From Siphonodentalium dalli (Eukaryota > Mollusca > Scaphopoda > Gadilida > Siphonodentaliidae), in assembly GCA_032622095.1 (NCBI GenBank), contig CP136069.1, forward strand, positions 126,811,450 to 126,875,449: DNA of 64,000 nucleotides. The letters are read 5' to 3'. The notes below the pieces were generated by a model. That model did not search any database. It was not told the DNA's origin and was given only the letters and a program-made list of their open reading frames with translations. How positions within the stretch are numbered: the first letter of the stretch is position 1; every line of letters begins with the position of its first letter. This document shows positions 1 to 64,000 of this stretch, piece after piece. Position numbers and translations under genes: made by a program.

Positions 1-138
1 AGGCGAGCGGGTTTTATCTACACCGTATTTATATACACGAACAAGTCCGGCGAATACTCTAATAAAGGTGAGTGTAGGTAGATAACAGTGGCTGACGTTT
101 GGTGTTAGAAGTTCTCGACCTGAAAGCAGGTCTCAACT

Positions 139-262
139 TATGGTGCTGGACATTTGCAGAATGAGGTCCACAGAGGGTGAATTTACCGACGCTACCCCGC
201 GCACAGTGGGCTATAGAGTCACCAAATTCATCTTCTGGGGACCTCATTCTGCATGGCCTCAT
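139..262. mobile_element. MITE of the GCAGAATGAGGTCC family, copy 1
   Basis: An imperfect palindrome runs from 156 to 252. The left arm begins GCAGAATGAGGTCC and the right arm ends GGACCTCATTCTGC. A flank reading GGTGCTGGACATTT (142-155) recurs beside other copies at 2.5-3.0, 34.9 and 35.2 kb, so the element extends past the core palindrome. The interior has a CCCGC..CAGTGGGC stem seen in all copies. No coding capacity. It is non-autonomous and I could not assign a superfamily because the target duplication is unclear. Confidence 0.75.
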
Positions 263-466
263 CTGCAATGACAGATCTCGACTCAGCTTAAATTCCCAGA
301 TGGTTAAGATGGTGATATGCATCCATCCATATGCATTGTGTCGTCTGTCTATTGGTGATGTAGAGAAACTTGACTAAAAAGGAAAAAGAAACTTTCTAAA
401 GAAACTAAAATATAATGTTATTTTGATTTAAAGATACTTTCCAGCGAAGATGAGGCCTATATATTT

Positions 467-628
467 AAGGAATAATCTCGGTTTCCCAATGTAATTACAC
501 AGTCTAAAGGCATATGCCGAATCACAAACCTATAAATCGCGAAAAGATTTACGATTCGTATAAGAGTTTGTGATTCGGCATATGCCTTTAGACTGCGCAA
601 TTACATTAGGAAACAGATATTATTCCTT
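467..628. mobile_element. Hairpin MITE with about 63-bp inverted repeats
   Basis: The left arm (467-529) and right arm (566-628) are near-perfect reverse complements, sharing AAGGAATAAT, AATGTAATTACA and the stretch GGCATATGCCGAATCACAAA around a 36-bp loop. The arms differ by only a few bases, which suggests a fairly recent insertion. No ORF is present. The superfamily is unknown. Confidence 0.8.
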
Positions 629-1104
629 ATAATTATGCCATTGATTGTTAAATATTGATTTTTAAAACATTTTCGCCTTTAAAAGGTGATTGAAACAAGG
701 AACCATATGACCAAAACATTGACCAAAATTAATAAACTTTGGATGAAAATTAAACATTATTAGCAGAATTTTGGAAGAGGAAAACATAGTTCGTCTCCAT
801 GTCAACTGGAAATCACGAACAGGCGATAATCAATAAGTTTAGTGAACATTTTCTTACAGGAATTCTCCTATCTGTCGGCATTGAGCCAAATATGTTTCGA
901 TTTCGATTTTTCGCACACAGTCATTTGTCATTTTGTGTCATTGTGATTTTACCGCGAAACCAGTTTTCGGAAGAATTAAACAATGATGGTATTTAAGGAA
1001 TTTTAAAATGATTTATTTTTCAAAAACTAATATATTTGGTAAAATTTTAAGTGATTATTAAAACACTTGTGTCCAGACAATGCAGACATGAATATGACTA
1101 TGAA
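629..1104. other. AT-rich stretch, nothing recognised
   Basis: I see no splice-bounded exon, repeat or transposon end here. A 65-codon plus-strand ORF at 799-996 has no coding features and is not called. Confidence 0.5.
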
Positions 1105-1900
1105 CAGTTTCTGTGGAATCTCAGAAATCACAAAATGCTCCGTAATGCTTTAAAAAATCATTTGTTTGCAGTCTAACGATAAACATGTTGCTACGCTGCG
1201 ATAATTATTCTGTTTTCTCACGGGGACTTTGTAGCATAATAATAATTTGAACACCCGTCTACGAGCGGTACATCGATCTGTGGAATCTCATAAATCACGT
1301 AAACCGTCGTAACATTTTTTAACATATCGCTACACTGAGACGATTTGAAGAAATATCCTGCGGTTTTCTCACAGGGACGTTATATCATTTGTGACACCCA
1401 TCAACGAGCGGTCTCTGAGAATCTCAGAAATTATGTAACGTAATGCTTCGTAACAATGTGTAACATAATTTATCGCTACACTGAGACGAGTTGAAAAATT
1501 ATAGTGCAGTTTTCTCACAGGGACTTTATATCATTTGTAACACCTGTCTACGAGTGGTCTCTGTGGATCTCAGAAATCATGTAACGCTTCGTAAAACTTT
1601 GTAACATATCACTGCATTGAGATGAGTTTAAAAATATACTGCGGTTTTCTTATGGGGACTAATATCATTTGTACATAACACGTATATATACTGGCAATGC
1701 CCCGTAACACTTTGCAACATATCACTACAATGAAAGGAGGTGAAGAAACATGCTGCATTTTTTTACGCGCGGGGACTTTGTAAGTTGCAGTTTGTAGAGG
1801 CGGTCTCTGCGGAATCTCAGAAATCACATAATGGTTTGTAACATACCGTTACACTGAGATGAAGGGAACACATATATTGCGGTTTTCTCACGGGGACTGG
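1105..1900 (+). repeat. Degenerate tandem repeat, period about 140-165 bp
   Basis: Five to six diverged units each contain, in order, a box like CTGTGGAATCTCAGAAATCA, a TGTAACATATCGCTACACTG box, and TTTTCTCACGGGGACTTT. The first box begins near 1111, 1278, 1415, 1561 and 1807. The 1561-1807 interval holds an extra unit whose first box is lost. Divergence between units is high, so this is an old satellite. Confidence 0.8.
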
Positions 1901-2013
1901 GTACAATGTTTTGGGACATTTATAAACAGTAATTAAAAATTTCATCCTATAATATAAATTTCAGTGCCCAGATATGGCAGAATATATAATGTATATACGG
2001 TACCACTTAGTGA
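1901..2013. other. Short unassigned spacer
   Basis: AT-rich single-copy sequence between the satellite and the next MITE. Nothing else is visible. Confidence 0.4.
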
Positions 2014-2130
2014 TGGTCTTACCACAGGAGCTTGGAACTTGATCAATATAGTTGCCTTAATTAGCAATTTTTTTGGCCCAGCCTTAATTAAGGCAATTAT
2101 TAATCAATTTCCAAGCTCCTGTGGTCTTAC
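2014..2130. mobile_element. Mutator-like MITE with perfect 9-bp target duplication
   Basis: The element occupies 2023-2121 and is almost entirely palindromic, with CACAGGAGCTTGGAA at the left end and TTCCAAGCTCCTG at the right. It is flanked by identical TGGTCTTAC copies at 2014-2022 and 2122-2130. A 9-bp duplication is typical of the Mutator superfamily (family knowledge). The same CAGGAGCTTGG end bounds the 3.4-kb element at 14.9-18.3 kb, so the two are probably related. No ORF. Confidence 0.75.
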
Positions 2131-2542
2131 AAAATGCCCAGTGGTGCCTGGTAGGAAAATTTAAATAAATGAAACGAAAACAAAAAAGTTGTGTAAGTTT
2201 AGTCATGCTTTTCGTTAAAAAAAATTACAAATACGACAACATTTATTCTTTGTAAACAGCTTGGAAATGTTTAATTCATTGGGGCATTGTATTTAGTTGG
2301 ATGTTGATTTACTATTCTTTTGTCGGATTTCATGCCGTTCGTGAAAAAAAAAGCGAAAGCGAAGAAAGTAGCGTCGATGGTTACCATGCAACGGACTACA
2401 AATATCATTGGCCTATTACTTTTGGGTCGTTTTCGCTGCACTGATAAAATCTCGACCAAATGTAATTATCCGATATAATTACATTAGCTTTGATAAACTC
2501 AATGGGAATTTACTATAGAGAATTAAGTGGTTGTAATTATAA
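2131..2542. other. Unassigned AT-rich stretch
   Basis: No repeat, exon or transposon end is recognised here. Confidence 0.4.
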
Positions 2543-3046
2543 GCAGAATGAGGTCCCCCAGATGGTGAATTTAGCCCGCTGTGTGAGGTAAATGATTCTA
2601 CCAGATGGTGAATTTAGCCCGCTGTGTGAGGTAAATCATTCTACCAGATGGTGAATTTAGCCCGCTGTGTGAGGTAACTCATTCTACCAGATGGTGAATT
2701 TAGCCCGCGGTGTGAGGTAAATCATTCTACCAGATGGTGAATTTAGCCCGCTGTGTGAGGTAAATCATTCTACCAGATGGTGAATTTAGCCCGCTGTGTG
2801 AGGTAAATCATTCTACCAGATGGTGAATTTAGCCCGCTGTGTGAGGTAAATCATTCTACCAGATGCTGAATTTAGCCCGCTGTGTGAGGTAAATCATTCT
2901 ACCAGATGGTGAATTTAGCCCGCTGTGTGAGGTAAATAATTCTACCAGATGGTGAATTTAGCCCGCTGTGTGATGTAAATCATTCTACCAGATGGTGAAT
3001 TTAGCCCGCTGTGTGAGGTAAATCATTCTGCAAATGTCCAGCATCA
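2543..3046 (+). repeat. 43-bp satellite, 11 copies, inside a GCAGAATGAGGTCC-family MITE
   Basis: Units start at 2558 and every 43 bp after that (2601, 2644, ..., 2988), ending at 3030, which makes exactly 11 copies with one to three changes each. The unit core is CCAGATGGTGAATTTAGCCC. The MITE's left terminus (GCAGAATGAGGTCC, 2543) and right terminus (ATTCTGC plus AAATGTCCAGCATCAT, to 3046) still bracket the array. The array therefore appears to have expanded in place from an arm of the transposon. Confidence 0.9.
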
Positions 3047-3643
3047 TACTTTGAGGCATGTACAGGATGAATATACAATTCTTAAAATTTGTTCAACTAT
3101 TACTCAGAACAATTTTGGTATGAAATACATTTCGAAAATATAGTATGTATATACTGGTATGCCACTACATTTTGCCCAGTTTCTGCGATTTGAACGAGAT
3201 TTGCCACTTTAATCAATAATCTTGGTTGCAGTTTCCTGTCGAATCAATGATGAGTGCACGCATGCATGATACAATTAATGTGGGATCCACTAAATAAACT
3301 TTGCGCAATAGCCTCAATTTCTATATTATACGCTCGATATTGAGACAGCCTCTGGAGTTATTCCGCTTAATTCCATCAAAACGTAATTAACTGCCTCAGA
3401 CTCAACTAGATCTCTTACAATAAACGTCAACACTATCGTCAAATAAACTGCTCTGGGTCCTGGACGGCTCCCGAAAAGCCTGTAGTTTGTGATCCGGGGA
3501 AACTTATCAATATTCTCGATGAACTATATAACCGGCGGCTGAATGTACTATAAAGACAAGTCATCAATATTCATTACTCGGTGTACAATTTGGCTCCCCA
3601 GACATTGTTGACTTATGGACTATACTTCCTACTCACTGTGATG
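3047..3643. other. Unassigned stretch
   Basis: No exon with splice sites, repeat or transposon end is recognised. Confidence 0.4.
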
Positions 3644-3988
3644 TTAACCCTTTCTTTAATAAATTAATTCTCGCTTCATCGCTTCAGTCACAAAATTATA
3701 GACTGGAATGGTTTATTATTCATTTGGAGGGGGGGGGGGGTCAGAAAACAATATGCAGACGACAGAACTACGAAAAGATGACACAAGTGCAGAAGTATTC
3801 ATAATCATTGGTTGGAAATGTTCAGATAATAAGTTCAACAAGCGGCCAATATTATAAAATTGTCGCCCTCGACCAATCAGAAGGGATGAGAATGGGGTAA
3901 AGAATAACAAGGCAGTTTATTTTACTTATTATCTGAACATTTTCTATGGAAATTATCGTCAATGAGTACTTGGTATAGAACTGGTTCA
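3644..3988 (-). mobile_element. piggyBac-like MITE (TTAACCCTTT ends), minus orientation, interrupted by a G-run
   Basis: Starts TTAACCCTTTCTTTA at 3644. It contains the family's inner block GGAAATGTTCAGATAATAAG followed by TTCAACAAGCGGCC, and ends near 3988. Relative to the intact copies at 35.9-38.0 kb it is reverse-complemented and carries an insertion with 12 consecutive G (about 3729-3740). TTAA-bounded ends beginning CCCTTT are characteristic of piggyBac (family knowledge). No ORF. Confidence 0.7.
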
Positions 3989-4157
3989 CGGTGGGTAATC
4001 ACGTGGTTTCGAGGTTGGTGAGTACTACGCATTCAAAACGTGCAAACGCACAAAAACATAATATACGAGGAACTGACACAAAACATAGCATTTTGACTGT
4101 TACGAGCATATTCTAATTTATTTTTAAAACAATTTGCTACCTTATTTGTTCGTAAAT

Positions 4158-4290
4158 ACTCAGTAGTTTTCTATAACATTATAACCAAAGTTGCCAGTCG
4201 GAGGTTCAGTGTAATACACAAGTCCATACAATTAAGAGAATCCTTCGACTGACAACTTTGGTTAGAATGTTATAGCAAACAACTGTGAGT
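4158..4290. mobile_element. Hairpin MITE with about 46-bp inverted repeats
   Basis: The left arm (4158-4203), including CTATAACATT and AACCAAAGTTG, is the reverse complement of 4241-4290 with several mismatches. The loop is about 37 bp. No ORF and no clear target duplication. Confidence 0.7.
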
Positions 4291-4756
4291 GTGGACACAG
4301 ATGAGGTATCAACTTGTTTGAAAAATAGTATAGCATGTGCTCATAGCTGCCAAAATACTATGTAATATATCATTGTATCACACGAAACCCCTATTTTTCA
4401 TTAAAAAGCCATTACATATTTCCTTATAACACATAGTGTATGTCACTAGTGACGAATAAGCGCGTGCTTCCCACAAACATGGCAGCGCGCCATCAAAATA
4501 TCTTTACAGTGATTAGGCGGATTAATACTATTTTGAAAAGCCGCGCATGACACCAATACTAGAAAATGCATTGATTTGTTTTTCATTAAGTTAAATTCTT
4601 GTCCAACTACGTTGCACTAACGAAAATAGACACAAAATCAAAGAAGCAAACTGGGGGACTATATTTTTCGTCGCAATCCTGAGCGCTCAATAATGTCATA
4701 TACCGTTGTGAAGCGTCTCAGCCAACGATTGAAATGTATGCATTTTTAGGCTTCTT
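4291..4756. other. Unassigned stretch
   Basis: Nothing is recognised beyond AT-rich sequence. Confidence 0.4.
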
Positions 4757-5233
4757 TTAAAGGTACTCAACCCGTAAAGAGGGTCCCCATCTCAACAGAT
4801 TCCAACAACAACAATCCGATCAGAGGGTCCTATATTACTATTTCTTTGGCTTTGGGGGTAAAAAATATTTGATTCGAGTCGAGGAACCCATCAAACAAAG
4901 CTCAGAGTTATTAGATATTGATTTTTCAAATTTGTTATGTTCTCGAGATGAGTACTAATAACTGCCGTAATCTGCTCTGGATGTGTACTCCAAATCTATT
5001 CAAACAGACAAGGATGAATAACTCTAAAATCAAGTGGTAATTTTAACGCAATTTTGACTGAGTTCTGGGCCAGATAGTATTCCCGATAAAGAAAAATAAT
5101 AGATTTCTAAAATCGATATCTAACAAATCTGAGCTTTGATGTGTGACTTCCTCGACTCGAATCAAATATTTTTGACCCCCGAAGCCATTGAAATAGTAAT
5201 TGAGAGGAGTTTTATCGGGTTGAGTACCTTTAA
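4757..5233. mobile_element. piggyBac-like MITE with TTAAAGGTACTCAA ends, copy 1
   Basis: Bounded by TTAAAGGTACTCAACCCG at 4757 and its complement ending ...GAGTACCTTTAA at 5233. Inner landmarks shared with the copies at 31.3, 53.2 and (partly) 30.7 kb are CAACAACAAC, TTTCTTTGGCTTTGGGGGTA and GATTCGAGTCGAGGAACCCA. The TTAA at both ends fits piggyBac target specificity. This copy is more diverged than the one at 53.2 kb. Confidence 0.8.
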
Positions 5234-5244
5234 GGATTTTGTTT

Positions 5245-5380
5245 TGTTAAAAAGGCATAAAGCTCTAGTTTTTTTTCATGTGAGGATAAATTTAAACTCG
5301 TTTGATAAAATCTAAACTCGTTTGATATAGTCTGCGACTCGTTATGAAGCAAATTTATCAAACTCGTTTCATAAAATCTT
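5245..5380. repeat. Short tandem motif, about 20 bp
   Basis: AAACTCGTTTGATA or a close variant occurs four times between about 5296 and 5376. It makes a low-complexity 71-residue minus-strand ORF (5230-5445), which I do not call. Confidence 0.55.
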
Positions 5381-5436
5381 ATATCCCAACATAACTCACT
5401 GGAGTTTGCGATGTTTGCGATCAGCCCTTGGAAGTC

Positions 5437-5845
5437 AATATTCACCTCGGCCTACGGCCTTGGTGAATATTCACTTCCTCGGGCTGACAATTCCTCGTGT
5501 CAACCTCGAAACAATGCGATAACTGTATATTATTATATGATAATAAGTTTCTTTCCCCAATTCCTATGTTAAAACGTAACGAAAAATCGAGATATCAAAC
5601 GATGTTCACCTCAATGAAACAACAGGTTAATAACAGTTCTGAGTGATGTCAGATACCTCAGGGGTTAACATAACTTATTATCAGACCTGAAAATATGTCA
5701 GGTTTTCCTCCCACCGACGTTCAACGTCACAACGTCTTGTCCAATCAAAGCGCGTCTCATATAATAAAACAGTTATCCCATTTTTTTCTTGGTTGACACG
5801 ATGCATTGTCAGACATTGTCAGTCAATGTTCACCTCGGCCCACGA
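5437..5845. mobile_element. MITE with about 90-bp inverted repeats
   Basis: The left end, with CTGACAATTCCTCGTGTCAA then GGGATAACTGT-like and TTATTATATGA blocks, is mirrored at 5730-5845 (TTGACACGATGCATTGTCAG). Both ends carry a TTCACCTCGG motif. A smaller hairpin around CCTCGGCCTACGGCC sits at the left tip. The retrotransposon begins four bases to the right. Confidence 0.65.
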
Positions 5846-5848
5846 TAA

Positions 5849-7594
5849 TTGTACAATTTCCATATGAAACGATTTCCGAATGCACAACAGATGAGTTTTC
5901 AGAAAGGTATCAGCTGTTCGATGACGTCATTCATTCTCACGGAATCTGTATCACATGCCAAAGACAATAACTCCAATTTATATGTTGCCTTCATTGACTC
6001 CAAGAAAGCCTTTCATAAAGTATGGCACACTGGCCTCCTGTACAAATTCATTCAGCTCGGATTTTAACCATACCTTGTCATTTTGTTGGAGAACGTCCAT
6101 TCGGATGTGACTAGCAAAGTACTATATGACGGCCGCATGTCGCAAAGTTTCAAAATACTGCAATCTACTCGACAAGGTGGCGTTCTGTCACCTCTCTGCT
6201 ATCTCGTCTTCATAGACGACCTACTTAACGAACTAGCAACTTCTCCATACGGACTAAGAATCTGCAATATCCCATGTGGCGCTCCTACTACTGCCGACGA
6301 CATCGCTCTTCTGTCGCTATCGAAATCCGGTCTCGACTCCTTGTTGAAGTTGAAGTTGAACATATGTGTGAAATATAGCAGGCGGTGGCGATTCGAATTC
6401 TCCTCCACGAAGAGCAAAATTGTTGTATTCAACGAGAATAAAAACTCGTATGACCGCTCGGGAAGGATATGGAGGTTGGGCAATCAAACTATTCAGGAAG
6501 TTACAGAATGTGCCCATCTTGGTTTAAATCAGGACAAGTTTGCGAAGCAGGTCAATTCCGCCTCTTCTGTGTCGACAAAAATGAGGAATAACTTTTTCAA
6601 TATCATGGGTAACAAACTTATGAAATCCACTACACCCATCACCATGACAAATGTCCTCAAAACTGTTGTTCTACCGAGAGCTCTCTATGGTGTCGAGGTG
6701 GTTCCTTTTGATCAAAGTTCCGCCATCACCATTATGAACAAAGCCGCCCGAACATGTCTCAAATACGCACAATCCCTCCCAAAAAGAGCGTCAACTAGGC
6801 TATCGCTAGGTCTTCTTGGATTTCTACCAATTGAATATCAACTGCATATAAAAAAAACTTTGCTTTCTAGGACGTCTTATCCATCTACCGTTCGGCCATC
6901 AATTACCATTACGACTGTTTGTCCTGAAAGCACACCTGTACAGACTATACAATCGCTCCAGTGGTTTTGTACAGGAAATGTTCTCCATATTAGCCAAATA
7001 CGATCTTTTGAACTATTTGAACGACTACCTGGACATTGGGGTCTTCCCAAAACTGTCAACGCGGATAACTCTTGTGAAGGCAGCTGTCAGGGGAACGTTC
7101 ATTTCCTCGTGGCAGACCAAAGTTTCATCCGATCCATCCTTGCGAATTCTGTGGAAAGTTCACCCTAATCCCCTATCAAACTGGGCAGTCTGGAAACTTC
7201 TCCATGGAAACGCTCACATGTTGAAATATCTCAAAAACTTAGTACTGCTTCTCAACAGGACTACCTATGCCAACAATTTAGTGTGTCATCTCTGCAGCGA
7301 AGTGTACTCGAACGAAATCGACCACGCCATGTTCGTATGCTCTTCTCCAGCCGCACTCATTATTAGAAATTCTTTTTGGGAAGGGATTATCTCTCGTTAC
7401 CCGAATATTTTCACCTTGCGTCGTTAGCCAGAGATGACCTGGTAGCAACCCTCCTCTGAAGTTCTCTGGAAACCCTAACAGAACACATATATCACTGCCT
7501 CAAGGAACTAGTACTATATTCTGCGAAGTTCCTGTACGTTCTCAGCACAATGATAAGGAATGGCGTACAGCAACCCGTGTCACGTCCATTGTAA
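5849..7594 (+). pseudogene. Non-LTR retrotransposon (LINE) reverse transcriptase, 5'-truncated and broken
   Basis: Encodes the middle and C-terminal part of a LINE ORF2-type reverse transcriptase. Visible motifs are motif A (VAFIDSKKAFHKVW, about 5981-6033), motif B (RQGGVLSPLCYLVFIDDLL, about 6170-6226), a catalytic DD in TTADDIALLS (about 6289-6318, with T where Y or F is usual), and a late Cys/His cluster CHLCS..HAMFVC (about 7288-7341). Reading continues to about 7594. It is disabled by an in-frame TAA at 6065, a +1 shift near 6860 and further breaks after 7400. The endonuclease and 5' half are missing. The motif order suggests the broad Jockey/CR1/L2 grouping, but the clade is unresolved. 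Confidence 0.9.
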
Positions 7595-8064
7595 TTATCT
7601 TCTCAACACCACTCATGTTGTAACGACTAACTTTCATATCTGTTGGACAAATCAGATTTTCCTGCAACAAAAGCTGTAGTAAACATTCAAATGCATATAT
7701 GCTTCACTATCGTGGTTTCCAACACCTCTCCATACTTGTACATAACGACCCACCACACTGGCCAGGGGAGCCCACTTTAATCCAATTGTATTTATATGTC
7801 ACTAGAAGGGTTACCCGGCGTTGCCCAGGTTAAAGTGATGTGAAACCCTCTGCATACTGTGGATATATGGCGGGAATAGAGGATACTCTTGTTCAAAGCG
7901 TTACCCATGTTTTCATAAATTATATATCCAAATTGCATCACAAAACATGATTCTTACACACGAAATATAAGTAGTAGCTCACCTTGTCGGATCGGAGCGA
8001 TTGTCATGTTGTTTATCGCGATTAATCCGTCCCACCAATAAAGAACTATTTATTTATTTACAAC
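7595..8064 (+). mobile_element. Probable 3' untranslated end of the LINE
   Basis: Downstream of the reverse transcriptase remnant the sequence ends in AATAAAGAAC (about 8037) followed by an ATTT-type tail to about 8060. That is what a non-LTR 3' end looks like. A GGGTTACCCGGCGTTGCCCA stretch near 7808 may be the start of a different element inserted here. I cannot decide between the two. Confidence 0.45.
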
Positions 8065-8760
8065 TGCGTATACTTCAGACGTTATAACATGAACATCATA
8101 AACACATTAGTTCGCAAAAATAAAAGACGACAATTGGGTTTCATATAGAGATGTATCAATCAATCTAGTGGGTTTGACTAAGATTTTGAGGACACCTGAT
8201 TATCATATTGCCATGAAGATACAGATATTTTAAAGAAATATACAGGTGCTCCTCTGTTCATGGTGCTATATACTGGCTAATTATTCTCAGTTTTAAAGAA
8301 TTGTTGCTATGCTTCTATATCAGCTGCACGTGCCCGACTCAGAGCGAGATTTTGAGTTGTTTATGTTAGGCGATGAGTCTGTTCTAAAACATGAATATAT
8401 CTTCTGTATATTGGGCAGATATAACCTTGTCAGATGTCAGTATTGCAGGATCATGAAAAGTTATGTACCACTGACTCCGTTTTCTTTTATCTCGGAAGAA
8501 ATTATATTTGACGGCACACTGTGATCAATATTGTTGAACAGGCCTTCTATATAGACATTTCCATATCTCTTGTAACTTTTGTATGGAAACTATATGGAAT
8601 GGGCAGACTCAATTGTGTTATAATATTAACATGTAACTAATATTTTAACATGTACCATTCTCTTCCTCGTAAAAAGTTACCACTTTTAGAATGCCTTGGT
8701 GCCATCTCGATTGTATCCCGTGAAGTTATATATAAACACATACAGACAGACATATATTTG
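8065..8760. other. Unassigned, ending in a copy of the 3' module seen at 10.6-11.0 kb
   Basis: Most of this stretch shows nothing. From about 8660 it matches the right end of the next element: an AAAGTTACC box, GGTGCCATCT, then ACAGACAGACAT followed by a short AT-rich tail. Confidence 0.45.
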
Positions 8761-10850
8761 CATATATATTTAGGCATCAAATGTGACGTTTTAACACGCA
8801 CGATTTGATTCCTCGTATCATTTGAGAAGAACGTGTATAAATTTGATGTTAATTTGCACTAAACATAATTCTATCAGTTTTTGGTAATCCGCCCCGTCCC
8901 AATTTAGGACTCAAGTGGCACCACATTTGACACAATTAAACCCCAAACTTACGACTCATTATAGAGATGAATATATATAATTTTTTAACATTGGCGAGTA
9001 TACAAATTAGTATCAATTTAGGGCCCCCACATCTCTCACCGAAATGGCACAAATTTGGCGTATTTAAACCACACGATTAGATTCCTCGAATCACGGAGAA
9101 GAATATGTATTAGTCTGGTGGAAATCGGCACTCAACATAATTTATTGTTTATCAATTGTTGTGTCTCTCTCACCCTGTCTCGAATGGCACCACTTTTGAC
9201 ATCTTTAAGCTACACAATTAGACTCCTGATACCATGAAGATGATTATTTATAAGTTTAGTGCTGATCGGCGACTAAACAATATCTGTTATCAAATTTAGT
9301 GCCCACCCCACACCATCTCTCACACAAACAGCACCAATATATCGTCTTTAAATCACATGATTTGATTTTCCATATCATGGATAAGAATGTTTATCAATTT
9401 GGTGAAAATTGGCGCTAAAATTAATGTGTATGAATTCTGGTGCCCCTCTCATTTTCAGTGCACCCTGACTCGAATGACGCCACTTTTAACAGTGGAGGAT
9501 TTAAAAAACGTTTGGTAGCAATGGGTGACTAAAACAATTCTTAACAATGTTAGTGCCCCCCCCCCGTTCTCACATCCAAACGACACCAATTTGGCGTCTT
9601 TAAATCACACAATTAGATTACTTGTTTCATGGAGAAGAATGTGTATCAATTTGGTGGAAATCGGCGCTAAAATCATTTGTGGATGATTTTGTAAAAGTTT
9701 TTGTATAAAATTGCGAGTATACAAATCCGTATACAATTTAGGGCCCCCATGCCCCCCATATATCTAAACCAAAACGGCACTAATTTGGCGTATTTGGCGT
9801 ATTGGCGATTAGATTTCTCGTATCACGGAGAATATATATCAATCTGGTGGAAATCGGCGCTAAACATATTGTTCATCTTTTTTGTGTTCCTCTCACCCTC
9901 TATGCATCCTGACTCGAATGGCCCATGTGTGACAGTTTGCGACATCCTTAAACCACCCACTTAGACTCCTCCTATCATGGAGATGATTATTGATAAGTTT
10001 GGTACTAATCGGCGACTAAACCAGTGTTGATCAAATTTAGTGCTCACTAACCCACAACTGTCACCCAAACAGCACCAACATGGCGTCTTTACATCACACG
10101 ATCAGACTCCTCGTATTATGGGTAAAAGTGCGTATCACATTGGTGGAAATTGTCGCTAAACTTATTGCGTATCAATCTTGGTGCCCACCCCCTGCCTTTC
10201 CCTGACTCGAATGACGCCACTTTTGACGGATTTAAGCCACACCATGCCATGGGGATGCTAAGTATAAATGTGGTGGCGACTAAACCCATTCAAATTGAGT
10301 GCCCATTCCACAAACTTTCATCCAAATGACAGCAATTTGGAGTCTTTAAATCATACAATTAGATTCCTTTTATCATGAAAAAGAATATACATCAATTTGG
10401 TGGAAAGCGGCGCTAACATTAGTTTTATCAATATTGGTGGCCCTCTCCCCTTCCGTGCATCCCTGACGCGAATGGCGCCACGTTTGACATATTTAAACAG
10501 CACCATTATATTCATCATATCATGGCAATGATTATATCAAAGTTTCGTGGAAATCGGCGGCAAAATTTGTGTCTGCCCCTCCCCTGTTCTGCCCCTGACA
10601 ACGGCGTCACTTTAGAAAATTCTAAGCGCACCATTATCTTTCTCGCAAAACGTTACCCCTAGTAGACCCGTTTGGTGCCATCTAGATGGTCCCTCGGCGC
10701 TAAACTTAGTTTATCAATTTTGGTGCCCCTCTCCCCTTCCATGCGTCCCTGACTCGAACGGCGCCACTTTTGACATATTTAAACCATACCATCAGATTCC
10801 TTATCTCATGGGGATGATTATATATAAGTTTTGTGGCAATCGGCGACATT
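8760..10850 (+). repeat. Dimeric satellite of about 142-bp monomers
   Basis: About 14 monomers share AAATCGGCGCTAAA, TTGGCGTCTTTAAATCAC and GATTAGATTCCTCGTATCAT. The CGGCG box recurs near 9121, 9264, 9404, 9520, 9658, 9848, 10002, 10146, 10266, 10405, 10550, 10693 and 10839. Two monomer types tend to alternate. One has CACCAATTTGGCG and AGAAGAATGTGTATCAA. The other has GACTCGAATGGCGCCAC and ATGATTATTTATAAG with a GGCGACTAAAC end. This is a higher-order repeat. An inverted fragment occurs at 42.7-43.0 kb. Confidence 0.85.
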
Positions 10851-11045
10851 TGTTTTCCTGCCCCTCTCCATTTTTTGCCCCTGACAACAACCGCGTCACT
10901 TTAGAAAATTCTAACCCGCACCATTATCTTCTCGTGAAAAGTTACCCCTAGTTGACTCCTTTAATGCCATATAGATGGTCCCCTGTGAATTTCTATAGAA
11001 CACAGACAGACAGACAGACAGACATTCGCAAATATAGATATAGAT
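10560..11045 (+). mobile_element. Repeated terminal module with GACA run
   Basis: The blocks GGCGTCACTTTAGAAAATTC and GTTACCCCTAGT..GTGCCATCTAGATGGTCCC occur twice (about 10590-10690 and 10870-10985). The second copy runs into five ACAG/GACA units and ends AAATATAGATATAGATG. Such an end is typical of dispersed invertebrate repeats. With the 8.66-8.76 kb copy it suggests the 142-bp satellite sits inside a mobile element. Confidence 0.55.
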
Positions 11046-12169
11046 GTATATTGATCTCTCCTATACTTGGAGGTAATAAAGATATATCTCCTGTTGCAAA
11101 CTGAACTGAACTGCACGTGTATTGACCGGACCAATGGGTTGATCTCGCACATATTCCGACGGACTGGATCGGAACACAATTCAAGAAAAATAACTCTATT
11201 TATAAAGAACGCATCTGGACTATTATTACTGAACTCATATCGTATTCCCTCCCTTGTCTCACAAACATATTCAATCTGAAAGCATGCATAACTTTGGAAT
11301 TTGTAGTTTATAATGAATGTGATTCGATTTAAAATATCCTCTTCTGGATTTGGACTGCGATTTGCTACTATGATCATATGCTAGCGTAATTAACGAACCA
11401 AAGCTAAACCACTCACAGTTCTTATCAAAGTTCTTATGAAAATGAGATTATAGATTTCCACCAAATAAGACTCACATAAGGCTTATTTCGTGGGGGGCGC
11501 TTATTATTAATCACGCACCGTACACAACGGTTCGTCAAAAGATTGGACCCTAATCGTAATTTCATTCATAAAAGTACGCAAACTCCAGACAGAATTATCT
11601 CCCATCGCCTCCGCTGAGATACCACAGCCATAAGGACATTTGGTAAGGATTTCTTACGTGTTCTTAGTTCTTACGTTTGGTGTTTTTGAGTGTGACTATA
11701 CTCATATAATAACATATCCAAAATTCCCATGAATTCCAGAAATGGAGAGTCGTCATTTTTGTGTCAAAAGACGCCAACCATAACCGTTCAGTCGAGTTCC
11801 CTGACTACCAGAATGTGACAAAATAATAACATATACAAAATTTCCATGCGTTTCATCATAACTTTCATGAAGGGAAAGTCGTTAATTTGGGATAAAAATG
11901 AAGAAAATATGTAAGAAAATAGTGAAAATTTGAATTTTTGTCCGGGAACCAGGTCGGCCAACTTTTGTTCGTAAAGATGCCTGCTCAAACCATTTTGACG
12001 CTAACATGTGGCCGTGAATGTTACAGGCAATATGGCGGCCATTTCCTGGAGTGTACTACCAATCATTTAATGTCCTCTAAATGTATTATTTTGACAGAAA
12101 CCTGCAACAAAAACGAGCATATGCCTGCCATTTCGTACATTATTTTACTCTAAAACTTATAAAATAGCG
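11046..12169. other. No recognised feature
   Basis: Contains scattered GGCGGCCATTT-type motifs near 12031 that recur in several satellites of the window. A 138-residue minus-strand ORF at 10961-11377 overlaps the element tail and has no domain signature. I see no supported gene. Confidence 0.4.
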
Positions 12170-14110
12170 AATCCTAATCAGTTATAATAAGCCATATCCC
12201 GGGGAGTTGACAATTCGGAGTCTAAATAGCTTTCAAAATGGCAGCGAAAATGGCAGTCGGAAGTGAACAGTGTGTTTTTTTTTTTTAACTAAATCTTACG
12301 ATATCTAATAAATATGTAGCCAATATGTAGTCATATATGCCACCATACGAGTTTCCAAAGCCACCAACTAGTTTCATAATACATCAAATGAGTGTCCTAA
12401 ACCACATAACGAGTGCGCGATCCATATACAGCGTTACAAAAACCCATCTAGTATCCCAATCCATACGACGGGCGCTCCAAATCCAAATATTGTCGCAAAA
12501 CATCGAAGGGGTGTCTCAACCACCACCCAAAGGATGCTCAACTGGGTGTCATTACCCACACATAAGGTCCCCCAAACCATGCATCTGGTATTACAACTCA
12601 CCCAAATGAGTGTCCCAAACCACCAAATGAGTGTCTCAATCGACCTGATTAGGAACCCAATCCATTCAAGAATGTTTCCAAACCACACCGGTAGTGCTCC
12701 AGACTTTGCAACCGATGTTCGAAACCACATTGGTGTGTCTCAAACCAACAACCAGGTGTCCAAAACTATCCAATGCGTGTCCATAACTATCAAATGAGTA
12801 AAACAAACCATACAATGAGCACCCACCGAGGGTGTCAAACCACTCAACCAGTGCCCCAAAACCACACAATGTGTGTACCAAGGTAACCAAACCATCCACC
12901 GGGTGTCCGAAACCACCCGAGTGGCAGGCATCCAATATGTACCCCATGTCACGCAAATAGTATCCCAAGACATCCGGGAGTGCCATATGTCATACCACAT
13001 AAAACTGTCGTCTCAATCCATTCAACTACAGTGTCCCAAAACGGCCCAATCAGTGACACAATCGGCCACGCAGTGTCCCAATGCACACAATTAACTCAAA
13101 TATATAGCGAGTATCTCAAACCAATCAATGTAATCAAACCAACCACAAAATTGATGCCCCAAAACCATCCAACTGAAGTCACAAATCACCCAGTGGGTGA
13201 CCCAAACCATAAAACTAGCATCACAAACCATCTAATGAGTTCCATATCCATCTAAACTGGACATGTGTTACAAACCATCTACCAACTGTCATCTCAATAC
13301 ATCTACACTACTGTACAAAACCCTCCATCGATTATTTCAGACAACCAAGTAAGTTTATCAAACCATCCAATGGGTTTACCAACACATGGTTTGGTGGATG
13401 GTTTTGTGCACTAGTTTAGGACACTCATTCGATGATGTGGGACATTAAGTTATGGTTTAAGACACTAGCTGTGTGTTTTTAGACACTCCTGCTTGGTGGT
13501 TTAAGAAAATCGTCGTGTGGCTTGGAACACCCATTGGGTGATTGTGGACACTCATCTGTTGGTTTGGGACACCCATTGGATGGTTTGTAGTACACATTAA
13601 TGGTCTGAGACAACCATTTGGGTGGTTTGGGACACCACGTGCATGAATTGGGACACTCGATTGGTGACATATGGCAATCGTTGGATGGTATGAAACACAC
13701 ATTTGAGTGGTTTTGAACACTATTTGGATGGTTTGTGACACTATTTGGATGGACTGTGTTAGCTAATATGAGACGCCCGTTCTATGGACTGGGACACTCA
13801 CCGATTAATTTGGTATATTATTAAGAAGGTGGTTGAGACACATATTGCATGGTTTTAACCGTTTTACGCTCCTTAGATGGTTTGGGGACACCCGTTAAGT
13901 TGTTTTGAACACTCACTGGATGTATTTCGATACTAGTTTGGTTGCTGTTGACACTCATCAAACTATATTCGATTGAGAAGATTTAGTTACAAATCAATGA
14001 CAAAACTAAAAAAATTTGACTATCAATCGCAATTTTCGCCGCCATTTTGAGACACTGTAGGGACAAATTCTCGACATGTAGCTAATTATAATCGGATAAG
14101 GATCTGACAT
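12170..14110. mobile_element. Foldback-like element with strand-switching minisatellite arms
   Basis: Between about 12335 and 13385 a degenerate repeat of about 21 bp reads roughly GTGTCCCAAACCATCCAATGA on the plus strand. From about 13390 to 13950 the same motif runs on the minus strand (GGATGGTTTGGGACACCCATT). The flanks are also inverted: 12170-12300 (CAAAATGGCAGCGAAAATGG, AACTAAATCTT) matches the complement of 13975-14110. Long inverted arms made of tandem repeats are the hallmark of foldback transposons (family knowledge). The many ORFs of 60-106 residues here are repeat translations, not genes. Confidence 0.7.
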
Positions 14111-14298
14111 CATTTATCGTTGTGCTAGCCATTACATAAAACAATTTAATCTAAACTGATATAAATGGGGGGGAAATGGTGAAATATGCCCAGTGTTTTT
14201 TACTTTCGTAGCCATTTTGTCCCTATTTTGGGAACCTGATGGCCTCATTTCTGCTAAAATGGGCGCTAGTGGTTCATATATTGCATCTAATGAGTATT

Positions 14299-14395
14299 GT
14301 TGTTTCTGCATGGTGTTTTTCCGCGTCGAATAACACTAAAATAAGCTTATCCAATTTATTCCGTGTTCAAAACTCCAATGACCACTAATTATCAA
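14299..14395. repeat. Outer inverted repeat, left arm
   Basis: Contains CTGCATGGTGTTTTTCCGCG, GAATAACACTAAAATAAG and CCAATTTATTCCGTGTTCAA. The reverse complement lies at 18417-18508 with about 90 percent identity by eye. Together they enclose the 300-bp-armed element, so the whole of 14.3-18.5 kb is a nested inverted structure. Between this arm and the inner arm lie about 520 bp of diverged CGCCATTTTGAA-type repeat. Confidence 0.8.
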
Positions 14396-15685
14396 ACATT
14401 GATTTGAAATAGTATATGTTGGCACAAATGGTCATTTAAACTAAATTTCTTATAAATGGAAACGATCTGGTGAAATTTTCGGTCGCCATTTTGAATTTTG
14501 ACAATCGAATTGTACATGAAATGACATACGTCTGTCATGACAACAATAATAGTTTGTTTATGTTGCATGTTCCTGCCATCTGTATACCTCTAATTTAAAT
14601 GCCATTTAATAAGGAACGGTAAATCATACATAATAACCACAAATAGGACCCTTTTTTCAAAATGCTCTAGAAAATTTTCCCCAAAGCTGATTTTAGCGGA
14701 TTTTGTATATGACAACAATTTGTTCTAGGTCCAATGCTTCAATGACCAGACTATTATGGCATTGTGAATTTCATCTTGGGATATAGGACTATTTAGGCAC
14801 GAATTGTCAAATCAGATATAGTCTTTGGTTCGGTTTTGGTTCGCTATTATCGCAGCTCGTTGCACGTTGCGTCTACACAATGTGAAAGCAAGTAATAGGT
14901 CTGCGTGAGACATCAGGAGCTTGGAATTTGGTCAAAATTCCTCTTTTATTGGCGGAACCACCACCCGGGACCACAGGTCACGGAAGGAACGAAACAAAAA
15001 ATTGTTGCCACCCATTTTGAACTCAACTGTATTCCTACAAAAAATATATTTTCACTAAAAACTGTTGGTACCTCTTACACCTTAGATGCCAATCTACAAC
15101 ATTCCATAGGTATATTTTTCCAGTTCTTCGAAAACCTCACTTTATTTCGGTAATGTATTGTAAATTCACCAACGAACACAAATGTGCAACATCTCCATCA
15201 CCTGTTTTAGAATCGGAATGACAAACGGCACAAAACCATTTTTCCGGAATAACAAAGTCGGAACGAAATAAAATCGAAACCTAAACTTAAAGCCCGCGAA
15301 AGTGCGTGCGGTTTTCGAACTTAGGCGCCAGAAAACTTAAATCGGTTTATGTTTGCGTCATACTATGCGCGTTTTTTGAAGATCTAATCCTGATGTTTTG
15401 TGTATTTTCCACTGTATTTTCCTGAAAATTTCTGTATTTTTCTGTCTTCTGCTGTTATCATCTCATGAAAATGACGACTACCCAAGAAGATATTCTTCAT
15501 TTGACTGAATGGTAATTAGTACAAATATTTTAAATATAATTTATTTCTATTTATGGCACGACCACGTGGTATTGTTTTTTTCTTCTTGTTTTATGTTCGT
15601 TATGTACCGGTAGGCCTATGTACTACTTGACTTTGTAATGCTACTGGTTGCAATGATTGGTCATAAGGGGACCATAACTCTCTAG

Positions 15686-15818
<133 letters not shown>

Positions 15819-16635
15819 GAGCTTGTGTCGCGCTCCGTTGTATAAGCCTAAAATATCCATCATATAATAGTAATAGTAATCAACCCACTGATTACTGGTC
15901 GAATATCACGAAGTAGAAGAAAAAGAAGATATATTGACTCACGGGGATGCCTGGTATATATGCCTATGCATGAAGCGATTCCTTTGTGCGTTTTGGTGCA
16001 GATTCGTTGCCAGAATATCTTAATTATTTCCACATAAAATGCTGTTTTTTTACGAGTTCTGACGAACAAATATATGTCTTAGTTGATGAGAGAAGACATT
16101 TTTCTTGAGTTAGGTAACGATATTGGCCATGCATATATAGAACGAGTGTTTAGTTTCGCGAAATTCAAAATTGTCAATGTAGGGTACAAAAACTCGCCAT
16201 TAATATGCCAAATACAGTAACAAAATGTAATAAGATTCTTTAATGTAAGAGCACAAAATTATCCTGCGTATCCTTTACGGTATACGTTTTATTTGTGCGT
16301 TTGCAAGTTGTAATGCAAACTGGTTTACCGAATAACTAGTTTATAAATTTGAGTTAGTGATAAACTCGCTAACATAAATTTTATTTAATAAGCAACTATA
16401 AGTATTGTCAATTGTACCGGTACCCAGGATCTATAAATAGTAAACGTCACTCGTGACTCGTGTGTCGTAACGAATCAGCACCAAAACTCTCAAAGAATGG
16501 CTTTATGCATATGATTATATAGCTTGTGCTCATGAATTGGAAATTAAATTTTTAAATTCAAGACAGCTAGCCACCATCGGCATTGTTTTTCTCAAAATTA
16601 AAAATACCAAAAAAATATTAAAAACATTACTTAAT

Positions 16636-17136
16636 GTAACTTTCGCTGATGGGGTCATTGTCACAAGGCTCCGCGATCCGATCACATTCGTAGCCACCTT
16701 TTTTAATCGATCACAAATGTAGCCAGCTTTTCTATGGCGATCACATTTGTAGTCAGCTTTTCATATTCAGGCGAGCCTCAATGAACACGATCAGGTTAGT
16801 CTAATTTTTCTGAGTTGATGTATGAACAACAACGTGAATTTAGTTTTGATATTAGTTCATCTAATAACCTGATGTTTCTGATCAATGTCGTTGGAATGCT
16901 CGAATTATATTCCAATATAAGTTGATAAACGAAGTCAGTTTTTGAGCATGACGTCGACATTTTAGTCACGAACGTGATGACATCATATTTCGGGCAATAT
17001 AAACCACGAATTAGAAAAGCTGGCTACGAATGTGATCGCCGGTGAAAAAAAGCTGGCTACATTTGTGATCCATTTAAAAAGCTGGCTACGAATGTGACCG
17101 GAGCCTTGTGACAATGACCCCATCGGCGTAACTTTC
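16636..17136. mobile_element. Mutator-like MITE nested in the 3.4-kb element
   Basis: The element (16645-17127) has inverted ends of about 115 bp starting GCTGATGGGGTCATTGTCAC. Perfect GTAACTTTC copies flank it at 16636-16644 and 17128-17136. Each arm contains three tandem variants of GATCACATTCGTAGCCAGCT, so the arms are themselves repetitive. The interior (about 230 bp) has no ORF. Confidence 0.88.
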
Positions 17137-17935
17137 ATGGTCGATGAAACGAGTGGCTGAAATCCGACGGCGGCCATGTTTCTATGACTAATTTCACGAC
17201 GATCGCACCAATGCTACAGTCTCTAGCAATGATTCGTTCTCATTTTGATACCAATGTCATGACCCATGAACAATTTCACGATGATCGGTGCATCGACATA
17301 GGCCTAGGCTCTAGCTAGGCAGTGTTATTGATTTAATTATATATGCAGTGTTATCGCCGAAATCCGACGGCGGCCATGTTTCTTTGAGAATTCACACCAA
17401 AATGACTCGTTCCCATCTACATGTCAATGTCAAATTTAATTATGATCGGACCAACACTGCGACCTCTTGCCCGTGCTAAATGATGCAATTTTGAAATCCA
17501 AGATGGCTGCAAATAAGCCCAAAATGACTCGGTGTCGTCTATATATCAATGTCATGATCGATGAAAAATTTCGTGATGATAGGTGCATCGACACAGGCTC
17601 TAGGCTGTGTTATTGATACAGATTTATCTAGTATTATCACTGAAATCGAAGATGGCCAATGGCGGCCATGGTTCTTGGAGGATTCACACCAAAATGACTC
17701 GGTCCCATCTACATGTCAATGTAAACCTCCATGTCAAATTTAATGCTGATCAGATAAACACTGATTCTTCTAGCCCATGCTAAAGGATGCAATTTTGAAA
17801 TCCAAGATGGCTGCCAGTGGCCATGTTTTTATGCAAATGACCCCAAAATGATTCGTTCCCATTTAGACGCCAATGTCATCATCCATCAAAAAGTTCATGA
17901 TGATCAGTGCATCGGTACGGTCATGTATTAAACGT
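17137..17935 (+). repeat. Degenerate satellite with GGCGGCCATG boxes
   Basis: About five diverged units of 130-200 bp carry GAAATCCGACGGCGGCCATG or CCAAGATGGCTGC, then CCAAAATGACTCGTTCCCAT, CATCTACATGTCAATGT and TTTCATGATGATCAG. The same unit forms the array at 55.56-56.12 kb. Small plus-strand ORFs here are incidental. Confidence 0.8.
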
Positions 17936-18416
17936 GTAATCAGCAGCTATCTTCTAAATTATAAACGGTACTGTTATGCTATCCGACTCCGGATCATAGT
18001 TTTAAAGTTTCCGCATATTTCGGTACTAGTTCCGCTACTTCGATTCTAAAACAGGTGATGGAGATGTTGCACTTTTGTGTTCGTTGGTGAATTTACAATA
18101 CATTACCGAAATAAAGTGAGGTTTTCGAAGAACTGGAAAATATACCTATGGAATGTTTTAGATTGGCATCTAAGGTGTAAGAGGTATCAACAGTTTTTAG
18201 TGAAAATTATTTTTTTGTAGGAATACAGTTGAGTTCAAAATGGGTGGCAACAATTTTTTGTTTCGTTCCTTCCGTGACCTGTGGTCCCGGGTGGTGGTTC
18301 CGCCAATAAAAGAGGGGTTTTTACCCAAATTCCAAGCTCCTTTGGTGAGACGTCGCGTGACGTTGGCCTACTTTCGACCAACCAACGTCATGTATTCACG
18401 CTCGACAGTGTAGTGT

Positions 18417-18508
18417 GGTCATGGGAGTTTTGAACACGGAATAAATTGGATAAGATTATTTTGGTGTTATTCGACACGGAAAAACACCATGCAGGAACAA
18501 CATACCCA
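18417..18508. repeat. Outer inverted repeat, right arm
   Basis: Reverse complement of 14299-14395. Includes GTTTTGAACACGGAATAAAT and AAAACACCATGCAGGAACAA. Similarity to the left side continues weakly to about 18580 (TTTGGAAAATTCTCTA). Confidence 0.8.
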
Positions 18509-18599
18509 AAATCCGCTAAAATCGGCCTTTGGAAAATTCTCTATTCAAGATGGCGTTCAAAATGGCTGTTGGTATCGGAAATTGCTGAATTTCTGCGAT

Positions 18600-19285
18600 A
18601 TGTGCACCAATTAGTGCCAAATTCGTAATAAATTTAAATAATGATAAACAATGCTTTGTCCTAAAACATATCTGTAGAATGTCTGTCCCAAAATTGACAA
18701 ACTTGAAACCTAATGAAATTTACATTTTGTGCAAAATTGAATAGCTAGTCCTATAAGTGTGAACACACGATCGAATTATTCGAGGAATAATCATTGCAGA
18801 CTATAAGTATAAGAGACACTTTTAATCAAGGATGTACGACTTCTCTCTAATGAATTTCACTAGAGAGAAATCGAAATCTCAAATCGGGTATATGATTGTG
18901 TAATTAAACAGTTAAATTGGATTTAATAGGGATGTATTGGTTCTGTGACCTTTTCTAGAAGGAGAAATATTATATGTACTCAGAGCAGTCTCACGAACGT
19001 GACCTATCATTTATTTTGATATCTACAACAAACCTTTCAATATCCACTGCAATTGAACAATGTAAGAGATATTCATAAAGAATTCGGTAAAATGTGAAGA
19101 TCCTATTGTCCATGTTTCAAAATAGTAGTCATAGTTGCCTCCGATCAAGGGATGAAACACGAATATTTCGCTTTTATCACAAGAAAGCTAATAATTAGCT
19201 GTGAAAAATGTTCCCTGATGTTCCAGTTGTTTTCTTGAAAAATCACCATTAAAATCTTGTTAGAGTCGGAACCAGAAATAAATGA
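18600..19285. other. No recognised feature
   Basis: Only a small hairpin around TTCTCTCTAATGAATTTCAC (about 18840-18870) stands out. Confidence 0.4.
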
Positions 19286-19289
19286 CCGC

Positions 19290-19640
19290 GCGAGGAGCTG
19301 CTGGTGACCAACGCCTCAAATGCCGCAATGTGCATGGCCTTGTTCTAGCTGTAAATTTAGAACAAGTAACCACCATTTACCGATTGAAACAGACGCTGGC
19401 GAAAACCTGAACAAACTGACCGACTATGTCTACTCTGTAACTCCAGAAAGATTGGAGATGAATTTCATTATCTTCTTGAATGCGAGAGACTATCACCCGA
19501 ACGATAGCGATTACGATCAAAATTTACAAACAGAAAACAAAATACTGTCACAATGAGCGAAATACTTAACCAGCAAAATTCAACAGCCATACGGAAATTG
19601 TGCGACTGTATTGGGTAGATACCGAAAATGATATAAAATT
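19290..19640 (+). pseudogene. LINE C-terminal domain remnant
   Basis: The 78-residue frame at 19320-19556 contains KFRTSNHHLPIET followed by a decayed zinc-knuckle region and LNARDYHPNDSD. This matches the pattern [F/L]R..NH.LPIE.G....C..C....DEFHY...C common at the C-terminus of invertebrate LINE polymerases. The expected cysteines are mostly lost and the frame is shifted. Fragments continue weakly to about 19640 in another frame. The domain call rests on the pattern only. Confidence 0.5.
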
Positions 19641-20159
19641 TACAGTACAGGCAAACTACGGGCTTACCATCTCACCGACATAAAAAGCATAAAAGAATAC
19701 ATTTCAAAAACGTTCGTTTTTACATATTATCATAGAACATAAATTCCCAACATCACAGTGCTCAAAAGTGAAGATAGTTTGTTGTTGTCGAGAGGGGAGA
19801 ATTTTACTGAAATTAACAATTATATTCTTGACACTGGAGCAGCACTCTGGTTCAGATACAAGATGGAGAAGCTTGTGGATTTCATCATGTTTATTTCATT
19901 CATAAAATAACATCATGTCGATTGGCGTGTTATAAGTAAATATTTCAAATGTTCATAATTCCGACAGTAATTCCTCTTATTTTGGAATAGAGGCAATTCA
20001 AAGACACATACAACCAGGAAATGCTGACATGATACTACGTAAAATACGAATTATCCCGGGACAGATCTTCTCGATAACATATACGTGGGATATTCAGCTG
20101 GAATGAATATCGAGGTAGGATCCATCTATAAAACTTATTAGAGTATCATCAGTTGAAGC
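19641..20159. other. No recognised feature
   Basis: May contain further LINE decay, but nothing readable. Confidence 0.35.
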
Positions 20160-20189
20160 AGAATGAAGGGTGATCACTCTAAATAGAAC

Positions 20190-20405
20190 TTACTTTAATT
20201 AATAATTAATTAATAATTGACTAAATAACGGAGATATTTGAAGAAGTGTTTTAACGAAATAACGGAGAAATTTGAAAACAAATTGTGTTTTTGTTATCGA
20301 TTATTATTGACTGAATAACTGAGATATTTGAAGAAGTCTGTGTATGAAATAACGAACATATATTTTAACAAGAACGTGTTTTAAATAACTAATGCTTTGG
20401 GGCGT
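20190..20405 (+). repeat. Tandem AAATAACGGAGATATTTGAA motif
   Basis: Three or four copies of about 55-70 bp, each with ACTAAATAACGGAGATATTT then GAAGAAGTGTTTT. Two further copies occur at 46797-46862. Confidence 0.7.
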
Positions 20406-20539
20406 ATATATAGCAGGGCCTGGAACCTACGTCACCGGAAGGGTAACCCTACATCAAAATAACTGTAAATAAGGTTCGACTCGCCACTTCGACATCGTTT
20501 TTTAAATAAATACAATCGATTTCGATGTAGTATTATAAG

Positions 20540-22499
20540 CAAAGGAGCTATGCGACCTGCAAATCTCAACAAATACAGAAACCGAAAATCGGAAAGAATT
20601 GCTTATAATGAGAATTTCGCGTTCGCAATTCAAAATCGCGTCCGATTTCCTATTTTCGTGCAGGTGTTAACGCCAACATTTCATGTTCTCCGCGCCCTAA
20701 ACTCATTTTAAAACCGTATACATTGAGTTTCGGGATATTATAAATGCTAAAATTTGAATCAATAACAAAAAATTAACTTCTCCGTGGTTTGTTTGTAAAT
20801 TTCGTAAGACACAAAGAATTTTTATGAATTTGTCTATTAATGGTAACGCCCACATCGCGTTGACGCTCACATAATATTGGCCTGTTTGCACTAACAATTG
20901 AGTCACCATCCGTATAATCCGGTAGATGAACTATTAACGATCGTGTTCACATATACACACTCTGTTAAATGCGTTACAATACACAAATGGCTGTTATAGA
21001 GATGCCAATATCTAATTTGATAATACTATATATAAAGACGAACATAAATTCATGGCATAATCAGGGATAATCATTGTTTTTATGTTCTCGTTGTATATTC
21101 GGTAGTTTAATTAAGTGTATGTCATGTCATTCGTTCTCTTATTCCATATTCATTGTAGTATTACTTTGTTATTCCAGTCTATTTCCGTTGGTTGAATCCA
21201 TGTTAATTTGTTCATAAATCCAGTTTCGTCTGATAGTTGTGGTTAAAACATTATCATGCAATAAAGATTTCTTTAATTATATTCTATTACTAACATTCAT
21301 TGTTTACCCATGTTTATTGATAATGAATTGAATGTGTTATTCGGTCCAGGAACCTTCGTTGTCAAACAATTAATCTGGTCACGCATCAATTATATTCGCA
21401 ATCCAAAACCAAAACATCGGGATATATGTAACGGATAAATACATTTTCAAACACCCTGACCCATCATCAGTCAATAATCATAAAGTATGTTTAGGTACTC
21501 AAGTCCCAAAAACTAATTGGTCACATATATATTAACTATAGCAGGTTATATAGTGAATTGTGAACATAATATATGGTTCCTGTGGCTGGATATTCATTTA
21601 GTTTGGTTATGTTTAACATTATATATTACAAAATTTTATATAAACTGGATATTCCGTGTATTGAATACTTTTGCATACAAAAATGATATATATACAAGGA
21701 AAAAAATTAACTTAAAGATGAATAGAAGAAAAAATTACAACAAAAAGAGGCTTGTTGTGTCGTCTAAGAAGGGGGGGGGGTCTAAAAAAGAAATCCGTAT
21801 ATAGGGCCGGGGTGGGTGGGTAATCCAGAGGCGGAAAAAATCGTGCTTGTAATTTTTTTCTATATAGCTATTATAGCAGCTATAGTGACTCTTTAGCCTC
21901 AGATTTAGCAACATTCTGGATTTCACAGTGTCCCGGACCACTTCACAGTGAACCACCGTAATAGCGTTCAGGAAACTTATTATCAGCGGAAGAAATATTT
22001 AGTAACACAATTAATATATTACCCAGTTGTATTACTTGAATAACAGTAATAAAACATAAAAACTATCACAAATTGGATACTACATGGTGAATACTCAATG
22101 ATGACTATATATCATTAACATGATTGTTGCATAACATGAAATTGAAAAGGGTATCTCATAAATTTCTAATGTCTGAAATACTGTCTTGTCCTGGCATGTA
22201 ATCAAATTCATTCCTTCTGGTTATTTCTCATCTTGAATGATTGCAAGTAATGTTAATTTGCAACAATTATCCAAATAAAACTGAATTGGTCATGATGAAT
22301 GACCGTTAACTGTTTACTGCTCAGACAATCCCAACTGAAGGTGACGCTATTCTCATTGAATTTCCGAACTTCATCTTGGAGCTTTACTGCTCAACAAGAC
22401 TAAACTAAAATACTAATTGTATACTGTTTATATCACTTACAAATGTATGAACTGAAATAAAGTGATGCATTCAGATGCATTAAGAAATGACATTCAATT
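20540..22499. other. Interior of the candidate element, no gene recognised
   Basis: AT-rich. Several ORFs of 60-95 residues (for example 21517-21804 plus, lysine-rich) lack splice context or domain signatures. A run of 10 G lies near 21771-21780. Confidence 0.4.
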
Positions 22500-22830
22500 C
22501 TTCATTCTGGTCTATCACCATACCAAACCACATCAAAATTCGACAACCGACACTTAACTTATATTGCAAAAGCTTTGTACGGACTGAATTTCATGAAGTC
22601 GAACAGGGCCCATAACTCTGGTAGGCATTAATAGTCACAACCCGTGATATTATGCATATTCGTTCCCCATTTCTGGTCCGTCACCATGCCATAGGGCATA
22701 ACAATATGACAACCGACTCTTGAGTTATAATGCAAAATGATTGTACAGACGGACGGGTCGAGACGTCAGCTATATACCCGCCGACTAATATTGGGCGGTA
22801 TAATAACCATATATCTATGTGTATACCTAA
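22500..22830 (+). repeat. Dispersed repeat fragment
   Basis: Contains GGGCCCATAACTCTGGTAGG, TTCTGGTCCGTCACCATGCC and ACAGACGGACGG, with two internal half-copies (CATCAAAATTCGACAACCGA and ATGACAACCGACTCTTGAGT). The style recalls abundant molluscan dispersed repeats. The taxonomic hint is from memory and unverified. Confidence 0.5.
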
Positions 22831-23189
22831 CCAAAAACAATTCCCCTCCCCACCCCACCCCACCCCGGTGGAGAAGACTTAAAAGAGTTCTTTGGTCATC
22901 TACAAATAATTGTGGAACCCCTGACCTGTTTACCACTATTTACACTGGTCAGTGTTCTCTGTCAGACACAACGCACTCGATTTATTAAGGCTATAATGGG
23001 GTCTAGGGCGATTTGTGACATATAGTGTACCTACACAATGCTTTATTATTGTTTTTAGATACTGAAAACACCAGGAAACGTCTGGAAATACAGTTTATTT
23101 TTCGTTTTTTTCTGAGCTGTGTTTACCAATTAGTAAGACAGTTAACACAGTTATTGAAAAACGGCTAAAAAAAAACTCTGAAATTTTGA

Positions 23190-23330
23190 TAAAAACATGA
23201 GAAAGAGGGGGGTGGGTCCCCAAAGTTTTGGAAGAAAAAAATAATTTTTGGGGTGGTGGGTCCCTCTGGTCGGAATTTTTTTTTTTTGGTGTGCAATTTT
23301 TTTCCAGACCCCCCCCCCCCCTGGCTGGCT
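23190..23330. repeat. Homopolymer-rich low-complexity tract
   Basis: Runs of A, T, G and a stretch of 12 C (about 23311-23322). Minus-strand ORFs here are low-complexity artefacts. Confidence 0.7.
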
Positions 23331-23383
23331 CAACCAATTTTCGTAGCTGGTTATCTAGCTAAGCCGGCTTATTCACGACGTTC

Positions 23384-23701
23384 GTGGCTGACGAAATATG
23401 GCGGCTCAGTCGGCTGAGACGTTATCATTCGGAGTATTTCGTTTCCGAAATTTTCCTAATACCCGGTTATAGACACCCGCTGGTTTTAGCGTTTGTTGTG
23501 AACCCGAATAATTCCAGACCACGCGTGTTTTGTTTTTTTTTTGTGTTAGACTTTTCTGTTATGCCGAGAATAAACGAAGGACTGGCAGGGATGTACTATG
23601 TAGTTTCCCATCTATACAATCGGTATAAGTTAAATTGCGACTTCTGTCGACTTCAGACGGCTATCATCACTGGCATCTTGCGATATATGCATGCATCATA
23701 G
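23384..23701 (+). CDS. Uncharacterised small ORF, doubtful
   Basis: A 105-codon open frame starts in a locally CpG-richer patch. The only ATG in frame before the last third is at about 23561, giving a possible short product beginning MPRINEGLAGMYYVV. Another frame begins ATGGCGGCTCAG at about 23398 but closes after 24 codons. No domain, signal peptide or convincing splice site is visible. It could be chance. Confidence 0.2.
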   Translation: MADEIWRLSRLRRYHSEYFVSEIFLIPGYRHPLVLAFVVNPNNSRPRVFCFFFVLDFSVMPRINEGLAGMYYVVSHLYNRYKLNCDFCRLQTAIITGILRYMHAS

Positions 23702-24480
23702 AATGCTGAATCCGATAGTATTGATATATAATATGTCAAACTATTTTCTATTACCTTAAATTCTACATCTTATGTGCATATATTGACAAATGTAAGCGAA
23801 ATGAGACTGAGTCGTGTCGAAATAAACGATTTCGCCATCGGCAGTCACTGCATTTAATTAGTATATAAGAATGACGGTGTGTGTTGTCAATTTAGATATA
23901 ACATTTGTAAAAATAACTACTTTGAACAAGATTATTCTCCACTTCTATTCGATCACCTTACCGGAGTGTTTCACATCAATTTAACAGTTTTTTCTTTTAT
24001 TAATTTCAGAAACATTTGAACTTGAAACAAAAATTTAATAATACAACTTAAAGCTTCTACCTGGTTCAACTTAAGCAGTGGCGATATTGCGTTTATTCAT
24101 TTATCAAAGTTTGGTTTATTTTAGCCTATAATTATACATGTATATGATGCATCAACCAGAATGACCCTTTTTCTTATTCCCTATAATAATATTGATATAT
24201 AAAGGTCATATAATTACTTATTATTTTATTCATTTGTCTTGTGATAGTTATTCCGTGAAAAACGTATTAATTAGCCTGCCACAAGTGAAGTAGTCTACTT
24301 TTGAGCCGATGTATACCGATTCGCATCGGCAATATTCGGGGATCTTATAGCGAGGGGTGAATTATACTCTTGCACTTCCATAAGTTCCATTAACTGTGAA
24401 GGCATACACTACTCACTAGTCCTAAAACTAATTGTGATATTCGGCAAGTGAAAGAAAGAATTCAGCCAAATTTCCGATTT

Positions 24481-24570
24481 TGGAATCAAATGTTGACTAT
24501 ATGTAGGCGTTACCATTTATGTCACAATTCCAGTTTTAAAAGTCAATGTAGGCGTTACCATTTCAAAACT
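24481..24570 (+). repeat. Direct duplication of about 50 bp
   Basis: TGTAGGCGTTACCATTT occurs at about 24500 and again at about 24547. Confidence 0.6.
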
Positions 24571-24822
24571 CTGAAACATGCCTCGAACATTGGTGACGGA
24601 AACCACCTGAATGCGATAATCTTTACAACCGTTACATATATATCTCGGTATAGATGACTGTGAGCTAGCAAACAATGTTTTACAGCTCATAAGCAATGAT
24701 TTTTTTAGTGGTTTATGAACATAGTTTGCAAAAACGATAAATACTCACTTCGAGTCGCACCGAGCAGCCGCCATTTTTCGGTGAAAAACTTTGTTTTATG
24801 ACGTAGGTTCCAGGCCCTGTAT

Positions 24823-24987
24823 AGGCTATATCTGATTTTGTGACGTCACCAATTATTATACGACGCTGCTATTTTTAATAGCACTTTTGTCGCACAGTAG
24901 ATCGGCGGGCTTAAAGCTATCCTCGCTTCAAAATAGCAGCGTCGTATTATATAATAATTGGTGATGTCCCAAAATCAGATATAACCT
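24823..24987. mobile_element. Palindromic MITE with about 68-bp arms
   Basis: The left arm (CTATATCTGATTTTGTGACG, ACCAATTATTATACGACGCT, GCTATTTT) is mirrored at 24918-24987. Possible TA duplications at both tips would suit a Tc1/mariner-type MITE, but two bases prove little. It abuts the right end of the candidate hAT-like element. Confidence 0.8.
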
Positions 24988-25059
24988 ACATATAAGACAC
25001 AAAGCGTTGGCTTTGGTTCGTAATATCAGCTGGCTGTAATATGATTTTGGAGTTGCTCT

Positions 25060-25670
25060 TATAAATTATGGATATAATCAAATCAATCAATAAATTTATT
25101 CTCAAGCGAAACAGAAACATAACTTATTTTCAGACATAATAATACTATAAACAATTATATATAGTCAACTGAAGCATATGGAGTACAATTGTTCGGTGCG
25201 CTGGACTCACTTCAACTCGAAGTTCCACGTGCTTCTACTCGGTGGTGAGGCCAACACCATATTGTTTACAGATGACATCCTCCTTCCTCTACACTGGCTC
25301 TCAGTTGGTACGAAACAATAGCTGAGCCATCAGAAGTCGGAGCATACCACTGACCCGATACGTCCAAACGCATGTGACATATTCAGATACACAGCACAGT
25401 CTGCAGGCAAATATACGTGAATCCTGACTGAATGTATATTGTGCATTATGTAAATACTACCACATGTTTATAGAACCTGTGGTCGCGGACAACTAATTAT
25501 TCCACATTATAATGTACCATGTATGCTCTTCAGTTTGGAGGTTAATAAACTAATAATAATAATTATAAATTATGGATTTTATCAAATCAATCAATAACTT
25601 TATTCTCAAGCGAAACAGAAACAAAACTTATTTTCAGACATAATTATACTATAAATAATATATACACAAT
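25060..25670 (-). mobile_element. Two tandem LINE 3' ends
   Basis: A block of about 105 bp (ATCAAATCAATCAATAAATT, TATTCTCAAGCGAAACAGAA, CTTATTTTCAGACATAAT) occurs at 25065-25165 and again at 25567-25670. Read on the minus strand each ends with AATAAA followed by TTGATTGATTTGAT, the form of a non-LTR poly(A)-signal and short-repeat tail. The intervening 400 bp is probably the body of the first fragment. A frame with TILFTDDILL (about 25258-25287) may be a decayed polymerase piece, but this is uncertain. Confidence 0.5.
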
Positions 25671-25907
25671 ATACATCTATCCACAAATGTGCAACAACAT
25701 TTATGTACAGTACAAATACATGATTGATAATATATGAGTCACTTATCTATATTCTCACCACTCTTGAAAATTATCCAGCTACATGTAGTTCTGCGAATTT
25801 CCCAGTTAAAATTTCTGATAACTGTGCAGTTTTTGGTACATTAGATCAAAATTCCTTCGTTTCGTCGCTTTCACGATATTGTTAAAATATATGCCCTGTC
25901 ACTAACT

Positions 25908-26133
25908 CGCGGCGATATTGGATCCACCAGGCCCGGTTCCGTGGTTTTAGTGCTACAGATCAAAGTTCTGGAGTAGCATTTCCATATATGAAAGTCATTA
26001 ATATTCAAAAGCTCCATATATGGTGATGCTACTCCAGAACTTTGACATGTAGCACTAAAACCACGGAACCGGGGCTGGATGAATCTCTGAAACCACGTAA
26101 CGGGCTGATGAATCCAATACGGCCGCGATTCTA
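25908..26133. mobile_element. Palindromic MITE, CGGCCATATTGGAT family, copy 1
   Basis: The arms share CCGGTTCCGTGGTTTTAGTG and CAAAGTTCTGGAGTAGCAT with their complements at 26020-26085. Outer parts (CGCGGCGATATTGGAT / ATCCAATACGGCCGCG) complete the ends. The right arm contains a partial duplication (CGTAACGGGCTGATGAATCC). A second copy lies at 52.8-53.05 kb. Confidence 0.82.
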
Positions 26134-26139
26134 TTGAAA

Positions 26140-26865
26140 TAGTCTCTTCCTCACTAAGTCTTACACGAGTGTTCACATAGGCAAACGACAAGCAAAGAAA
26201 CACCATATAGGTTACCATATAGGTTGCCATTGATTCATCCAGCCAGTTGTAGAGATTCTGTAGTAATAAGTTAGAACTCCTTGTGGATATTGTCAGCCAA
26301 ACAGCGACAAATGAAGGAATTAAGTGAGTATATCCATTTTATAAAAGCTTTTTGAAGAGCAAGTGTCCCTTTAAATTAAATTTTTTTCTTGAACGAATTC
26401 TTGCATTTGTATATGGGAAATGTATGACTCTATAATATAACATTGGCTACTCATGTTGATAAAAAATATATAGGTTATGCACAGACATACAACAGACAAC
26501 ATTTTTAAAAATATAAACGTAATACATCCATAGATCAAACACAATTTGTTTTCATATCACACACATATATATGAGATACATGTAGTATACCTTGAATTTT
26601 AATTTGCAGTGAATGTAGTTAAATGTCAACCTTATATGGTCGCATTGTATGTTCACTTTATGGTTGGTTGCCATAAGTATTCGGGAAAATTCCCACCCCT
26701 ATTTCATAACATTATCGTTCAATATATTATAGGTCATGCATATATATAAATCAAACAACAATTTTCAAAATATAATCATATATTACATCAATATATTAAA
26801 CGCACAATGCTCGTTCTAATCCCCAAATTATGTATACATCGCATGATTTCCGAACAAATTCAATA
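26140..26865. other. No recognised feature
   Basis: AT-rich. The blocks CAACAATTTTCAAAATATAA and TAGGTCATGCATATATA (about 26730-26780) are weak repeats of 26470-26520. Confidence 0.35.
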
Positions 26866-26867
26866 TA

Positions 26868-27040
26868 GCGTTGAAAATAGGTGTTTTGTTTCTTATATTT
26901 GTCGATAAATTTGAGATCGTTTTGTTTGTGTCTGTTCGAATTGTTTAATCAGCGATCGCGTCAAAATTGCACATGTAGACCATGGGAAGAACATATACAT
27001 CTGTCTTCGCTTTGAAACGCTTATGGTACTACACAGTTTT
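26868..27040 (+). repeat. Block shared with 63.58-63.80 kb
   Basis: GTTGAAAATAGGTGTTTTGT, GATAAATTTGAGATCG, CGATCGCGTCAAAATTGCA, ACCATGGGAAGAAC and CGCTTTGAAACG correspond in order to blocks at 63581-63780. Both copies contain an ATG in an ACCATGGG context. The function is unknown. It is a diverged dispersed duplicate. Confidence 0.6.
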
Positions 27041-27086
27041 GACGATTAAAAGAAAGAGAAATCAGCGCGTGAAGTTTTTAAATTGT

Positions 27087-27294
27087 TTAACCCTTTGAGT
27101 GCCAGGGGCCGATCTCATCGGCCCTAAACCTACAAAATAAGTCTGTTAAAGAATATAAGAATAAATTATTGTTAGGCCAATGCATTCTCTTATATATGCG
27201 AGGCGACCTATGGTCGACTCGCATATATAAGAGAATGCATTGGCACACGGTATATGGGTTGATACAAAAATCGACCTGGCACTCAAAGGGTTAA
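27087..27294. mobile_element. piggyBac-like MITE with nested hairpin
   Basis: The ends are TTAACCCTTTGAGTGCCAGG (27087) and its complement ending at 27294. Inside, at 27176-27244, is a near-perfect hairpin GCCAATGCATTCTCTTATAT..GCATTGGC around GTCGACC. The same hairpin occurs twice inside the larger element at 41.03-41.60 kb. No ORF. Confidence 0.85.
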
Positions 27295-27329
27295 GCGAAT
27301 ATTATAAGGTGTATTTTGGAGTGCAAACT

Positions 27330-27912
27330 ACTGTTTCTGCCATTTAATTTTTTTTCGCTTGCTGCGTTTCGTGTTTTTCGCTTGCTTCGTTTGGTTTCTT
27401 CGAGAAGGAACCGAAATATTCTTAATTGTTTCGCTTCCTTCGCCATGAAGGAACCGAAGCATGCGAAAAAATCAAACGAAGCAAGCGAAAAAGTCAAACG
27501 AGGAAAGCGAAAAAACATTATTGTTTTTTCGCTTGCTTCGTTTTGTTTTTTTTTAGTTTTCGGCGGTTCATTCGCATGCTTCGCGAAGTACCCGAATGAA
27601 CCGCCGAAACCGAAACTGTTTTCTTGGTTGTTGTTGGGTTTCGGAGGTTCCTTCGCATGCTTCGGATACAAGCAAAGGAACCGACGAACGCGAAAAAAAC
27701 AACAAAATGTCGCACGAAGGAACCGAAATACCAAACTAAGCAAGCGAAATAACAATGATGTTTTTTCGCTTTCGTCGTTTGATTTTTTCGCATGCTTCGT
27801 TTGATTTTTTCGCTTCCTTCGGTTCCTTCGCGGCGAAATAATCTCAATTATTTAGGTTCCTTCGTCGCGAAGGAAGGGAAAAAACCAAAATGAAGCAAGC
27901 GAAGGAAGCGAA
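27330..27912. repeat. Self-complementary GAAGCAAGCG / CGCTTGCTTC island
   Basis: Blocks of TTTTTTCGCTTGCTTCG alternate with CGAAGCAAGCGAAAAA and variants (GAAGGAACCGAA / TTCGGTTCCTTC), switching strand at least six times. The region can fold into many alternative hairpins. Long ORFs on both strands (27291-27755, 27316-27804, 27518-27847) are lysine/phenylalanine-rich translations of the repeat and are not called as genes. Confidence 0.85.
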
Positions 27913-27999
27913 AAAGAATGTGGCGGAAACAGGACACCTTAGCAAACCGCCATGTGGCTTTAAATACATTTTCACTTTCGTATAGAAATATCTAACATG

Positions 28000-28866
28000 G
28001 CAAGAGTGTGTGGTTGAGCTAGCATCTAAAGTGGAATGCGTGTGTGTGGGCTTGCGTGTGTGTGTAATTGAGCTAGCATATAAAGTGGAATGTGTGTTGT
28101 TGAGTTGGCATTAACAGCTCAAGTGGAAGGCGTGTATGGTTCAGCAAACGTGTAAGGTTTGTATGTGATTGCGCTAGCATTAACGTCTAAAGTGGAACGT
28201 GTATGTGTGTGATTGGGCTAGCATCAAGATATATAGTGGAATTTGTGTGATTGAGATAGCATCATAATCTACCGTGGATGGTGTGTGTGGGGGAGTGAGG
28301 GGGTGTGTGTGTGTGTGTGTGATTTAGCTAGCATTATAACATGTAACGTGGAGTGGACGAAGTGTGTGGATAAGTTAGCATTAGCATCTAAAGTGGAATG
28401 CTTGTTGTTAAGTTGGCATTAACGGCTCAAGTGGAAGGTGTGTGTGGTTCAGCTAACATGCAAGGTTAGGGTGTGTTTGCGCTAGCATTGACGTCTAAAG
28501 AGGAACGTGTATGTGATTGAGCTAGCATCTTAAGTGGAATGTGTGTTGTTGGGTTGGCATTAACAGCTCAAGTGGAAGATGTGTGTGGTTCAGCTAACGT
28601 GCAAGGTTTGTATGCGATTGCGCTATCATTAACGTCTAAAGTGGAATGTGTGTGTGTGTGACTGGGCGAGCATCCCAGTGGACTTTGTGTGATTGAGATA
28701 GCATCAGAATCTACCGTGGTAGGTGTGTGTGATTTAGCTAGAATTATAACATGTAACGTGGAAGGAGTGTGTGGATGAGTTAGCATTAGCATCTAATGTG
28801 GAAGTGTGTGGTTGAGTTAGCATTAACATCTAACGCGGAATTGTGTGATTGAGTTAGGATCAGATT
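28000..28866 (+). repeat. GT-rich minisatellite with higher-order structure
   Basis: The basic unit of about 40 bp is like GTGTGATTGAGCTAGCATTA then ACATCTAAAGTGGAATG. Sets of units recur as longer blocks: ATTATAACATGTAACGTGG appears at about 28331 and 28743, and GAGTTGGCATTAACAGCTCA-type blocks at about 28100, 28412 and 28550. So a higher-order period of about 410 bp is superimposed. Confidence 0.85.
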
Positions 28867-29185
28867 TTTTGTTTGTTTTATAACTTGTTATTTTTGTATT
28901 ATATTATACATTTATATGCAGAAAAATATCTGACAACGTGGCAAGCCGTTTTCACATTTTTGATTGATTTAGACTTAAGTCCAATTATTTGGACTTAAGT
29001 CCAAATAATTGGACTTAAGTCCAAATGAATTGGACTTAAGTCCAACTGAATTGGACTTAAGTCCAATTAGCGAATTGATTTGGACTTAAGTCCAAATCAA
29101 TTGGACTTAAGTCCAATTATTGGACTTAAGTCCAAATAATTGGACTTAAGTCCATATAATTGGACTTAAGTCCAATTATTTGGAC

Positions 29186-29452
29186 TTAAGTCCAATTAGT
29201 GAATTGATTTGGACTTAAGTCCAATTCATTTGGACTTAAGTCCAATTCATCTGGTTTGAAACGATAGTCCCCTTCTTTGTAATGGTATATTCCTGCAAGT
29301 TTTGATTGACAGTCAAACTCCGTACTAACCAGGGCATTCCTGACTCCAAGACTAACTCCGTACGTCCCCTTTGCCACGTGGCTTGTTTTCGGCATGCCGA
29401 GATTGAAAATGTTTCGAATCCGAATTGGCATCTTAATAAATGCTAACTGCAT
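29186..29452 (-). CDS. Hypothetical ORF in the palindromic element's core (b)
   Basis: 88-codon frame; start ATG at 29452. The first about 66 residues (MQLAFIKMPIRIRNIFNLGM ... HYKEGDYRF) come from unique core sequence and have ordinary amino-acid composition. The last about 20 are the translated palindrome (repeating ELDLSPN). A possible acceptor (CATTCATGCATGCAG) immediately precedes the frame at about 29448, so it may be a second exon. No family recognised. Confidence 0.3.
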   Translation of the reverse strand: MQLAFIKMPIRIRNIFNLGMPKTSHVAKGTYGVSLGVRNALVSTEFDCQSKLAGIYHYKEGDYRFKPDELDLSPNELDLSPNQFTNWT

Positions 29453-29486
29453 GCATGAATGAAGTAAAATTAATTCACGACTTGAT

Positions 29487-29687
29487 TCAATTGTTATTTG
29501 ACAGCATGTAGTGTAGGCTACACGCAGTTTCGTTTATTGCATTTACTAAGTGTCTTATTTGTATAATTTGCTCATTTCCATCATCATATGTTAAAAATCG
29601 TTCCGAACTTCTTACAACACGGGCTATTGTTGATAGGATCTGGTCCACATCGAGCTGATTCATTATATATGTTGAGAAAGGTAACAA
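29487..29687 (-). CDS. Hypothetical ORF in the palindromic element's core (a)
   Basis: 66 codons, or 58 from the inner ATG (MNQLDVDQILSTIARVVRSS ... YMLSNNN). It has a mixed, protein-like composition and overlaps in another frame the end of a further open stretch at 29663-29851. Its order and strand agree with the next ORF downstream. No motif recognised. It could be a decayed gene of the element or chance. Confidence 0.3.
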   Translation of the reverse strand: MLPFSTYIMNQLDVDQILSTIARVVRSSERFLTYDDGNEQIIQIRHLVNAINETACSLHYMLSNNN

Positions 29688-30147
29688 TTAACAAGATCAA
29701 CAAGAATTAGACCCAAATGTAAACGGCCATTTTCCCACAACTCCGCCCTATGAGCAAAACCAGACCTGCTTAATATCTGATGGGGGTGTTTCTTATACAG
29801 ATGAATTGGACTTAAGTCCAAATGAATCGTACTTAAGTCCAAATACCACATAATTGTGAATTCGGCGAGGAATTGGACTTAAGTCCAAATAGATGAAAAT
29901 ATCGATATTTGGACTTAAGTCCAAATCAATTGGACTTAAGTCCAATTCCTCGCCGAATTCACAATTATGTGGTATTTGGACTTAAGTCCAATTCGCTATT
30001 TGGACTTAAGTCCAATTATTTTGACTTAAGTCCAATTATTTGGACTTAAGTCCAAATAATTGGACTTAAGTCTAAATCAATCGAAAATGTGAAAACGGCT
30101 TGCCATAGAAGAGATGTATAATGTAGAACTAATTCTTAATAAATACA

Positions 30148-30640
30148 CTTGAATAAATACACTTGGCTCATCACGCCAATGGGTTTGGAATAATAGACCA
30201 CTCGAATATATACATTTGGCTCATGCCAATGGGTTTGGAATAATAGACCATTCGAATGATTACACGTGCCTCGCGTCAATGTGTTTGGAATAATAGACCA
30301 TTCGAATGTATACATGTGCCTCACGCCAATGGGTTTTGGAATAATAGAGATTCAAATGTGTATACATTAGCATCACGTCGATGGGTTTGGAATAATAGAT
30401 CATTTGAATGTATACATTTGGTTCACGTCAATGTGCATGTTTGGATAACAGACCATTCGAATGTATACATGTGCCTCGCGTCAATGCATGGGCTTGGAAT
30501 AATAGACCATTCGAATGTATACATGTGCCTCACGTCAATGTGTTCGGAATAATAGACCATTCGAATGTACACATGTGCCTCGCGTCAATGCATGGGCTTG
30601 GAATAATAGACCATTCGAATGTATACATGTATAGCTGGTG
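30148..30640 (+). repeat. Tandem repeat of about 52 bp, nine to ten copies
   Basis: The unit is GGAATAATAGACCATTCGAA, TGTATACATGTGCCTCACG, TCAATGGGTTT. GAATAATAGA occurs near 30188, 30237, 30288, 30340, 30391, 30494, 30546 and 30600, with a variant (ATAACAGACC) near 30445. Later units contain an extra CATG. ORFs on both strands are repeat translations. Confidence 0.9.
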
Positions 30641-30734
30641 GAATAATCAAATTAGTAAAGAGACAACGGTACCAATGTGAAATTTCAAATAATATGTTCA
30701 CGGGCAACAACATTTTTTGACCAGAGAATTAAAA

Positions 30735-30860
30735 ATGCATAATCCGAATTAACGCTCCCAAATTACTATTTCTTTGGCTTCGGGGGTAAAAGATATCTGA
30801 TTCGAGTCGAGTAACCCACTCATCAAAGATCAGAGTGATCAGATATAGATTTTTTCGCAC
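30735..30860. mobile_element. Truncated TTAAAGGTACTC-family MITE
   Basis: Holds only one end of the family: ATAATCCGAATTAACGCTCC, TTTCTTTGGCTTCGGGGGTA, GATTCGAGTCGAGTAACCCA. It stops near 30860. Confidence 0.65.
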
Positions 30861-31315
30861 CAACAAATCGTAGTTTAATTTTCCAACGAATAGGTAGTGG
30901 GGAGTTTGTTGCTTTATACCAACAGCAATATTTTTTCCTGCTTTTTGTCAAAATTTTGGACTGATATGGCAATCAGTTGGAAATGTTCCAACCGTATAGG
31001 TGGGTGTCAGGTCGGAAATTCCCAGCACTTGAAGAGCTTAAATTGATGCTAGGATTTTGCAGTTTTCAGATTCAGATTAAAAACTTTTCTCCCACTGGGC
31101 TGAGGGGTCCTGATCCCTTACCGGTGGCCAGTCAAAAACTGCTAATTAAAAAACGAAAAGCAAGGCCTGAATTTGCCTGGAGTTAGACCTCTATAGATTG
31201 TAGGAATTTCAGATTTTTTTAAATTCATAAACTTGGATCAGTCTAATTGGGCGATAGATGGATGTAAATCAATGAAAATCATATGAAATGCATATTGCAT
31301 AAACGAAAGAATAAA
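30861..31315. other. Unassigned sequence between two partial MITE copies
   Basis: Includes a 69-residue plus-strand ORF at 30977-31186 with no recognisable feature. Since both flanks are the same MITE family, this could be cargo of a compound insertion. Confidence 0.3.
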
Positions 31316-31757
31316 GACGTATAATCCGAATTGACGCTCGCAAAATACTGTTTCTTTGGATTCGGGGGTAAACAACATTTGATTCGAGTCGAGGAACCCA
31401 CCCATCAAAGCTCAGAGTGATCAGATAACGATTTTTTAAATCTATTATTTTTCACCACCAGTACTTTTTGGCGGCCTGGCAAAAGGCCGACGGTCTCGGG
31501 CCAAATTGTGGATGAAGATGGATAACTCTAAAATCAAGTGGCTTATGATGTTAGATATTTGACAATCCGGCCAAAAAACAAAATGTTGATAAATAACGGG
31601 TTTTTATCAATTTTATACTAAAGTTGACTGTGGTTAGCATTATTTTTGGGCAATTAATCGATTCTGATAACTGAAGCGGCATTTAAAAAAAATAATTCTT
31701 GTTGTTGTTGGAATCTGATGATATGGGGACCATCGAATCAGATTGAGTACCTTTGAA
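31316..31757. mobile_element. TTAAAGGTACTC-family MITE, copy 3
   Basis: Landmarks run in the same order as the copy at 53.2 kb, reversed: TTTCTTTGGATTCGGGGGTA, GAGTCGAGGAACCCACCCAT, AACTCTAAAATCAAGTGG, TGTTGTTGTTGGAATCTGAT, ending GATTGAGTACCTTTGAA. Both TTAA ends are mutated. Confidence 0.75.
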
Positions 31758-32368
31758 TTAAAAAAAATCTAAAATATCTCGCACGTGAACCACGGCTGCC
31801 CGAATAGGCAGTGATCCACGTGCAGGCACTTTGAAGAAAGACAAAAGTGTAAAAATCTACCCCGAAAGAGTACAATTTGATCGAATCCTTATTTGAAGTT
31901 GCTGATATGTTTCGGGGTCGTGCCCAACATATTCATAGCACTACTATATTGCTGTATGTTGACAGGACAAACATAAGTTACATAACAAAACAAATATAGT
32001 TAAGGATTGGAAAATGTACTGAATACCAAATATTGAATAGAACATGGGGACTCAAATTTGACTAGACTATAGTAATACACAAAGGATTTAGCCATTGTAA
32101 CGTTGTCAATATCGTGGAAATCAAGATCGAATGCCTGAATAAATTATGCTTAACAAATCGTTCATGTCAAAAATCCTGTAATGTGATTCTCGATGATTTC
32201 CCATTCTACAGTGACAAACAATGAGTTGGATCATATACTCTTTAAGAATAAAATTATTACACTTCAGATTTTGTTCAGTACATGTGGAAATTCAAATATG
32301 ACCTCTACGTGCAATAAACGTTTGACCAATGCACTATTGAAATAAAATCACACACACAGTGCTTAAAT
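31758..32368 (+). repeat. Highly diverged relative of the 0.93-kb tandem unit
   Basis: Retains CACGGCTGCCCGAATAGGCA, GATCCACGTGCAGG, GATCGAATCCTTATT, and a far block GTTCAGTACATGTGGAAATT corresponding to landmarks of the 35.3-38.6 kb array. Confidence 0.5.
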
Positions 32369-33700
32369 TCAAATCTTCCTCTCAGAGGATTGGCGTCCTC
32401 TGAGAGCCAATAGGACGTCTCTAAGAACAAGTTTGTTGACACGCCAATTAAATTTTATATCCGCAAAACTCAACGACACACAGATGCGCATTAGATAGAC
32501 AGTTATTCTAGCACAAATTTCATGAATTAATATTTTAATTTTCAGATCTTTTGATATCGCTGCCAAGGTATAGGAACCCAAATATTATTGGAAATTTCGT
32601 TGAAGGAAAAAATTATTATACTATCATAAGTATTAACTTAAACGTTATCAAATACCTCGATAAATATACATCCCATGCACAGTTACAAATTGATTTCATC
32701 AAAGTCACTTATTATTCAAGTATTTCATGTTGTCGTCTATTTGTTTTATATATATATAGGTATTGATCTTCCTTCCTCAAAAGAAATTGACAAATCTTCC
32801 TTTGAGCTTGAAAGTATAATCTATCTTGTATTATGTGTCCCAGTTTTAACCCAAAAAAATTAATTCTATATGTGGTCCTATATATATAGACGAAATATCG
32901 TTTGGAACAAAATTTGACCCCGCCGTTCTTGTCCTCATGTTAAGGATTTTAACCATTTCTTTACTAAATTCTCACAAATACGTAGTTCCTTTAGGAAATG
33001 TTCAGACAATAAGTTTTAAAAACGGCCATACGGCCATATGCCGTTTGTTGAACTTGTTATCTGAACATTTCCCACAAATGAATAGGAATCCGTGTACAAT
33101 TGTATTAACTTTTCGTGTATATATCTGTCGTCAGCTCATTTTACTGAACACCATTCTCTCCTTTTTTGAGTGTATTTCCAAATAAAATACACCTCGATAA
33201 AACATACTTTCAAGAATTCGCCTGATGTTCATCTTGGGGGAAGAGTTACAAATTCTGAGAGGAAGATCGTCACATCCGATTCAGAAATTTTCACGGAAAA
33301 TTGAGAATTAAAGTGAATAATGATCTACAAGATATCAACGTTAGGCATGGGGTCTGGTAGCATTCTGGACAAGAAATATTCTTTAGATAGCTGCTGATGG
33401 TCCATCGTTCCAACAAACTACAGCATTTTCTTCCCCCGAAAATTTATTACAGATAATGAACAGATGTTCCATTTGTGGCAGCCATTAACAAATCTACAAT
33501 CGCTTTTCGCAACAATGTGTTTTGTCTTGGTTGGCAGTATATATCGCCCTGACTATGTTATACGCCCATGCCTTTTAAATCGACAGTAAATACTAACATG
33601 CTTCTCCGACATCTTTTAAATCGTCGTGACGAAAATGTTGTTCTTAGAGACTTTCTATTGGCTCTAAGGGGACGCCGATCCTTTAAGAGGAAGATTTTAG
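32369..33700. mobile_element. 1.33-kb element with about 64-bp inverted repeats
   Basis: AAATCTTCCTCTCAGAGGAT, GGCGTCC and CTATTGGCTCTCAGAGGACG-type blocks at 32369-32432 are mirrored at 33636-33700 (about 85 percent by eye). No transposase ORF. A TTAACC-ended MITE copy is nested inside (32949 onward). A further GAGAGGAAGATCG half-end lies at about 33257. Confidence 0.7.
32949..33190 (+). mobile_element. piggyBac-like MITE of the GGAAATGTTCAGATAATAAG family, degenerate
   Basis: Begins TTAACCATTTCTTTACTAAA and has an inner hairpin GGAAATGTTCAGACAATAAG..CTTGTTATCTGAACATTTCC around CGGCCATACGGCC. The right end is not clear. Confidence 0.65.
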
Positions 33701-34205
33701 TTTACGCGCTGTGATACATAGGACCAAGTACTATAGTGGCGAACCGATTGGCTCCGTTCCATTACCAGGTCACTATATACCTGTAGAGGGGCCTGATAAG
33801 GGCCATGCCTGAGTGACCCAGAATCACAAAAATTACTCGCACGTGGCTGCCTGAATAGACTAAGCCATGTGCCGACCACTAAGCGCGTAAAATTGCTTAA
33901 AAGAAACAAAGGCGCATCTACACTGAGAAAAAAAATCGACACAAAACTGTTGGAATCTGCCCCTTAATTAAAAGTAGAATGACCCAATCTTGATTTGCGT
34001 AGAATTGTAATAGCCTATGTTTCATATCCACGCGCAACGTTAGTTTTAGAGCACAAAATTGGAAGTGATTTATGATGGCATGCAGAATAGGTATATTCTA
34101 GTTTAAGTCACATAAGAAGAAACTGAATTGAGGATGGGAAAATTGTCTTAAATGCAAAACATTAAACATAAAGTGAGCAATCATATTTGAGTACTATAGT
34201 AAACA
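33701..34205 (+). repeat. Diverged unit of the 0.93-kb tandem repeat
   Basis: Landmarks: ACTATAGTGGCGAACCGATT, GGGGCCTGATAAGGGCCATG, CACGTGGCTGCCTGAATAGA, CACTAAGCGCGTAAAATTGC, GAATTGAGGATGGG, CTTAAATGCAAAACAT. These match the array at 35.3-38.6 kb in order. Confidence 0.65.
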
Positions 34206-34207
34206 TT

Positions 34208-34744
34208 CTCTTTGAAAAGCCGACAAAAATCCTACATCGGATGTACGTCTCTAGAAGTGTCCATAATATTTAATTTATACGACGACGCGGCATTCCCAAC
34301 ATGAATTAATAAACCGTGTCCAGATATGGAGTGCATTCCTGGCGTAGTAAATGTTTGTGAGAATCGTAGTGTTTAGTAATAGTTATAAATACAACTAGAT
34401 TCGAAAGAATAATCCGCCATGAATATTGTTGACTGATACAAAAATACTCGAAGATGATATCTCTTATATTGCAATCATGATGAGTAAAATGAATTATGGA
34501 TATCGCCTGTATTAATTCAGTTTTCTAACTATAGTTGAGTTTGACAATGCGTGGGAAAATTGTCAACAAATCATTGACCCCTGATCTCTGACGTGATCTG
34601 CTATGACCAATGAAATCGCGCACAGTCTGTGCATGCCACTCTGCAATGAAATGGAGGGAATCCCTTCAATGCAAAACCTAATTTTAATATAGAGTTCTAG
34701 AGACCTACATCCGATATAGGATTTTCGTCGGCTTTTCAAAGAGC
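34208..34744. mobile_element. MITE-like element, 537 bp, about 52-bp inverted repeats
   Basis: CTCTTTGAAAAGCCGACAAA, AATCCTACATCGGATGTACG, TCTCTAGAA at the left is mirrored at 34692-34744 with three or four mismatches. The interior is AT-rich with no ORF. Confidence 0.82.
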
Positions 34745-34865
34745 AAACTGCAAAAATATGTAGAACCTGTATTGTTAATATCTAGGTTATGTCCTCCACT
34801 TTGAGAGAGGAATGTTGGTAATCTGGATCCACACGAAGGACTGCATTATGCAGGCTTGGACACAT

Positions 34866-35293
34866 GCATGGTGCCGCACATTTGCAGAATGAGGTCACCA
34901 GAAGGTGAATTTTGTGACGCTACCCCGCACAGTGGGCTAGCGTCACTAAATTCACATCCTGGACCTTATTCTGCTTAATACGCCTCATCTGCTCTGGAAA
35001 GAATCTGTATTATTAATTTAACAAGTTCTCTATATAGTTTCTTTAGTTCCTGTTTCGTTTTTTAGTTTAGCCTTTCACCAAATTGGCAGACGATCGATGT
35101 GCCCAATGTGCCCATCGCCATTTTCCCCATCTGGAACTGAAAGCTGTGTCTTTTGGATTCTCCAATATCAGATGAGGCCATGCAGAATGAGGTCCCCCGA
35201 AGATTAATTTGGTGATGCTAGCACGCTATGTGGGATAGCTTCACTAAACGCATCCTCTGGGGACCTCATTCTGCAAATGCCCGGCACCATGCG
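34866..35293. mobile_element. Composite GCAGAATGAGGTCC-family element
   Basis: Two palindromic cores in opposite orientation (34882-34978 and 35182-35276) form the ends of one 428-bp unit. Their outer flanks (GCATGGTGCCGCACATTT, 34867; AAATGCCCGGCACCATGC, to 35291) and inner flanks (GCCTCATCTG / CAGATGAGGCC) are mutually inverted. So the short copies elsewhere are probably single ends of this larger transposon. No ORF lies in the about 180-bp centre. Confidence 0.8.
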
Positions 35294-35907
35294 ATTATGT
35301 GGGTTTACCAAGATTTCTCAATGTACACAAAATGGTATAATGTAAAGAATAACTCCTTAAGACTAGCAATCCTACACTTTTTTCAGTCCATGTGAAAATT
35401 AAAATAGACATATTCCCTTGGATTGCAATAAACATATATATATATATACGACAGAGGGCTCTGATAAGGTCGAAGTGACCTGGAAATCCAAAAACGTCCC
35501 GCATGTGGCTGCTTGAACAGGCAGTGAGTTACGTGCAGGACAATAAGCGCATCACAATACATAAGCCCGCTTTGTGCGGGGGGGGGGGGGTGGGGTGACC
35601 AGTGTCACCACCGATAGTGGGACCTGATAAGGGGCATGCCGGAGTGACATGGAATTCCCAAAAATTACCCGCATATGGCTGTCTGAACAGGCAGCTACCC
35701 ACGTGCAGGCCGCTAAGCGCGCAAATTACAAGAAACAAAAGCGCCTATACATTGAATAAAAACGAAGCGAAAGTGAAGGAATATGTTCCCAAATCTCGCA
35801 GAACGATCAAGTCTTTATTAGCGTAGACATGCGTTCGGTGTTGTTTCGGATACATGTGCAAAATATTCAGAGCACCATCATGTGATTTATGATAGAAATT
35901 ATCTAGT

Positions 35908-36167
35908 TTAACCCTTTCTGTACTATACTCGTTGATGAGTACATGTTGTTCCCTAGGAAATATTCAGATAATAAGCTCAACAAACGGCCATTAGTGAACT
36001 TATTATCCAAACATTTCCCACCAAATGAATAGCAATCCTTCTGCACTGTATTATCTGTTCGCTTGTCTGGAATCTGCTTAAATTTCTTGATCAAAATGAA
36101 TAATAGACCATTCCAATGTTTACTTTTAAAACTGAATGGGATAAACCATTTAGTAGAGAAAGGGTTA
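35908..36167 (+). mobile_element. piggyBac-like MITE, array copy 1
   Basis: Intact ends TTAACCCTTTCTGTACTATA and TAGTAGAGAAAGGGTTAA, 260 bp. The inner hairpin around AAACGGCC is formed by ATTCAGATAATAAG and CTTATTATCC. Confidence 0.85.
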
Positions 36168-36836
36168 AGTCACAAAATTAACCGAATTGAGGATGGGAAA
36201 TTGTCTTAAATGCAAAACACTTTTTCCAGAAAGTGAGCAATGTTGTCAGTGACCCTGCAATGCGATTCCGATACACAAGTGTTCTGTTGTTTTTTTTTTC
36301 AGTGCATGTGAAATTTCAAATAGACATATTCCTTTGGCAAATGATGAGCAATAAGTTTTACATTTAAGCATATATATGCGACATAGGGCCCTGATAAGGT
36401 CCATGTCGAAGTGACCTGGAAATCCAAAAACGTCCCGCATGTGGCTGCTTGAACAGGCAGTGAGTTACGTGCAGGACAATAAGCGCATCACAGTACATAA
36501 GCCCGCTTTATGCGGGGGGGGGGGGTGACCAATGTCACCACCGATAGTGGGACCTGATAAGGGGCATGCCGGAGTGACATGGAATTCCCAAAAATTACCC
36601 GCATATGGCTGTCTGAACAGGCAGCGACCCACGTGCAGGCCGCTAAGCGCGCAAATTACAAGGAACAAAAGCGCCTATACATTGAAGAAAAACGAAGCGA
36701 AAGTGAAGAATCTGTTCCCAAAACTCGCAGAACGATCAAGTATTTATTAGCGTAGACATGCGTTCGGTGTTGTTGCGGATCCATGTGCAAAATATTCAGA
36801 GCACCATCATGTGATTTATGATAGAAATTATCTAGT

Positions 36837-37097
36837 TTAACCCTTTCTGTACTATACTCGTTGATGAGTACATGTTGTTCCCTAGGAAATATTCAGATAA
36901 TAAGCTCAACAAACGGCCATTAGTGAACTTATTATCCAAACATTTCCCACCAAATGAATAGCAATCCTTCTGCACTGTATTATCTGTTCGCTTGTCTGGA
37001 ATCTGCTTAAATTTCTTGATCAAAATGAATAATAGACCATTCCAATGTTTACTTTTAAAACTGAATGGGATAAACCATTTAGTAGAGAAAGGGTTAA
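36837..37097 (+). mobile_element. piggyBac-like MITE, array copy 2
   Basis: Same ends and interior as the copy 929 bp upstream. Carried along by the tandem array. Confidence 0.85.
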
Positions 37098-37773
37098 GTA
37101 ACAAAATTAACCGAATTGAGGATGGGAAATTGTCTTAAATGCAAAACACTTTTTCCAGAAAGTGAGCAAAGTTGTCAGTGACCCTGCAATGCGATTCCGA
37201 TACACAAGTGTTCTGTTGTTTTTTTTTCAGTGCATGTGAAATTTCAAATAGACATATTCCTTTGGCAAATGATGAGCAATAAGTTTTACATTTAAGCATA
37301 TATATGCGAGGGCCCTGATAAGGTCCATGTCGAAGTGACCTGGAAATCCAAAAACGTCCCGCATGTGGCTGCTTGAACAGGCAGTGAGTTACACGCAGGA
37401 CAATAAGCGCATCACAGTACATAAGCCCGCTTTATGCGGGGGGGGGGGGGGGGTGGGGGGGGTGACCAATGTCACCACCGATAGTGGGACCTGATAAGGG
37501 GCATGCCGGAGTGACATGGAATTCCCAAAAATTACCCGCATATGGCTGTCTGAACAGGCAGCGACCCACGTGCAGGCCGCTAAGCGCGCAAATTACAAGA
37601 AACAAAAGCGCCTATACATTGAAGAAAAACGAAACGAAAGTGAAGAATCTGTTCCCAAAACTCGCAGAACGATCAAGTATTTATTAGCGTAGACATGCGT
37701 TCGGTGTTGTTGCGGATCCATGTGCAAAATATTCAGAGCACCATCTTGTGGTTTATGATAGAAATGATCTAGT

Positions 37774-38048
37774 TTAACCCTTTCTGTATATACTACTTGT
37801 TGACGAGTACATGTTGTTCCCTCAGGAAATGTTCAGATAATAAGTCCAACAAACGGCCATTTAATAGTGAACTTATTATCAAAACATTTCCCACCAAATG
37901 AATAGCAATCCTTCTGTACTGTATTATCTGTTCGCTTCTCTGGCGTCTGCTTAAATTTCTTGAACATGCCTCAAAATGAATAATAGACCATTCCAATGTT
38001 TACTTTTAAAACTGAATGGGATAAACCATTTAGTAGAGAAAGGGTTAA
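37774..38048 (+). mobile_element. piggyBac-like MITE, array copy 3
   Basis: As the other array copies but with small insertions and more differences (TGACGAGTACATG, CATGCCTCAAAATG). Confidence 0.83.
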
Positions 38049-38614
38049 GTCACATAAGAAACTGAATTGAGGATGGGAAATTGTCGAAAATGCAAAACAC
38101 TTTTTCCAGAAAGTGAGCAATGTTGTCAGTGACCCTGCGATGCGATTCCGGTACACTTGTGTTCTCCTGTTGGTTTTTTTTTTCAGTGCATGTGAAAATT
38201 CAAATAGACATATTCTTTTGGCAAATGACAGCAATAAGTTTTACATTTAAGCAATTCACTATAGAAATATAACCATCGCAAATACTATGGTGGCGGACCG
38301 GTGGGCTCCGGTCTGTTCCATGTCACTACTGGCAGAGGCCCCTGATAAGGTCCATGTCGGAGTGACCTGGAAATCGAAAAATGACCTGAACGTGGCTGTC
38401 TGAACAGACAGTAGTAATTCATGCGCAGACCCCTAAGCGCGTAAAAGCACTTAAAAATAAATAAAAGCGCCTATACATTGAAGAACACGAAATGAAAGTG
38501 TAGGAATCTGTTCCCAAAGAGCACAGAGTGATCAAATCCTTATTAGCGTAGAAATGTGATTGGTGTTGTTTCGTATCCACGTGCAACATATTTGAAATGA
38601 TAGAAATTATCTAG

Positions 38615-38790
38615 TTTAACAATTTCTTTAGTATTCATTGACGACTAGTTCCCTCAGGAAATGTTCAGATAATAAGTTCAACAAACGGCCATTAGTGAAC
38701 TTATTATCTGAACATTTCCCAGAAATGAATAGGAATCCTTCTGCACTTGTTATTCTTATTGCATGTCTGCCAATCTTTAATCAGAAAGTG
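38615..38790 (+). mobile_element. piggyBac-like MITE, truncated copy in the diverged unit
   Basis: The start TTAACAATTTCTTTAGTA is mutated. The inner hairpin GGAAATGTTCAGATAATAAG..CTTATTATCTGAACATTTCC is perfect. The right end is missing. Confidence 0.75.
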
Positions 38791-38999
38791 AGCAATCATA
38801 TTTGAGTACAATTGCAAAATACACAAAGTGTTTCTAGCCAAACTCGTCAAATATCGTTAATTCAATGCATTCTATGATTTCGCCAAGATTTTCGAATGTT
38901 CACAAAAAGTGTTGGGTAAAATGTTGCTCCTTAAGGCTATAGCATTCCTACACATTCGTTTTGTTCTTCAGTGCATGTGAAATTATAGAAAACTATAGA

Positions 39000-39235
39000 A
39001 ATAAAACCAGGACCATGCAGAAGATTCTTTGGCGTCGGCACGATGTTGTTGGCCGCGTCGTCGTTTTTATCATCCCTGGTATCCCGCTGGGGGCGTGGCA
39101 GACAGTTGGGCTCAGCTCAGCGTCCGGTCCAAAATTTACTACACGTGGCTGTCTCAGCAGACATGTGTGGACTGCAAACCGTGTGGGTATGACTTCGTTC
39201 GGATTATATGATAATCCGATCGACCGCCGGAGGTA
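39000..39235 (+). repeat. Very diverged fragment of the 0.93-kb unit
   Basis: Only a GTGGCTGTCTCAGCAGACA block and its surroundings still resemble the array. The local GC is higher, and the two ORFs here (60 and 91 residues) have no supporting features. Confidence 0.35.
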
Positions 39236-39436
39236 GATGCATACTTGTATGTAATTTCGTTCTGAAAAGTAAAAAATGTAAATGTAGATAAAACTAAATA
39301 AGTCAAGTGATTATATTTTGCCACGGTCCCCACAATTGGTTAGATTGATCACATTAATCTCACGTTCAACAGTTTGAGCGTCCCACGTTGACCCCTTCAT
39401 ACTCATAGTTGCAGAGATGACAGTCATGATATCGAA

Positions 39437-39584
39437 ATCCGTGAGAGGATATGACTACCCTGATAGAGATTGAATCCGTGAGAGGATATCACTACCCTGA
39501 TAGAGATTGAATCCGTGAGAGGATATCACTACCCTGATAGAGATTGAATCCGTGAGAGGGTATCACTACCCTGATAGAGATTGA
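39437..39584 (+). repeat. Four tandem copies of a 37-bp unit
   Basis: The unit begins ATCCGTGAGAGGATATCACT and ends TAGAGATTGA. Copies start at 39437, 39474, 39511 and 39548 and differ by one base in units 1 and 4. There is no spacer between copies. Confidence 0.95.
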
Positions 39585-39642
39585 ACCAGATATACAAGCG
39601 TCGCTATTTGTGGAAATCAGAACTCTGTATTTGATTCTACTG

Positions 39643-39830
39643 ACCCACACTTTGACTCTTTAAATGCTAAATGGATTCTCCCATTCACCTATACAATATA
39701 CGTTGGAATGGTCTGGATGGGTTTTCATGAAAAATAAGCACTAAATATCACAGATAATACAAGTACAGAAGGAGTCCCATTTATTGGAGGGAAATGTTCA
39801 AATAATAAGTTAAAGTGATGTTAAACACGA
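39643..39830 (-). mobile_element. piggyBac-like MITE fragment, minus orientation
   Basis: Reverse-complement family landmarks: TAAATGGATTCTCCCATTC, GGAATGGTCTGGATGG, CAGATAATACAAGTACAGAA, GGAGGGAAATGTTCAAATAA. The left end is lost. Confidence 0.65.
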
Positions 39831-39972
39831 ACGAAAACGGTTAAACATTAAAGGGTTACAGGGGCGTAAGGCCGTCTCAGTGGACCACATAGATTAAAGC
39901 AAAGATAAAAACAGTATCTCAGATCATTATCACCAAGAAAATATGACCAACACGAATGCCTTGAACCCCCTT

Positions 39973-40195
39973 AACCCGTTCTATACTAAATACTTATATT
40001 TTACAAGTAGTTCTCATAGGAAATGGTCAGATAATAAGTTCAACAAACGATCATTTTCCTCCTGTTAATATGAATCATTCAGCATTTGTATTATCTTGTC
40101 GTCTGAACACTCCCCCAAATTAATTATTGACCATTCCAGTGTATACTTCAATAACTGAATTGGAGACTCCATTTAGTATAGAAAAGGGATACTCA
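39973..40195 (+). mobile_element. piggyBac-like MITE, diverged copy
   Basis: TTAACCCGTTCTATACTAAA at the left, GGAAATGGTCAGATAATAAG inside and TTTAGTATAGAAAAGGG at the right. It ends 25 bp from the stop codon of the minus-strand gene. Confidence 0.7.
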
Positions 40196-40219
40196 GACAA
40201 GAGGTTCACCTACCTGCAT

Positions 40220-40314
40220 TTACTCCATGGTCGTGATAGTTGATTGAATGACCTCTATTTCTTTATCAATAAATGAATCCAGAGACAGGTCAATGATTTC
40301 AAGGTCTTCCTCGT
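40220..40314 (-). CDS. Exon 5 (terminal) of the 178-residue gene
   Basis: Acceptor CTATTTTTCAG precedes the exon; it encodes the acidic tail and the TAA at 40222-40220. Shortly after the stop comes ATGCAG followed by GTAGGTGA, a strong donor, so the 3' untranslated region may be spliced or an alternative last exon may exist. Confidence 0.8.
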
Positions 40315-43300
40315 CTGAAAAATAGTTCCAGGTGTACAGAGAAAAGAGCGAGTTTATTCATGCATATAACATCATTTTGATCATAAATATTGATATGTTA
40401 TAGTGTATTGCTGTACATGTATAGTGCGATTAGCATCGGCTGCCTGGAGAAAATCGTCATGGAAACCTATTTTGTTTTTTTGTGTGGATATAATTCGATT
40501 AGTAATATTTTTCTTTCGGTCATGGGTATTTTGGACCATTTTGTAATCAAGAAGGTACATTTTGCTCAGTTCAATATATATACATGAAAATATAATAGCA
40601 AAGAAAATATCATTACCTGGACACACGGCAGAACATGAAGGCCCCGCATATCCCATTTAAATGGTATTGTTGCTGACAAATTAAGAGCTATCTAGGCCAT
40701 CCATTTAGAGCCAATCCAATTTTTTTGTGTAAATTTATTTGACAATAATTATATGGTTTTGGATATTCAATAAATTGTAAAATATCCTAAATTTCCATAT
40801 TTTATGGCATCATTACATTTTGACGACATAACGCACGGACATTCTTTCCTTTAGTAAAAATGTTAAAAGTTCGCTCAAAACAACGAGAAACTGATGCGTG
40901 GAAAATCTATAGGCATGTATGCATTAAATATTTGAATTAAAATTCAAATGTTTCAAATCTGGTAATTTTTCTTGGTTTAAATTTGGGGTTACATTACGAT
41001 CTCCACAAATTAATCTCGCCGATATATAACGTATTAAACCTTTCACGGCGGTAGCTGCGCTGGCGCAACATTAAAGACCCTGCATGTGCCAATGCATTCT
41101 CTTATATATGCGAGTCGACCATAGAGTCCTATGGTCGACTCGCATATTTTAGAGAATGCATTGGCCTAACAATTTTTATAATTTGTTCTCACATTCTTTA
41201 ACAATTTTTATAATTTTTTATAATTTGCTCTTAAATTCTATAACAATTTTATCGTTTTTCTTATATTCTTCAACAATTTTATTATATTTTATCATTTTCT
41301 CTTACATTCTTAAAAAAAATTATCATTTTTTTCTTACATTCTTTATAAATTTTTATCATTTTTTCTTGCATTCTTTAACAATTGTTATCATTTTTTATCA
41401 TTTTTTCTTACATTCTTTTACATTTTTTTTAATCATTGTTTTTCATTTTTTCTTACATTCTTTAATAATTATAAAACATAACTAAAATTTGTTAGGCCAA
41501 TGCATTCTCTTATATGATCGACTCGCATATATAAGAGAATGCATTGGCACAGGGTTTTCGCAAAAATTCAGGAAGCTCCCGTCATGAAAAGGGTTAATGT
41601 GAGTTGAAATGAATCTCAAGTTAACGACTCAGATTTCAATTAGAACCTTCTACTGGAACGATTCACATAATTTCACAATGACGTAATTAGTATATACACC
41701 TACAGGCTACATGACGTCACAAAGAAGTTTCTCAGGCTCTATGAATCAGTTGGAAATATTTGTAGTTTCTTGTCTAGATATGCATGTCATTTCAAGTGGA
41801 GGTCAAGTCTGCAAATAGTGTGTCTGTGGACTGTCATTTGTAGAATGAGGTCCACATAGGGTGAATTTAGTGATGCTATCCCGCATAGTGGGCCAGCAGC
41901 ACCAAATTCACCCTCTGGTGGGCTCATCTTCTGGGAAGCATCTATAGTCTCACATTGAGGGACTGAATCACGTCAATCGGGTTACATCGGGTTCGGTCGG
42001 TATTGTTTAAACGTAAACCGAGTTGTTGTCTCGGTTAACCGCCCATCACTATCTGTGTTTATTGCAGTTTCTACAACGAAATTCAAAATTAATCTTATCA
42101 AAATCTTGCAGAAGTAATGAAAAGCCACAAGGATATGTCAATATATATTAAATAAATTAAATCGTATATAAGCCTATTTTCTTCTCCCGCACTATGACGA
42201 TATATACCTGCTATCACTGGTTCATCTGCGCACGAATCACCCGCCAAACTGTCCTGTCCAGAAATTTCGTCGGTTTCGTCTTCTGCGTCCGTGTTCTCGC
42301 CACTAGTCGTCTTAGTGTCAGTGGCAGCCACAGGGTCAATGGCAATATCAGTAGCAGTCTCAGTGGCGCTATTTTCTAAAAATGAAATCAGAGAATAAAG
42401 GGGGTGCTAACTTTAGCTCCTCTGAAATTCACAATACCAAATTCCGTGCATCATTATGAATACTAGTACTGCATCTCATCGAGTGAAAAATCGCATTTAT
42501 CCGTGTGGTGTATAACAAACGTATAGGAACGTGGGATCTGAAATAGATACCGATTATTAAATTGTGATGGTGTCCACCTCACTAGGACAATCTATCCTAT
42601 CTGTAATAGTGATTTTGCGAAAGGTCTCTAATATCAGGTCATTGCGGTCATGTGTGTTTACTGCTACGCTGATCTGACCGTGACAATTGTGCGATGGGGA
42701 TATCTGACAGAACAACACATTTCAGGTTTCACGCGATGCGAGTTATTTTAGAAGAGACGCCAAATTTGTGCCGTTTGGGTGAGAGATGGGTGGGGGTAAT
42801 AACTACGGTATGACAGTATGATAAGAATTTGTTTAGTTGCCGATTACCACCAAACTTATATCATTTCCATTATATCATGCATTCATGAGTCTAATGGACG
42901 TGGATTAAATATGTCAAAAGTGGCACCGTTCAAGTCATACACGAAGAGGGGAGTTACACCAAAGCGGATACAAATATATTTAGTACTAATTTCCACCAAA
43001 TTCATGCACGTTCTTCCCTAATGGTGTCAAAAGTGGCTTTATTATACCGCATATTAAACACAAGTGAACAAGTGTTGATTTCATGTTTTCATATATACTG
43101 TTCTTTAAACGGCATTTTCAACAGAAAACAAGCCTTAACAAGGTTTCATGGGCTACCCATGAATTATAATAAAATATCAGTAAGATGAATTTCCCTGAAT
43201 ATCTATAATAAGGTCATTAGGAATATAAATTAAAAAACCCGTTATGAGTGATTGTGTGCATGTGGCATCTTCACCCCAGTGCTCACTCATATGATAATCG

Positions 43301-46300
43301 ATATCACTGTTGTCAGTAACATGTCATATACAAAAAATATATACAATACAATACACTATCGTATAGGTAGGGATTTTTGTTTTTGTGTTACCCTATGCAA
43401 AACACAAGCTTTATTTTTAGGCTTTAACTATGGCTGAGGGGGTCACTCTCACCAAAAAAAGTGCTGAAGGGTACACAGGGTTTGTGATCGGTACGAACAC
43501 CATTAATTAATCTGTGTTTCTGAAAGTCTGGCGCGCATTGGCAGTTTGTTTTCAGTTCATGTTTAGTGTTCATTGGAACGTAAACAGTTATTCTATAACA
43601 TAAATCATGCATAGATACGAAACTAAACGTCATTTAGAATGACATTTCAAAACCTGTGTACCCTTCAGTACATTTTCAAAAGCAGTACTTATTTTGGTGA
43701 GAGTGACCCCTTCAGCTTAACTATGGTACAACACTGTAACGTATCTTACCTGTGCACTTCGCGGCGCCTCTGATCATCTCCCTCAACTTTTCTACTTCCG
43801 ACGTGACAAGGAACGTTGCCAACCCTGAAATAATGTAATTAATGACTGAGGGTCAGTGCTAGTTCAAAAACAATAATATGATTTGTTGTAAATTTCGACG
43901 ATCACGATTAACATTAGATTAATATATATGGGAGGCCAGTTGCATATGTATTCCTTATTTTCGCTTAAGCATAAATATTTGCGTTTAAGCGTAAATCATG
44001 TGTGCTTAAGCACAAATACCTAACACTGCCTTATTTCCCTCAGTTTGTGAAAGATTGACCCCAACTCATTGGGCCTAAACAAATTATCAGTGTTTCTGGA
44101 CCCTCCATGGCAGGGTAGGTAATGGTATATAGGGTAGTATCACAGCAGTGAGTTGATCCGTGTCGTCTCATCACGTCTCATTGAGGTGGGCAGATTTGTC
44201 GGATCAAACTTAGCTGACTGCAGCAGCTCGTTTGATCCGGCAATCTGCCGACATCAACTCGACGTGATACTACGACAAGAATCAACACACTGTTGTGATA
44301 ATATTTACACTTTATGTAATAAACTCACAATTACTCACTTATTCAGGGTGAACAGATTTTTGTTGAATATAAATCTAGACCAAGAAGTATTACAATATTT
44401 GACACATCTTTATATAGGCTTAATATGTTTCTGTATAGACATTATATTTTGTAATTTGTTTGTTTGGGTTTTTTTTTTAGAAAATCAGCTCAAAATTATG
44501 AGTCGGCGGTTTCAGACATGGGTCGGTCGGGTTAGCAGAAACACAGGTAATTATTTTTAGGCCTAGTGTGGGTGGAGTCTTTCATGCTTGGCATCAACAT
44601 AGAGAGCTCACAAATTGATGGTATTTTCTCTACAATTATAGTTACGAACTGCAAACGGCTTTTATTGTACAATGATACTGAGGAATCTGAGAACTGTAAC
44701 ATCAGGGAAAGGGATCACATGAATGCTTAGTCGGGTCAGTGTTTGACGAATTTAGAAAGAATAAAATCCTCATTCTCACTGTGAGCTGTGTCAGACTTAG
44801 TCCTAGTTGTCTTCACATTTCCCCTATTCTGCGATGAAACATCAAATTTACAGTTGTTGTTAATCTTCCACTTTGGAAATCAGCATCTGAATCTTCTGCA
44901 GTTACCTGCCTGAATCTCCTTAATACTGATAATGTAGCATTCACATTAGCTGTCACTGCCCTTGTGCTATTAGCAGCCACTTTGAATGTGAAAATAGGTG
45001 AACAGTGAGAACTAGTTGGCTACTTCATTGACCAATCGAATCGATGAGTCATTATGTTTGAGTGATGTGTTCATGGCATGTACCATTTAAATTCAGGGGG
45101 TCACTGTATATTAATTTTCATTTGCGCTTAAGCACAAATCATTTACCCATAAGTGTAAACATTTGCAAATAAGGAATAAATGTGAAAGCAGCCTCCCCCA
45201 GTCCAATACATATACTGGCAATTTTGGAATTACTGCATACAAACCATACAAATACAACATCTGATGAGCTGAAAGCAATTGAGTCAGTGTTACTACTAGT
45301 ACGGTACAAAAACTCTTAATAAGTCGAAAAGCGCGGGGTAATCCATTAGAGACTATCCAGCGATGTATATGTCCATGGACTATCGGACCTGGTGTAAATT
45401 CGAACTTGACGAATGACCTGCATGTATTAGTGCATGTAAGGCAGTATTCAATTTCATGTTATCACCTTCCCATACAATGCTTACTGATTAGTGATTTAGT
45501 CCCCCACTCAAAAATTAAAGGCCACTATCACTGGCGGTCCAGGGCACAATCGCCAGGCTCATGTGCGTTTCTGGTGTGAGAAAGTCTACCATGCCCAGCA
45601 ATTGAGCTCAGGGAGCGTTATATTGTGAGACGTTTGTATAAGAAAATTATGTTTTCCCCTCAATAAAAGGCCATTGTGTATATGTAAAGGATTCAATAAA
45701 CCTGAAATTCTTTGTTTTTTCCCCCAACCTCATCACTAACAGTGCTTTTTATACTATGCCAATCCGAGTGCAGCATGTGCTCAATTTTACTACAATAATC
45801 AGTTTATTGTCATCTTGGTCTTGTTTTTAAAATTGCCGATCAAAATCATTGTCATGTAGGGATCGTAAATTTGTTAAAACAAGGTTCATAAAATATCACA
45901 AAATGATACGTTGCGATAACAAGCTACAAAACGGGTGCGCATTCGGCGGTTGGGTGAAGGAGAAGATCACTCGATCTTTTCGACCATCCTGTGAGCTTTG
46001 CGCCCAACCACTATCCTGTCGAAAGTGCACCAGTCCGAAATCGTCACCTCAGTGTGCTTTCATGTTGATTTCGATCCTTCGCGGTTTCCATGAAGCTAGA
46101 TTTGCGGATATGAAGGGACGTGTCACCGGGGATGTTATCATAGGGGTGTATTTCACCCAGGGACGTGGCGACGGGGAAGTTTGAGAGGGGTCTTACTCTT
46201 ACCCTCCAACTTTGGTCAAAATTGTTAAAAGCTGGAAATTTGAGTAAAAGCTGAAAACGGCGGCCATTTCGAAAAAGTGGCGGCCATTTTGAACAAGTCG

Positions 46301-49300
46301 ACTATTGCGATTAGTTTATCGAAAATAAATCAGTCTTCATAATTGTCATGCACTGGCCATTCATGCAAAATTCCAGGTTTGCATCATAAAGTGAACGATT
46401 CTGTTACTATTTTACACTTAGCCGTCTTATATATTTATATTTGACCTGCAAAGCGCAGAGACATATTGGTGCATAAATATTAGATAAAATGTCATTATGT
46501 TCGACTATAACGCCTATAATCTACTAAACTATCGATTAATTATGTGCAATATCGAGATTAGTTATCGTGGGTGCGCACTGGAGCTTATTATTTTTGCTCG
46601 TTTTCCACCTGAGATACAGACCAATGTTACTCTGTAGTAATACAAAACTATTAGTTAAAATTCCTCAGTGATAAAGGGTATGTCACTATGTGGCATGCCA
46701 CGCCAGCCGTTGAGGCATGCCAATATCCCATAATATGTCAAATATAGCGAATTATCGAAATATGCGCGAATTATGAAATAAGAAATTATTTTTATTAACT
46801 AAATAACGGAGATATTTGAAGAAGTGTTTTTGACGAAATAACGGGCATATTTGGAGAAGTTTTTTTAAAGAGCGTACCCCAAACCTCCGCCAAGCCCACC
46901 CACCCAAGAGAAGAATTTTACTTATATTTCACCACAGTTGATCTATTGTGGTGTTGTTATTTCTAATACAAATCGCCGTTATTTCGTAAATATACATTCT
47001 TTATAGAGTTATTACCCTGAATCAAAATTTTAGTTGCAAATGTCAAGTTTGTGAGGTAAAATCCAATATTTATGATAGTATGCAATGTATGGAAGGCAGA
47101 ACAGCCAATTTTATTCATCAACTACAACTTGTAAGCGATTGCAGGGCACAATGGGGCAATATCCACCATTTTCCATATTTTGGCGGCCATTTTGAGCCAA
47201 AGTAACAACTTTTTTTCCTATAAGCTATGAGTTGGAATATCCCTGGGTAATGGTATGCCTCAATTACATTCCACAGTTCTGCTCATTCCTTGTTGAAATA
47301 TGACTAGAAAGTAGAATGAGGGATTGGAAGGAGATTGCGCTCCAAGAATTGCTTTTTTCATTACCCCAATGATAAGTTAATATAAAAATACAAAAATAAT
47401 GTCCCAATCCTTAACCAGTTCCGAACAGCAGAAACTGATATAGAAGATTTTAGTGATAAAGCGTCATATTTTCCACTTCCGGCGGCCATTTTGGCGGCCA
47501 TTTTGAATATATGAAATTTATTCATACTACAAATAAGGAGTACTCTATTATCAATAGAATGACATATCGCAAGACTTAATGCCTCATAAACTCCCTGAAT
47601 GATTGTGAATTAAAATTTACCAGGTAAGATATTCAATTTTGGCGGCCATCTTGGATTCAAGGCCATCGAAACATGTGAACAATGACTATCTATATACATC
47701 CATGTGCTCGTGAAATGTTATAGAAAACTGCCCAATACAGACTATAAGCGGTAACTCTTTCATGTTGAGGATGATCACACCTACCTCCGAAACAATACCT
47801 GCCGGATAAGTGAGAACATCTCCTTCAATTTTCTCTCATTTTATAGAATATGGATTAACCTTAATATCCAAATCATATATACATGAGTAGTACAATCCAC
47901 CAGTCTACCAGTCGAATGCAGAATTCTACCCTGCGATCGCTTATCTGGCAACTTTTGACTGCAGAACTATCCCATGTAAATGATGATGTATTAAACAATT
48001 TCTCCTCCAATGGTATCAGAAAACAGTTATATGCTGGTATCTCACTCATCTCATTTGCATCTTTTTCAAAGTCGAGGTAATGACTAGTTGTCATTTTTTA
48101 AAGTGCATGATACATAGCGTTGCGATCACCAATATACATGTTTGTACATGTCATGACATCACGAGGTACAAATCTGCGTTCTACTGGTAGACAATGAGTG
48201 AATGACCATTTTAGTCATAATAATCTAAACTAAGTTACCAAGCACCTTCTCGTGAATTGTATGCTCCGGTGTTTTTTTCGGTTTCCGGTCAAACCGAGTT
48301 GTTGTCCGGTTGGGGTAGATTTGATTTTTCTGGGGGGGGGGGCAAATGATCAGTGGATGGAAAAAAACTGCAGTTTTTGCTGTTTTGGGGGGGGGGGTAC
48401 CCAAACCGAAGACAAAAGTTTTTCCCACCCTGTGTCTGCAGTTTTTTTCCGCCCCCCCCCCCCCCGCCCCAATAAGGATTTTATCTAAACAAAATCTCAG
48501 TAGTTTGTTGAAAATCGCTATAAAATGAAAATGTGTGAAATAAATCCGTCTATCGGACAAAAAACATAGTCGGCAAAAATCCGCACAGGGGAGGGTGGCC
48601 ATAATTATGGTGGCTCACGGTCTATAAGTGCACATCAGCCTCGCGTAATATAACGTGACCTTGGGTCATTGTTGTAGTGTTTTCTACATAAAATGCACAC
48701 GTGTTGGTCATATTTGTAAGTTTGTGTTATTCTGTTCATCAATCAAACAACCATGCATTTCTTTCGGCCCCTGTTCAATACTAAAATCAATATGTGACCC
48801 ATGATCAATTTTATCCTTGTTAGAACTAAAAAAAATTATGCCTTTATTAGAACTTCTAAAGAAAATTAGTTTCGAATTGAAGCAGATGGCAATTACTTTA
48901 TTTACCAGGTAAGATATTCAATTTTGGCGGCCATCTTGGATTCAAGGCCATCGAAACATGTGAACAATGACTATCTATATACATCCATGTGCTCGTGAAA
49001 TGTTATAGAAAACTGCCCAATACAGACTATAAGCGGTAACTCTTTCATGTTGAGGATGATCACACCTACCTCCGAAACAATACCTGCCGGATAAGTGAGA
49101 ACATCTCCTTCAATTTTCTCTCATTTTATAGAATATGGATTAACCTTAATATCCAAATCATATATACATGAGTAGTACAATCCACCAGTCTACCAGTCGA
49201 ATGCAGAATTCTACCCTGCGATCGCTTATCTGGCAACTTTTGACTGCAGAACTATCGCATGTAAATGATGATGTATTAAACAATTTCTCCTCCAATGGTA

Positions 49301-52300
49301 TCAGAAAACAGTTATATGCTGGTATCTCACTCATCTCATTTGCATCTTTTTCAAAGTCGAGGTAATGACTAGTTGTCATTTTTTAAAGTGCATGATACAT
49401 AGCGTTGCGATCACCAATATACATGTTTGTACATGTCATGACATCACGAGGTACAAATCTGCGTTCTACTGGTAGACAATGAGTGAATGACCATTTTAGT
49501 CATAATAATCTAAACTAAGTTACCAAGCACCTTCTCGTGAATTGTATGCTCCGGTGTTTTTTTTCGGTTTCCGGTCAAACCGAGTTATTGTCCGGTTGGG
49601 GTAGATTTGATTTTTCTGGGGGGGGGGGGGGGGCAAATGATCAGTGGATGGAAAAAAAACTGCAGTTTTTGCTGTTTTGGGGGGGGGGGGGGTACCCAAA
49701 CCGAAGACAAAAGTTTTTTCCACCCTGTGTCTGCAGTTTTTTTTCCGCCCCCCCCCCCCCCCCGCCCCAATAAGGATTTTATCTAAACAAAATCTCAGTA
49801 GTTTGTTGAAAATCGCTATAAAATGAAAATGTGTGAAATAAATCCGTCTATCGGACAAAAAACATAGTCGGCAAAAATCCGCACAGGGGAGGGTGGCCGT
49901 AATTATGGTGGCTCACGGTCTATAACTTATAAGTGCACATCAGCCTCGCGTAATATAACGTGACCTTGGGTCATTGTTGTAGTGTTTTCTACATAAAATG
50001 CACACGTGTTGGTCATATTTGTAAGTTTGTGTTATTCTGTTCATCAATCAAACAACCATGCATTTCTTTCGGCCCCTGTTCAATACTAAAATCAATATGT
50101 GACCCATGATCAATTTTATCCTTGTTAGAACTAAAAAAAATTATGCCTTTATTAGAACTTCTAAAGAAAATTAGTATCGAATTGAAGCAGATGGCAATTA
50201 TTTGCGGCAACATTTCAATCTCGTACAAACTGAAACCGGTGTACGTGTATGCATATATGCCTACATGCATTGTAAATGCACACGGTGTTGTGCTTCATCG
50301 GTCGTCTGTTGATAACAATAATATAATAATATTCAACTTCAAAGATGTTGGAAACTTACCCGGTTTGCACTTCAATGAACTTGCGACTGGGACTGTTTAC
50401 ATGGACTGTGACGTAGTGGAACAGTACACTGAGTGTGGGGATATACATGTAGAAATAAAAGCATGTTGGGAGAATAATAAGCCCTCATTCGTCTTTAGCT
50501 GTCATGAAACCGGGCCATATACTGGCGTACATTCAAAGATCGGGGTTGACAAGCATTAATAACACTACGCGAAATGCCGAACTATGTCTTATATGCGGAA
50601 GCGCCGCGAGCACGTCATAATGTCTAAGTTGGTCACGCGTCTCATGCATGCGATTTCTTGGCAACGAAATTCTTTCGCTTTAACCATTCTCCGCCGCGAC
50701 ACATGAATTGTTATCTTGCCCATGATAAACAAAATGATGATACTCATGAAACTTGTCTACAATTTTCCGCTCTGTTCTACACTCTATAAAACTGAACAAA
50801 AAGTTTTGCACAGAGATAAATCATTATTAATGCTTAATTGATTGAGAATGAAGAACACTTCCTTATATGCGCTGTGCAACGTACACATACATGTGGTAAG
50901 ATGCGTAAACACTTCTTTGGTGATATAGATATGACTAGTGATAAATTTATTGCATTGAATGATGGCCAAAAATTCCAATACATAATGCAAAACAACGAGC
51001 TTCATACATGCAACATAATCTGCAACATGGGCTGGACATTTTTCAAAGAAAGATCGAATTCTACTGATATAATTATAGTTACCCGTAGGCCTATACAGTA
51101 TACATATACTATGTTGAATCATTGATGACAGTGTTAAATATATTTGTTATTTTGACATCTCGTGTGGACGTTTTATGTCACTAATCTAGCTATCACCTTA
51201 AAGGGGTACTGTACGCCAAATGTTGTTGTTGGTTTCTATAGTCTCCGAGTCGGAGTATAAGGTAACAATTTTTCCATTATTTGAATGTCTGTTGAGTACG
51301 AAGTAGTGTTACGGATGGCAACTTTACCGGAATGCAAAAATACAAATTGTCGTTGTCGAGTAATTTTTGTACAGTTTTCAACCAAATGAATCAAATACAA
51401 GTTATATTATATGCATACTAGTCCCATATAATCATTTAAGTTATTGTATCGTCGCGAGCCAGTGAGTGGCTTGGATGTTCTCCCCGTATCATCATAATAT
51501 TTTAAGCGATCGTGTGTGCGATCGGTTTAACAATCCAGTATCCCTTTGATTACGGAAAATCGTAATTTAATTGACGCCATTTTATGGCTCCAGTCATAAA
51601 TTCAATTTATATCAAATTATTAACTTTTAAATTATTAAATTTTAAGATAGCCTATTAACCTGGGCGTTTACAGAATACATCTTCGACTCAAATTACTTAT
51701 ATTATGTTTCTATATATTATCGATATTAGATCATTGTTGTCACCGGAAATTTAATGAAAATGGCGTACAGTACCCCTTTAAAATATCTATATCTAATAAA
51801 CTAACTATCTATATTATATTAGATTATGGTAGAAGATCACCAAAAACAAAAGCTCAGAAAAACGGAAAATTCTAACAAAAATAGGGCCTAGCTATATCAT
51901 TTTTATGAGAGAAACACTCATTTCGTATCCTCTATATATGTAGGGCTATATATATATGTGCTGATATAACGTATATATTAATACTCACTGTCCAATTCAA
52001 CTGAGCCAAGACTGTCTGTTGGAGAATTCCGGCTGTTTTCCTTACAACCATAGAATTCGTCATTGGCCGATGTGTCGTCGATTCCAACTTTATTTCGACC
52101 CCTGACACATCTTAGCTTCAAATAAAAAAGAAAAGAGAACGATAAAGTGGGCCTAGTCGTGTGTGGGTGTCGCGACAGCCAGAGGGTGGGGTATCTGACC
52201 CCACCCCCCCCCCCCCACCCACCCGCCCACTAACACACTTTGTCAAAGTGTTTTAAAAAAAATTTAAATGTTTAAAATAATTACAATTTAATACCTGACA

Positions 52301-54336
52301 CAACGAAAATTTACGTAACGTAGACCTATATGCCTATGCCTATTTAATTGGTTGAAATTGTTCTCATTGTCTGATTTCCAATCAGTAATAAGGGGCAATT
52401 GTTTTAATATTAGTTCTAAAACAAACGTATATATAGCGTATTGCACTATATATACGGTACTTTTGGTCAAAAGAGTCCAAAGTCTGATATGTACATTAGT
52501 TGGATCTTTTTGAATAGCTTGAGGTTATGAGGTAAAAGTGGGAAAGTTCAAATCGGTGGGGGGGGGGGGGGGGGGGCAATTTCAATAGGACTTGTATCTC
52601 ACAACGAAGACCATCTCGCAGTATCCCTTCATATAGATTGTAAAACTGTTCTGGTTAATTTCGATATAGAGGACAGACAGGCGATCGCTAATATAGATTG
52701 AATGATGTGTGTAGATATATATAATGATAATGAACTTAAGAAAAAGTAGCGTTATATTTTCTGAGGTGTCATTTTCGCGGTGTTTGGTTAATAAGTGAGA
52801 TCACTGAGTCGCGGCCATATTGGATTAATCCAGCCCCCGTTCCGCGGTTAAAGTTCTGGAGGTGCGTTCCATATATGGAGCTTGTGAATATTCACGAATC
52901 CATACATGGAGCTTGTGAATATTCACGAAATCCTTATATGGAATCATGAATATTCAAGTTTCATGCATGTATGGAATGCACATCCAGAACTTTGACCAGT
53001 AACAATTAAACCGCGGAACGGTGGATGAATCCAATATGGCCGCGACTTCAGTGACAATGCTTATCTGAACAAATCGAGCAAACGCCATTTTGTGTATGGG
53101 CATGTCGTTAAAACAGTAACATATAAATTAAACAATTTAAATCGAGCACGCCACTAAAATAGTGCATCGATATAAACTATACACGCTTTTTAAAGTGGTG
53201 CATTAATATATATATATTGTAAAATATTGTAACAAAGACCTTAAAGGTACTCAATCCGATCAGATTGTCCCCATATCATCAAGATACAACAACAACAACC
53301 AAATTTCTTCAAAATACGCTTTAGTATCAGAATCGATTAATTGCAACAAAATAATGCTAACCACTGTCAACTATGGTATCAAATTTCCCAAAAACGTGTT
53401 ATTTATCAACATTTTGTTCAACGAAATATGGCCGTATTACCACTTGTTTTTAGAATTATCCATCTTCATCCGCAATTTTGACCGAGACCATCCGTTTGAA
53501 GGCGAGTTTCTGGGCCACAAACAATTGAAATAACAAAGTTCAAAATTTTATATCTGATCACTCTGAGCTTTGGTGGGTGGGTTCCTCGACTCGAATCAAA
53601 TATTTTTTACCCCCGAAGTCAAAGAAATAGTAAGTTATGGGTGTTTAATCGGATTGAGTACCTTTAAGTAGATGCTGTTGCAAACCGACCACAATCATGA
53701 TGTCTATATTTCTGTCGTTTTTGAAACACCAGCGCCGCCGTTATTAAAATATTTTTAAAATATACATACATATATATTTGAATGTTTCATGCAGACATTG
53801 GCTTTTTATCAAATTGCTCGGGTTAGCTAAACGCCGAAAAAAGAGACAACTTTAGAAATAAAATAACGGTACTTTTTGTTAACGGCAACAGTTCTTTCCC
53901 TACCAGCCTACCAGGCGAATTAGAGCACTATCTGTTCTATCAAAAACAAATATACCAAATTAAGAATGCGCATGTTGCAAGTATAGAAGTAAACACAAAT
54001 TATCTTCAATATTGGTCGTCTTTGGATGTAGTATTAAAAAACAGACCATGATGTATGTATTATAACTAAATCAGAGTAATATAACTATATAATCAGTCTA
54101 AAGCCACTATTGCATAGCTCATCGATGATAAACACCGATAAAATGCAAATACATGTATAATATATTGATATCAAAATATGTAACTATAATTATTCTGAAG
54201 CCAGTTATACATGCATAAAATTTAAAAATCGACAAATTATTTATTTCTTTACAATTAAACTTACCATGGGTTCCACTATTTTCTTGTTTATCCAAGAAAT
54301 TAGTTTCCGTCCGCGTGATTTCCTTCCGCGTCCCAT
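40220..54336 (-). CDS. Spliced gene, 178-residue protein of unknown function
   Basis: Five coding exons, read on the minus strand: 54336-54265, 52115-51989, 43824-43750, 42375-42208 and 40314-40220. Every junction has GT/AG ends and the phases fit throughout (0, 1, 1, 1), giving 537 nt with a terminal TAA. The protein starts MGRGRKSRGRKLISW, which is strongly basic. Next comes a polar region, then a likely helix (TFLVTSEVEKLREMIRGAA, about residues 69-87). A Thr/Ala/Asp-rich acidic stretch follows (SGENTDAEDETDEISGQDS). It ends in an acidic and hydrophobic tail (DLSLDSFIDKEIEVIQ). No signal peptide or catalytic motif is visible. A nuclear location is a guess from the basic N-terminus. I do not recognise the family. 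The start has a good context (AAAATGG), but an upstream 5' exon cannot be excluded. Confidence 0.8.
40315..41033. other. Intron 4, proximal part
   Basis: AT-rich intronic sequence. No repeat recognised except TTGAATTAAAATTCAA near 40933. Confidence 0.5.
41034..41597. mobile_element. piggyBac-like element with two nested hairpins, in intron 4
   Basis: The ends TTAAACCTTTCACGGCGG (41034) and CGTCATGAAAAGGGTTAA (to 41597) are inverted. Hairpins at 41088-41165 and 41496-41548 (GCCAATGCATTCTCTTATAT family) lie symmetrically. The centre (41166-41485) is a T-rich tandem repeat of about 35-40 bp with ATCATTTTTTCTTACATTCT. The T-rich ORF across it is an artefact. The same hairpin is in the 27.1-kb MITE. 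Confidence 0.8.
41838..41934. mobile_element. GCAGAATGAGGTCC-family MITE in intron 4
   Basis: Single palindromic core with TAGAATGAGGTCCACATAGG, GTGAATTTAGTGATGCTATC and CACCAAATTCACCCTCTGG. Its right tip is degraded. Confidence 0.75.
42208..42375 (-). CDS. Exon 4 of the 178-residue gene
   Basis: Acceptor CTGATTTCATTTTTAG, donor GCAG/GTATAT. 168 nt, in and out in phase 1. Encodes the acidic, threonine-rich region with three repeats of A.(T/D)xA-like composition. Codon use and GC content stand out from the AT-rich introns. Confidence 0.82.
42740..43045 (-). repeat. Inverted fragment of the 142-bp dimeric satellite
   Basis: Reverse-complement landmarks GACGCCAAATTTGTGCCGTT, TGGGTGAGAGATGGG, AAATATGTCAAAAGTGGCAC and ATTTCCACCAAATTCATGC match two monomers of the 8.8-10.8 kb array, 32 kb away. 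Confidence 0.75.
43425..43726. mobile_element. Mutator-like MITE with 9-bp target duplication, intron 3
   Basis: The element (43434-43717) has ends CTGAGGGGGTCACTCTCACC and GGTGAGAGTGACCCCTTCAG, followed inward by GGGTACACAGG / CCTGTGTACCC. TAACTATGG flanks it on both sides (43425-43433 and 43718-43726). No ORF. Confidence 0.82.
43750..43824 (-). CDS. Exon 3 of the 178-residue gene
   Basis: Acceptor ACATTATTTCAG, donor CACAG/GTAAGATA. 75 nt encoding the helix-forming LATFLVTSEVEKLREMIRGA. Only 33 bp from a Mutator-like MITE in intron 3. Confidence 0.82.
43930..45198. mobile_element. 1.27-kb element with about 80-bp inverted ends, intron 2
   Basis: GGGAGGCCAGTTGCAT, TATTCCTTATTT and several GCGCTTAAGCACAAAT-type boxes at the left are mirrored at 45115-45198. 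A hairpin MITE is nested inside. The 135-residue ORF at 44153-44560 spans the nested MITE and looks incidental. No transposase. Confidence 0.65.
44134..44273. mobile_element. Nested hairpin MITE
   Basis: GTAGTATCAC..GAGTTGAT..GGGCAGATTTGTCGGATCAAAC is mirrored by GTTTGATCCGGCAATCTGCC..ATCAACTCGACGTGATACTAC in pieces. 140 bp. Confidence 0.75.
45199..46180. other. Intronic, no supported feature
   Basis: A 111-residue plus-strand ORF at 45849-46184 is cysteine-rich (SCELCAQPLSCRKC) but lacks a recognised domain. It is open in only one strand and sits in a large intron on the opposite strand. Left as unsupported. Confidence 0.35.
46185..47615 (+). repeat. Degenerate satellite with GGCGGCCATTTTG boxes
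   Basis: GGCGGCCATTTT-type boxes at about 46260, 46280, 47182, 47470 and 47482, with further units into 47640. Spacings are multiples of roughly 150 bp. It also includes two AAATAACGGAGATATTTG units (46797-46862) shared with 20.2 kb. Confidence 0.6.
47616..50200 (+). repeat. Recent tandem duplication, about 1.29 kb, two copies
   Basis: Copy 1 is 47616-48900, copy 2 is 48901-50200. They differ by only a few substitutions, so the event is recent. Mononucleotide runs are longer in copy 2: G runs of 16 and 14 versus 11 and 11, and a C run of 16 versus 14. The junction is AATTACTTTA/TTTACCAGG. Copy 1 lacks the distal coding-like sequence that follows copy 2. Confidence 0.95.
49168..49365 (+). CDS. 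Duplicated 65-residue ORF, function unknown
   Basis: Present in both copies of the duplication (also 47883-48080) with identical translation. Starts MSSTIHQSTSRM and ends FASFSKSR just before a GTAATG donor-like site. A minus-strand frame is also open through it. Identity of the copies reflects recency, not selection. Confidence 0.2.
   Translation: MSSTIHQSTSRMQNSTLRSLIWQLLTAELSHVNDDVLNNFSSNGIRKQLYAGISLISFASFSKSR
50122..50559 (+). CDS. Uncharacterised ORF, 145 residues, possibly a terminal exon
   Basis: Ordinary protein composition from about residue 24 on (MAIICGNISISYKLKPVYVY ... GPYTGVHSKIGVDKH, stop at 50557-50559). An acceptor-like ATCCTTGTTAG lies at about 50130, so the frame may begin by splicing rather than at the first ATG. 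Its first 80 bases are in the 1.3-kb duplication and the rest is single copy. It is encoded opposite to, and within, intron 2 of the 178-residue gene. No family recognised; a transposon-derived gene is possible. Confidence 0.4.
   Translation: MLELKKIMPLLELLKKISIELKQMAIICGNISISYKLKPVYVYAYMPTCIVNAHGVVLHRSSVDNNNIIIFNFKDVGNLPGLHFNELATGTVYMDCDVVEQYTECGDIHVEIKACWENNKPSFVFSCHETGPYTGVHSKIGVDKH
50560..50837. other. No recognised feature
   Basis: Spacer between the two plus-strand coding-like segments. Slightly higher GC at 50580-50700. Confidence 0.4.
50838..51125 (+). pseudogene. LINE polymerase C-terminal fragment
   Basis: 95 codons containing IENEEHFLICAVQRTHTCGK and, later, FIALNDGQKFQYIMQN. The EHFL.C...R block followed by F..L.D..KF.YLM is the pattern seen at the extreme C-terminus of many invertebrate LINE polymerases, after the zinc knuckle. 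The polymerase domain is absent, so this is a short 3' fragment. Pattern-based call only. Confidence 0.5.
51198..51781. mobile_element. piggyBac-like MITE, TTAAAGGGGTACTGTACGCC ends
   Basis: 584 bp bounded by TTAAAGGGGTACTGTACGCC and GGCGTACAGTACCCCTTTAA, giving perfect 20-bp ends. The centre has TTTATGGCTCCAGTCATAAA, also found in the 62.95-kb element, so the two families are related. No ORF. Confidence 0.88.
51989..52115 (-). CDS. Exon 2 of the 178-residue gene
   Basis: Acceptor TTTTTTATTTGAAG, donor GGACA/GTGAGTAT. 127 nt, phase 0 in and phase 1 out. Encodes GRNKVGIDDTSANDEFYGCK and neighbours. An alternative AG five bases downstream would break the frame with exon 1. Confidence 0.8.
52195..52220. 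repeat. C-rich tract
   Basis: About 15 consecutive C flanked by CACCC repeats. Confidence 0.9.
52557..52577. repeat. G homopolymer
   Basis: About 20 consecutive G in intron 1. Confidence 0.95.
52801..53053. mobile_element. Palindromic MITE, CGGCCATATTGGAT family, copy 2
   Basis: Ends TCACTGAGTCGCGGCCATAT and ATGGCCGCGACTTCAGTGA. Inner CCGTTCCGCGGTTAAAGTTC is mirrored by CCAGAACTTTGACC..AACCGCGGAACGG. The centre has three copies of a CATATATGGAGCTTGTGAAT-like unit. Same family as 25.9-26.1 kb. Located in intron 1. Confidence 0.85.
53241..53667. mobile_element. TTAAAGGTACTC-family MITE, best copy
   Basis: 427 bp with ends TTAAAGGTACTCAATCCGAT and ATCGGATTGAGTACCTTTAA, perfectly inverted for 20 bp and both containing TTAA. 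In intron 1. Confidence 0.9.
54265..54336 (-). CDS. Exon 1 of the 178-residue gene, start codon
   Basis: ATG at 54336-54334 in AAAATGGG context. 24 codons ending CCCATG/GTAAGTTT, a near-consensus donor in phase 0. Encodes the Arg/Lys-rich N-terminus. Confidence 0.75.
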
Positions 54337-54539
54337 TTTCTTTATATGGTAGAATGTATTTTTGCAAAAAAAATAATATTATATATTTCAATCGATATAA
54401 TTCAATTATTAATAAGTTGACAAACAATAATAGAGCAATGAGTAATATAGAGAATTCCGTAATAGTCAGGTTATATCCGATATAATCGTCGAGAACATGA
54501 AATATCAATCTATATAGATAGATGGACGTCACTATGTGA

Positions 54540-54620
54540 AACAATCAATGTAACGCATGCGCGCTGACGTCTTGGATACCTCGCGTCACACCCAAGAACA
54601 GGACGTGACGTTGAGACTGC
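54540..54620 (-). promoter_or_regulatory. Probable promoter region, CRE-like and NRF1-like sites
   Basis: A short GC-richer patch about 210-280 bp upstream of the start codon contains GCATGCGC (54555-54562, the core of NRF1 sites) and TGACGTC (54565-54571) plus TGACGT (54606-54611), half or full CRE sites. Such motifs are common in TATA-less animal promoters. A plus-strand transcription unit could also start here (see the inverted duplication at 54.7 kb). Confidence 0.45.
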
Positions 54621-54889
54621 CCGATATATAAATTATAGGGAACGACAGTTAATTTTATTAAATTATAGTCGTAATTTCATACATATAGGTTACCCAGATA
54701 TGCTTTGTACACCGATTCCTAAATAGTAAACGGACATGGCTCATATCACTGCCGCTCAACTGCTCCTATGAGATCACTTCTTAGCAGTTTTATGTGCCAT
54801 TTCGTTTCGATTAGGTTCCGCAGCGATAGCGATTTTTTATTGTTTTTTAGAAGTTGAAGAGAGCGTCAAAGTGATAATAATGGCGAAAA

Positions 54890-55560
54890 TGTGAGTTCCC
54901 GACCATTCAACCAATCGTTGGAAACCCCGTAATGAAATTGCCATGTGGATAGATGGTTTATGATTACCTGTATACGTTATTTCTGACATTTAACTGTATT
55001 TCCATGTTAATCCAATGGGGAACTATCGAGTCATTTTGCTTCCGAACCATTCAGTATAATAAATTGAAACTGTCGGAAAATCTTCCTCAGGTAGCCCTTA
55101 TTGTACATACACACAAACAGCATTCTCTCTTGTTCGCTTCCTTGTATAAAATGGCCTGTAAATTCACTCCAAAATGTTCCATTTCTTAGCCGACTTTCGG
55201 TTTCTGATCACTTCTTAGTGGTTCCATTTCTCAGCTGATTCAAAAACTATCTATTGTTATCCTACAGCCCAATTCGTGTCACATTAAGGCGCTAGTTACT
55301 TTGTATGATTTCCTACGACTACTAGGATCTTCAGCAATATCCCACGTAACATTTGATACATATATGAGCCGATATTCCCGGTCTAGTTGTCAATTAAATT
55401 GCGATTACATATGTGATGGTTATGCATATTAACCGGTAATGAGGACACTTGCAATTTGTTTTATATAAATGGCTTATAATGGACGTATAATGTAGTGAAA
55501 TCGTATCTTGCATCGTGTCGTTTATTTATAGATTCATGCATAGTTATATAAAAGCCGGAT
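54890..55560. other. Possible 5' part of a plus-strand transcription unit
   Basis: ATGGCGAAAAT followed by GTGAGTTC (54880-54895) would be a tiny first coding exon with a good donor. The mirrored arm has ATGGAGGGTGTTGTCC..ACG followed by GTAAGTTT (about 62323-62290, minus). Nothing else supports a gene in this stretch. Confidence 0.2.
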
Positions 55561-56120
55561 CCATGACAAATTTTATGATGATCAAACTAAAGGTACGACC
55601 TGTAGCCCGTGCTAAAGGATTTAGTCATACAAAGAGTAAAATCCAAGATGGCTGCTGGTGGCCATGTTTTTTGGCCGAATCACCCCAAAATGACTCGTTC
55701 CCATCTACATGTCAATATTAACATCCATGACAAATTTCATGATGATCAGACGACCAGTACGACCTGTAGCCGGTGCTAATGGATTGAATTTTGAAATCAA
55801 AGATGGCCGCTGGCGGCCATGTTTTTTGTCTGAATTACCCCAAAATGACTCTTTCCCATCTACATGTCATTATTAACATCCATGACAAATTTTATGATGA
55901 TCAGACTAAAGGTACGACCTGTAGCCCGTGCTAAAGGATCTAGTCATACAAAGAGTAAAATCCAAGATGGCTGCTGGCAGCCATGTTTTTTGGCCGAATG
56001 ACCTCAAAATGACTCGTTCCCATCTACATGTCATTGTTAACATCCATGACAAATTGTATGATGATCAAACTAAAGGTACGACCTGTAACCCGTGCTAAAG
56101 GATTTAGTCATGCAATCACT
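55561..56120 (+). repeat. Tandem satellite, about 160-bp unit, 3.4 copies
   Basis: CCATGACAAATTTTATGATG-type boxes start at 55561, 55725, 55880 and 56044. Each unit also has GGTACGACCTGTAGCCCGTG, CCAAGATGGCTGC..GGCCATG and CCCAAAATGACTCGTTCCC. Same family as 17.14-17.93 kb but better preserved. Confidence 0.9.
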
Positions 56121-57000
56121 AAGACGCGGACCGTACCTGATTTCCAGAACTAAGATGTGGAACCATGCATACTAAGAAGTGAAACCCACGTGTTAGCCCG
56201 AAAATTGGCTATATATCATATATCCGTGTAACATCTGATTGTTTATTGCAAAGTCGTCAATTAAGGCGAAACATGCTATAACATATATGAGTCAATATCA
56301 ATTTTGGTCAAAATTTATGTCCTCGGTGGATGATGAGTGCATAATGCAACGTGCGGATCCCAACTATTGTTCCCAGTGTGCATCTCTATCACTGTCACAA
56401 CATGCACACACAAATAAGCGTGATGTTCGGGTATATATGTATGTAATGGGCTCATTCATGGCCAGATTTGACCAAAATGGCCTGTCCCCAGGAAAATTTT
56501 ACAGGCTAAAATCGATATATTAACTACATGCCACCGAGAAAATCCTCTGGCATATCATTAGTTTAGTTCTTGATATAAACTACTGTCACATATACACTAC
56601 CCAAGATTGAACTTAACTAAGTGAAAATTGCTCAGAAACTTTGTACCTCAGCATTTTGTCTCTCATGTAACGAAGTGCTATTTACTTGACATAATGACGT
56701 ATCCCTGATATTTATAATCTCCGTATTTTGTTCTCCGTGATGCTTTGTACGTCACAATATCGGAAACGCATGTCGTCTGAATCAAAAAACAACTTGCGAT
56801 AACACAATTATATAATAGGTAGGTTGACCCCCTCGCGTACTTTTCAAAGTCGTCTTTTAAATAACGCATGTTTGTTCGCTATAACATATGTATAATTATA
56901 TTTCAAATAAATGTTTCCGAAGCCACTGTGGTGTATTTTATACTTCCCTATTTTCGCCATACTGGAGGGAGAACTCATTGAATGCCGTGACCAGAATGGT
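56121..57000. other. No clear feature
   Basis: A 94-residue plus-strand ORF at 56239-56523 has no domain. The ATATGAGTCAATATCAATTT block takes part in the large inverted arrangement. Confidence 0.3.
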
Positions 57001-57176
57001 CTGTACTATCTCCACTGTAACGTTCTCTGCTGTAACAGCCCAAAACGTTACAAGAGAGACCAATACTGTAACGAAAGGGGAAGGCTGCTGTTTACAGAGG
57101 CTGTTTGTGCGTGAACACACGCAACACCAAGCTGAAATATCTAGAGGGTGTAACTGGGGTCTTGTTCTTCTTTCAG

Positions 57177-57283
57177 ATTACAAAATGTGTCTGATTTGGA
57201 AAATATCATTTACGTGCGTCGATGTTTTGAATTTTCGTTACATGAAAGATATGTTTATGTTACATTAAAGATGTTCTTATGTG
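57177..57283 (+). CDS. Candidate internal exon (unknown gene)
   Basis: Strong acceptor CTTGTTCTTCTTTCAG and donor TGTG/GTAAGTCG bracket 107 nt that are fully open in one frame (LQNVSDLENIIYVRRCFEFS then LHERYVYVTLKMFLC), phase 2 in and 1 out. A diverged copy 384 bp downstream is also open in the matching frame. Upstream, an open, cysteine-containing stretch (about 56960-57115, LHCNVLCCNSPKRYKRDQYC) may be the preceding exon. No family recognised. Confidence 0.45.
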
Positions 57284-57560
57284 GTAAGTCGATTTTGCAT
57301 TTCATGTGATTGTTATGAAACCATGATAGCCGGGAGAAAACATCAATTATAACGAGACTGTTACTTTGTATTAGTTATTCCTTCGGTTGCAACATGATTC
57401 CGTGTACGATCTAACTCAAATCGAGTGGCCGTTACAGTAAATACAACAACTGTTATCCAGAGGACATGCCTGTTGCATTTAATAATGTTTTCTCTTTTCT
57501 TTGCCTCGGAAATATATCACACGATATACATAATATTTAATTGGTTATGTTTGTCTTTCA

Positions 57561-57671
57561 ACTCGAACTATTTTTCTGGTTTGGATAATAGTAGCCTTTC
57601 TAGTGTTAAATTTGGGAAATTAGTGTTACACGAGGGATATATGTATGGTATAGTAAGGATATTGATATGTT
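57561..57671 (+). pseudogene. Decayed or unspliceable copy of the 57.18-kb exon
   Basis: 111 nt open as NYFSGLDNSSLSSVKFGKLV then LHEGYMYGIVRILIC. It aligns with the first copy over LHE.Y.Y...(R/K)...C. The donor site is kept (T/GTGAGTTG, same phase) but the acceptor reads GTCTTTCAA instead of ..CAG. So the exon has lost its 3' splice site. Confidence 0.45.
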
Positions 57672-57734
57672 GTGAGTTGATTATGCGTTAGGGGGACGTC
57701 TTTTAAACAATATGGCCATCCCAGATATCATGAC

Positions 57735-58375
57735 TACGTTGGCATAATGTCGGCACGGTTGGCATTAGGTTTGGTTGGGTTGACGTTGTTGGTCCTTGGT
57801 TGGCCCAACGTATTCCTCCCAACCGTTGGAAATATAACGTTGGCCCAACGTTGTGCCAATGCGAACATGCCAACGGAATTATCTGCAGTAAATTGGTTGG
57901 GTTGGCGTGGTTGGCCCTTGGTTGGCCCAACGTATTCCTCCCAACCGTTGGAAATATAACGTTGGCCCCCAACGTTGAGCCATCGCGAACATGCCAACGG
58001 AATTATCTGCAGTAAATTGGTTGGGTTGGCGTGGTTGGCCTTTGGTTGGCCCAACGTATTCCTCCAAACCGTTGGAAATATAACGTTGGCCAACGTTGTG
58101 CCCATCGCGAACATGCCAACGGAATTATCTGCAGTAAATTGGTTGGGTTGGTGTGGTTGGGCCTTGGTTGGCCCAACGTATTCATCCCAACCGTTGAAAG
58201 TATAACGTTGGGCCAACGCCAACACGAAAATGGAATTTACTGTACACATCACATTGGGGTTTGGGTTTACGTTGTTGGCCCTTGGTTGACCCCAATTAAG
58301 GTATTCCTCCCATGCAACAGTTGGATTTATAACGTTGGTCCAATGTTGGGTCAACGCTAACGGCCTCATGGTAGT
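57735..58375 (+). repeat. Satellite of about 122 bp, five units, rich in CCAACGTTGG palindromes
   Basis: TGGCCCAACGTATTC falls at 57801, 57923, 58047 and 58169, with a variant at about 58287. The unit also has CCAACCGTTGGAAATATAAC, GTTGGCCCAACGTTG and ATGCCAACGGAATTATCTGC. A 225-codon minus-strand ORF (57734-58411) and several plus ORFs are satellite translations. Confidence 0.93.
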
Positions 58376-58499
58376 CCAATTACATATAGCGTACATACAT
58401 ATAAATCTCAACGATATGCCGATACTTTATGTTCCGTAAACACACGTACAATCATTGCTGACACAATATATGCTACGATATGTCACAAAATACGTTGGA

Positions 58500-58550
58500 T
58501 GGTGTCGGTTGGTATATCGTTGGCCCAACGTAATGCCAACGTAGATGACG
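58500..58550 (+). repeat. Isolated CCAACGTTGG-type fragment
   Basis: GTTGGCCCAACGTAATGCCA near 58520, separate from the main array. Confidence 0.6.
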
Positions 58551-58740
58551 TAGAAAGCTCTGACGTCAAACTCTACGCGCATGCACACAACGGATCAGGC
58601 GTCTGCTTTTCTTATTGCGCGCTTTGTTCTGGTTCTCGTTCAGTGTTGCTGCTGGTATTGATTTGAGCAAATAAAGGATTCAGTTTCTTTAATTTGGAAT
58701 TCAAGGATTTGTTCGTTCTGTAGATGCTGCCATCGGTCAT

Positions 58741-58934
58741 CGAGTCGCTATCCGAGGTAGGTTTACGTTTGTGAGAAACTACTCTTTTGTGTAAAACTAA
58801 TTATTTTTCCCAATATTTTTCTCGGAATCAAAAAGTTTCCCTAATATTTGCACGGCGTATATATAAGTTATAGCGGAGAATACTTATTGACATGCATAGT
58901 AGTTTCTCACAAACTTGCATCAGACAGCGACATG
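58741..58934. mobile_element. MITE-like inverted repeat, about 42-bp arms
   Basis: CGAGTCGCTATCCGAGGTAG, GTTTGTGAGAAACTACT is mirrored by AGTAGTTTCTCACAAAC..CAGACAGCGACATG. 194 bp. Confidence 0.65.
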
Positions 58935-58989
58935 GTGGCTGAAGGTGGTAACTGAATTATGAACGGATTATTGGATGCCACAAAAAAAA

Positions 58990-59167
58990 TACAAAATTCC
59001 CCAACGTTATGCCAACCAATTTAGTTTGAGTTCCCAACGTTGTCCCTCCGTTGGGTCAACGTTATGCCATCCAAAGGGTTTCGTTTCCAACGTTGGGCCA
59101 ACGCTCTGTATATGTCATCCAACGTTGGCCCAACATAGGCCCAATGCGTTGGCCCAACGTTGACACA
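58990..59167 (+). repeat. CCAACGTTGGGCCAACG cluster
   Basis: At least six copies of CCAACGTT(G/A)(T/G).CC(A/C)-type palindrome, same motif as the 57.7-58.4 kb array but with irregular spacing. Confidence 0.8.
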
Positions 59168-59515
59168 ATGAGCAACATTACGTTGGTCCAAGTGGTTGTG
59201 GGTGGTGAGGAGATATGTGAGGAAGTCGAGCAAGGTAGCGTGGTCAGTGAAAGTTGTGAGCAGAGTGGTGTGCGCGTCGATGTGACTGTTGTTGATGAGG
59301 ACATAGTTGATGGAAGCTGGGTTGAACACGATTATTGCAAGAATTATGAGTCGAGCATGCACCAAGGTTCACAGGTAGAGGTTGCCGCGGAAATACGGGG
59401 CGAGCAGATATGTAAGAAGACGGTGGTTGAGCAAGGTGTTGCGTTAAATATTCTAACTGCTTTTGCTGGCCGAAAAAATGTAATGACATTTCTTGGTATA
59501 ATTATGATGAAGTGA
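59168..59515 (+). CDS. Uncharacterised ORF, 115 residues
   Basis: Begins MSNITLVQVVVGGEEICEEV at the edge of the satellite. GC content and codon use differ from the surroundings. Two internal segments resemble each other, GGEEICEEVEQGSVV (about residues 12-26) and RGEQICKKTVVEQGVA, separated by an acidic part (VDEDIVDGSWVEHDYC). No known domain, signal peptide or membrane segment. It may be one exon of a larger gene, since CACAG/GTAGAG and AAAAAT/GTAATG donors occur inside. Confidence 0.4.
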   Translation: MSNITLVQVVVGGEEICEEVEQGSVVSESCEQSGVRVDVTVVDEDIVDGSWVEHDYCKNYESSMHQGSQVEVAAEIRGEQICKKTVVEQGVALNILTAFAGRKNVMTFLGIIMMK

Positions 59516-59655
59516 TCTCGTTTATTCCAGATCCACAACTGATCGAGGGGTCTCATTCACATTTCGCTGTTGGGGAATGTGTGTGGGACTCGGCGATGAG
59601 TAAACTGTTTTAAAAGTTATCATTACTTCACCTCACTAATATACTTTTTTTATAT

Positions 59656-59727
59656 GTGAATATAATCACAGGTCCCCAGAACAAAAATTGTGGTAAATTT
59701 TTGTTCTGGGGACCTGTGAATATAATG
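59656..59727. mobile_element. Tiny hairpin with perfect 23-bp arms and direct flanks
   Basis: CACAGGTCCCCAGAACAAAA (59667) is perfectly mirrored to 59718 around a 6-bp loop. GTGAATATAAT lies at 59656-59666 and again at 59716-59726. It looks like a minimal MITE or a very stable hairpin. Confidence 0.75.
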
Positions 59728-59939
59728 AAGGTGGAATTCATGCTTGTAATGATGAATTCGAGCAACGTGCATCGGGATAGCTTATCTAACACCAGGAACA
59801 TGTACTTATAGTTATGAAACACGGACATGCACTTGTTTTAATTTATCTCAACCGAGCACAAAGCTAAACGAGACAGGTATATACGAAAGGGATTCAAATA
59901 TACAATGTGTGCTAATTTACATGTATCCGGATAATCCCA

Positions 59940-60790
59940 TAGCATATCCCTGTCGTACGTTACTCGAATCTATCACACTAGTTTAACCAACACACAATAT
60001 TCTTTATCCTTACATATTGTCCAGTACGCGGGCAGCTCTTCACCACATAGTTGTATTATATTTAAACACAAACGAATGTTATAGTGTACGTTCATATTAT
60101 GTCATCTGATAAAGCAAGGGATAGAGTGTTCACCCGACTATAACCAATGTCTATCGTGTAACGACAATTTATTTACTATAGCACAAGACACGATGGTATT
60201 CAGTTAACAATATTCGTTATACCATATGTGTACTAAATGTGTAAAAAACAGTGGGGCATTTATTATGAAAAGAAATTCCACAAATTGAACCTCGTTTTAT
60301 ATAATAGCCTGTATATATGCTATGCGCCTTTTTTGTCAATCGTGTAATCTTTACTGTAACGCACATAATATATTGATATAGAAATACGCGTCAGAAAACA
60401 TCATTAAGTATTTGGGACATGAATTCTAGCGAGAATAGCCATAATATTGAATTTGCACTGATTGCAGTACATGATTATGATACCTATATGTATACAAATG
60501 ACATTTCGCATATGACTGTGTCAGTTGTGTAACGTTGTGGTCCTTACTGTAACAAAGCCTATTCCTACATCGTATACCAAACGTCAGATATCCTGATTGT
60601 GTAGTTCGTCGCTGTATTTTCTTTATGAATAACAGGTTTTATCATCTTGTTAGCACATTTCGTAACTCTGCATTTCGACATGGCTTTTATACAGAAATTT
60701 ATCAGATATTGTCCACCCCGTAGCAAATATGTGTCTTTCGTGTTGCGCTGAAGTCCGTCGTGTAACACATATTGTTTTTTCATCTATAAA
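59940..60790 (-). repeat. Degenerate repeat, period about 185 bp
   Basis: TGTAACG..TTTACTGTAAC-type boxes near 60160, 60345, 60530 and 60755. On the minus strand each reads GTTACAGTAAAGATTACACG-like, resembling the plus-strand GGCCGTTACAGTAAATACAA at 57.43 kb. Minus-strand ORFs 60565-60783 and 60650-60856 may be relics of the same coding units. Confidence 0.5.
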
Positions 60791-61532
60791 TGAAACGTTA
60801 TATATTTCAATTCCAGTTTTGTTCAATATTTGATGGACAAGGAGTGTCAAATTCAATATTATGTTAGAGAGTGTGTGACCTTTGATTATCTTGATTTAAT
60901 AAAGTTTAATGTTGTGTTGAAATTAAATTTTTCTGAGAAAAATGAGTTCCATTGTGGCCCCCATTGAAAACCAGCTATACAAAGGGTAAATGTTTTCTCG
61001 ATCTATGCATTACCGGTCAATACTCAATTCGGATAAAAAAGTACTCCAATATCTCTATTCTGAAAAATGATATACCAGATGACAATACTGTTACAGAAGA
61101 GACATAATTTCCAGACATCCACCATTCATAGCATCATAAAATATCAGTGCTGGATGTTTAAGCTCGAACATCAGTTGTTTCTTCCAGTTCAATAGCTATA
61201 TATCTCGAAATGACAACAACTTTCCCCATTATCGGAACTAAAAAAATGCCATGTGGCATATCTGTAATTTTGACCAAAATTGATATTGACTCATATACAA
61301 TATTTACAATAGGTCACAAAAAAACAATTGTTACACAATCATACATATATTAATATAGAATATGATAAATGTATAGATATATCATAATATGTATTATAAT
61401 ATCTTATATATATATAATTATATTATAATTTAAGTCTTTATAATATCATTATCATCATATTTTGACTGCAATAATTATTCGCTACTATAAATAATGTACC
61501 TAATCACAAGTTTTTAAATTTGGAATAATCGC
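60791..61532. other. No supported gene
   Basis: AT-rich. Contains the GACTCATATACAATA region mirrored at 56.29 kb and a TA-rich tract (about 61340-61460). Confidence 0.35.
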
Positions 61533-62042
61533 TCAGTCATATTTTAATTTTCTGGATGCCAATTTGATAAAAATACTAATTTTTTTCAGTAGTAGTTGAT
61601 TTTCCAAAGATAACAGTCTTTCGAATTTTTCTTTCGTAGGATTCTCCCAGTAATATTTCGGGATATAGTCTGATCGAATTGCCTGTAGTTCTTTGCAAAT
61701 AATAATAAAGTGGTATTCATCACCCGTGCCATCACCGCAAATATCACAGATTTTGTCACAATTATCCACAGATTTAGATTTCCATCTTGTATATTCGACA
61801 GGCAGTTTTAGATTTGCGGTTCTAAATTTTAGCAAGATGTTTGCTAAGTGAGCCGGTAAGAAATTCAGATAGCGGCCCATGCCCGGTCTCGTTTTAATAC
61901 TCATATAAAAACGTGCTCTAGATGAGTTTGCATTCTGCATTACAGTAAATTGTTCTGTCTTGTGTCGCTCAATAAGCTCTGATTTTATAGTTCTAATTTC
62001 AGCTTTTGTTAAACCTGACTGATTTGACAACATAACACCCAT
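61533..62042 (-). pseudogene. LINE polymerase C-terminal region
   Basis: 169 codons. The frame contains MGRYLNFLPAHLANILLKFR, then LPVEYTRW, then a zinc-knuckle CDKICDICGDGTGDEYHFII with C95, C99, C102, H111 and C116, then a helical tail. This arrangement (FR..N..LP.E..RW...C..CG...GDE.HF...C) is typical of the end of many invertebrate non-LTR polymerases. No reverse transcriptase precedes it, so the copy is 5'-truncated, although this segment itself has no stop or frameshift. Confidence 0.75.
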
Positions 62043-62350
62043 AAATCATTACTTGACGTTCTTGTGTAGTATTATTTCACCTGGTGTGGTCGCGAAACTA
62101 TTTTATATTAGAAAAAATAACGATTTTGTCAGTCAACTGCGCAAAATGGTGTGAATTTTTGGTGATCAATGTTTCTTTTAGTGTAAACAAATATATTTGT
62201 CATACCAATGTCAGTACATTAGCGTTTAGTGTTAACCATAGCTAATAACTGCAAACGGCAGCCGGTCAAATTATGATATATTGTGATAAAACTTACCGTT
62301 CTTTGGACAACACCCTCCATTTTTCTCAAAAATCGACTATGACTGTCAAC
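62043..62350. other. Intergenic; possible tiny minus-strand first exon
   Basis: GAAAAATGGAGGGTGTTGTC followed by CAAAGAACG/GTAAGTTT (about 62328-62290, minus) reads as an eight-codon exon with a good donor. Unsupported beyond this. Confidence 0.2.
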
Positions 62351-62432
62351 AAAAATCAGCTAAGAAATGTCACATAAAACTGCTAAGAAGTGATCTCATA
62401 GGAGCAGTTTAGCGACAGTGCATATGAACCTC

Positions 62433-62953
62433 TCAATTATGTACACGTATATATAGGCTATACATGTAATTTGGGAGAAGGTTAATTGAAGTCGATACAT
62501 ATACGTGCAGACCTTAAGATAAGATAAGATAAAATAAGATGTAATGCAAAATACACCCAATGCGCATTTGCACATATAAGAAATACAATATATATCAACA
62601 TAAAGAATAATTTAACATGAGTAATCACATACGATATGCATGTACCTTCTCGTGAATTACTGTCATAAAAAATATATTTATGAACAATTTAGATGAAGAA
62701 ATAATACTACAATATATAATGGCAATGTACCTTATAATATATAATTATATCGGCACTATGTTTGAAAATTATCAAAGAAACTCGATCACCAGGCCACGGA
62801 ATTATTTTCGGACGTGTCTCGTTCATAACCCAAAATAATATCTACACATAATTTGATAAGAGGTATCTCAAAACGCATACATACGCGCAAGATTTCCGAG
62901 AGGTTTTGAAAAATACGCGTTTTTTTTAATATAGTTTTCGTAATTTTATTTAT
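62433..62953. other. No recognised feature
   Basis: AT-rich; AAGATAAGATAAAATAAGAT repeat near 62517. Confidence 0.4.
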
Positions 62954-63313
62954 TTAAAGGGGGACTGTACACTAAATCCGGCCATTTATGGGACCATCTC
63001 CTTTTATGCTCAACAGAATATATGCAACAAATGAATGAATTTGAGCCATGGATTAGTGCAAAATACCCTGTTGAGCTCTACGAACGATGCAAGCAACATG
63101 GTAATTATAATTAAAATGATTTTATGACTCCAGTCATAAAATAATTGTCATTATAATTACCGTGTTGTTTGCATCGTTCATATATAGAGCGCTTGCGTGT
63201 ATTTTGTACAAGTTTATCTGTGGCTCAAATTTATTCATTTGTTGCATTTATTCTACAGATTATAAAAGGAGAGTCCCATAAATGGCCGGATTTAGTGTAC
63301 AGTCCCCATTTAA
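62954..63313. mobile_element. piggyBac-like MITE, near-full palindrome
   Basis: 360 bp bounded by TTAAAGGGGGACTGTACACT and AGTGTACAGTCCCCATTTAA. The two halves are complementary along most of their length (GGCCATTTATGGGA / TCCCATAAATGGCC; ATGATTTTATGACTCCAGTC centre). A 131-residue ORF starting inside it is incidental. Confidence 0.9.
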
Positions 63314-63580
63314 AGGGACATGACTCGTTCGATCCCCACAATTTTAGTGTAAACATATTTTTATTTCCAAATCCAAAAAATAACATAATATATACAGATG
63401 TAATGACACATAGCAAACTAGAAATGTTGATATATGGAAACGAGGTTCAGACTACGAGCCCGTTGGCTTATATGGTTATATTATTCTTCTCTTTGGCTAT
63501 ACATAATTTTATAAGAGATATCTCAAAACCTTCCCACCGGAATGTTTTCCCAACAAATTCGTAGATAATTATAAAGCGCT
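63314..63580. other. No recognised feature
   Basis: Nothing beyond the tail of the incidental ORF noted for the neighbouring MITE. Confidence 0.35.
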
Positions 63581-63820
63581 GAAAATACCTGTTTTGTTTT
63601 TATTGTTGGATAAATTTGAGATCGCTTCTTTTAAGCGCCTGTTCAATGTTAGAGTTTGCGGTCGCGTAAATATTGCAACTGTGAACCATGGGTCGAAAAT
63701 CTACTGTGAACCATGGGTCGAAAATCTACTATGGGCCATGGGTCGAAAATCTAGAGCTGTCGTCGCTCTGAAACGTGTATTGGCTGCGGACACACGTACC
63801 ACATTAGCGATGGCATAGTA
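63581..63820 (+). repeat. Block shared with 26.87 kb, containing a 25-bp minisatellite
   Basis: GATAAATTTGAGATCGCTTC and neighbours match 26.87-27.04 kb. At 63679-63753 ACTGTGAACCATGGGTCGAA (unit 25 bp) is repeated three times, where the 26.9-kb copy has a single related site. The last unit reads on from an ATG as MGRKSRAVVALKRVLAADTR to a stop at about 63819. Whether this short frame is translated is unknown. Confidence 0.6.
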
Positions 63821-64000
63821 GGTGTGACAATTTATTATGGTGGAGTTTGGTGACAATTGGTCGTCATAATTAATATGCCATAGCAAGCCATGTCGTCCGC
63901 TGCATATTCGCACACTGAGTCTTCCAAAATTCGTTATAATCAGCCTTTTTCTTGTTTTGTTCCTTGTATAGTTATCTTTGTTTATTCCAGATGCTTTCTC
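63821..64000. other. No recognised feature
   Basis: Short window end with nothing identifiable. Confidence 0.4.

Follow-up and report, generated by a model that had tools for sequence, protein, structure and literature searches.

The window, that is the whole analysed stretch of 64,000 nucleotides, contains a foldback-type element in which long inverted arms of internal repeats are arranged around a core. It is almost certainly a non-autonomous copy belonging to a family of DNA transposons. On balance, the family is best explained as a recently amplified, apparently non-autonomous cut-and-paste transposon, most likely of the IS3EU/GingerRoot group, whose foldback-type arms multiply a putative symmetric binding site, most likely for the transposase. 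An earlier note, made from the letters of the window, had called the stretch a foldback element, and this description is borne out by conserved outer ends (TATGGCAAGCC), many dispersed copies and ends, near-identical shared cores and 6-bp target-site duplications, which together support the transposon. The unusual part is the palindromic unit; the general foldback plan is already known. The layout of the window element is given in Table 1.

Table 1. Features of the window element, in positions of the window
Feature	Position	Strand	Remark
Whole element including terminal dinucleotides	28937..30107	.	left CG (most other copies TA), right TA
Left flank TGACAA	28931..28936	.	expected position of target-site duplication; no match to right flank
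Left terminal segment TGGCAAGCCGTTTTCACATTTTTGATTGATTT	28939..28970	+	
Left array, 13 palindromic units	28971..29243	.	steps 19-21 bp except two of 29
Core, 543 bp (0.54 kb)	29255..29797	.	matches cores of other copies
Right array, 10 palindromic units	29808..30073	.	steps 20-46
Inverted duplication within right arm	29824..29994	.	29824-29888 vs 29930-29994, 97% complementary
Right terminal segment	30074..30105	-	inverted copy of left terminal segment TGGCAAGCCGTTTTCACATTTTTGATTGATTT
Right flank GAAGAG	30108..30113	.	differs from left flank at 4/6 letters

The arms of the window element are filled by the 12-bp palindrome GGACTTAAGTCC. Its exact form occurs 19 times in the window, all within 28991-30053, and 0 times in 100 shuffles, while up to one mismatch yields 23 sites between 28971 and 30073 (19 exact and 4 mismatched). 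The left arm holds 12 exact and 1 mismatched palindromes, and the right arm 7 exact and 3 mismatched. The earlier count of 23 palindromes split into 13 and 10 was reproduced, with the correction that 4 of the 23 are not identical to the rest and have one mismatch. Similarly, the 12-bp palindrome is real, but the repeating unit is better given as the 20-mer AWTTGGACTTAAGTCCAAWT, which is the consensus of 702 units from 36 elements; the tandem period in the window arrays is 20-21 bp. The limits of 28937-30108 proposed for the element were very close, and the end dinucleotides of other copies place the right limit one letter further in. Larger inverted ends had also been claimed and are present, as 28939-29026 pairs with 30018-30105 over the outer 88 nt at 98% complementarity. 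The outermost palindromes of both arms carry the same base change, which argues for a common origin of the arms. The inner edges of the two arms match again and the middles differ, the units there having apparently been gained, lost and rearranged. The spacers (21 in total) had been described as AT only, which does not hold: six 9-nt spacers contain one or two G or C, and a 34-nt spacer, present twice and in opposite senses within the inverted duplication of the right arm, has GC-rich stretches in inverted order. Further spacers include two of 17 nt, one of 12 nt and one of 24 nt. Nothing in Rfam matched the window.

To describe the family, the host genome of 2.23 Gb in 9 contigs was searched with the palindrome and with the end of the element. 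The exact palindrome was found at 4068 places compared to 99 for the reversed control, and the 22-nt end TGGCAAGCCGTTTTCACATTTT, with up to 2 mismatches, at 898 places (467 on the plus and 431 on the minus strand) compared to 0 for the control. The copies studied come from 100 listed matches of the 22-nt end on contig C1 and part of C2; since all of these match exactly, the conservation of those 22 positions among the listed copies is by construction. Around paired ends 36 stretches were taken, two of them being halves of one pair of about 12 kb. The elements are 0.6-4.5 kb in size, apart from this single 11.9-kb pair. Among the palindrome matches listed, the first 50 sites form 6 clusters, of which 5 adjoin family ends; the sixth cluster (L007) has no family end for about 1.5 kb around it, even with as many as 5 mismatches allowed. 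The search for palindrome clusters and their boundaries that the earlier note had suggested thus placed conserved family ends beside most clusters examined. Twelve ends which have no listed partner were also inspected, and the number of palindromes (up to one mismatch) within 1.5 kb was 0 in three of them, one in three and two in one; some partnerless ends keep diverged units. Outside the host, TTGGACTTAAGTCCAA occurred in 3 contigs of IMG/VR, one site each, which was taken as chance, while 20 nt of the family end gave 0 matches in IMG/VR and two neighbouring palindromes gave 0 in GTDB; these are viral and prokaryotic sets, respectively, in which relatives are hardly expected.

Other copies end two bases further out, with TATGGCAAG...CTTGCCATA. 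The terminal TA is present on the right in 37/37 rows and on the left in 34/37, the exceptions being the window copy (CG) and L039 and L065 (TG). Beyond the 22-nt query, each of positions 26-34 agrees with the consensus in 59 to 71 of the 72 ends. Target-site duplications of 6 bp are exact in 29 of the 37 end pairs, the window included, and have at most one mismatch in 32, where the end pairs are partly non-independent (L064 and L066 share both flanks and two rows of L068 share one end) and an exact 6-mer is expected by chance about once in 4000 at even composition and at a somewhat higher rate where the DNA is AT-rich. For the 12-kb pair, which was scored separately, the duplication is exact too (CAGTCC). 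The sequences of the duplications vary between copies, showing no fixed target. The window copy has CG in place of TA on the left and no duplication, and either its left edge was rearranged or its flank may have changed after insertion. The flanking letters of L040 and L061 are reverse complements, suggesting that the two are one insertion that was copied. L064 (C1:226.53 Mb) and L066 (C1:228.55 Mb) lie about 2 Mb from each other and contain one and the same insertion, with shared flanks that run in opposite orientation; an inverted segmental duplication is the probable cause. In L067, two family right ends (L067:2755 and L067:4027) are each followed by TTAGAC, the 6-mer which precedes the left end. 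When the joined flanks of 29 copies were compared with the sampled loci and the window for empty sites, no spanning match was present among the matches listed.

The cores were compared in the 22 of 36 elements, window included, that have all three segments, and the divergence over 231 pairs had a mean of 0.85%, a median of 0.80% and a maximum of 2.4%; the remaining 14 were left out, some for lack of a segment and others for their divergence, which reaches about 14% within one segment. L044, L045, L060 and L070 are identical to the window copy over the compared core letters. The family is young, since its cores are nearly identical (median 0.8%), and it appears to have been active recently and to include older branches. 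An ordinary satellite or minisatellite that became inverted by accident would account for the tandem period of 20-21 bp, but it is very improbable in view of the conserved outer ends, the common core, the dispersed copies and the 6-bp duplications; that one copy, the window's, has no duplication is not enough to save it. The earlier note had named clusters forming a satellite with neither conserved ends nor core as the outcome that would speak against a foldback element; conserved ends and shared cores were found.

Conservation inside the unit is uneven. The number of units per element ranges from 2 to 31, and a looser scan collected 712 units of 57 distinct types. Among the 115 deviations in these types, 64 fall in GG/CC, 25 in the outer TT/AA and 26 in the central ACTTAAGT, while a uniform distribution predicts 29, 29 and 57.5, respectively (p = 6e-12); the distinct types are related and hence not independent, and G:C pairs may mutate faster. 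Mutability of G:C pairs alone is nevertheless insufficient, because just 11 deviations fall on the other G:C position of the half-unit. The position before TT (W column) is occupied by T 712 times, A 706 times and G and C 3 times each. When all units are counted, TT/AA deviates in 0.8 and 1.5% and GG/CC in 8 and 9%; among the distinct types, the outer TT/AA stays near the average and is not clearly conserved, which counts against the favoured explanation. A held centre and A/T position together with a loose GG/CC could result from a protein that makes contacts at the centre and in the AT-rich flank. The pattern is unlike pure homogenisation, as this alone should treat all positions of the unit alike, and also unlike selection for hairpins, as a hairpin should prize GG/CC. 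The suggestion of a protein-binding array in the earlier note gains indirect support from this unevenness, and the binding is putative. On the conservation pattern, the symmetry of the unit and the example of Galileo, the chances seem about even that the units are docking sites for a protein dimer, with a transposase as the first candidate. Against this, homogenisation could yield much of the similarity between units.

The palindromes could instead be structural by-products of a real transposon, in which units that readily form hairpins increase in number through strand switching in the course of replication or repair, and no protein is bound. The folds of both arms are much more stable than those of shuffled sequence (left arm -124.3 vs -27.2 +/- 3.8 kcal/mol, right arm -122.6 vs -25.0 +/- 3.4 kcal/mol). 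The inverted duplication of the right arm and the wide range of unit numbers also agree with such copying, and a stem-loop mechanism which makes tandem repeats from MITEs is cited in the available part of PMC8268682. The spacers fit this account too. Of the 616 that could be scored, 525 show a direction, reading either AATT..ATTT or the reverse complement of this, and both directions are mixed in the window arrays, as would follow from inversion or strand switching between adjacent palindromes. Pure copying, however, is not expected to free GG/CC and yet hold ACTTAAGT and a strict A/T position, and hairpin stability would favour retention of GG/CC, which makes this account a rather weak competitor of the docking-site reading. 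Another competitor is that the palindromes serve as sites for a DNA-binding protein of the host, a homeodomain or other dimeric factor, which gives the element an advantage in expression, chromatin or insertion. Such a factor would suit a symmetric site that is unevenly conserved and has its half-site, ACTT/AAGT, next to AT-rich DNA. The excess of exact sites over the control and the position of 5 of the 6 listed clusters beside family ends oppose it; as most clusters examined adjoin family ends, the motif looks owned by the family and not like a widespread host motif, and a host protein is considered unlikely.

Helical phasing was dropped as proof of protein binding. Steps of 19-21 bp make up 406 of 619 unit steps, most of the other steps are out of phase, and 191 of the 619, of 24, 29, 36 and 46 bp, break the helical phase, a point against the favoured explanation. 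The array itself may go back to a duplicated inner portion of the terminal segment, given that GATTGATTTAGACTTAAG, which adjoins the outer end, is similar to GAATTGATTTGGACTTAAG within the array. A similar origin of arrays was suggested for Tetris in the accessible text of PMC4079207.

Membership in IS3EU/GingerRoot, a superfamily of eukaryotic DNA transposons with an integrase-related DDE transposase, is favoured with good confidence and draws on the ends and the duplications. According to the consulted portion of PMC10045372, IS3EU elements have TA..TA termini and usually 6-bp duplications, and those of rust fungi are described in the excerpt of PMC12730594 with 6-bp duplications, inverted ends of over 30 bp and TAYGG..CCRTA. 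The present family has TA..TA ends with TATGG..CCATA fitting TAYGG..CCRTA, inverted ends longer than 30 bp and 6-bp duplications (29/37 exact; absent in the window copy). It differs from IS3EU as described in these excerpts in that arrays of palindromic units fill the long arms, and no transposase was recognised in the frames examined. A link between tandem repeats and IS3EU has been noted before, as the seen part of PMC8268682 labels two satellites found in oysters (690 and 129 bp) as IS3EU-related. The MuDR and IS256 groups produce duplications of 4-10 bp, as given in the portion of PMC10045372 cited above. This range overlaps the 6 bp observed here and weakens the placement, although the likeness to MuDR is not a feature specific to it.

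Among the known foldback designs, Galileo of the P superfamily in Drosophila has long and internally repetitive inverted arms like those found here, and the THAP domain of its transposase binds repeats within these arms, as stated in the available text of PMC3688188. Its ends are unrelated, and in the present family each 20-bp unit is itself a palindrome. Membership in the P superfamily or Galileo was rejected, as the duplication is 6 bp here compared to about 8 bp for the P superfamily in the excerpt of PMC3706591. Tetris, a foldback element of Drosophila virilis which seeded satellite arrays and for which the autonomous partner was not found (PMC4079207, in part), is also apparently non-autonomous, and the tandem repeats in its foldback arms vary in number, but its units, by the same excerpt, are of ~220 bp and those here of 20 bp. 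The statement of the earlier note that no described family has such an architecture is therefore too strong for the general plan, given the similar arms of Galileo and Tetris. Within the literature collection searched, of 5.39 million entries, no paper was found for GGACTTAAGTCC, and among foldback and palindromic subterminal designs none was recognised as equivalent at the level of titles and opening lines of abstracts.

In CACTA/En-Spm elements, TnpA binds many short copies of a subterminal motif near both ends, and the motifs are asymmetric. The present family shares the many short motifs near both ends, with a protein-binding role that is putative here; it differs in that the CACTA/En-Spm motifs are asymmetric, subterminal and not placed in long inverted arms. 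Polinton/Maverick elements have AG..CT ends and a large coding interior. Membership there was rejected, as the ends are TA..TA and the elements have the modest sizes given above (0.6-4.5 kb and one 11.9-kb pair); Polinton/Maverick also makes a 6-bp duplication (PMC10045372, consulted portion). Dada makes duplications of 6-7 bp, a range that includes the 6 bp seen here, but it has no terminal inverted repeats and targets specific small RNA genes, a definition that PMC3706591, in the excerpt, bases on U6 elements and on elements whose ends can be defined. It was excluded as well, since inverted ends are present here and the duplications vary by copy without a fixed target.

An autonomous copy was sought in the frames of the window core, L065, L068 and L034 by Pfam and in larger copies by lists of long reading frames. 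No integrase domain and no recognisable transposase was found by Pfam in the frames of these four, nor was a copy coding for a MuDR-type DDE or a THAP-domain transposase identified among them. That neither an autonomous copy nor an integrase-type frame appeared among the frames examined tells against the preferred explanation. The minus-strand frames tried in the window core gave no Pfam family above cut-off. A captured host exon in the core, considered for the protein-like reverse frame LVLESGMPWLVRSLTVNQNLQEYTITKKGTIVSNQ, was rejected as no Pfam cut-off was reached and PDB gave no match to E 10. L034 was likewise rejected as an autonomous copy; its zinc-finger-like frame falls below the Pfam cut-offs and it appears to be a truncated copy with other repeats inserted or abutting. 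A GDSL-like frame at L068:1151-1717, within a compound copy, also stays below the Pfam cut-off (26.2 vs 32.9 bits).

The copy L065 deserves separate consideration. It is 4.37 kb long, has the exact duplication GTGATG and contains broken frames of 260, 207, 192 and 171 aa, the last of which enters the core and is identical to the window over 50 aa at its end. As these frames reach no Pfam cut-off separately or read through, L065 could be the autonomous parent with an undescribed transposase, and the short copies, including that of the window, its deletion derivatives. This parentage is doubtful. The core of L065 is 0-0.3% from its closest short copies, the short junction is also present in L058, L068, L073 and L051, which are 8-15% diverged beside it, the junction letters having been inspected in L055 and L073, and the extra stretch of 3.19 kb is without inverted ends and is bounded by a CTAA repeat. 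Insertion or capture of the 3.19 kb at CTAA in a short copy is simpler, and clearly to be preferred. The broken frames at L065:310-2577 (755 letters read through), inside this stretch, may stem from the capture of part of an undescribed protein gene. The 171-aa piece had a best E of 0.98 against PDB and no relative among viral contigs, and the 192-aa piece had no relative among GTDB contigs.

In the proposed mechanism, a transposase made elsewhere (in trans) would recognise the outer ~34 bp for cleavage, cut at the ends and insert the element with a 6-bp stagger, the cutting and the stagger following from the 6-bp duplications which flank most copies examined. Each 20-bp unit would act as a docking site for a symmetric protein dimer, most likely the transposase, and the array would raise the local concentration of transposase and help to bring the two ends together. 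Strand switching, or recombination among neighbours that tend to form hairpins, could duplicate, remove or invert units and leave the sites intact, and as each unit reads the same both ways, the length of the array would drift freely. The very stable folding of the single-stranded arms would make copying errors likely and could explain the spread of 2 to 31 units. Two points weigh on this explanation as a whole: its superfamily placement comes from ends and duplications alone, and the window copy, with its left CG and without duplication, may be rearranged.

A further proposal is offered tentatively. The self-palindromic 20-bp unit may hold a whole transposase dimer, so that the array is directionless, only the outer ~34 bp mark the end, and non-autonomous copies compete through longer arrays. 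If true, lengthening of arrays would be a form of competition for transposase, eased by hairpin-mediated strand switching. The role of long repetitive foldback arms is unsettled, as discussed in the part of PMC3688188 consulted, and arrays of 2 to 31 units in copies with intact duplications provide a natural series for testing unit number against mobility and palindromes against array growth. With this family, the IS3EU/GingerRoot group may in addition gain a member of unusual structure.

Several other repeats were observed in the window. Directly to the right of the element, 30171-30630 is a 50-bp repeat array holding the recurring palindromes CATTCGAATG and ATGTATACAT, and to its left, 28000-28860 is a GTGTG-rich minisatellite with periods of 37 to 141 bp. 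An inverted repeat of 22-bp units lies at 27294-27851 (27439-27550 vs 27726-27837, 89%) and has long open frames on both strands. A large inverted-repeat structure at 14294-18505 has arms of 303 bp (96.7%) and 92 bp (93.5%) and encloses a smaller inverted pair at 16634-17138. Within 57771-59170, a 122-bp repeat is present in 3.7 copies at 57771-58218, its consensus holding inverted motifs of the AACGTTGG type, with CCAACGTTGG at 59087 and 59119 and AACGTTGGCCAACGTT at 58082. A tandem array of a 43-bp unit occupies 2558-3029 (11 copies, 97% matches). Near-identical reading frames at 48228-48614 and 49523-49912, about 1.3 kb apart, suggest a duplication, and those repeated every ~0.9 kb in 35298-37832 (e.g. 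35748, 36659 and 37596) suggest a large tandem repeat. A reverse-transcriptase fragment at 6068-7168 (PF00078, E 3.8e-08) is probably a LINE-type remnant.
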